The notes beneath the pieces were generated by a model. That model searched no databases and was not told the origin of the DNA. It saw only the letters and a program-made list of their open reading frames with translations. Positions 1-32,306 of a DNA stretch of 32,306 nt are shown one piece after another; positions within the stretch are counted from its first letter, which is position 1; every line of letters starts with the position of its first letter. A program made the translations under genes and the position numbers. The stretch is from Alphaproteobacteria bacterium (lineage in GTDB: Bacteria > Pseudomonadota > Alphaproteobacteria > UBA9219), in the NCBI GenBank assembly GCA_028708035.1, contig JAQVZU010000015.1, positions 1 to 32,306 of the forward strand. The letters are read 5' to 3'.

Positions 1-782
1 CACACCAGGACCACAACCGGTCCGGACGGCGTATTTGTATGGTAGGAGATTAACAGCCCTATATATGACGAAAAAACTGCCGTTATGACGCTTAACAGGA
101 TTGCGATATTCACGCGGCTCGTCCAAAAACCGGACGCGATGGCGGGCAGAAGCATCAAGCCTAGAGCCATTAAAGTTCCCAAGGCTTGAAACGCCGCAAC
201 GAGGTTAATGACGAAAAGGACGAGGAAGATTTGACGCGTTCCTTTTCCGCGGCCCGAAGCTTGGAGAAAGTCGGGGTCGAAGCAATCGAGAACCAATCCC
301 CGGTAGATAAAAGCAAGCGCGTATAAAGTTATGACCGTTACGCCCGCGATGAAGATCAAGCCGTCGTCGCCTATGGCGAGGATATCTCCGAAAAGCATGT
401 GCAGGAGGTCGATGTTACTGCCCTTAAGCGACAACAGGACGATGCCCGATGTCAGGGAAAGAAGAAAAAGCAGCGTAAACACGGCGTCTTCCTTGATTTG
501 CGTGTGGCGGCTGAGGAAGATCGAAAAAAGGGAGATGAGAATGCCCGCCGTGAGGCCGCCTATCGTGAGGGGCCAAACGCCGAAGCCCGAGATGAGGAAA
601 GCGATCGCAACGCCGGGAAGGATGGCGTGGCTCATGGCGTCGGAAACTAGCGCCATGCGGCGCTGGTTCATGAAGAAGCCCAACGGCGCGCCTCCGAACG
701 AAAGCACGACACATGCTGCGAGCGCTCGCCGGAGGAAAGAGAATTCGGCGAAAGGGTCGATCAAAATTTGTTCAATGTTCAT
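1..782 (-). CDS. znuB: Zinc/manganese ABC transporter permease (ZnuB family), 3' end missing
   Basis: Integral membrane channel subunit of a metal-uptake ABC transporter of the ZnuB/MntB (ABC-3) family, carrying Zn2+ across the inner membrane. The frame is open from the ATG at 782-780 to the window edge. The translation begins MNIEQILIDPFAEFSFLRRAL and has several hydrophobic segments. Family-typical stretches include 'LVSDAMSHAILPGVAIAF' near residues 40-60 and 'LMALGLMLLPAIAS' near residues 210-225. About 260 residues are present, so only the C-terminus is lost. The start overlaps the end of the upstream ATPase gene by 11 bp, indicating translational coupling. Zinc rather than manganese is inferred from the Zur-like regulator and the three-His binding protein next door. 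Confidence 0.85.
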   Translation of the reverse strand, partial: MNIEQILIDPFAEFSFLRRALAACVVLSFGGAPLGFFMNQRRMALVSDAMSHAILPGVAIAFLISGFGVWPLTIGGLTAGILISLFSIFLSRHTQIKEDAVFTLLFLLSLTSGIVLLSLKGSNIDLLHMLFGDILAIGDDGLIFIAGVTVITLYALAFIYRGLVLDCFDPDFLQASGRGKGTRQIFLVLFVINLVAAFQALGTLMALGLMLLPAIASGFWTSRVNIAILLSVITAVFSSYIGLLISYHTNTPSGPVVVLV

Positions 783-1518
783 GGGGATGATCGGGATTTT
801 CGTTGACGGGTTGCAGTTCGGCCATGTCGAGGTCGAACGAAAACAGGTTTTGCTCAAACAGCCGGTGCGTGTGCCCGATGCCAAGGCATTTCCCATGCAG
901 AACCATGGATTCCGGAAAATATTTCCGGATCAGCAGCAGGTCGTGAAGGATGCAGATGACTGTCCTGCCCTCTTCGTGCCATTTGATAAGCAATCGGATA
1001 AGGCGCGCGGTGGTTTCCGCGTCAACGGCGGTGAAAGGCTCATCAAGAAGAATAACGGGCGCATTCTGGACGATCACGCGCGCAAAAAGCATCCGCTGAA
1101 ATTCTCCGCCCGATAGCTCTTTGATGGGGCGAGCTTCATAGCCAGCGAGGCCTACGTCGCTAAGGGCTTTGCGGGCCGCCGCGCGCTGGCTTTCTTGAAC
1201 GCCGCGGGTTTCTCCAAGCTCGGCATAAAAGCCGGTAAGGACGACCTCTTCGACGGAAATGGGAAAATCGCGCTGGATATGAGCGACCTGCGGAAGGTAT
1301 GCCATGTGCGGCCTTTTCCCCTGCCGAAAGACAATCTCGCCGGACGTCGGGCGGATGACCCCTGCAAGCGCCTTTAGAAGTGTGCTTTTGCCCGAGCCGT
1401 TAGGGCCCGCCACGGCGATGAGCGAGCCTTCGCGAAAGGCACCCGTCACGTTTTGCAGCGCGCGCCTGTTGCCGTAGCTGACTGAAAGATTGCGTACGTC
1501 GATAAAAGGTTCGGACAT
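772..1518 (-). CDS. znuC: Zinc ABC transporter ATP-binding protein (ZnuC family)
   Basis: ATPase subunit (248 aa) that powers the metal transporter on the cytoplasmic face of the membrane. Visible motifs in order are Walker A GPNGSGKST (about residues 39-47), Q-loop 'AYLPQ', signature LSGGE, Walker B VILLDEPF and the switch histidine in 'CILHD'. The length is normal for ZnuC/MntB-type ATPases. The ATG at 1518-1516 follows the TGA of a 29-codon hydrophobic reading frame by only 4 nt. The 3' end overlaps the permease start. The gene is divergent from the binding-protein gene at 1715, and both probably respond to Zur through the palindromes at 1649-1681. Confidence 0.92.
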   Translation of the reverse strand: MSEPFIDVRNLSVSYGNRRALQNVTGAFREGSLIAVAGPNGSGKSTLLKALAGVIRPTSGEIVFRQGKRPHMAYLPQVAHIQRDFPISVEEVVLTGFYAELGETRGVQESQRAAARKALSDVGLAGYEARPIKELSGGEFQRMLFARVIVQNAPVILLDEPFTAVDAETTARLIRLLIKWHEEGRTVICILHDLLLIRKYFPESMVLHGKCLGIGHTHRLFEQNLFSFDLDMAELQPVNENPDHPHEH

Positions 1519-1522
1519 GGAC

Positions 1523-1612
1523 TCACCCGATAACGGCGCGGACCAGCGCGATTAAGATGACCGATAGTCCGGTCGCGAGCCCCAGCCGTTTGACCAATGA
1601 TAAATTAAACAT
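1523..1612 (-). CDS. Possible 29-aa hydrophobic leader peptide ahead of znuC
   Basis: A short frame runs from the ATG at 1612-1610 to the TGA at 1525-1523. It encodes a lysine/arginine-bearing N-terminus (MFNLSLVKR) followed by a continuous hydrophobic stretch long enough for one membrane helix. It ends 4 nt before the znuC ATG, so it could be a small membrane protein or a translated leader of the zinc-transport operon. The ribosome-binding site is weak (GGAT about 9 nt upstream). I do not recognise the family, and nothing but position and composition argues that it is real. Confidence 0.3.
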   Translation of the reverse strand: MFNLSLVKRLGLATGLSVILIALVRAVIG

Positions 1613-1648
1613 TTTTCTACATCCGCCGTCGCGGTTGACATTCTTATC

Positions 1649-1681
1649 GTTACTACCTAACACTAATGTTATAAAGTAACA
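1649..1681. promoter_or_regulatory. Two tandem Zur-type operators in the divergent znuC/znuA promoter
   Basis: Two 13-bp inverted repeats of the form GTTA-N5-TAAC lie at 1649-1661 (GTTACTACCTAAC) and 1668-1680 (GTTATAAAGTAAC), with centres 19 bp apart. The second extends to TGTTA-N5-TAACA at 1667-1681. They sit between the divergent zinc-transport genes and resemble TGTTAT...ATAACA-type Zur boxes of alphaproteobacteria. A TTGACA at 1635-1640 lies just upstream for the rightward promoter. The assignment to Zur is inferred from the neighbouring Fur-family gene at 2805. Confidence 0.65.
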
Positions 1682-1714
1682 ATTTCATTTTGTCCCTAGC
1701 GGAGAGGAAGCTCA

Positions 1715-2611
1715 ATGAAAAAAATTCTGGCACTTCTTTTGATCCTTTCGGGCATGCCTTTTCATGCAGCGGCGCAGGAAAAACCCGTCGAGGCCGTTGC
1801 GACCTTTAGCGTTCTCGGAGATCTGACGAAGCAGATCGGCGGAGATCTTGTAAATGTCAAAACGCTTGTCGGGCCGGATTCCGATACGCATACGTTCAGG
1901 GCTACTCCCGCGGATTCGGAGGCGCTTTCCAGGGCGGATGTTATGGTCGAAAACGGGTTGGGACTGGACGGCTGGGCGGACCGGCTTGCTTCAGCGTCCC
2001 GGTTCAAGGGACGCGTGGCGCTCGCGAGCCAAGGCGTTGTTGCGCGCCGCGCAGGCTCTGGAGGCGACGAAAAAGCCGTCGATCCTCATGCGTGGCAGAA
2101 CGTTGCCAATGTTCGCATTTATGTGCGGAATATTATGGACGCGCTCTCGAAAGCTCGGCCCGCCCAAGCAAAATTTTTTCAGGCAAGAGCCAGTGCCTAC
2201 GACGAGGAGCTTAGAAAACTTGACGAGTGGGTGAAGGCGGAGATTTCTTCCGTTCCCGTTGAAAAGCGGAAGATTATCACCAGCCATGACGCCTTCGGAT
2301 ATTTCGGCGCGGCATACGGCGTTGATTTTATAGCGCCGCAAGGGATCAGTACCGAGATCGAGCCAACGGCCTTTCAGGTCGCCAAACTGGTCGAGCAGAT
2401 GAAAGCGGAAAAAGTAAAGCGCGTTTTTTTCGAAAACATGGCCAGTTCCAAGCTTATACGCCAGCTTGCCAAGGATGCGGGGGCGAGCGCCGGGGAGCCC
2501 GTGTATTCGGATGCGCTTTCAAAGGCGGGCGGGCCCGCCGCGACTTATGTCGATATGGTTCGGCATAATGTCGCCTTGTTCAAGGAGGCCATGGCTCTGA
2601 ATGGTAATTGA
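1715..2611 (+). CDS. znuA: Periplasmic zinc-binding protein of ABC transporter (ZnuA family)
   Basis: Periplasmic metal-binding lipocalin-unrelated 'cluster A-I' receptor, 298 aa, that delivers Zn2+ to the ZnuBC pair. A Sec signal peptide (MKKILALLLI, cleavage after AAA-Q near residue 20) is obvious. Probable metal ligands are H59 in 'DTHTF', H125 in 'DPHAW', H191 in 'SHDAFGY' and D266 in 'YSDAL'. Three histidines favour zinc over manganese, whose receptors use a glutamate at the third position. The His-rich loop found in many ZnuA proteins is absent. The ATG follows a GGAGAGGAAG ribosome-binding site. The gene is divergent from znuCB and about 190 bp upstream of the Zur-like gene. Confidence 0.9.
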   Translation: MKKILALLLILSGMPFHAAAQEKPVEAVATFSVLGDLTKQIGGDLVNVKTLVGPDSDTHTFRATPADSEALSRADVMVENGLGLDGWADRLASASRFKGRVALASQGVVARRAGSGGDEKAVDPHAWQNVANVRIYVRNIMDALSKARPAQAKFFQARASAYDEELRKLDEWVKAEISSVPVEKRKIITSHDAFGYFGAAYGVDFIAPQGISTEIEPTAFQVAKLVEQMKAEKVKRVFFENMASSKLIRQLAKDAGASAGEPVYSDALSKAGGPAATYVDMVRHNVALFKEAMALNGN

Positions 2612-2674
2612 TTACAGGTTTCTGATTTTCTTTGGCTTCGAGTTCGCAATAATTCTTTAATAGAAAAAAATGGG

Positions 2675-2694
2675 ATCCCCGCCTTCGCGGGGAT
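2675..2694. repeat. Short palindromic hairpin, REP-like interspersed repeat
   Basis: ATCCCCGC / GCGGGGAT form a perfect 8-bp stem around a CTTC loop. The surrounding context (GGGATCCCC...GGGGATGACG) is of the widespread 'VIPAKAGIP' type when translated, a common interspersed palindrome in proteobacterial intergenic DNA. It lies 64 bp after the znuA stop. It lacks a following T-run in the + direction, so it is better read as a repeat than as an intrinsic terminator, although it could stabilise the znuA mRNA 3' end. Confidence 0.6.
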
Positions 2695-2804
2695 GACGTG
2701 GATTGTTGTGGGAGATGGTGTTACTAAAAAATCGAGAGCGGTTATTGCGAAATGTCCCTTCCATAACATGCTGTCATTATGCAAAAACAAAGATGGAGGC
2801 ATAG

Positions 2805-3257
2805 GTGCAGTCTCATCTCGAACAGAGCACAACGGCGGATATCCTAAAAAAAGTCGATCGCTACCTTCGCAAATCTGGTGGCAGAATGACGGGCGTGCGG
2901 CGCGAGATCGTTCTCAAAATGGCTGAGTTGGGCAAACCCAAAACGGCTTACCAGATCCTTGAGGCAGCGAACAAAAAACGCTCCACAAAACTTTCGGCTA
3001 TCAGCCTTTATCGCACTCTTGAGTTTCTGATCGAAGCCGGGGTCGTTCTTAAACTGGAAAGCAAAAATGCGTTCGAGCTTTGCCTGAATGGCGCTCCGGA
3101 ACATAGCCATCTTATAATGGTCTGCGACAAATGCGGCCAAGTTCGCGAAGTCCATGATGACGCACTGGCGGAACGGCTTGTCAAAACCGCGAAGAAAAAC
3201 GGTCATATGCTTAAGCACCACGCCATCGAGTTACATGGCGTTTGCAGCGATTGTTGA
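2805..3257 (+). CDS. zur: Fur-family regulator, probably zinc uptake regulator Zur
   Basis: Zinc-sensing DNA-binding repressor of the Fur family, 150 aa. The N-terminal winged helix covers about residues 15-85 ('GRMTGVRREIVLKMAEL', 'AISLYRTLEFLIEAGVV'). The dimerisation domain follows with the sensory HSH (H100, H102). The structural zinc site is made by C107/C110 in 'CDKCG' and C147/C150 in the terminal 'CSDC'. It starts with GTG at 2805, placed 5 nt after a clear GGAGG (2795-2799). No ATG in this frame fits better. The position next to znuA and the znuC/znuA palindromes makes Zur more likely than Fur or PerR. Specificity is inferred from context. Confidence 0.85.
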   Translation: MQSHLEQSTTADILKKVDRYLRKSGGRMTGVRREIVLKMAELGKPKTAYQILEAANKKRSTKLSAISLYRTLEFLIEAGVVLKLESKNAFELCLNGAPEHSHLIMVCDKCGQVREVHDDALAERLVKTAKKNGHMLKHHAIELHGVCSDC

Positions 3258-3271
3258 AATTGTGGGATGCC

Positions 3272-3646
3272 TCAGTCCTTCGGCTTAAGGTCTCTAGCGA
3301 CCTGGGGGTCAAGAAGGATTTTCTCGATGCGACTGGCGGCGTCGAAACTTTCGTCGGCAACAAATTTAAGCGTAGGCACGTAGCGCAGCTTCACCGCTTT
3401 TCCGACGGCAAAACGAAAAAAGCCGACGCCTTCATTCATTGCCTTCACCGTTTCGGCAAGCTTTTCGCCCCCCAGCGGCATAATGTAGACTGTCGCGTTT
3501 TTCAAATCGGGGCTTATACGAACTTCAGTGACCGTGATGGCTGAAGGACGCAAGCCCTTCGGCCATGGCACATCCCCTCGCATCAGGAGTTGCGCGAGGG
3601 CGTGGCGAATTTCTTCGCCAACACGGAGCTGTCTTTGTGTACTCAT
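3272..3646 (-). CDS. rbfA: Ribosome-binding factor A
   Basis: Small KH-type protein (124 aa from the chosen start) that binds the 30S subunit during 16S rRNA 5'-end maturation. 'QRQLRVGEEIRHALAQLL' at the start and 'ITVTEVRISPDLKNATVYIMPLG' in the middle are typical RbfA segments. I chose the ATG at 3646-3644 because it has GGAAGA 6 nt upstream and matches the usual N-terminus. An in-frame GTG at 3673 would add nine residues and overlap the argC stop. The gene directly follows argC. The usual nusA-infB-rbfA-truB context is absent. It converges on zur with a 14-bp gap. Confidence 0.9.
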   Translation of the reverse strand: MSTQRQLRVGEEIRHALAQLLMRGDVPWPKGLRPSAITVTEVRISPDLKNATVYIMPLGGEKLAETVKAMNEGVGFFRFAVGKAVKLRYVPTLKFVADESFDAASRIEKILLDPQVARDLKPKD

Positions 3647-3669
3647 GGATTCTTCCAACTCCCCAGAAA

Positions 3670-4626
3670 TCACTTTCGGCCCAGACCAAGCATGATTTCG
3701 GCATTCTGCACGGCGGCTCCCGAGGCTCCCTTGCCGAGGTTATCGAGGCAGGCCGTTAAAATCACTATCCGCTTTTCTTCGTTCGCGATCACGCGCAATT
3801 GCAGGTTGTTCGTTTCGTTTTGCGGCAATGGCGTCAAAACATAGCCTTTTTCGAGCTTTGTTTGAAGCGGTTCGACCTTAACATACTTTTGGCCCGCATA
3901 GCGTTCGTCCAGAGCCGCATGAATAGCTTTGGCATCGGCATTTTTCCCCGTCAGCCTGTTAAGTTCGTCCAGACGAAGCGCGATGGTGACAAGCATTCCC
4001 CGGTAGATGTCGCAACTATATGCGGGGAGAAAAATCGGGTCCTGCGTAAGCCCCCCGTGAACACGCATTTCCGGCAAGTGCTTGTGGCGCTGGTCGATGC
4101 CGTAAAGGCAGTAGGACGAGGCGCGCTCGTTCTTTTCTCCGCTCTGGCATAAAGCGATCATTTCCTTGCCACCACCCGAGTATCCCGACATCGCGCTAAC
4201 GGTTATTCCATAATCGGAGGGAATGATGCCCGCATCGACCAAAGGACGGATGAGGCCGATGGCTCCGGTGGGATAACAGCCGGGATTGGCGACGCGCTTG
4301 GACGACCGGATTTTTTCTGTTTGATCCTTCGTCATTTCGGGAAAGCCGTAGGTCCAGCCTTGAGCCGTTCGGTGGGCGGTGCTGGCGTCGATAACGCGAA
4401 CGCCGGGATTGTCGATAAGAGAAACGGCTTCGCGCGCCGCGTCGTCGGGAAGACACAGGATCGCGAGGTCGCAGCCATTCAGAAGCTTTTTACGTTCAAC
4501 CGTATCTTTCCGTTTTTCGGACGCGATGCTTAAAAGCTCGATATCTGCCCTGGCCTCAAGACGTTTGCGGATTTCGAGGCCAGTGGTCCCCGATTCGCCA
4601 TCAATGAATATCTGCGGCTTGGCCAT
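3670..4626 (-). CDS. argC: N-acetyl-gamma-glutamyl-phosphate reductase, type 2
   Basis: NADPH-dependent reductase that converts N-acetylglutamyl-phosphate to the semialdehyde in arginine biosynthesis. The chosen ATG (4626-4624) gives 318 aa and begins MAKPQIFIDGESGTTGLEIR, with the nucleotide-binding GESGTTG at residues 10-16. The catalytic cysteine is C117 in 'VANPGCYPTGAIGL', and 'HKHLPEM' carries the active-site histidine region. The length matches the short type-2 ArgC common in alphaproteobacteria. The frame stays open 34 codons further upstream, but the family start and an AGAGAG just before the ATG favour 4626. rbfA follows closely. Confidence 0.92.
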   Translation of the reverse strand: MAKPQIFIDGESGTTGLEIRKRLEARADIELLSIASEKRKDTVERKKLLNGCDLAILCLPDDAAREAVSLIDNPGVRVIDASTAHRTAQGWTYGFPEMTKDQTEKIRSSKRVANPGCYPTGAIGLIRPLVDAGIIPSDYGITVSAMSGYSGGGKEMIALCQSGEKNERASSYCLYGIDQRHKHLPEMRVHGGLTQDPIFLPAYSCDIYRGMLVTIALRLDELNRLTGKNADAKAIHAALDERYAGQKYVKVEPLQTKLEKGYVLTPLPQNETNNLQLRVIANEEKRIVILTACLDNLGKGASGAAVQNAEIMLGLGRK

Positions 4627-5031
4627 TTTTCTCTCTACCCCCACCTTGGATGAAGAACACCGTGTAACCGGTTGAATGTCCATAACGTTTTTGAGCGGCA
4701 CCTCCGCCGCCCGAGAGTTCCGGTCCATACGCCCTTTTTTGGGTCAAAAACAACTCATTTCTCATGTTGAGAAATAAAATGGGCTTCCAAGAGCCTGTTT
4801 TTGTTTTGATATTGCAACGACGCGCATAAATAACGCGATTTATCCTCAGAAATCAGCCTTTTCTGCGCTGATTCGCGGATTTCAGCGACTGATTCGCTCT
4901 ATAATCTGTAAAAAAGGCAAAGATCGGTTCAAAAATCGGGTTATATTCCCCGATTGCACTGGCTTTCAGCAGAAATCCGCCCCTGAAAAGACCGATTCGG
5001 CCTCGTCGCGGTTGATTCGGGCACGCAGTTC
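4627..5031. other. 405-bp intergenic region with repeated GATTCG motifs
   Basis: No convincing gene lies here. The stretch is AT-rich near 4740-4850 and may hold the argC promoter. CTGATTCGC occurs twice with a 21-bp period (4869-4877 and 4890-4898), and GATTCG recurs at 4994 and 5014. All four contain GANTC, the CcrM methylation site of alphaproteobacteria. A 7-bp inverted repeat AATCGGG/CCCGATT spans about 4934-4955. A weak hairpin (GGCT/AGCC) near 4781-4794 could end the upstream phosphatase transcript. Confidence 0.45.
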
Positions 5032-5892
5032 TCAAGCATCGGCAGCCTTAATCTGCGGAATTGATGGTTTGATCGTATCAAAGACCTGCGTCCAGGTTTC
5101 TTTGTCTGAAGCTAGAAGAAGGCCGGATTTGCCGTTCTGGGCATCGTAAGGCATTCCATAGAAATCGGCGGAATACCCCAATGCTTCGGCGTGCAAAAAT
5201 AGTCCCGGAACGTGATCCCACGGCTTAGAAATCCGATACAGCAAGCATGAAGCCCGGGGAGCGACGCTATTCGCGAACTGCACTTCGCCCGTAAAAAGCC
5301 GCGCATAGTCAAAAGCGGCGGCAGAACCAATGGCAAGCGCCGGAAGCGCGCCAAGAACAGGGGCCATTTCGGGCTCGCACAGGATTTTTCTCAAACGAGA
5401 GCCAATTACGATGAGCTTCGGAATGGCGGGATTGCGCCCAGCCAAGACCATTTTCTTGCCCGCGCACCAGACCCCTCCCCCACGCTCGGCAGACAGTGTG
5501 TGGCCTGTATTTGGATCATGAATCCATGCGGCCACCGTCTCCTTGCGGCGAACCTGCGCGACCATGACGCCAAATTCCCTTCGGCCCTCGATAAAATTGC
5601 GCGTGCCGTCGATGGGATCTATGACCCAAACATCGGCATCGTCGCCAAAACGCGCAATAATGGCCGGATCGCGGGCATGACTTTCCTCGCCCACAACAGT
5701 GCTTCCCGGCAAAGCATCGGTCAGCCGCTTGATAAGAGCTTCCTCGGCAGCTTTGTCGGCGATTGTTACGGGATCGTTGCAGCCTTTAAATTGAATATCG
5801 CCGTTTTCCAAATTCCTGAAACGCGGCATGATCTCAACCGCGGCAACTTCTTCTATGATTTTTTGGATAGCGGCTGGATCGACGGGCTTCAT
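5032..5892 (-). CDS. Inositol-monophosphatase-family phosphatase, possibly histidinol-phosphatase HisN
   Basis: Mg2+-dependent sugar or amino-alcohol phosphatase of the IMPase superfamily, 286 aa, probably cytoplasmic. The metal-binding motifs are complete: 'GEES' at residues 68-71, 'IDPIDGTRNF' at 91-100 with D92 and D95, and the late 'PWDHVPG' aspartate. In alphaproteobacteria, members with this overall pattern often serve as HisN (histidinol-phosphatase) or as inositol-1-phosphatase. The sequence alone does not decide. It is transcribed toward argC across the 405-bp gap and has no obvious operon partner. The ATG at 5892-5890 gives a normal family length. Confidence 0.8.
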   Translation of the reverse strand: MKPVDPAAIQKIIEEVAAVEIMPRFRNLENGDIQFKGCNDPVTIADKAAEEALIKRLTDALPGSTVVGEESHARDPAIIARFGDDADVWVIDPIDGTRNFIEGRREFGVMVAQVRRKETVAAWIHDPNTGHTLSAERGGGVWCAGKKMVLAGRNPAIPKLIVIGSRLRKILCEPEMAPVLGALPALAIGSAAAFDYARLFTGEVQFANSVAPRASCLLYRISKPWDHVPGLFLHAEALGYSADFYGMPYDAQNGKSGLLLASDKETWTQVFDTIKPSIPQIKAADA

Positions 5893-5988
5893 GGCGCGCT
5901 CGGGGTTCTATAGAATCCCTTGTAACCTTTTCGAGCAGAAGAACAAACAAGATTTTTAACCTGCGCAGCCGCAAAAACATGTAAATGC

Positions 5989-6016
5989 TTGTAAATCTTG
6001 AACGCGGCGGTATTGT
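5989..6016 (+). promoter_or_regulatory. Candidate sigma-70 promoter of ispDF
   Basis: TTGTAA at 5989-5994 and TATTGT at 6011-6016 are separated by 16 bp, 27 bp ahead of the ispDF start codon. The sequence upstream also repeats TGTAAAT in tandem (5980-5996). The match to consensus is moderate. Confidence 0.35.
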
Positions 6017-6043
6017 GGGCGCGTTTATTTTTAAGAGGTCGGA

Positions 6044-7204
6044 ATGACTACTTGCATCGCGCTTATTGTTGCCGCGGGATCGGGTTCCCGGTTCGGGGGA
6101 TCTTTGCCCAAGCAATACTGCCCGCTTGCCGGACAAACAATCTTGCGCCGTTCTGTGCTGGCGTTTCTCAATCATCCGCATATCACGGGCGTCCGCGTCG
6201 TCATCAATCCGGCGCATCGCGAGCTTTATGACGCGGCGGTGGGAGATCTTGGCCTGCCCGAGCCTGTGGCGGGCGGCGCGCAAAGGCAGGAAAGCGTTCT
6301 GCTTGGGCTCGAAACTTTGGCAAAGGACGGCGCGCCCGATCTTGTCATGATTCATGACGGAGCGCGGCCTCTGGTTGACGCCGCAACCATTACAGCCGTG
6401 AGAAACGCGCTCGATAAATCCAAAGGCGCGATTGCGGCGAAGCGCGTCGTCGATACGCTCAAAAAAGGCGACGGCGATCAGATTGTCACAACCGTTGACC
6501 GCAACAATCTTTGGCAAGCGTACACCCCGCAATCGTTCCACTTTGCCGAAATCCTCAAGGCTCACCGCGACGCAGCGGGGGTCAACTCGCTGACCGACGA
6601 CGCCTCCGTTTTCGAAAAGGCTGGACTTCCCGTAACCCTCGTTCCATCAAATCCGGATAATATGAAAATCACGAACCCAGAAGACCTCGACCGCGCAGCG
6701 CGCGCGCTCGGGCAGAATTACGGCGACATTCGCACAGGCACTGGCTTCGACGTGCACCGTCTCGTTCCCGGCGTCGAGATTATTCTTTGCGGCGTGAAGA
6801 TTCCTCATGCTTTCCGGTGCGAGGGGCACTCAGACGCGGATGTGGCTTTGCATGCGCTCGTCGATGCGCTTCTAGGAGCCATGGGCGCAGGAGACATCGG
6901 AACGTATTTTCCGCCTTCCGATCCGCAGTGGAAAGGCATGGACAGCGCGCATTTCGTTCGGCACGCGGTTAAGATGGTTTCGGAGCGCGGCGGGATTATC
7001 TCGAATGTCGATCTCACGCTGATCTGCGAAGCCCCGCGCATCGGCCCCCACCGCGAAGCGATGGTTAAACGGCTTGCGGAGCTCCTTGAGATCGATCCGG
7101 CCCGCGTCAATGTGAAGGGAAAGACGTCGGAGAAACTCGGCTTTACCGGGCGCAGCGAAGGCATCGCAGCGCAAGCAGTCGCGACGATCCGGTTTCAGGG
7201 GTGA
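6044..7204 (+). CDS. ispDF: Bifunctional IspD/IspF enzyme of the MEP isoprenoid pathway
   Basis: Fusion of MEP cytidylyltransferase (N-terminal) and MECDP synthase (C-terminal), 386 aa, covering two non-consecutive steps of isoprenoid precursor synthesis. The IspD part (about residues 1-222) has 'IVAAGSGSRFGGSLPKQY' with the CTP-binding loop and 'HDGARPLV'. The IspF part begins near residue 228 with 'IRTGTGFDVHRL', where D236 and H238 bind the metal, and H270 in 'DVALHALVDALLGA' completes the site. The C-terminus shows 'KTSEKLGFTGRSEGIAAQA'. The fusion is characteristic of alpha- and epsilonproteobacteria. The ATG follows AAGAGG. The 3' end overlaps the converging gene at 7195 by 10 bp. Confidence 0.95.
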   Translation: MTTCIALIVAAGSGSRFGGSLPKQYCPLAGQTILRRSVLAFLNHPHITGVRVVINPAHRELYDAAVGDLGLPEPVAGGAQRQESVLLGLETLAKDGAPDLVMIHDGARPLVDAATITAVRNALDKSKGAIAAKRVVDTLKKGDGDQIVTTVDRNNLWQAYTPQSFHFAEILKAHRDAAGVNSLTDDASVFEKAGLPVTLVPSNPDNMKITNPEDLDRAARALGQNYGDIRTGTGFDVHRLVPGVEIILCGVKIPHAFRCEGHSDADVALHALVDALLGAMGAGDIGTYFPPSDPQWKGMDSAHFVRHAVKMVSERGGIISNVDLTLICEAPRIGPHREAMVKRLAELLEIDPARVNVKGKTSEKLGFTGRSEGIAAQAVATIRFQG

Positions 7205-7647
7205 GGCGTTCCAAAACCTTGCACAGAAGGCGTAGTAGTTGCCCTCGGCTTGAATAAACGGTGGGCGGGTTCTTCTTGCTGTTCAGGAATTATTGGCTCG
7301 GGCGTGTAGTCGCTGCCGCGCGCTTTGAGAATAGCTAATCCTTCTTCGCGCAATTCCTCGCACTGGCTTATCAAGCTTTCCTGTCGTCTGTACGTTTCAT
7401 TTACATCCAGTGCTTTTTGGACAAGGTCTACCGCCGATTCTTCCGGGTGGATGTCGACCTCCTTCATAAAGGTGTTAAACGTGCCTTGCAGTATCTGACG
7501 TTCTATCGCAAAAGGCTGTTCATCATTGTCGTCCCTGCCCAGAGCGTGCTCATCCTTTTCTACTGAAAGATAATAGACCTTTCCGCAAAAGTTTTGCGCC
7601 TGTTCTCTAAATGCCAATAAATTAGGGTCGTTATTTGCTTCGCTCAT
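7195..7647 (-). CDS. Hypothetical protein, acidic, helical
   Basis: I do not recognise this 150-aa protein. From the ATG at 7647-7645, which has AAGGGG about 6 nt upstream, it begins MSEANNDPNLLAFREQAQNF. It is acidic, soluble and predicted helical ('ESAVDLVQKALDVNETYRRQESLISQCEEL'), followed by a low-complexity proline/glutamate tail. No signal peptide or membrane segment is present. The frame extends 35 codons further upstream, but the Shine-Dalgarno favours the internal ATG. It converges on ispDF and is divergent from trmJ, so it is probably a single-gene unit. Confidence 0.6.
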   Translation of the reverse strand: MSEANNDPNLLAFREQAQNFCGKVYYLSVEKDEHALGRDDNDEQPFAIERQILQGTFNTFMKEVDIHPEESAVDLVQKALDVNETYRRQESLISQCEELREEGLAILKARGSDYTPEPIIPEQQEEPAHRLFKPRATTTPSVQGFGTPHP

Positions 7648-7704
7648 TAAATCCCCTTCGCGAATCTCAATGATGAATAAGAAGCCAGGATATAAACACG
7701 ATCG

Positions 7705-7765
7705 CGCTTGTAACAAGCGAAAAGCGGTTCCGCAACTTTTAAACGTTTGCAATTAAAAGCGTTTA
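7705..7765. promoter_or_regulatory. Two inverted repeats in the divergent region before trmJ
   Basis: CGCTTG-TAA-CAAGCG (7705-7719) is a perfect 6-bp palindrome with a 3-nt spacer. TAAACG and CGTTTA (7740-7745, 7760-7765) form a second inverted repeat with a 14-nt spacer. Both lie in the AT-rich gap between the hypothetical gene and trmJ, where divergent promoters are expected, so either may be an operator. No regulator can be named. Confidence 0.35.
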
Positions 7766-7827
7766 TGGTTTCATCGAGTTGCTTTTATGCCGGTTTAAGA
7801 TAATTTGTGGGGCGAAAGAGATAAAAA

Positions 7828-8613
7828 ATGACTGCAGTTACATCAATGCCTCCTATCATCCTTCTCGTCGAACCGCAGCTTGTCGAAAATATCGGCATGA
7901 CCGCGCGCGCGATGATGAATACAGGGCTTAAGGAACTTCGCTTGGTTAATCCCCGCGACCCGTGGCCTTTGGGAGAGGTCCATCAAAAGCGCATGGAGGC
8001 GGCATCGAGCGGCGCGGACGAGATTTTGAAAAATGCGAAAATCTTTGCGACGCTTGAAGAAGCTATTGCAGACGTCAACTATATCTACGCGACAACTGCC
8101 CGGGCACACGATATGGCGCATCGGGTCATGACTCCAAAGGCCGCCATTCCGGACATGATCGAACGCGCAGCCGCAGGAAGCAAGGTCGCCGTGATGTTCG
8201 GCAGAGAACGGACGGGACTTATCAACGATTACATCGTGATGGCGAATGCCATGATCACTATTCCGCTCAATCCCGAACATACCTCTCTCAACCTTGCCCA
8301 GTCGGTTTTGCTTGTTGGGTATGAATGGTTTCAGGCGCAGGACCGGACGCCCGCCAACGTGCTCCGCACGGGAAGCAGCATTCCTGCCACGCGCGAGGAT
8401 TATCTGAACTTTTTCAAAAGGCTAGAAAAAGCGCTGGACGAAGCCGGTTTTTTTGTAGCCGAAGAAATGCGGCCCACGATGATTCGGAACCTGCACAATA
8501 CGCTTCAACGCGCCGAAATGACGGAACAGGAAATTCGGACGTGGCACGGCGTTCTTTCGGCGCTTGTCGGGATTCCGAAGGCCAGACAGATGAAAAAGGA
8601 CAAGGATGACTGA
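7828..8613 (+). CDS. trmJ: TrmJ-like tRNA (Cm32/Um32) 2'-O-methyltransferase
   Basis: SPOUT-class (SpoU/TrmH) RNA 2'-O-ribose methyltransferase, 261 aa, using S-adenosylmethionine. The three SPOUT motifs are present: motif 1 'ENIGMTARAMMNTG', motif 2 'VAVMFGRERTGL', and motif 3 'IPLNPEHTSLNLAQSVLLVGYE', which form the knotted cofactor site. The N-terminal 'IILLVEPQLVENIGM', the 'LRLVNPRD' stretch and the C-terminal helical extension fit TrmJ, which methylates position 32 of tRNAs, better than the shorter TrmL. The ATG at 7828 follows AAAGAGA. ATG at residue 7 is also possible. The SDR gene follows by 63 bp in the same direction. Confidence 0.88.
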   Translation: MTAVTSMPPIILLVEPQLVENIGMTARAMMNTGLKELRLVNPRDPWPLGEVHQKRMEAASSGADEILKNAKIFATLEEAIADVNYIYATTARAHDMAHRVMTPKAAIPDMIERAAAGSKVAVMFGRERTGLINDYIVMANAMITIPLNPEHTSLNLAQSVLLVGYEWFQAQDRTPANVLRTGSSIPATREDYLNFFKRLEKALDEAGFFVAEEMRPTMIRNLHNTLQRAEMTEQEIRTWHGVLSALVGIPKARQMKKDKDD

Positions 8614-8676
8614 TCGAAAAAAATTAATTCACGATAACGATATAAACATTGGCGTTGAACTCGTGAGGTCGAGATA

Positions 8677-9369
8677 ATGGCAAAGTGGGCTCTTGTCACC
8701 GGAGCGTCAAAACGTATCGGACGCGTTATCGCGCTGGAACTGGCTGCGCATGGATGGGACATCGTCATCCATTATCGCAGTTCGGAGACTGAGGCGAAAA
8801 AGCTGGCGGAAGAAATTCAGAAACTCGGGCAGCAGGCATGCCTTGCGGAAATCGATCTCACAAATGCGAAGATGACGGAGAAACTCATCCCTTCCCTTGT
8901 CCAGGAACTTGGTCCGATCAACGTGCTTGTCAACAATGCGGCGCTCTTTGAGCCCGACGTGGCGGACCCTGACGGTTCGCGGCACTGGGCGGTAAACGCC
9001 GAGGCCCCTCGCCTGCTCAGCAAAGCATTTGCGGCTTCTCTTCCTAAGGGCGACAGAGGCGCGATTGTCAATCTTCTCGATGCGACGCCGATGCCGGAGA
9101 AATTTTCTGGCTATGCGCGTAGCAAAAAATTTCTCGCCGATATAACAATTAACATGGCGAAATCGTTTGCACCGCGTATCAGGGTCAACGGCGTCGCTCC
9201 AATGTATGTTTTGCCGGGACCAAGGCAGAGCGAAGAGGCTTTTCGGAAAATGGCGGGAACGAATCTCGTTTCTCCGCAACAGGTCGCCCATGCCGTACGG
9301 CGATTAATTGAAACTCCCTCGGCAACAGGAGAGATTGTTATTGTTGATAAAACGGCGCCGCGAGGTTAA
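8677..9369 (+). CDS. SDR oxidoreductase, pteridine-reductase/FolM-like
   Basis: Short-chain dehydrogenase/reductase, 230 aa. The Rossmann motif is TGASKRIG (residues 8-15), with 'HYRSS' at the NADPH-specificity position, NNAA at 86-89, and the catalytic pair Y146 and K150 in 'YARSK'. The usual catalytic serine is replaced by aspartate (D135 in 'IVNLLDA'), exactly as in PTR1-type pteridine reductases, whose active site is Asp-Tyr-Lys and whose glycine motif also reads TGxxKRxG. The likely role is reduction of dihydropteridines (dihydrofolate or dihydromonapterin). This assignment rests on those motifs and not on context. The gene may be cotranscribed with trmJ. Confidence 0.75.
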   Translation: MAKWALVTGASKRIGRVIALELAAHGWDIVIHYRSSETEAKKLAEEIQKLGQQACLAEIDLTNAKMTEKLIPSLVQELGPINVLVNNAALFEPDVADPDGSRHWAVNAEAPRLLSKAFAASLPKGDRGAIVNLLDATPMPEKFSGYARSKKFLADITINMAKSFAPRIRVNGVAPMYVLPGPRQSEEAFRKMAGTNLVSPQQVAHAVRRLIETPSATGEIVIVDKTAPRG

Positions 9370-9412
9370 TACCGGAATTACTGACTTCGCCCTCTTTTCC
9401 AAGGTTTTTCAC

Positions 9413-9430
9413 CGTTGCTGTTTAGCAACG
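9413..9430 (+). terminator. Hairpin after the SDR gene, possible weak terminator
   Basis: CGTTGC (9413-9418) and GCAACG (9425-9430) form a perfect 6-bp stem with a TGTTTA loop, 44 bp after the SDR stop. Only a short CTTT follows, so termination would be weak. Confidence 0.3.
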
Positions 9431-9531
9431 CTTTGAAGTAACCACCGATTAACCTTCTTTTGTTCCCATGAAAGCCTCATTCTTGACACTGCCGCTTGAT
9501 ATGGAAATACAAAGGAGGGAGAGTTAAATTT

Positions 9532-10002
9532 ATGCGTGCTCCAACTCTTGCATTTATCGTCATATTTAGTCTCACTACGCTGAGCGTTGATGCCGCGCGC
9601 GCCGACAGCGCCGAACTCATCGGCACCGGACTCGGCATGGCGATGGGCGGCTTGGTGGGAAGCCAGTTTGGCAAAGGGTCAGGACAGCTTGTTTCTACCG
9701 GGGTCGGCGTGGCGGTGGGCGGAGCAATCGGCAACAGCATCGTTCAGGATATGGAAAAAGAGCCTTCTTACGCGCCGAGCACGTATGCGCCTTCCGGCGA
9801 ACCAGCTCCTGTCGTTTTTAATTCATATACGCCGAATTATGTCGCGCCTCCGGCTCCTCCGCCAGCGTCGCCGACGACCTACGTGGATAAAGATACTTAT
9901 TGCCGCCCCTACTCGCAGGAAATCAAAATCGACGGTCAGGTCCAGGAAAGCTTCGGCACCGCCTGCCTTCAGCCGGATGGAACATGGCGAATCGTTCAGT
10001 AA
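9532..10002 (+). CDS. Glycine-zipper envelope protein, 17-kDa surface-antigen-like
   Basis: Small exported protein, 156 aa. An N-terminal signal peptide (MRAPTLAFIVIFSLTTLSVDAARA) is followed by a glycine-zipper double helix ('GTGLGMAMGGLVGSQFG', 'STGVGVAVGGAIGNS'). A proline-rich linker comes next, and the C-terminal module 'YCRPYSQEIKIDG...GTACLQPDGTWRIV' resembles the end of rickettsial 17-kDa antigen relatives. There is no lipobox cysteine at the signal cleavage site, so it is probably not a lipoprotein. The likely location is the outer membrane or periplasm, and the function is unknown. The ATG at 9532 has GGGAGAG 8 nt upstream. It converges on the Tad genes with a 20-bp gap. Confidence 0.75.
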   Translation: MRAPTLAFIVIFSLTTLSVDAARADSAELIGTGLGMAMGGLVGSQFGKGSGQLVSTGVGVAVGGAIGNSIVQDMEKEPSYAPSTYAPSGEPAPVVFNSYTPNYVAPPAPPPASPTTYVDKDTYCRPYSQEIKIDGQVQESFGTACLQPDGTWRIVQ

Positions 10003-10022
10003 TTTTGTTATCGATTTCCGTC

Positions 10023-11705
10023 TTAGTGGCTGACCCTCAGATTCGATAATGAGTCGCCGATCTCGTCAAAAACGCTTTGCAATTGGGCTGTTGACGGCGA
10101 GATGAACGCGTGGCTCGCATCCGATGCGCAACTTCTCAGCAAGGACGTGTTCATGTCGTCCGTCCCCAATGCGATCGTGTAGATGACGATTTTGTTCGCC
10201 TTCATGCTCGCGCAAAGCTTCGCGGTCTTCTGGTCGAGCGTATAATATGTGGTTCCCATGCGGTTATCTTTTGGATACCAGTATGCGCCACGGTTGTTTG
10301 TCGAGGTCGTGTTCACGCCGTCGGTGAGCAAAACCACCGCCTTCGCCATGCCGGTTGTTCTGTAGTTTAGAGGAAGGCCTTTGGAGTCCATAAAACCGCC
10401 CCAGAGCCCTTTCCAACGAGGAGAAAGCATGAACCATGCCCATTGAAGCCCTTGGTTGATTTCCGTGTTTCCCACGCCAATCATTGCATTAATGGCCGTC
10501 CTCAGTTCGGACGCCGAGTTGGTCATCGCCGTGATCTTTTGCGGGCAATACAGGTTCGGTCCCGTCGGCGTTGCGTGGTAATCGTTGTAGGTGTAGTCGA
10601 TAACATACTCTTCCACGTCGCCGGTTAATTTGCAGTATTCGTCGGACTCATTGTAAACGGATGAAGACTGGCACGAACTCACATAGCTTCGGCTTATCGA
10701 ACTGGCTCTCTGGCACTTATGAGTCCAATCCTCGACGCAGGTGTATCTCCATTGCTGGCAATGGGTATAACTGAGGCTGCATCTTCTCCATTTCCACGCA
10801 TTTTCTGTATATCTATGCCATTTGTTGCGCGTGCTCGGCGATGTGGGGTCCAGATTATCGCTTGTCCAATAAGATTTACCGAACAATGTCGTTTCGTCCG
10901 ACTGGGCAGGCGGATCATCGGTCACGTCCTTGTCTTCCAAGCGCGCATCGACGCAGCCTTGCCAGGAATCCGGGCCCCAATCGAGGTTATCGGAATAATA
11001 CGGCAGCAGCGGGCCGCCCGTGGCCGTCTTGGCATTCCGGTACGTGTAATCGGGGTTGATCCAGTCCGCATGCGCCGTACCGATGTTCACCATCTGTGAA
11101 AACGGCACGATGCCGACGAACAGCTTGTCGTTCGTTGACGTGTCAACGGCGCCAAACAGCTTGTCGATCAGCGTGTTCGCCGCGGTTTGCAGCGCCGCAA
11201 GCTTCGTGTCACTGCCGCCCGCAATGTCGTTCATTGAACCCGTGTTGTCGAGCACGAAGACCAGTTCCAGGCCGGACACGGCGCGGGTGACTTCCGAATA
11301 GGCGCTGAGCGCGACGGTCTGCACCTTAAGGACGCGCATGAACGTTGTGCTCATCGTCGCCGTCGCCGACAGCTTGAAAACCGTGTTCGTGTCGTTCGGT
11401 TCTACCGAATATTCCGTGATAACAGCGCCCATATAATTATTGAAATTTGCATCAAGATATTTTTTGAACTCTGCCGAAGGATCGGCATTGCTGACCTTGG
11501 CTCCTGCGGCGAGGCCCGCCGAATCCACAGAAAACTGAAGCTTTGCCTGCGTCATTTGCACGCGCGCAAGGTCGATCGCGACCCCCGTGACTCCTATAAG
11601 CACCACGAGCGAAAACCCAAGAAGCGGCAAGGTCATGCCCGCCTCGGAATGAATGAACCGGCTCACGGCAACGCCCAGAGTCTCTTTTGATAGCGATTTG
11701 AACAT
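10023..11705 (-). CDS. TadG-like pilus-assembly protein with vWA domain and Cys-rich insert
   Basis: Envelope protein (560 aa from the ATG at 11705) of the TadG type. It has a prepilin-like N-terminal helix 'GMTLPLLGFSLVVLIGVTGVAIDLARV' (about residues 23-49) and then a von Willebrand A domain from about residue 145. The MIDAS motif is D153-N-T-G-S157 ('VFVLDNTGS'), with 'GNTEINQGL' near 412-420 and 'LLTDGVN' near 459-465. Between them, residues 250-390 form an insert with eight cysteines (251, 309, 316, 323, 331, 345, 358, 387) and many Trp/Tyr, implying disulphides outside the cytoplasm. ATG at 11717 is an alternative start, but AGGA precedes 11705. It is last of three cotranscribed genes. 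Confidence 0.82.
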   Translation of the reverse strand: MFKSLSKETLGVAVSRFIHSEAGMTLPLLGFSLVVLIGVTGVAIDLARVQMTQAKLQFSVDSAGLAAGAKVSNADPSAEFKKYLDANFNNYMGAVITEYSVEPNDTNTVFKLSATATMSTTFMRVLKVQTVALSAYSEVTRAVSGLELVFVLDNTGSMNDIAGGSDTKLAALQTAANTLIDKLFGAVDTSTNDKLFVGIVPFSQMVNIGTAHADWINPDYTYRNAKTATGGPLLPYYSDNLDWGPDSWQGCVDARLEDKDVTDDPPAQSDETTLFGKSYWTSDNLDPTSPSTRNKWHRYTENAWKWRRCSLSYTHCQQWRYTCVEDWTHKCQRASSISRSYVSSCQSSSVYNESDEYCKLTGDVEEYVIDYTYNDYHATPTGPNLYCPQKITAMTNSASELRTAINAMIGVGNTEINQGLQWAWFMLSPRWKGLWGGFMDSKGLPLNYRTTGMAKAVVLLTDGVNTTSTNNRGAYWYPKDNRMGTTYYTLDQKTAKLCASMKANKIVIYTIALGTDDMNTSLLRSCASDASHAFISPSTAQLQSVFDEIGDSLSNLRVSH

Positions 11706-11720
11706 GCCGATCCTCATTCG

Positions 11721-12365
11721 TTACGTGCAGCCTCCCGCAGGAGTCGCCAGAAGTTCCTTCAAGCGCGGCTTGTATATAACCTCGCGGTACAGGTCGCGAG
11801 CCAAAAACTGATCCAGAAACAAAGGTCGAAACGCAAAATGCACTTCTGTAACAATTACATTGTCGTTGTCGTTCAGCGTCAAGCCTGCGGGCAAAGTCAC
11901 GCTTGCCCCTGTATCGCCCGGTTCCCCCACAGCGCTTTCAGGAGTCGCAACGCCGACGGTATCCTTGGGCGGGTAGTTGTATTGCCACTCTATTATTGGG
12001 CCCTGAGTCGCATCCTGATAGACCGATGTCACGATGATGTACCCCGTCGCGGTCGGAAAGGAACCATCGGCACGGGGCTCGCCAAGAGTCGGGTTGAACG
12101 AAAAAGGTTCCATCAGCTTGTCGGCTGCGCGCACGATATCTCCCAATGTCGTGCAGGACGGAGTGCTGGGGTACTGCGTGACGATGTCGTTGATCGTATA
12201 AGCGGTGCGGTCCACCTTTGCGTTGACCAGCATGAAATACGTGCCGTCAATTATGCACAAAAGCAGCGGCGCCCACAAAATCGCCAGCGTCAATGAAAAT
12301 TCTACCGCCGCGACGCCTTTGCGTCGCGATGCCGACAAAGAAAACTTTGTGGCGAACTTTTTCAT
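11721..12365 (-). CDS. TadE/TadF-family pseudopilin-like protein
   Basis: Minor pseudopilin-like protein, 214 aa. The N-terminus MKKFATKFSLSASRRKGVAAVEFSL followed by a hydrophobic helix ('TLAILWAPLLLCIIDGTYFML') is the TadE/TadF pattern (basic leader, G-x-AAVEF, membrane helix). The rest is probably periplasmic. Its start codon overlaps the preceding TadE-like stop in TAATG (12367-12363), and its stop lies 15 bp before the chosen TadG-like start, so the three are translated from one mRNA. The rest of the Tad machinery (tadA, tadB/C, rcpA, flp) is not in the window. Confidence 0.78.
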   Translation of the reverse strand: MKKFATKFSLSASRRKGVAAVEFSLTLAILWAPLLLCIIDGTYFMLVNAKVDRTAYTINDIVTQYPSTPSCTTLGDIVRAADKLMEPFSFNPTLGEPRADGSFPTATGYIIVTSVYQDATQGPIIEWQYNYPPKDTVGVATPESAVGEPGDTGASVTLPAGLTLNDNDNVIVTEVHFAFRPLFLDQFLARDLYREVIYKPRLKELLATPAGGCT

Positions 12366-12901
12366 TATGAGCCGCCATACGGTTCATTGCGAACGACAAT
12401 GCGCGCCGTCAGATTCATAAATGCGCCATCGCTCGTTTGGTGGCACGCGCTTCCGAGCGCCGTGCACATAAGTGGCGTAAAAATTCTCCATGGATAAGTA
12501 ATTTTGTACACGACGATTTTTCCTCCGTCGCCCAACCCCGCTTCTCCACCTCCAGTACCGGTTTCCTGCCATGTTGAGAAAACGGTCGATTCCATTGTTA
12601 CGCGCGAAACGTCGAAAAATTTTCCATAAGATTGAAGCTCCTGGTAGAGTACTTGCATAATTGTTTCGGTTCGGGTCAGATCGTTTTCGACATAGCCGGT
12701 TTTCCCGAGACGCGAAGCATTGAATGCCGCGTTTTCAAGAAGCTGTTGTCCCCCAAAGATCAGGCAGATTTCCACAGTGCCTATCAGCAGAAGAAAGATG
12801 ACCGGAGAGAGAAGCGCGAATTCAGGCGCAAAGCTTCCTTTGCGCAATGCGTTACGCGGCGTATAAATCCGGGAGCCAATACACGATGGTTTTCCGGCCA
12901 T
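12365..12901 (-). CDS. TadE-like pseudopilin
   Basis: First gene of the three-gene Tad cluster, 178 aa. A basic stretch ('RNALRKGSFAPEFALLSP') leads into a membrane helix ('VIFLLLIGTVEICLIFGG'), the TadE arrangement with a conserved glutamate at the fifth position of the processed protein. 'QQLLENAAFNASRLGKTG' after the helix is also typical of TadE proteins. The N-terminal leader is long (about 25 residues), and a later start is possible, though no internal ATG lies before the helix. It lies 249 bp downstream of adk, beyond a terminator, so it probably has its own promoter in that gap. Confidence 0.78.
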   Translation of the reverse strand: MAGKPSCIGSRIYTPRNALRKGSFAPEFALLSPVIFLLLIGTVEICLIFGGQQLLENAAFNASRLGKTGYVENDLTRTETIMQVLYQELQSYGKFFDVSRVTMESTVFSTWQETGTGGGEAGLGDGGKIVVYKITYPWRIFTPLMCTALGSACHQTSDGAFMNLTARIVVRNEPYGGS

Positions 12902-13118
12902 GCGGACGGTCCTTTATTCCTCGAAATCCCTGCAAAAAACGCGCACATACCCCCAAAGGCAAGTATCTCACCGATGCCTTTACAGGTTATTAAGCATAGA
13001 TGGCATTTGAGGAAAGTTGAGGAAGTTCGAAATTCGAAGGAATTTTTTGTCTGGGGCCCAAGGGCAGAAAAGTCTACGCCGCCTGGCAACAAACGTGCGC
13101 ATAAAAAGCCGGAGCTGG

Positions 13119-13146
13119 AAAAAGGCGGGCCTCTGGCTCACGCCCG
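13119..13146 (-). terminator. Rho-independent terminator after adk
   Basis: On the minus strand CGGGC (13146-13142) pairs with GCCCG (13130-13126) around an 11-nt loop, followed by CC and a run of five T (13123-13119). It starts 5 bp beyond the adk stop and separates secY-adk from the Tad genes. Confidence 0.6.
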
Positions 13147-13150
13147 GTTA

Positions 13151-13804
13151 TTACGAGCTGGCGCACATAATCTCTTCGATCGCTTTCGTGACGACCGACA
13201 TGTTGGCCATTCCGTCAATGCTCACAAGCAGCCCTTTCTGCCTATAATAGGGCAATATAGGCGCGGTTTGTTCATTAAAGGCTTTAAGGCGCGTTTTCAT
13301 CGTCTCGGCGTTGTCGTCCTTGCGCCGGGATAATTCGGTGCCGCCGCACTTGTCGCATAGGCCCGCCTTTTGGGTTGGCTTGAATTTGTCGTGGTATCCT
13401 TCGCCGCATTTCGCGCACGTGAACCTTCCGGAAACGCGCTCGATCAATGCCGCTTCATCGACTTTTAGCTCGATGACTTTATCCAAGCTCTTCCCCTGCT
13501 CCGCAAGCATGTTATCGAGCGCTTCAGCCTGAGCCACTGTCCTGGGAAAACCATCAAGGATAAACCCTTTCGCGCAATCCGCTTGCGCAATTCTCTCCTT
13601 AATCAGGTTGACCATAAGCGCGTCGGGAACAAGCTTCCCTGCTTCCATAATGCTTTTGGCCTCAAGTCCCAAAGGCGTTCCCGCCTTAACGGCGGCGCGA
13701 AGCATATCGCCGGTTGAGAGTTGCACCATCCCGTATTTCTGTTCGAGAATCTTGGCTTGCGTCCCCTTCCCTGCACCAGGAGCGCCGATCAAAATGATAT
13801 TCAT
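13151..13804 (-). CDS. adk: Adenylate kinase, zinc-lid type
   Basis: Cytoplasmic enzyme that interconverts ATP + AMP and 2 ADP, 217 aa. The P-loop is GAPGAGKGT (residues 7-15), '[14 protein letters not shown]' is the AMP-binding region, and '[10 protein letters not shown]' is the central motif. The LID is the long form with a four-cysteine zinc site, CxxC in 'CAKCG' and again in 'CDKCG', followed by 'RRKDD'. The gene begins 4 nt after the secY stop, the conserved secY-adk arrangement. The usual following genes (rpsM, rpsK, rpoA, rplQ) are missing. A terminator and the Tad genes come instead. Confidence 0.97.
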
Positions 13805-13808
13805 GATG

Positions 13809-15149
13809 TTATCTTCCGCGAAGCTTGGATTTCTTGATAAGGCCTTCGTACTGATGCGCGATCAGGTGCGACTGCACGCGAGAAATAGTATCGATAGTCA
13901 CGCTGACGACAATGAGGATCGACGTGCCACCCAGATAGAACGGAACGGCACCTTTGCTCATAAGCCATTCGGGCAAAAGGCAAATGGCGACAAGATACGC
14001 TGCCCCCAAAACGGTTAGCCGCGTCAGCACATAATCGAAGTAGTCAGCCGTGTTCTTACCCGGACGAATGCCCGGAACGAATCCGCCATACTTCTTCAGG
14101 TTATCCGCCGTCTCGACCGGATTGAAAACCACCGCTGTGTAGAAAAATGAGAAGAACACAATCAGGGCGGCGTAAAGCACCATAAACAAAGGCTTTCCGT
14201 GCCCCAGCGCCGTGACGATGTCTGCCCAGATTCCACCTTTCTCCTGCACGCTGGAAAAACTTGCAACCGTTAAGGGAAACAGCAGCAAAGAGCTTGCAAA
14301 AATCGGCGGGATGACTCCTGAGGTGTTGATTTTAAGCGGCAAATGCTGCGCCTCGCCACCAAGCATCTTATTGCCCACCTGCCGCTTCGGATACTGCACC
14401 AAAATGCGCCGTTGCGCCCTCTCGCAAGCCACGCAAACAGCCAAAACGCCGAACACCAACGCCAAAATGATAAGGATAAACCACGTGGATAGAGCGCCAG
14501 TGCGCCCCAATTCCAACGTCTGCCCGATGGCACTTGGCAAGTTGGCGACGATACCGGCGTAAATAATCATCGAAACGCCATTGCCGATTCCGCGCGCGGT
14601 GATCTGCTCGCCGAGCCACATCAGGAACATGGTCCCTCCCGTCAGCGTGATCATCGTGCTGATGCGGAAGAAGAGCCCTGAGATAACGACAGCCGATCCC
14701 TGAGACCCCATCATGTTTTCCAGCCCTACAGCCAGCGCATAGGACTGAACCATCGCAAACCCAACGGTCAGATACCGGGAATATTGATTAAGCTTGACGT
14801 GCCCTGCCTGTCCCTCTTTCTTGAGAGCCTCAAGCTGAGGCAAAATAGCCGAAAGCAGTTGAACGATGATCGATGCCGTGATGTATGGCATGACGCCAAG
14901 AGCGAAAACAGTCATACGCTGCAACGCGCCGCCTGAGAACATATTGAAAATGTCCATGATTCCGCCGCTATGCTTGGCAAAAATTTCTCCAAGCATCTTG
15001 GGATCTATTCCAGGAACGGGGATATAAGTCCCGACGCGGTAGACTATCAGCGCCAGAACGGTAAACCAAATTCGACTTTTCAGCTCCGTGGCTTTTGAAA
15101 AAGCGGAAAAGCTCATATTGGCGGCAAGGGACTCTGCGGCAGAAGGCAT
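13809..15149 (-). CDS. secY: Preprotein translocase subunit SecY
   Basis: Channel subunit of the Sec translocon in the inner membrane, with about ten transmembrane helices. The chosen ATG (15149-15147) gives 446 aa, the usual length. Signature segments are '[15 protein letters not shown]' in the first helix and plug region, '[25 protein letters not shown]', '[17 protein letters not shown]' and the C-terminal '[18 protein letters not shown]'. A TTG at 15227 would add 26 unusual residues and lies within the promoter candidate, so it is unlikely. secY normally follows rplO in the spc operon. Here the upstream neighbour is a divergent small membrane-protein gene. Confidence 0.96.
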
Positions 15150-15200
15150 GTGTAAATTCTTTGTTCGAGTTAACGAAGGAACGGCCCCTGAAAGGGTGCT

Positions 15201-15232
15201 CCTTATATAAGGGGTTAGACTTGGCAAAACAA
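15201..15232 (-). promoter_or_regulatory. Candidate secY promoter with a palindromic -10 region
   Basis: Reading leftward, TTGTTT (15232-15227) and TATATA (15209-15204) are spaced by 17 bp. The -10 lies within a perfect 12-bp palindrome CCTTATATAAGG (15201-15212). It is 55 bp before the secY ATG, consistent with secY-adk having its own promoter outside the spc operon. Confidence 0.5.
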
Positions 15233-15334
15233 GCGATTGTGCCGCTTGCCCGAAATCAAAGCCCTTATGGAGTCATATAGAATATTATCCTGGAGACAAG
15301 GCATAAAAGCGCCTTTAACCAAAGGAGATGCGCC

Positions 15335-15634
15335 ATGGACTACGAAAGCTTGCGCCTGATTCGCGACAGCCTGTTCAGGATGTTCATCGTGGGCTTTATC
15401 ATAGCCATCATCCTATGGATTGGAACCGAATTTTTCTGGCAAGCAAGCACCGAACTCAGCGCGAGGATGTTCCGCGTGGACCCGGCCGTTTTTGCAGCGG
15501 GTATGCTGTGGTATTTTACGGCGATAAAATATTTCCTCCTCTTTCTTGTTCTAACCCCTGCTCTCGCCATCCACTGGACTCTGAAAAAGGAATGCGACCG
15601 CTGCCGCCGCCCTCAAAGCGAGAAACGGGCCTGA
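15335..15634 (+). CDS. Small two-helix membrane protein, unknown
   Basis: I do not recognise this 99-aa protein. It has two predicted membrane helices, about residues 15-35 ('MFIVGFIIAIILWIGTEFF') and 62-83 ('TAIKYFLLFLVLTPALAI'). A short basic tail carries CDRCRR, a CxxC pair at residues 87 and 90 that might bind a metal or form a disulphide. The ATG at 15335 has an excellent AAGGAGA 6 nt upstream, so expression is likely. It lies between divergent secY and convergent aarF genes as a single unit. Confidence 0.7.
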   Translation: MDYESLRLIRDSLFRMFIVGFIIAIILWIGTEFFWQASTELSARMFRVDPAVFAAGMLWYFTAIKYFLLFLVLTPALAIHWTLKKECDRCRRPQSEKRA

Positions 15635-15657
15635 CGCGATCGTTGAAGTCCGCATCA

Positions 15658-17001
15658 TCATTCCAATCCACAGGCTTTCAGGACTTTCTTTTGCCTCTTC
15701 TCAAGAGATTGCGCATTAAAATCTTTGACCACCTCCTGAAAGGTCCGGTACCAGTTAATCTTGGCGTTGAGGCGCAGAAAAACCGCGCCCAGCCCAATCG
15801 CTGCCCGGTCCATGAATACGAATTCACGGGGCACCGATACGCCGCCAAGCTTCCTCAATTCCGCATGAACGCGATTGGCCGTCTCACGGCCATAAAGTCC
15901 CGTGTTCGTTTCGTCGATAGGCCGCACCTTGTCCTCAAGCAACGGCGCATAGATGAATTTCGCCCAGATATTAAGTGTCTCGACAAGTTTTTTACTCGGT
16001 TCCGAGAAGCCCCAAATCTTGTATGCTTCGATTGCCTTGCCCTCTCGTCCTTCGCTCAATGCCTCATAGAGCATCAGGACGCCCTTCACCAGCCGTCCCG
16101 GAAACACGCGCACACACCCGAAATCAAGCAAATTGATTCCGTTATCGTCGCGCACGGTGTAATTCCCCAAATGCGGATCGCCGTGAATGACTCCGTACTC
16201 GTAAAATGGAACATACCATGCTCTGAACATGTTGATCGCGACCTCATTGCGATCCTTAAGAATCCCTAGCTTTGCGACCTCCGCAAGCCTTCGTCCCTCA
16301 AGCCATGTCATCGTGAGCAACCTGTCAGTCGAAAGCTTTTCGACCGGCTCCGGGATATAAACGCCTTTCGTGTTCCGGTGCATCAGGGCGTAGAGCCGCA
16401 TGTGCCGGGCCTCACGAATATAATCAAGCTCCTCATGCAGCCGTTCGGCGACTTCCTTCTGGACCTCCTTCGTCGATACCGCCCGGTCGTAGTGCTCGAA
16501 CACCGCCAGCGCGATCTTAAGCTGCTTTAAGTCCGCCTCAACCGCCGAAGCCATGTCCGGATATTGAAGCTTGCACGCCAAAAGCCTCCCATCGTGCCCA
16601 ACTGCCTTGTGAACCTGCCCCAGCGATGCTGCAGCGCAAGCCTCGCGTTCGAACGATTTGAACTTAATCTCCCAATCCCGCCCCAGTTCCGCCGTCATCC
16701 GCCGTCTTATGAAAGGCCATCCCATCGAAGGCGCGTCGGCCTGCAACTGTGCCAATTCCATCGCGTATTCTTTGGGCACCATATCGGGAATGGATGACAA
16801 TATCTGCGCCACCTTCATAAGCGGTCCTTTGAGCCCGCCTAATGCGATCCGCAGCCGCTCGGCCTGCTTCTGGCGGTCCAGAGATATTCCCAAGAGCCTT
16901 TCTCCGGCCGCCCGCGCCCCAAAGCTCGCCATCGAGGTCGAAACCCGTGCATATCGACTAACTCTTTTGCGGAATAAACTATTTTTTTTGGTTGATTGCA
17001 T
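15658..17001 (-). CDS. ABC1/AarF (UbiB-like) atypical kinase
   Basis: Protein-kinase-like ATPase of the ABC1/ADCK family, 447 aa, whose members support ubiquinone biosynthesis or other lipid metabolism at the membrane. The N-terminal signature appears as KVAQ (residues 63-66) where many relatives have KxGQ. The alanine-rich loop is 'AAASLGQVH' (123-131), the nucleotide lysine is K144 in 'ACKLQYP', the catalytic loop is 'HGDPHLGN' (273-280), and the metal motif is DFG (293-295). No C-terminal transmembrane pair like that of UbiB is present, so it is a soluble AarF-type member. The presence of ubiTUV about 6 kb away makes a quinone-related role attractive but unproven. Confidence 0.85.
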   Translation of the reverse strand: MQSTKKNSLFRKRVSRYARVSTSMASFGARAAGERLLGISLDRQKQAERLRIALGGLKGPLMKVAQILSSIPDMVPKEYAMELAQLQADAPSMGWPFIRRRMTAELGRDWEIKFKSFEREACAAASLGQVHKAVGHDGRLLACKLQYPDMASAVEADLKQLKIALAVFEHYDRAVSTKEVQKEVAERLHEELDYIREARHMRLYALMHRNTKGVYIPEPVEKLSTDRLLTMTWLEGRRLAEVAKLGILKDRNEVAINMFRAWYVPFYEYGVIHGDPHLGNYTVRDDNGINLLDFGCVRVFPGRLVKGVLMLYEALSEGREGKAIEAYKIWGFSEPSKKLVETLNIWAKFIYAPLLEDKVRPIDETNTGLYGRETANRVHAELRKLGGVSVPREFVFMDRAAIGLGAVFLRLNAKINWYRTFQEVVKDFNAQSLEKRQKKVLKACGLE

Positions 17002-17060
17002 GCGTAGCTTCCCACCTCCTGCTTTTCAACAAGCGAAGGGCTGGCATTCGTTGATCTTCC

Positions 17061-17711
17061 CTAATTCCCCGACAGGAGCTTGTCGATATCGTCTTGGCTG
17101 ATTGCGCTCTTGGGAAGCTGCGGCCCGTTTAAAAGCCCATTTTCAGGATCGGCCTTGTGTATATTCTTTAAGTGGTCGCCTACTCCAGAACTATGAATCT
17201 CATCCCCCATCGCTTTGACAATGGCCTCAACGCGCGCGTCGATATGCTTCAGCGCCTCGACAACCTTTGTGATTCGCTGCCCCGTGATGTCCTGAAAGTT
17301 GCACGCTTCAAAAATTTTGGTGGTGCAGTTTACAAGCTTCTCGTTGATTTCAGGCGCGCACTGCTGCGCGATGGAGCTCATTTCGTCGCATACGTCCATG
17401 ATTCGATTGGTCGCATCCTCCGTCGCGCCCACAACGGCGTCGAGTTCATCCGTCGCATTGGGGATAAAGCTGGTGCTGATATCATCGGGCTTGATAGAGG
17501 CTATCTCGCTTTTCGCCTGCCGAATATATCGGGCAAGTTCCTCAAGCTCGGCGTAAAACTTGAGGTCGGAAGACGAAACATCGCCATCAAGCGATTGAAT
17601 CACCTGACGCACGATCGCCGCAACATCCTCAGCGCTTAGAGGATTTTTGATAGCCTCATGCGCTGCCTTGATTTCCTTTTGCAGTTTATCTTGAAATTCT
17701 TTCGAACTCAT
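17061..17711 (-). CDS. cheZ: Chemotaxis phosphatase CheZ
   Basis: Dephosphorylates CheY-P to end the flagellar-switch signal, 216 aa from the ATG at 17711-17709. The catalytic segment 'ACNFQDITGQRITKVVEAL' carries the expected aspartate D141 and glutamine Q145 that insert into the CheY active site. The protein is mostly long helices forming a dimeric four-helix bundle. The C-terminus 'AISQDDIDKLLSGN' (203-216) is the CheY-binding tail. The gene begins 10 bp after the cheY stop. An in-frame GTG at 17735 would overlap cheY and is less likely. CheZ is found in only part of the Alphaproteobacteria. Confidence 0.9.
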   Translation of the reverse strand: MSSKEFQDKLQKEIKAAHEAIKNPLSAEDVAAIVRQVIQSLDGDVSSSDLKFYAELEELARYIRQAKSEIASIKPDDISTSFIPNATDELDAVVGATEDATNRIMDVCDEMSSIAQQCAPEINEKLVNCTTKIFEACNFQDITGQRITKVVEALKHIDARVEAIVKAMGDEIHSSGVGDHLKNIHKADPENGLLNGPQLPKSAISQDDIDKLLSGN

Positions 17712-17721
17712 GGGGAGGTCC

Positions 17722-18108
17722 TCAAAAGGCACCAAGAACAGCGGCGATTTTTTGTTTCAGAGTCTCGGCATTGAAGGGCTTGACGATATAGTTATTGACC
17801 CCGGCCTCCTTCGCGGCAATCACGTTTTCAGTTTTGCTCTCGGCGGTAATCATGATGAAAGGAAGGGGCTTCAAAGCGTTGTCTGCCCGGACCTCTTTAA
17901 GGAGTTGAAGCCCGGTCATGGGTTGCATGTTCCAGTCGGAAACGATTAACCCGACCTGATTTTCGCGCAAAACCTTAAGCGCCATACTGCCATCGGTAGC
18001 CTGAAGCACATTCCTGAACCCGAGCTGCTTCAGCAGATTCTCGATGATCCTTAGCATTGTCTTGTAATCGTCCACGATCAGGACGTTCATGTTCATATCG
18101 ACAGCCAT
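17722..18108 (-). CDS. cheY: Chemotaxis response regulator CheY
   Basis: Single-domain receiver, 128 aa, phosphorylated by CheA and binding the flagellar motor switch. The acidic pocket is D13/D14, the phospho-acceptor is D58 in 'IVSDWNMQPM', and T88, K110 ('VKPF') and the aromatic Y107 complete the switch set. The 'DWNMP-like' stretch and the partner cheZ downstream identify it as CheY rather than a generic receiver. ATG codons at residues 5 and 7 offer alternative starts. The 175 bp upstream, toward apt, should carry the promoter. It contains CTATC-CA-GATAG at 18140-18151. Confidence 0.92.
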   Translation of the reverse strand: MAVDMNMNVLIVDDYKTMLRIIENLLKQLGFRNVLQATDGSMALKVLRENQVGLIVSDWNMQPMTGLQLLKEVRADNALKPLPFIMITAESKTENVIAAKEAGVNNYIVKPFNAETLKQKIAAVLGAF

Positions 18109-18227
18109 AAAGCACCCGCAGAAAGAAAAAAAAGCGCTTCTATCCAGATAGGCCTGGGAAGTTCATTCTATGGAAGGATAATAAAGAAAGCGTTACCGCC
18201 ACTCGTCAAAGCACCTAGACCATACCC

Positions 18228-18259
18228 TGCTCAAAGTTTCAACAAAAAATAATTGAGCA
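18228..18259. repeat. Inverted repeat between apt and cheY
   Basis: TGCTCAA (18228-18234) and TTGAGCA (18253-18259) form a 7-bp inverted repeat with an 18-nt A-rich spacer containing AACAAAAAATAA. On the minus strand this lies just after the apt stop and could act as a loose terminator or as an operator for cheY. Confidence 0.3.
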
Positions 18260-18283
18260 CAAGAACACCATGAGTAAAGAGCG

Positions 18284-18802
18284 CTAACTGTCATACGACA
18301 GCAGGCTGCTGACAGGCATATCTAGTTTTGCCCGTCCATTAAGGAAAGTCAGCTCGATGACAAAAGCCGCCCGTATCACATTGATTCCTGATTGCCGCGC
18401 CAAAGCGGCCGCCGCCGCTGCCGTGCCGCCCGTCGCTAGAAGATCGTCGCAAAGCACAGCCTTGTTTCCGGGCGCCACAATGCCTTCCTGCATCTCCATC
18501 ACATCTTCGCCATATTCGAGAGCATAAGAACGGGAAATGACTTTTCCCGGAAGCTTTCCCTTCTTCCGAATCATGACAAGGCCTATCCCAAGCCGTGCCG
18601 CTAAAGCTGAACTCACAAGGAACCCGCGAGATTCTATTCCAAGAAGAACATCTGGCTTTTCCGCCGACACGACCTCGGCAAGCCTATCGATTGTCTCCCG
18701 CCAAGCCTGACCGTTGGCGAGAAGCGTTCCTACGTCGTAAAATTGAATACCCGGCTTGGGATAATCGGAAATCGTGCGAATGTGCTCTTTAAGATTTAAC
18801 AA
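18284..18802 (-). CDS. apt: Adenine phosphoribosyltransferase, TTG start
   Basis: Purine-salvage enzyme joining adenine and PRPP to AMP, 172 aa. The start region 'NLKEHIRTISDYPKPGIQFYDV' is the standard Apt N-terminus. 'GIESRGF' (55-61) and 'LPGKVIS' follow, and the PRPP-binding motif is 'VLCDDLLATGGTAAAA' (116-131). The family N-terminus is reached only by starting at the TTG at 18802-18800. It is preceded by AAGGGG with about 6 nt spacing, and no in-frame ATG exists upstream. The gene is divergent from the DUF2336 gene, with 169 bp between. Confidence 0.93.
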   Translation of the reverse strand: MLNLKEHIRTISDYPKPGIQFYDVGTLLANGQAWRETIDRLAEVVSAEKPDVLLGIESRGFLVSSALAARLGIGLVMIRKKGKLPGKVISRSYALEYGEDVMEMQEGIVAPGNKAVLCDDLLATGGTAAAAAALARQSGINVIRAAFVIELTFLNGRAKLDMPVSSLLSYDS

Positions 18803-18971
18803 GGCCGCCCCTTCAGATCTGCAATCATTTGATGCGGAAGCTATTTTCGCTGCGCCTTCAAACGTTATCGCTGGTCTTAAACAAAAAATGCTATTGTGTT
18901 AGCGGGAAACAGCCTATACTGGATTCGGTATTTTCTGCAATCTGATTTGCGTCTCTTCAAGGGCCTAAGTC

Positions 18972-20084
18972 ATGCCATCCAGTTTGAGCCAAGCCGATGT
19001 TGATCGGCTACTTCAAGAAAAGTCTGCTGCCGTTCGAGCCGAATTAGCAGGCAAATTAGGCATAGAGATAGACAATCCCGAACTGAACCAAAACGAGGCT
19101 GCGCTGGCGCAAGACATCGTGCGCATTATGGCGAAGGATGTCGAGGAAAGCGTTCGCGTGGCGCTGGCACAAAATTTACGCACCGCCGAGCATTTACCGC
19201 ATGACGTTGCGATAAAGCTTGCCAACGATATCGAAAGCGTCGCGCTGCCGATTCTAGAAAGCTCACAGGTTCTGACAGACGACGACTTGGTGAACATCGT
19301 CCGAAAAGGCATTCCTTCCAAACAGGAAATAGTTGCTGGACGCGTGAACGTATCTGAAAAAGTCGCTGACGCGCTCGTGGATAAAGGCGGCGAAAAGGTT
19401 GTCGCGAAGCTGATGGACAATGCGACCGCGAATATCAGCGAAAAAAGCCTGAGCAAAGCCGTCGAGCGCTTTGAGAAAAGCGATGTAGTAAAAGAAAAGA
19501 TAGTGAAGCGCCCCACTCTTCCGCCAGCAATAACGGAGCGCCTCGTAACGCTCGTCGCCGACAACATGCGGGAATATTTGGTGTCGCATCATCAGGTTTC
19601 TCCGTCCATTGCCGCCGACATCGTAATGCAGAGCCGCGAACGCGCTGTGGTCGGTCTGACGGGCAAATCGACGATCGAAGAGCTTGAAAAAATGATCGTT
19701 CAGATGAGCAAAAACGGACGACTTACTCCGTCGCTGATCATACGCGCATTATGTATGGGAGACATTACGTTTTTTGAAATCTCCATCGCTGTCCTGGCCA
19801 ATATTCCGCTTATCAACGCCAGAATCCTTGTTCATGACGCGGGACAACTTGGCCTCAAGTCACTGTACGAACGCGCGGGCCTTCCGGCGGACCTCCTCTT
19901 CGTTGTCCGCGCCGCTGTCGACGTGCTCAACGAGATCTCGATGGATGGGGGCGCAAATGATCGGGAACGGTACCGCGCACGGGCAATTGAGCGCATTTTG
20001 ACAAAGTGTGAAAACATGGACGGCGAAAACGTCGACTACCTTCTTCGAAAGCTCGGCGATATCCTGGATATTTCAAAGCGATAA
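18972..20084 (+). CDS. DUF2336-domain protein
   Basis: Soluble, all-helical protein of the DUF2336 family, 370 aa, characteristic of alphaproteobacteria and of unknown biochemical role. The N-terminal half has HEAT-like repeated helices: 'SVRVALAQNLRTAEHLPHDVA', 'VALPILESSQVLTDDDLVNIV' and 'KVADALVDKGGEKVVAKLM'. The C-terminal half is the conserved DUF2336 core. The first 15 residues, SLSQADVDRLLQEK, resemble the CheY-binding peptides of FliM and CheZ (compare the CheZ tail SQDDIDKLL encoded 1.9 kb away). The start is the ATG at 18972. The ribosome-binding site is poor. It is divergent from apt and monocistronic as far as can be seen. Confidence 0.8.
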   Translation: MPSSLSQADVDRLLQEKSAAVRAELAGKLGIEIDNPELNQNEAALAQDIVRIMAKDVEESVRVALAQNLRTAEHLPHDVAIKLANDIESVALPILESSQVLTDDDLVNIVRKGIPSKQEIVAGRVNVSEKVADALVDKGGEKVVAKLMDNATANISEKSLSKAVERFEKSDVVKEKIVKRPTLPPAITERLVTLVADNMREYLVSHHQVSPSIAADIVMQSRERAVVGLTGKSTIEELEKMIVQMSKNGRLTPSLIIRALCMGDITFFEISIAVLANIPLINARILVHDAGQLGLKSLYERAGLPADLLFVVRAAVDVLNEISMDGGANDRERYRARAIERILTKCENMDGENVDYLLRKLGDILDISKR

Positions 20085-20178
20085 TTATTCGTCTGGCAGC
20101 CCTTTTACAGCCGCACGACAACGTACTTTCTCAGGACGCGTCGTTCTCGTTGCAGGGGCCGGAAGATCGCGAAGCCAG

Positions 20179-20206
20179 TTGACAAGGAAAAAGCTTTCCC
20201 TAGATT
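20179..20206 (+). promoter_or_regulatory. Candidate promoter of the glycan-decoration/ubiTUV run
   Basis: A perfect TTGACA (20179-20184) and TAGATT (20201-20206) are spaced by 16 bp, 45 bp before the first start codon of the rightward run. The spacer contains an inverted GGAAA/TTTCC. Confidence 0.5.
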
Positions 20207-20251
20207 ATAGGCATTCCTCTCGGACTTTTTCCCTGTGCAGCCGCGGTAAAA

Positions 20252-21766
20252 ATGAAATCGATCAAGACCATTGTTGTCCAAGCTGGCGGCTTGGGTTCCC
20301 GAATGGAAACGCTTACAAAAAACAAGCCAAAAGCCCTTGTTCCTGTAAAAAACAAGCCCATTTTATTTCATCTTTTTGGCCATTTTCCCGAGGCTCATTA
20401 CAAAATTATAGCCGATTACAAAGGCGACGTTTTGGAAAGGTATTTGAAAACCTTTTCCGACGTCAATTTCGAGATCGTTCGCACAACGGAAAAAGGGACG
20501 AGTTCGGGACTTGGCGCCGCCGTTCAAGGCTTAGGCGATGACGAACCATTTATGGTCATCTGGTGCGATCTTATTCTACCGAAAGACTTTATCCTGCCCG
20601 AACCGACTCAAAATTACATAGGAATATCCAAGAGTTTTCAATGCCGCTGGTCTTATATAAATGGGGACATCGTTCAAACGCCTTCAGCTGATGACGGAAT
20701 TGCCGGATTGTTTATCTTTAAGAACAAAAGCCAGCTTTCCGGATTGCCTTCCTCCGGCGAGTTGGTCAAATGGCTGTCATCGAGACCTTTGAACTTTGAA
20801 AGGCTAGACCTGACGGGAGGAACCGAAGTCGGGACTCTGCTGGCGTATCAGGAGACCCAAGAGAAACAGCCCAAATGCCGCCCCTTCAACGCAATGTCTT
20901 TCGAAGCGGACAGGATTGTCAAAAGGCCCATTACTGCGCAAGGCGAGGAACTTTCAGTCAAGGAAAAGAACTGGTACAGATTCGCAACGGAAAAAAAGTA
21001 TCCACATATTCCGCAGATCTATGCTTATGAGCCATTGACGATAGAAAAAATACACGGAAAGAATATTTTTGAATACGATTTGTTAAACTTGGACCAGAAG
21101 AAGACGGTTCTTTCAAAGATAATCGGTCATATTCAAAAGCTTCATAATCTGACGAAATCTCAACCAGCCTCTGCGCCCGATTGCATTGAAGTCTACTATA
21201 CGAAAACTTTTGCCCGCCTTGAAAAGGTGGTAGAACTCGTTCCCTTCGCCAAAGACGAATTCATCCGCATCAATGGGCACTTTTATAAAAACCCCTTCTT
21301 TATGAAAGATGCGATCAGGAAGGCGGTCGAGGGCATTTTGCCGGACCTTTTCCATGTAATCCACGGGGATACGACTTTTTCGAACATTATGTTGAAGCAA
21401 AACGAAATTGATCCTGTCCTGATTGATCCGAGAGGGCGTTTTGGCTCATCCGATGTATATGGCGACAGGGATTATGATTTTGCCAAGCTTTATTATTCTA
21501 TCGTTGGCAATTACGACCAGTTCAATATGAAGCAGTTCTCTCTGGATATTTTTGATCGCTCGGTTTTGATCGATATAAGGTCAAGCGGCTGGGAAAATTT
21601 GGAAGAATTTTTCTTTAATTCCGTCCCGTCGCAAAAAAACAAAATCTTGCTGTTACATGCTTTGATATGGCTGTCTTTGACCACTTATGCGTGGGAAGAT
21701 TACGATTCAATCTGCGCGGCTTTTTACAAGGGCGTTTTGGAACTGGACAAAGCCATTTTCCCGTAA
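20252..21766 (+). CDS. Nucleotidyltransferase-kinase fusion for surface-glycan decoration
   Basis: Two-domain protein, 504 aa. The N-terminal domain (about 1-200) is a sugar- or alditol-phosphate nucleotidyltransferase: 'VVQAGGLGSRM' (8-18), 'KPKALVPV' and the metal aspartate in 'VIWCDLIL'. The C-terminal domain (about 215-500) is a kinase of the aminoglycoside/choline-kinase (APH) fold, with the catalytic loop HGDTTFSN from H371-G-D373, then 'VLIDPRGRFG' as the metal motif and 'DYDFAKLYYS'. The logic matches separate LicC and LicA proteins: phosphorylate a small alcohol, then activate it with CTP or another NTP. The substrate is unknown. It heads a three-gene cluster with a HAD phosphatase and a GT-B-like protein. 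Confidence 0.8.
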   Translation: MKSIKTIVVQAGGLGSRMETLTKNKPKALVPVKNKPILFHLFGHFPEAHYKIIADYKGDVLERYLKTFSDVNFEIVRTTEKGTSSGLGAAVQGLGDDEPFMVIWCDLILPKDFILPEPTQNYIGISKSFQCRWSYINGDIVQTPSADDGIAGLFIFKNKSQLSGLPSSGELVKWLSSRPLNFERLDLTGGTEVGTLLAYQETQEKQPKCRPFNAMSFEADRIVKRPITAQGEELSVKEKNWYRFATEKKYPHIPQIYAYEPLTIEKIHGKNIFEYDLLNLDQKKTVLSKIIGHIQKLHNLTKSQPASAPDCIEVYYTKTFARLEKVVELVPFAKDEFIRINGHFYKNPFFMKDAIRKAVEGILPDLFHVIHGDTTFSNIMLKQNEIDPVLIDPRGRFGSSDVYGDRDYDFAKLYYSIVGNYDQFNMKQFSLDIFDRSVLIDIRSSGWENLEEFFFNSVPSQKNKILLLHALIWLSLTTYAWEDYDSICAAFYKGVLELDKAIFP

Positions 21767-21777
21767 AGGACCTTTTG

Positions 21778-22143
21778 ATGAATGAATTTTCTTCGCTGCC
21801 CAAAACCTGGATTTTTGATCTCGACGGCACGCTGGTCAAACATAACGGCTATCTAAACGGAGGCGATGTTCTTCTGGAGGGCGTTCGGGAATTTTTTGAA
21901 ACGCTTCCGCCCGACGACAAGGTGGTTATCATAACGGCGCGCACGGAAACCTATAAAGAGCAAACCCTGTTATTTTTAAAGGAAAACAGCATCCGGTTTA
22001 ACGACATTCTTTTTGACTATCCGACCGGCGAGCGCATATTGGTGAACGATAACAAGCCATCGGGACTGAAAATGGCATACGCCTTCAATCTGGGAAGAGA
22101 CGCCGGTTTGGCTTTGAAGTTTACATTAAACGAGGCCCTCTAA
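21778..22143 (+). CDS. Small HAD-superfamily phosphatase of the glycan cluster
   Basis: HAD-like hydrolase without a cap domain, 121 aa. Motif I is 'WIFDLDGTLV' with nucleophile D14 and acid D16. Motif II is 'VVIITARTETYKEQT', and the late acidic motif is 'ILVNDNKPSGLKMAYAFNL'. The ATG at 21778 follows AAAGGACC. An upstream start in the same frame would run inside the preceding gene. Small HAD proteins of this kind accompany nucleotidyltransferase-kinase genes in capsule loci and probably dephosphorylate a pathway intermediate. Its stop overlaps the next start by 1 bp (TAATG). Confidence 0.78.
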   Translation: MNEFSSLPKTWIFDLDGTLVKHNGYLNGGDVLLEGVREFFETLPPDDKVVIITARTETYKEQTLLFLKENSIRFNDILFDYPTGERILVNDNKPSGLKMAYAFNLGRDAGLALKFTLNEAL

Positions 22144-23072
22144 TGCCTTTAAGCGCGAACTTGTTGAAAGTAACGCTGGACAACGGCTTCGTTCGCGCGC
22201 TGAGCGCGCTTTTCTTTTTCAACCGGACAATACGCCATAAAATTCGAGGGCTGACGTTTTTATGGATTAAAGAAAAATATAAAGATTACACGATTCTGCA
22301 TCCCCCTCAGGGCCAAGGAGAGATATTTCTGTTTTCCGCCCTATTCTGGCATGTAAAGAAAGAGAAGCCTTATGCCTTCATTGCAAAAGGCAACTCCCAT
22401 GCCAAAGTCGCTAAGCTTTTCGGCGAGCTTTATGACGTTATCGAAATCGTTCCCCGCTTTCATGACAAGTATTTGCGCATCTCAATGCCTTTGGAGATTT
22501 ATTGCGATGGCGACATAAAAAAGAAAAATGAAAACATGCGGACATGTCTAGCGAGGCGCCTTGGCTTGCCTCCGGAAACGCCCCTTTATATTCCGCAGAT
22601 CGACGTTTCCGATAAAACGCGACGGTACTTCGCAGAAAAAGGTTTTATCGAAGGCAAAACGGTTATTATCTCTCCGCTCGCGCAATCCTATCTTTATGAA
22701 GGGCAGGCTTCCGACTGGATCGACTATGCCAAGCTTATGGTCGCGTTAGGCTATAAAGTTGTTTTCAATTCTCCCGAAGACAATATCGGCGGTTATCCGA
22801 CAATTTTTCTGCCCATCAGAGAGATGATCGAATTCACAAAACTCGCGGGCAATCTGCTGGCGTTCCGGAGTGGTTTGTGTGATGTTTTATGCGCGACGGC
22901 CCGCCCGCGTTCTTTTATTGTTTATCCGACCGACAAACATGAGCATGAACGGATTAACCCTTTGATCAAACGGTACAACATCAAGGATATTTTCGGTTTG
23001 GAGGATATCAAGGAGATCGTTTACGGTTCCCCCATGTATGAAGCAATCCGCGACCACTTCATGCAAAAGTGA
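22143..23072 (+). CDS. Putative GT-B-fold glycosyltransferase-like protein
   Basis: Protein of 309 aa that I cannot assign to a named family. The layout suggests two Rossmann-like halves. The N-terminal half has 'YTILHPPQGQGEIFLFSALFW'. The C-terminal half has 'TVIISPLAQSYLYE', then 'WIDYAKLMVALGYKVVFNSP' and 'LLAFRSGLCDVLCATARPR', which resembles the donor-site 'RSGLCD' region of heptosyltransferase- and fucosyltransferase-like GT-B enzymes. There is no signal peptide. It is translationally coupled to the HAD gene, so it may transfer the activated group made by the upstream enzymes. A 34-bp gap separates it from ubiT. Confidence 0.55.
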   Translation: MPLSANLLKVTLDNGFVRALSALFFFNRTIRHKIRGLTFLWIKEKYKDYTILHPPQGQGEIFLFSALFWHVKKEKPYAFIAKGNSHAKVAKLFGELYDVIEIVPRFHDKYLRISMPLEIYCDGDIKKKNENMRTCLARRLGLPPETPLYIPQIDVSDKTRRYFAEKGFIEGKTVIISPLAQSYLYEGQASDWIDYAKLMVALGYKVVFNSPEDNIGGYPTIFLPIREMIEFTKLAGNLLAFRSGLCDVLCATARPRSFIVYPTDKHEHERINPLIKRYNIKDIFGLEDIKEIVYGSPMYEAIRDHFMQK

Positions 23073-23106
23073 CTACATTCTGTTTTATCATCGGGTTCTT
23101 ATTGTC

Positions 23107-23736
23107 ATGCATGGTAATCTATCCAAATTTCCTTTTACGCAGTTCGCAATGCGCGTATTGCCTGCTTCAATTCTCCAGAAAATTGTCGATGCGTTGACGC
23201 ACAGAATGCGCAGCGTCCATCCGCGGCTATTTTCGAACCTTGAGAGGTTGGAAGGAGCCACGGTATTGATCGAACCATGTGATTTACCGCACAGGTTTAT
23301 CCTAACATTTGGCGCAGGTGAGAGTTCGCTTGAGGTCGCACAGGGCGATAGCGAGGACTGTGACGCTACGATCAAAGGGAATCTTAGCGCCCTGCTCGAC
23401 ATGCTTGAGGGCCGGATTGATGGAGATAAGCTGTTTTTCTCGCGCGAATTGGAGATTTCAGGAGATACGGCTGTCGTGGTGGCCTTGCGAAACACTCTCG
23501 ACCGCGAGGAGATCTGCCTGTTAGACGACGTTACATCTCTGCTGGGACCGTTCGCTGATCCGGCGCGGCGAGCCATCGTCCTTGCGGACGCTTTTGCCGA
23601 ACGGATACGAGCGTATCTGGAAGAACGCGCCCAAAAGGCGAACTGCGCATGCGACTCTTTGCGCGAGGAAAACGAGGAGCTAAAAAAGAAGCTTGCCACG
23701 TTTGAAGCTCGCGGAAAGCGCAGGAAGGCATCATGA
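23107..23736 (+). CDS. ubiT: UbiT, SCP2-domain factor of O2-independent ubiquinone synthesis
   Basis: Lipid-binding accessory protein of the anaerobic ubiquinone pathway, 209 aa from the ATG at 23107. The SCP2 domain covers about residues 40-140, including 'GDSEDCDATIKGNLSALLDMLEGRIDGDKLFFSRELEISGD'. UbiT is thought to hold hydrophobic quinone intermediates while UbiU-UbiV hydroxylate the ring. Compared with E. coli UbiT (about 174 aa) it has a longer C-terminus, 'LREENEELKKKLATFEARG', that looks like a coiled coil. The frame opens 23 codons earlier inside the preceding gene, but the family start fits 23107. Its TGA overlaps the ubiU ATG (ATGA, 23733-23736). Confidence 0.85.
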   Translation: MHGNLSKFPFTQFAMRVLPASILQKIVDALTHRMRSVHPRLFSNLERLEGATVLIEPCDLPHRFILTFGAGESSLEVAQGDSEDCDATIKGNLSALLDMLEGRIDGDKLFFSRELEISGDTAVVVALRNTLDREEICLLDDVTSLLGPFADPARRAIVLADAFAERIRAYLEERAQKANCACDSLREENEELKKKLATFEARGKRRKAS

Positions 23737-24728
23737 CGGTTTCGTACCTTGAACTGGTTTGCCCGGCAGGGACGCCTGCAGCTTTGCGCGCGGCGATAGA
23801 CGCCGGAGCTGACACCGTTTACTGCGGTTACCGCAATTGCACAAACGCCCGGAACTATCCGGGATTGAACTTCGATCAGGACGAGTTGATTGAAGGCGTG
23901 GAATATGCGCACGCGCGAGGCCGGAAGGTTTTGGTCGCCATCAACACTTTTCCGCGCGCGGGAGACGAAAAACCTTGGCACAAAGCGGTGGATGAAGCTG
24001 CGGAAGCGAAAGCGGACGCCATCATATTAGCCGATATAGGCGTTTTGGATTATGCCACGCGGCACCAGCCACATTTAAGACGGCACTTATCGGTTCAGGC
24101 GTCGGCAGCCAATGCAATGTCGGTTTCATTTTATCGCGACCGGTTTGGCGTCAAGCGCGTTGTGTTGCCTCGTGTGCTATCCATCGAAGACGTGGCAGCG
24201 CTGATTGAAAAGACCGGAATGGAAACAGAAGTCTTTGCGTTTGGGAGCGTAGGGCCTATGTCGGAAGGGCGTTGTTTTCTGTCGTCCTATATGACAGGTC
24301 TTTCGCCGACAAGCGAAGGCGTTTGCGCCCCTGCAAGCCACGTGGCCTATAAGGAAGAAGGCGGATGCATGAAATCATGCCTCGGCTGCGTAACTCTGAA
24401 CCAGTTCGAGAAGGACGAGCCCGCACCCTACCCCACCCCATGCAAGGGCAGGTATATAACTCATGGCGAAGCGCGGTATTTGTTCGAGGAACCTATCGGA
24501 CTCAACGCTATTGATCTTCTACCGCAATTAAAAGCGGCGGGCGTGACGGCTCTCAAGATCGAAGGACGGCAGCGCAGCCGGGCTTATGTGGCCGAGGTTG
24601 TAGGAACTTTCAGAAAAGCGCTCGACGCATTGGCTATGGGAAGCTCAAAATCGTTTGCGAACGACCTGAAGAATGTCGCCGAAGGCGGTCGAGAGACGTT
24701 CGGCGCATATAAAAAGGGATGGAGATGA
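23733..24728 (+). CDS. ubiU: UbiU, U32-family Fe-S subunit of the O2-independent hydroxylase
   Basis: U32-peptidase-like Fe-S protein, 331 aa, that with UbiV hydroxylates ubiquinone precursors without O2. 'ELVCPAGTPAALRAAIDAGAD', 'GLNFD', 'VLVAINTFPR', 'HLSVQASAAN' and 'VKRVVLPRVLS' follow the UbiU pattern. E. coli UbiU binds 4Fe-4S through C169, C176, C193 and C232. By spacing, C181, C198 and C237 here match the last three. The first is glycine (G174 in 'FGSVGPMSEGRC', where E. coli has a cysteine). Extra cysteines C212, C216 and C219 form CX3CX2C. The gene overlaps ubiT by 4 bp and ubiV by 4 bp at the likely start. Confidence 0.88.
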   Translation: MTVSYLELVCPAGTPAALRAAIDAGADTVYCGYRNCTNARNYPGLNFDQDELIEGVEYAHARGRKVLVAINTFPRAGDEKPWHKAVDEAAEAKADAIILADIGVLDYATRHQPHLRRHLSVQASAANAMSVSFYRDRFGVKRVVLPRVLSIEDVAALIEKTGMETEVFAFGSVGPMSEGRCFLSSYMTGLSPTSEGVCAPASHVAYKEEGGCMKSCLGCVTLNQFEKDEPAPYPTPCKGRYITHGEARYLFEEPIGLNAIDLLPQLKAAGVTALKIEGRQRSRAYVAEVVGTFRKALDALAMGSSKSFANDLKNVAEGGRETFGAYKKGWR

Positions 24729-25693
24729 GGCAAGCTTCTGGAAAAAATGTGGTTGTGGCAAGAAGCAAACTGACTCTCGGCCCGCTGTTTTTCAATTGGC
24801 CCACTGAAAAGCGACTGGACTTTTATTCTCGCATTGCGGACGAGGCCGAAGTGGATGTCGTTTATCTCGGTGAAGTCGTTTGCTCAAAGCGAGAAGTATT
24901 TTTCGAAGAGCATTTGCCGAAAGTCGCGGAACGCCTGAGAAAAAGCGGAAAGGAAGTTGTTCTTTCCACGCTGGCGCTAGTGACATCGGAACGAGAGATG
25001 AAGGCGATATCGGATCGCGTGGAGAACGGGTTTTTAATTGAGGCCAACGATGTCGCCTGCCTGCAGGCCCTTAATGGAAAACCGCACGTTATCGGGCCTT
25101 TTATCAACGTCTTTAACGAAAGCGCACGCAACGTTTTCGTTAGCAATAAAGCCAAGCGGATTGTGCTGCCTGTAGAGGTTCCAGAAACTTCGATCAGCAT
25201 TCTCGCAAACACCAAGAAGGTTGAAACCGAGGTTTTGGTTTTCGGCAGGCAACCGTTGTCGGTAGCCATGCGCTGTTATCATGCGCGAGCGAACGGACTT
25301 AACAAGGACGGATGCAGAATTGTTTGCGGGCGCGATCCAGACGGGCTCGAAACAGACACGATGGACGGACAGCCGATACTGACGGTCAACGGCACGCAGA
25401 CTCTATCATATGGTTACGGCGTATTACTGAACGAACTTCATGCACTGAAGGAAATGGGCGTTTCGCACTTCCGGCTTTCCCCGCAAGATGTAGACATGGC
25501 TGCGGTGGCTAAAGTGTACCGTGAAACGCTGGATAAAAAGATTGAAGCCGACGAAGGCATGGCAAAGCTGAAGAAACTGACCGGGAAGGTTCCCTACATC
25601 AACGGGTTCTACTACGGACGCGAGGGGCTGAGCTGGGTTGAACAAAAGAAATCTAAAACCAATAATAAAATATCGACGCGGAGGAAAAAATGA
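24725..25693 (+). CDS. ubiV: UbiV, U32-family partner of UbiU
   Basis: Second Fe-S subunit of the UbiU-UbiV heterodimer, 322 aa from the ATG at 24725. The start at 24719 leaves no spacing after GGG, whereas 24725 has AAGGG 6 nt upstream and forms an ATGA overlap with the ubiU stop. The cluster ligands are all present. C184, C197 and C201 have the same spacings (13 and 4) as C180, C193 and C197 of E. coli UbiV, and C53 in 'LGEVVCSKR' matches C39. 'LTLGPLFFNWP' and 'HFRLSPQD' are family segments. Its stop overlaps the dapB start (ATGA, 25690-25693). Confidence 0.9.
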   Translation: MRQASGKNVVVARSKLTLGPLFFNWPTEKRLDFYSRIADEAEVDVVYLGEVVCSKREVFFEEHLPKVAERLRKSGKEVVLSTLALVTSEREMKAISDRVENGFLIEANDVACLQALNGKPHVIGPFINVFNESARNVFVSNKAKRIVLPVEVPETSISILANTKKVETEVLVFGRQPLSVAMRCYHARANGLNKDGCRIVCGRDPDGLETDTMDGQPILTVNGTQTLSYGYGVLLNELHALKEMGVSHFRLSPQDVDMAAVAKVYRETLDKKIEADEGMAKLKKLTGKVPYINGFYYGREGLSWVEQKKSKTNNKISTRRKK

Positions 25694-26424
25694 CGATCCC
25701 GGTTTTGGTCAACGGCGCAAAAGGTAAAATGGGAACAATGACGGTCAATGCCGTCAACGCCGATCCCGAATTGACGCTTGTTGGAACGACTGACAAGGGC
25801 GATGACTTGGTTGCCGAGATCAGGAAGTCAAAGGCAAAAGTGGTCGTCGACTTCACCAATGCGGTCGTAGGACACGATAATTTCCTGAAAATTATTGAGG
25901 CAGGCGCGCATCCTGTTATGGGGACCAGCGGTTTTAAAAAAGAACAGGTGGCGCAGCTTACCGAACTATGCCAACGGAAAGGCATCGGAGGATTGATTGC
26001 GCCGAACTTCGCGATAGGCGCGGTGCTGATGATGCGTTTCGCGAAAGAAGCAGCGCCTTACATGGATTATGTCGAGATCATCGAATCCCATCATGAAAAG
26101 AAGCTCGATGCGCCATCCGGAACAGCGGTTCGCACCGCCGAATTGATCGCCGAGGCGCGGCAAGCGTTTGGGGTTCAGGCTCCGGCTGAAAAACCCGACG
26201 CCGAAGACGCGCGCGGCGGCTTGTATTCCAGCATTCGCATTCATTCGGTGCGGATGCCGGGATATGTCGCCAATCAACGCGTGGTTTTTGGCGGCACCGG
26301 GCAGACGTTGACTATCGAGCACAATTCTTTGGACCGGGAGTCTTTCAGAGCGGGAGTTATTCTGGCCATCAAAAAGATTGTCGGAACAAAAGATCTGGCT
26401 TACGGGCTGGAAGAGCTTCTTTAG
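25690..26424 (+). CDS. dapB: 4-hydroxy-tetrahydrodipicolinate reductase
   Basis: NAD(P)H-dependent reductase of the lysine and meso-diaminopimelate pathway, 244 aa. The nucleotide-binding loop 'NGAKGKMGTM' is near the N-terminus. 'VVDFTNAVVGHDN' and 'VMGTSGF' are family segments, and 'EIIESHHEKKLDAPSGTA' contains the catalytic HH and lysine. It is slightly shorter than E. coli DapB (273 aa), a normal variation. The ATG at 25690 overlaps the ubiV stop (ATGA) and is preceded by GAGG, so dapB is translationally coupled to ubiTUV. A palindromic element and terminator follow. Confidence 0.95.
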   Translation: MTIPVLVNGAKGKMGTMTVNAVNADPELTLVGTTDKGDDLVAEIRKSKAKVVVDFTNAVVGHDNFLKIIEAGAHPVMGTSGFKKEQVAQLTELCQRKGIGGLIAPNFAIGAVLMMRFAKEAAPYMDYVEIIESHHEKKLDAPSGTAVRTAELIAEARQAFGVQAPAEKPDAEDARGGLYSSIRIHSVRMPGYVANQRVVFGGTGQTLTIEHNSLDRESFRAGVILAIKKIVGTKDLAYGLEELL

Positions 26425-26434
26425 AGCACGATCC

Positions 26435-26640
26435 GCTGCCTACTACTGGTCTGCGTCAGCTCAATGGTCGAGAAATGGCCGAGGAGTCTTCCCCTCCCCC
26501 TCGCGGGGCTTGAATGCCGAAAAAGAAAAACGTCCGGGGGACGTTTTTCCGGCATCAAGGCCGGAGGCTGGTTAGGGAGGGGGGAGTTCCGCAAGAAAAG
26601 CATTCCCGTATTTTTAGCTGACGCAGTCCACTAGGGCAGC
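26435..26640. repeat. 206-bp imperfect palindromic element, MITE/foldback-like
   Basis: The ends are imperfect terminal inverted repeats. 26435-26461 is the reverse complement of 26616-26640 apart from a few substitutions and a 2-nt gap, with a perfect 11-bp block AGCTGACGCAG. Internally CCCTCCCC-rich DNA (26488-26500) faces AGGGAGGGGGG (26574-26584), and ATGCCG (26514-26519) faces CGGCAT (26550-26555). The centre is a perfect 10-bp stem. It encodes no protein that I would accept. The whole unit could fold into one long hairpin in DNA or RNA. Copies elsewhere in the genome would confirm a mobile or dispersed repeat. Confidence 0.6.
26526..26548 (+). terminator. Bidirectional intrinsic terminator at the centre of the palindrome
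   Basis: AAAAACGTCC (26526-26535) and GGACGTTTTT (26539-26548) form a perfect 10-bp stem with a GGG loop, ending in five T. Reading either way it has the form of a rho-independent terminator, and it should end the dapB transcript about 100 bp after its stop codon. Confidence 0.55.
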
Positions 26641-26671
26641 CGAAGCGGCACATGAGCGGGCGCCGACTCGA

Positions 26672-26878
26672 TCACAATCCTCTTTCCTGAAAATAGGCGG
26701 AATTGCTGACTCTCCAGCGCCTTGCATGAAGGATTACGACAATGGCAGAAATCGGCCAAAATAAAGCTGTCATTAAAGCAAGCGCCCGTTCGCCCGGCTC
26801 TTCCTTTGCGGTGAACACCCCGATGTAAAAGAACGCGACGGCAATCGCGATATACAAAACCAAGCCGAACGACTCCAT
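26672..26878 (-). CDS. Small two-helix inner-membrane protein, unknown
   Basis: Protein of 68 aa with two membrane helices ('LVLYIAIAVAFFYIGVF' and 'LALMTALFWPISAIVVIL') separated by an acidic loop 'TAKEEPGERA'. I do not recognise it. The ATG at 26878-26876 has GGGAGG about 6 nt upstream, which supports expression. It lies downstream of the capsule operon on the same strand, across a 159-bp gap, and just outside the palindromic element. Confidence 0.6.
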   Translation of the reverse strand: MESFGLVLYIAIAVAFFYIGVFTAKEEPGERALALMTALFWPISAIVVILHARRWRVSNSAYFQERGL

Positions 26879-27037
26879 AATAAGCCTCCCGACGATAAGA
26901 GCTATAAATGGTGAGTGCTTGTGATTCCTATACCATCGTTTCTTTGTGGAAGTGGGCCATTCCGCCTTCGAAACTGTCTGCCAAGAAGTGTTACATAAAA
27001 AATCATTTCAAAGCACTCTATTTCGCATCCGTTTGAT

Positions 27038-28039
27038 TTATTTGTTTAAATATACTTTTTTATCGGCTGACCGCGCCACCGCCTCGTCAAACCCAATCTT
27101 TCCCACGATCCCGCTATGCGCACGGATCTTTTCGGCACTGTGGCCGCACGTTCTTCCAAAAATCCTGACAATAAGCCTGTGAAGCAGAGGCTCGCGTGCG
27201 CACCCCAGTGCCCTATGGATTATCTCAAATGTCTTTGCCGCGCCCTCGGCTAGCGCAAACGGCAAATTGACGACAATCCCATGCCCGCCGATTTCAGAGC
27301 GGAGCTTCCCCAAAAACTCCCGCCATGTCACATCATATGCGTCACGTACATTGTAGGTTTCCCCTTGCGCCTTTTCGCTTTGGGCACCCCAAAGCATATA
27401 GTCCATAAGGGTATCGATATAGGTGAACCCGGCGTTGGCTCTGCCGCCGTCCACATTCAGCATAAGCCCGGACCGAAGCTCCTTTCCAACCCTCTCGATA
27501 AACTGCGAGCCCGGCCCAATGATGTTTCCCGGTCTCAGAATGGTAAACGGGATTCCGTAAGCTTGAGACAATTCGCGCAAAACGGCTTCGCCTTTGATCT
27601 TCGTTTCCCCGTATGGAAACCCCGCGCCGTTGAGAGGACTTTCTTCGTCGCAAGGATTGGCCGGAAAACCGTACACATCCATGCTTGATAGATGGACGAA
27701 CCTTCCGATTGCTCCGTTCCGCCTTGACACCGCCTCAAGCAGATTCCGCAAACCCTTGACATTAGCCATCTCATAAGCTTCAAGCGGCCCCCATGTCGCA
27801 ACATTGGCGGCACAGTGGAAAACCACCTGCCGCGACGCAACCGCGCATTCAAGAACATCCGGATTATTGAGATCGCCGACGATGACCTCGCAAGCGCTTC
27901 GCAAATTATCCTCGAGCCGCTTAACATTGCGAACCAAAAGCCTTACGTCCCACCCCTCGGTCAGGAGCCGCCTCGCCAAATGAGCGCCCACAAATCCGGT
28001 CGCACCGGTTACCAGCGCGGATCTGGGCGCAGAGATCAT
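27038..28039 (-). CDS. NAD(P)-dependent epimerase/dehydratase (extended SDR)
   Basis: Extended short-chain dehydrogenase, 333 aa. The dinucleotide motif is 'TGATGFVGAH' (GxxGxxG, residues 12-18). 'HCAANVATWG' and 'HLSSMDVYG' follow, and the catalytic pair is Y143 and K147 in 'PYGETKIKGE'. Its likely substrates are nucleotide sugars, though 3-beta-hydroxysteroid-dehydrogenase-like members look similar. As the last gene of a unit with kpsC and kpsS and a 4-bp overlap with the transferase gene before it (28036-28039), it most likely makes or modifies a capsule sugar precursor. The exact reaction cannot be read from the sequence. Confidence 0.8.
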   Translation of the reverse strand: MISAPRSALVTGATGFVGAHLARRLLTEGWDVRLLVRNVKRLEDNLRSACEVIVGDLNNPDVLECAVASRQVVFHCAANVATWGPLEAYEMANVKGLRNLLEAVSRRNGAIGRFVHLSSMDVYGFPANPCDEESPLNGAGFPYGETKIKGEAVLRELSQAYGIPFTILRPGNIIGPGSQFIERVGKELRSGLMLNVDGGRANAGFTYIDTLMDYMLWGAQSEKAQGETYNVRDAYDVTWREFLGKLRSEIGGHGIVVNLPFALAEGAAKTFEIIHRALGCAREPLLHRLIVRIFGRTCGHSAEKIRAHSGIVGKIGFDEAVARSADKKVYLNK

Positions 28040-29178
28040 CGCTCAATCCTTTCCCGCGATTTAAAGACATTCTTGTTCTCGATCTTCGGCGGCCTGTTCA
28101 AAATCGAATATCCAAAGCCCACAAAGAAGTTGATAAAACGGCTTCGCGCACGCAATGCCATCTTCATCGGCATGAGCTGCGCCCCCATATCCGTCTTAAT
28201 GGGATACGTCGTCAGCCCCATCTCAAGCTGTTTCACTCCAAGCCCGATCGCTGTCTTAATTACCGCTTGCGCAACGTAAAGATAAAGGCTGTCGTTTTGC
28301 GCCGCCTCGCGCCCGAAGTAGAGCCACCTGAGCGTTTCTCCATCCAGCATCAGAAGAGCATGCCCGACAAGCCGTTCGCTGCTATAAAAGTAAATTGCCT
28401 TCGAGGCCGCGCCCATCTGCCGCGAAAATTGCCGGTAGAACTCAGGCGTCAGCTTTTCGCGCTGGAATTCGGCGGCATGATTATAGACCGTCATCCACTG
28501 AGCGCATAATAGTTCGGCCTTGTCGTCGAAGTTTTCCACAACTTCATGCCGCATCTGCGCCAACTCGTTTCTCTTCATGTGCTTGAGAACCTTGCTCCGA
28601 TAATAACTTTTCATCGAAGCAAGGTAATCGTCCGCGGTCCTCCACCGAATGCCAAGATAGGTGTTGGGCAACCCATGAACAAGATGATACCCCCGCGCGC
28701 GGAAATGCGAGCAATAACCCTCGGCGTTCGTCTCGAAGTCCCGCACGACGATCAAAAAATGCCCCTCCGCCTGTGCGAGGCCAAGCAAAAGCTTGTCCAG
28801 GGCTTCAACGGCATCCTCAAGAGAAACATCCTTACGCATAATAAAAGGCGGACTTGTCAACGTCATGGGCGTTCCGCACTCAAGCATGCGGATTTTCAGG
28901 AAGCTTGGAAACAACCGCCTGACAAGCGCCAAAGCCTTTCTCAAAAACGCGGGCGCGAAGATCGCAATGTCGGTGGTGACGGTGTAAAATGCCGCAAGCG
29001 CCGCCGGTTTTCCGCTTTCGTCCCTGAAGATCGCATACCGGTACTTGAAGTCGTTCAATCCCGATTTCTCGACGACCGCCCAAAAATCCCGGCTTTGCGT
29101 TCGTGAAAACTGCGAGGCAAGCGCATCCCAGTCCGCTTTCGGCACTTGGGCGATTTCGTTGTAGACTTCGGCTTTCAT
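28036..29178 (-). CDS. FemAB/GNAT-like acyltransferase of the capsule operon
   Basis: Transferase of 380 aa with the duplicated GNAT layout of FemAB and CelD-like (BioF2-like) proteins. The N-terminal half ends near 'LIVVRDFETNAEGYCSHFRARGYHLVHGLPNTYLGIRW'. The C-terminal half holds 'SSERLVGHALLMLDGETLRWLYFGRE', then 'DSLYLYVAQAVIKTAIGLGVKQLEMG', typical of the acyl-CoA or aminoacyl-tRNA-binding fold. It has no signal peptide. Four-base ATGA overlaps on both sides (kpsS 29175-29178, epimerase 28036-28039) bind it tightly to the capsule genes, so N-acylation of a capsule sugar is the best guess. The donor is unknown. Confidence 0.65.
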   Translation of the reverse strand: MKAEVYNEIAQVPKADWDALASQFSRTQSRDFWAVVEKSGLNDFKYRYAIFRDESGKPAALAAFYTVTTDIAIFAPAFLRKALALVRRLFPSFLKIRMLECGTPMTLTSPPFIMRKDVSLEDAVEALDKLLLGLAQAEGHFLIVVRDFETNAEGYCSHFRARGYHLVHGLPNTYLGIRWRTADDYLASMKSYYRSKVLKHMKRNELAQMRHEVVENFDDKAELLCAQWMTVYNHAAEFQREKLTPEFYRQFSRQMGAASKAIYFYSSERLVGHALLMLDGETLRWLYFGREAAQNDSLYLYVAQAVIKTAIGLGVKQLEMGLTTYPIKTDMGAQLMPMKMALRARSRFINFFVGFGYSILNRPPKIENKNVFKSRERIER

Positions 29179-30401
29179 TGCCTCTTGATTTCCCCGACAT
29201 TGCCTTCAAATAGGCGGTCGGCGGCAGCTTTGACCGCTACGCTTCTTCCCGGCTCGCTGAAAAACACGCCGCGAATCTGGATCGTTGCCGCCAATACATT
29301 AATGAAGGCATCGACATCCACTGCCTTCGGAGCTTTGGCATCGCGCCAAAAAGCATCCAGGTCTCCGCGGTATGTAAGCCCCTCGATATCATAGACCGCC
29401 TGCCCCAATACCTTGACGGGAACGCCGAGTTGCAGCGCCTTGACGCCGGAAGTGCTGTTAACGGTCACCATGCCGCACGCCCCCGCCGTAATTTTGTCGA
29501 GATTTCCTCCGTCAACGAATACCACGCGGTCCCCAAGATTGCTGTCCAGAGCTGCGCGCGCGACGCATCTTTCCCAGTTCGTAATCCAAGGGTCCAATGG
29601 ATGAGACTTTACAATCAACCGGGTCGTCTTCTCCGAATGCTCGGCGAACGACCGGATAACCTTTCGGATCGGCTCTTCCATCCCGTTAAAAGAAGAATAG
29701 GCAACGATCTGAAAATCGTGTTCAAGCTGAAGCGGGAACACGAAATACTTTTCCTTGCTGTTCAAAATCGGCTCAAGCTTCCGTTGCGCTTGAAAATCCC
29801 GTGCCTCAGTCGATTGTATGCGCAACCCCATCGCTGGAAAATAATAGAACGGATTGGGCCTCTTGTCCGGCCTTCTGTATCCCGGCCAAAACGGCGCAAA
29901 TAAGACGTTACCGAAACTGTAGATCAAATCTCCTATCGCCATCGCCCAGAAACTGTCCGAATAGCGCTTGACGGAGTCCACCGCCGGAAGCCCTTCAGCC
30001 AGTTTCCGTATCGTTGCCATGTCTTTCGGAAAACTTGAATTCCCGCTCATCCCGTTGCGCTCGAGCGTGATCCAATCCGGTCTCAGGTGACCAAAATCCG
30101 TAACCGTAACCCTTATATTCCGTCGCTTCGCCTCTTCGATGGCCGCTTTGTGGTAAAACCTTTGCTCTCCGAGGAGCACAAGATCAGTCACCTGTTCCTT
30201 ATCGAAAAAAGCCCCGATAAATTGGGACCAGCGCGCAACGGAGCCGCGATAGTTGACGGCGTTCTTCCCCTTCCAAAAAAACCAGTCTCCGAAACAAAGA
30301 TTCACCCCTGTCACTCGGCACCCGCGCGCCGAAAGATCCTTGCCGATTTGGCTGAAAAAAGAGCAAGGCATTCCCTGAAGGAAAACGAAGTGATGGCTCA
30401 T
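29175..30401 (-). CDS. kpsS: Capsule polysaccharide linker transferase KpsS
   Basis: KpsS adds the first Kdo of the poly-Kdo linker to a lysophosphatidylglycerol anchor in ABC-exported capsules, 408 aa, acting at the cytoplasmic face. 'HHFVFLQGMPCSFFSQIGKDLSARGCRVTGVNLCFGDWFFW' at the start is strongly KpsS-like. 'DLVLLGEQRFYHKAAIEEAKRRNI' and 'VTVNSTSGVKALQLGVPVKVLG' in the donor site follow. The ATG at 30401-30399 has AGGA 6 nt upstream. A start at 30512 would run into kpsC and lacks support. It follows kpsC after 8 bp and overlaps the next gene by 4 bp. Confidence 0.88.
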   Translation of the reverse strand: MSHHFVFLQGMPCSFFSQIGKDLSARGCRVTGVNLCFGDWFFWKGKNAVNYRGSVARWSQFIGAFFDKEQVTDLVLLGEQRFYHKAAIEEAKRRNIRVTVTDFGHLRPDWITLERNGMSGNSSFPKDMATIRKLAEGLPAVDSVKRYSDSFWAMAIGDLIYSFGNVLFAPFWPGYRRPDKRPNPFYYFPAMGLRIQSTEARDFQAQRKLEPILNSKEKYFVFPLQLEHDFQIVAYSSFNGMEEPIRKVIRSFAEHSEKTTRLIVKSHPLDPWITNWERCVARAALDSNLGDRVVFVDGGNLDKITAGACGMVTVNSTSGVKALQLGVPVKVLGQAVYDIEGLTYRGDLDAFWRDAKAPKAVDVDAFINVLAATIQIRGVFFSEPGRSVAVKAAADRLFEGNVGEIKRQ

Positions 30402-30409
30402 GATGAATC

Positions 30410-32215
30410 CTAATGGACCGGCGAGGAAGACCGGAATACACGAAACGCCCGGAAAGGAAAAGTGAGGCGTCCCTGAAGCCGCCTTATCTTGACCATCAAG
30501 GTCGGTTTCCAAACCTCCTTGTCGTCAAACCGGGAGATCAATGTCTCGGGCCCGCAAGGCAAGTTGGCCAAGGGATCAAAGTAACGCGGAAACAAAATTA
30601 AAGTCCCTGTGACAAGTTCTTCAAGCGTCAGTTTGCGCCCCCGGCGCGGCGGAGGGTTAAGGTCTTTCGTAAGCCCCCATCCCGCATAAAAAGGCTGCCC
30701 ATATGTGACAACCTTCTTCCCGCGCAACAGAGCCTCGAATCCCGCAAGGGAGGTCAAACAATGAACCTCATCCACCGAAGCGATAACCTCAGCCATCGAC
30801 GACGACCGCACGATCCGGTTCGCATACTTAAGGGCCTCGTTGTCGTCGATGAAGCCGTTCCGGTGCCCGGCCTCAATGTCCGGGTGAGGCTTATAGATAA
30901 TGTCGGCCTCCGGAGCCTCCGCGCGCACGCGCTTCAGCAAGTCGAGATTGCCCGCAACGTTTGAACCTCCGAGAACAACCGACCGGTCGTCTTCGACCTG
31001 CCCCGGCACAAGGATGGTCCGGTTTTCTGTTCGAGCGATAGGGGCCATGCCCGACGCCGCATATTTGGTGATGTTTCGGCTTACCAAAAGCTCGATAAGC
31101 CCTTTTGCCCGCAAAACCTGCCTGTCGCTTAAAGCAATCGTGTCGAGAATGCCTTCAAGCCTGCTTGGAATCGAAGGATCAAAATAGAGCCCATCGGGAT
31201 CAAGTGTGATCGATGCCGGAGGGATAAAATCCGCCCCCAGTCCCGCCGAACGGATAAAACCATCCTCGACCCGGTAAACCGGAACATCCGCCGTAAGCGA
31301 CCAAAGCTTAAGGTCCGCTGGCTCTCTAGATGCCCAAACACAGATGCCTTTGCCTCTCTTGGCCGCATAGGCTGCCGCCTTTTTGGCCGAGGACATATAT
31401 TTAGGAACGCCTTCGGCTGTCCGCAAAAAGGTCGAAATGCGATCTTTTTTCCAAAAAGCCATCCCCATGCAAACCGCTATTTTCCTGTTTTCGCGGTCAA
31501 GCCTGTGAAATAGCCGAACTGTCTCCAGAGTCTCCTCGAACGATGCCTCCCGCCCCGTCCAAGGATTGCGATACCGGCTCCCCACCAAGACTTTAGCGGC
31601 AAAGATCTCGGCAAGAGTCCGCGACCCGCGCCGCGGTACCGAACTGCAATCGTCCGTCAGGCCCCATCCCGAATAGAACGCAGGATGATGGCAAACGACC
31701 TGCTTTCCCGCAATCAACGCCAGAAAACCGAAAACATGCCCTGCCACATGAAAACTTGACGCTATCTTGAATAGCGCCCATGGATCGACCTCGCCGCGAA
31801 GAACAGTAGCCCCCGCCTTCCTTAGCCGCGCGATAACGGACGAGCATTCAGGCGCTTCAGAGTCAAGGATAAGCATCTTTCCCGGCATGAAACGCTTCTC
31901 AACATCGAGCAGCATCGACATAACAGCCGCAGCCCCGCCAGCCTTTGATGGCAATGCCACAATCACGGCATCGAATTTTCCCGGCTTGAAACCTTTCGGT
32001 TCCGCCCCCCACCAGCTGCCTCCGAGCCCCTCACCGACAATCGCCCGCATCCCCTCAGCCGCGCGGGCCATAAACCGGCTGCTTTCCCACCCGCGTTCGT
32101 CCAGAAGTTCCTTGGTGCGAAACCTCGGCGGCTCCGGATAAGCCAACAAAGAGCCCTTTCCGTCAAACCATGGCGGCAGTCGTAAAATCTGATTGTCCGA
32201 AAGCTTCTCGTGCAT
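30410..32215 (-). CDS. kpsC: Capsule Kdo transferase KpsC with reduced first domain
   Basis: KpsC extends the Kdo linker with two tandem glycosyltransferase domains of alternating specificity. It has 601 aa here. The second domain (about 245-560) is complete: 'YRVEDGFIRSAGLG' (314-327), 'YKPHPDIEAGH' (441-451), 'LTSLAGFEALLRGKKVVTYGQPFYAGWGL' (487-515). The first (about 80-240) keeps only the donor-side half ending 'GKQVVCHHPAFYSGWGLTDD' (170-189). It has no VEDGFIRS counterpart, and the K-HPD motif is replaced by 'LILDSEAPE' (115-123). Other KpsC proteins are about 680 aa. The frame is uninterrupted. The ribosome-binding site is weak (GAAAGAA). It is first of the visible capsule operon. Confidence 0.88.
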   Translation of the reverse strand: MHEKLSDNQILRLPPWFDGKGSLLAYPEPPRFRTKELLDERGWESSRFMARAAEGMRAIVGEGLGGSWWGAEPKGFKPGKFDAVIVALPSKAGGAAAVMSMLLDVEKRFMPGKMLILDSEAPECSSVIARLRKAGATVLRGEVDPWALFKIASSFHVAGHVFGFLALIAGKQVVCHHPAFYSGWGLTDDCSSVPRRGSRTLAEIFAAKVLVGSRYRNPWTGREASFEETLETVRLFHRLDRENRKIAVCMGMAFWKKDRISTFLRTAEGVPKYMSSAKKAAAYAAKRGKGICVWASREPADLKLWSLTADVPVYRVEDGFIRSAGLGADFIPPASITLDPDGLYFDPSIPSRLEGILDTIALSDRQVLRAKGLIELLVSRNITKYAASGMAPIARTENRTILVPGQVEDDRSVVLGGSNVAGNLDLLKRVRAEAPEADIIYKPHPDIEAGHRNGFIDDNEALKYANRIVRSSSMAEVIASVDEVHCLTSLAGFEALLRGKKVVTYGQPFYAGWGLTKDLNPPPRRGRKLTLEELVTGTLILFPRYFDPLANLPCGPETLISRFDDKEVWKPTLMVKIRRLQGRLTFPFRAFRVFRSSSPVH

Positions 32216-32243
32216 TCTGATATATTCTTTCGCATTCTAAATA

Positions 32244-32306
32244 TTAACCGGTGGCGGCAAGAGACGTGCCGATCATTTTCCGGTAAATCTCGATTGCATC
32301 GTCAAC
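32244..32306 (-). CDS. C-terminal end of an upstream capsule-operon gene
   Basis: Reading leftward from the window edge, an open frame of 20 codons ends at TAA (32246-32244) with the sequence VDDAIEIYRKMIGTSLAATG. It lies 28 bp before the kpsC start on the same strand, so it is probably the preceding gene of the operon. Too little is visible to identify it. Confidence 0.4.
   Translation of the reverse strand, partial: VDDAIEIYRKMIGTSLAATG

Follow-up and report, generated by a model that had tools for sequence, protein, structure and literature searches.

A nucleotidyltransferase-kinase fusion, a HAD phosphatase and a GT9-like protein in an alphaproteobacterium: a probable module for nucleotide-activated D-arabinose

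Several described systems combine a kinase with a nucleotidyltransferase. In the ADP-heptose pathway, GmhB and HldE apply the logic of kinase, HAD phosphatase and nucleotidyltransferase to a sugar phosphate. The isomerase of this pathway is of the GmhA type, the HAD protein acts on a bisphosphate, GT9 transferases work downstream, and HldE is itself a fusion of a PfkB kinase and a nucleotidyltransferase. In the phosphocholine system, LicA and LicC are encoded by separate genes with neither a HAD nor an isomerase, and choline is transferred as a phosphodiester. Choline kinases are of the APH type. FKP contains a GHMP-type kinase, uses a free sugar and has no HAD. FKP unites L-fucokinase and GDP-fucose pyrophosphorylase (PMC11982464). 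In MupP-AmgK-MurU, a kinase, a HAD and a nucleotidyltransferase act on a sugar phosphate (PMC5371407); here the genes are separate, the phosphatase is of the HAD_2 type, and the substrate is MurNAc, which is salvaged.

The DNA of phage RB69 bears arabinose (PMC6024577, PMC13390438). Thomas et al. (2018) proposed that the RB69 protein ORF53_52c and the isomerase ORF055c serve UDP-arabinose synthesis, and pointed out a Butyrivibrio nucleotidyltransferase-kinase-SIS protein (PMC6024577). The link between these phage proteins and arabinose has thus been published previously as speculation. A 2026 paper on arabinosylating phages regards the precursor of the arabinose as unclear and describes the pathway as a whole as uncharacterized (PMC13390438). 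The homologue in Thanatos, TH1_060, is essential, and its activity in vitro was not identified (PMC12838424). In the open literature searched, no demonstrated activity was found for any enzyme of the fusion family, and no account of the HAD step, the bacterial module or the fusion evidence was found; the pathway may be further advanced elsewhere.

The window analyzed here is the whole stretch of 32,306 nucleotides (contig C60, coordinates 1–32306) from an alphaproteobacterial genome of 2.09 Mb, 96% complete; the genes present (DUF2336, CheZ, ubiTUV) and the relatives found also point to an alphaproteobacterium. The preliminary description had placed a set of three genes in it, and all three open reading frames are found where it placed them, on one strand (Table 1).

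Table 1. Positions of the three-gene module, its domains and the flanking features in the window.
Feature	Position	Strand	Basis or location
DUF2336 protein	18972..20084	+	left-hand flank, outside module
NT-kinase fusion, 504 aa	20252..21766	+	ORF, profile, model, alignment
NTP-transferase domain, residues 1-~207	~20252-20872	+	profile and fold
APH-type kinase domain, residues ~213-504	~20888-21763	+	profile
Capless HAD phosphatase, 121 aa	21778..22143	+	homologue-supported start, motifs
GT9-like GT-B glycosyltransferase, 309 aa	22143..23072	+	predicted fold, neighbourhood
ubiT	23107..23736	+	right-hand flank, outside module
Capsule-type cluster (SDR, FemAB-like, KpsS-like, KpsC-like)	27038..32215	-	outside module

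The N-terminal domain of the fusion matches NTP_transf_3 (E = 1.7e-9), and profiles find the same family in 38 of 38 relatives. The structure model of the fusion has a mean pLDDT of 94. By structure comparison, this domain is of the sugar-1-phosphate/MurU/LicC type, with similarity to LicC (1jyl; Z 21.1, rmsd 2.4, 199 residues aligned), MurU (Z 20.4) and HddC (Z 20.0). The modelled fold does not choose among these three and many other nucleotidyltransferases at Z 19–21. The structure matches listed for the full fusion all fall on the nucleotidyltransferase domain, and the kinase assignment is based on profiles and motifs. The APH match is weak in the window protein itself (E = 0.1), and PF01636 is matched by 27 of the 38 relatives. 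A search of PDB sequences with the kinase-domain profile gave nothing significant. Across 38 diverse homologues, G13, R17, K27, D106, K224, E238, HGD371-373, N378 and D392 are invariant, and the last five of these elements constitute the kinase catalytic set. G12 and G15 vary in one or two of the 38, and residue 192 is either Glu or Asp. Loss of a catalytic residue was looked for in both domains of this alignment, and none was seen. The profiles and the alignment uphold the claim that a nucleotidyltransferase domain and an APH-type kinase domain, both with intact catalytic motifs, share one chain.

Based on its homologues, the HAD gene starts at ATG 21778, leaving an 11-bp gap after the fusion stop; the mechanical ORF start at 21667 falls within the fusion gene. 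The motifs DxDGT, T-x-R and ND-x-K are 99–100% conserved among 136 homologues, which agrees with the original assignment of a capless HAD phosphatase. The stop codon of the HAD gene (TAA, 22141–22143) and the start codon of the third gene (ATG, 22143–22145) share 1 bp, and the overlap described earlier is thus confirmed at position 22143.

The third protein had been described as GT-B-like and of an unrecognizable family. The former is correct, and the latter is not, as its structure model (pLDDT 84) and a structure search point to the GT9 fold. Structure prediction supports both the nucleotidyltransferase fold in the fusion and the GT-B fold in the third protein. Pfam and NCBIfam give no match for the third protein. 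The top bacterial structure matches are GT9 heptosyltransferases at Z 15.3–17.4, including WaaF (Z 17.4), a Veillonella GT9 protein (Z 17.2) and WaaC (Z 15.8), while other fold families reach at most about 11.4. The fold test against 1psw gives Z 17.4, rmsd 3.3 and 242 aligned residues. Similarity to WaaC, WaaF and TibC extends over residues 47–309 (Z 13.6–17.4), but the identity is 8–12%. The GT9 family profile PF01075 gives no match to the window protein, and 6 of 24 relatives hit it weakly (best E = 6.9e-6). Because the predicted fold agrees with GT9 heptosyltransferases and PF01075 fails, the protein is called GT9-like, not GT9.

The logic of the module resembles those of AmgK/MurU/MupP and HldE/GmhB, but it belongs to neither. 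It shares with AmgK-MurU-MupP the combination of kinase, nucleotidyltransferase and HAD giving an NDP-sugar, a near-identical nucleotidyltransferase fold, and the APH-type kinase superfamily of AmgK. The nucleotidyltransferase domain matches the MurU model at E = 1.7e-7 but fails NF045761, with 31.4 bits against the cut-off of 250. HldE is unlike the window fusion in its PfkB-type kinase, its unrelated nucleotidyltransferase fold (rfaE domain II) and its opposite domain order, and the window genome has a separate HldE. LicA/LicC shares the APH-type kinase and the LicC fold, and FKP shares the presence of kinase and nucleotidyltransferase in one NDP-sugar-producing chain.

Scanning named genomes with a profile gave 466 relatives of the fusion, and the best 80 of the 466, a non-random sample, were analyzed. 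Most of these 80 are from gut or animal-associated MAGs of Gastranaerophilales, Alphaproteobacteria, Elusimicrobia, Helicobacter, Clostridia and others, although some of the MAG names seem unreliable. The fusion is also present in 70 viral contigs and in 369 phage records, chiefly of Escherichia, Acinetobacter and Klebsiella phages. The search of the viral collection by sequence with the window fusion alone gave no pattern match. Neighbourhoods were counted with a simple ORF call at 79 bacterial loci (from the best 80 of 466) and in 69 viral contigs. The HAD gene is at position +1 from the fusion in 68 of these 79 bacterial loci, and the GT family is at +2 in 51. These frequencies indicate that the triad is not a chance arrangement. 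The three genes are consecutive in 47 of the 79, which answers the question of recurrence raised by the preliminary description. In viral contigs, a HAD lies within +3 of the fusion in 59 of 69. The triad is conserved as a unit, with the pair of fusion and HAD at its core. Two other relatives, L183 (10255–11487) and L007 (3032–3961), have the fusion and HAD with different GT-like proteins upstream. The transferase therefore varies across relatives while the pair stays constant.

SIS isomerase genes are seen between positions -3 and +5 of the fusion at 16 of the 79 bacterial loci (best 80 of 466) and 28 of the 69 viral loci. The other 63 bacterial loci have no SIS in this range, and members of the family may accordingly differ in substrate. 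The neighbouring SIS proteins match TIGR00393, the arabinose-5-phosphate isomerase family of KdsD, KpsF and GutQ, at E-values from 1e-24 to 1e-94, with gmhA absent or weak. The neighbours in L035 and L086 exceed the TIGR00393 cut-off of 203.7 bits. The CBS-less SIS proteins in L008, L009, L083, L084, L087 and L091 score below it, yet their best match is TIGR00393 or members of KdsD/GutQ. In L087, from a Clostridia genome, nucleotidyltransferase, kinase and SIS form a single chain of 709 aa. In L086, from Helicobacter, a single HAD-SIS-CBS chain of 465 aa immediately follows the nucleotidyltransferase-kinase protein.

Kdo synthesis, for which a KpsF encoded beside capsule genes could be used, was considered as the sole reason for these SIS genes and rejected, since Clostridia have SIS without KdsA above the cut-off. 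Among these Clostridia, whose genome completeness is not given, KdsA has no match in the genomes of L083 and L087 and only sub-cut-off matches in those of L084, L085 and L090, like the second matches in two KdsA-bearing genomes. Gram-negative genomes in the same search contain KdsA. GmhA as the usual partner was also rejected, because a true GmhA-like gene is seen in two loci only, at a distance.

In the tree, the window fusion clusters with seven relatives in all, the five from these Clostridia and two from viral contigs, each of which bears SIS, with modest support (0.735). The window has no SIS gene beside the triad, so the isomerase must come from elsewhere. One KdsD is encoded on contig C7 (TIGR00393, 310.7 bits, above the cut-off), and the isomerase can be supplied in trans from there.

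The window fusion matches phrog_4098 at E = 2.8e-58, with residues 5–501 aligned to 2–501 of the 559 profile positions. This is the family of RB69 ORF53_52c and the Mosigvirus protein P0002. The window HAD matches phrog_1238, to which the Mosigvirus HAD belongs. The order isomerase, fusion, HAD is seen in Mosigvirus, Winklervirus and Jiangsuvirus records, and the HAD gene adjoins the fusion in phage loci L009, L184, L185 and L189, as in the window. The RB69 protein and the window protein are the same full-length fusion with an adjoining HAD, and relatives of the window fusion have a KdsD-like isomerase; the identity to ORF53_52c is 27% over 87% of the window protein. The phages put the sugar on 5-hydroxycytosine in DNA, whereas the window has a GT9-like partner, a capsule context and no isomerase gene. 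As this gene is lacking, what is claimed is a homologue of the phage protein, and not a complete phage-type cassette.

The HAD in many phage records is called "phosphoheptose isomerase" or "hypothetical". Proteins with the former name are found in L009 (7692–8078, SHSML-52-1), phrog_1238, L184 (4150–4758) and L187 (4229–4588). The L009 protein, which was translated, is an EcbF/BcbF-type HAD phosphatase without a cap (TIGR01689, E = 1.6e-13). The name thus looks like a propagated misannotation. In Tenacibaculum phage PTm1 (L188, 4071–4775), a gene annotated as histidine phosphatase directly follows the fusion at the HAD position. It is possibly a non-orthologous replacement of HAD, as expected if a dephosphorylation step is required. 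Many viral contigs with the fusion, such as L123 and L110 in cluster 4, carry an SDR and a further nucleotidyltransferase resembling the HldE C-terminus a few genes off, often with no SIS. The sugar of such loci may be different.

The module very probably makes an NDP-sugar from a sugar phosphate. It is also probable, with less certainty, that the fusion and HAD activate D-arabinose 5-phosphate to NDP-D-arabinose, which the GT9-like protein transfers. This reading is based on gene order, active sites, folds, co-occurrence, the association or fusion with KdsD-family proteins, and phage homology. From these we infer phosphorylation at C1, the identity of the sugar and of the nucleotide, the relative timing of HAD and kinase, and the acceptor. 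The KdsD isomerase of the cell itself would convert ribulose 5-phosphate to D-arabinose 5-phosphate, the most likely aldopentose 5-phosphate, and the kinase domain would phosphorylate it at C1. The HAD would take off the phosphate at C5, in the manner of GmhB from a 1,5-bisphosphate or, in the manner of MupP, ahead of the kinase step. Both orders would pass through a sugar 1-phosphate on the way to an NDP-sugar; starting from arabinose 5-phosphate, the nucleotidyltransferase domain would join arabinose 1-phosphate and a nucleotide into NDP-D-arabinose. The GT9-fold glycosyltransferase would move D-arabinose, possibly as furanose, onto a surface glycan, which is plausible as the acceptor. The general scheme first predicted for this locus, in which a kinase and a nucleotidyltransferase activate a substrate that is then transferred, is retained.

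The same chemistry could act on another sugar, a heptose or hexose phosphate such as heptose 7-phosphate via the 1,7-bisphosphate, with the GT9-like protein as a heptosyltransferase. The GT9 fold is chiefly associated with ADP-heptose, the capless HAD is analogous to GmhB, the nucleotidyltransferase domain ties with HddC, and HldE and a GmhA-like protein are encoded in the window genome. Nevertheless, this is unlikely, as the isomerases adjacent to the fusion are of the KdsD type, not the GmhA type, and the phage homologues accompany DNA arabinosylation. Still less likely is that the HAD acts after transfer, the nucleotidyltransferase producing an NDP-(pentose 5-phosphate) and the glycosyltransferase adding pentose 5-phosphate to a glycan. 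The HAD domain of Campylobacter Cj1432, which dephosphorylates after ribose 5-phosphate transfer from PRPP, directly exemplifies a HAD whose substrate is a pentose 5-phosphate already attached to a glycan (PMC12096443), and the HAD and GT genes overlap in the window. However, the HAD tracks the fusion and not the transferase, including in cyanophage-type and Straboviridae phages without the GT family.

The preliminary description had compared the module to LicA and LicC, with a small alcohol or polyol as substrate. The likeness to LicC stands at the fold level, tied with MurU and HddC, and that to an alcohol-using system does not. No choline-like gene was found next to the fusion, and KdsD/KpsF/GutQ isomerases are adjacent or fused instead. 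LicA/LicC-like salvage, in which the hydroxyl of a small alcohol or polyol is phosphorylated, cytidylylated and transferred as a phosphodiester, is therefore rejected as the main reading and is very improbable: LicC gives the nearest nucleotidyltransferase fold and choline kinases share the APH type, but this reading leaves unexplained why almost every locus has a HAD, why KdsD-family proteins are partners or fused, and why the transferase has a GT9 fold. The polyol was dropped for arabinose because of the KdsD-type partners and fusions and the homology to phage arabinosylation proteins.

The three triad genes have a GC content of 0.44–0.47, against 0.50–0.59 for other genes in the window, and the triad is present in 2 of 10 members of the genus. 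The low GC and the patchy presence suggest horizontal gain, short of proof. Sister genomes carry ubiTUV, and in the sister-genome stretches searched for an empty site, no DUF2336 gene and no triad were found upstream of it. The real start of ubiT is around 23107, not 23038, as the mechanical ORF shows homology only from residue 24 onward. Positions 23107–25693 contain ubiT and two U32-peptidase-family genes, putatively ubiU and ubiV; this set suggests oxygen-independent ubiquinone synthesis and an anaerobic or microaerobic life. The KpsC/KpsS-like genes are 6 kb from the triad, in a cluster whose SDR is an SDR epimerase and whose KpsS-like protein scores well under the equivalog cut-off. This capsule-type cluster is a possible user of the activated sugar.

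Bacterial loci in which the isomerase, the kinase-nucleotidyltransferase and the HAD are adjacent or fused predict arabinose 5-phosphate as the substrate and the HAD as the missing partner in phages. A further prediction from these loci is that D-arabinose or a close relative is a building block of surface glycans in many gut bacteria. There is a reasonable, if not strong, case for a nucleotide-activated D-arabinose route, from ribulose 5-phosphate via arabinose 5-phosphate and arabinose 1-phosphate to NDP-D-arabinose, that would be apart from the lipid-linked DPA and trypanosomatid GDP-D-Arap routes and would serve surface glycans widely among gut bacteria. The homologous genes of phages would provide the donor from which arabinose is added in DNA hypermodification. 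This gives a strong, testable hint toward the phage arabinose-donor pathway left unsolved in the open papers (PMC13390438, PMC12838424).
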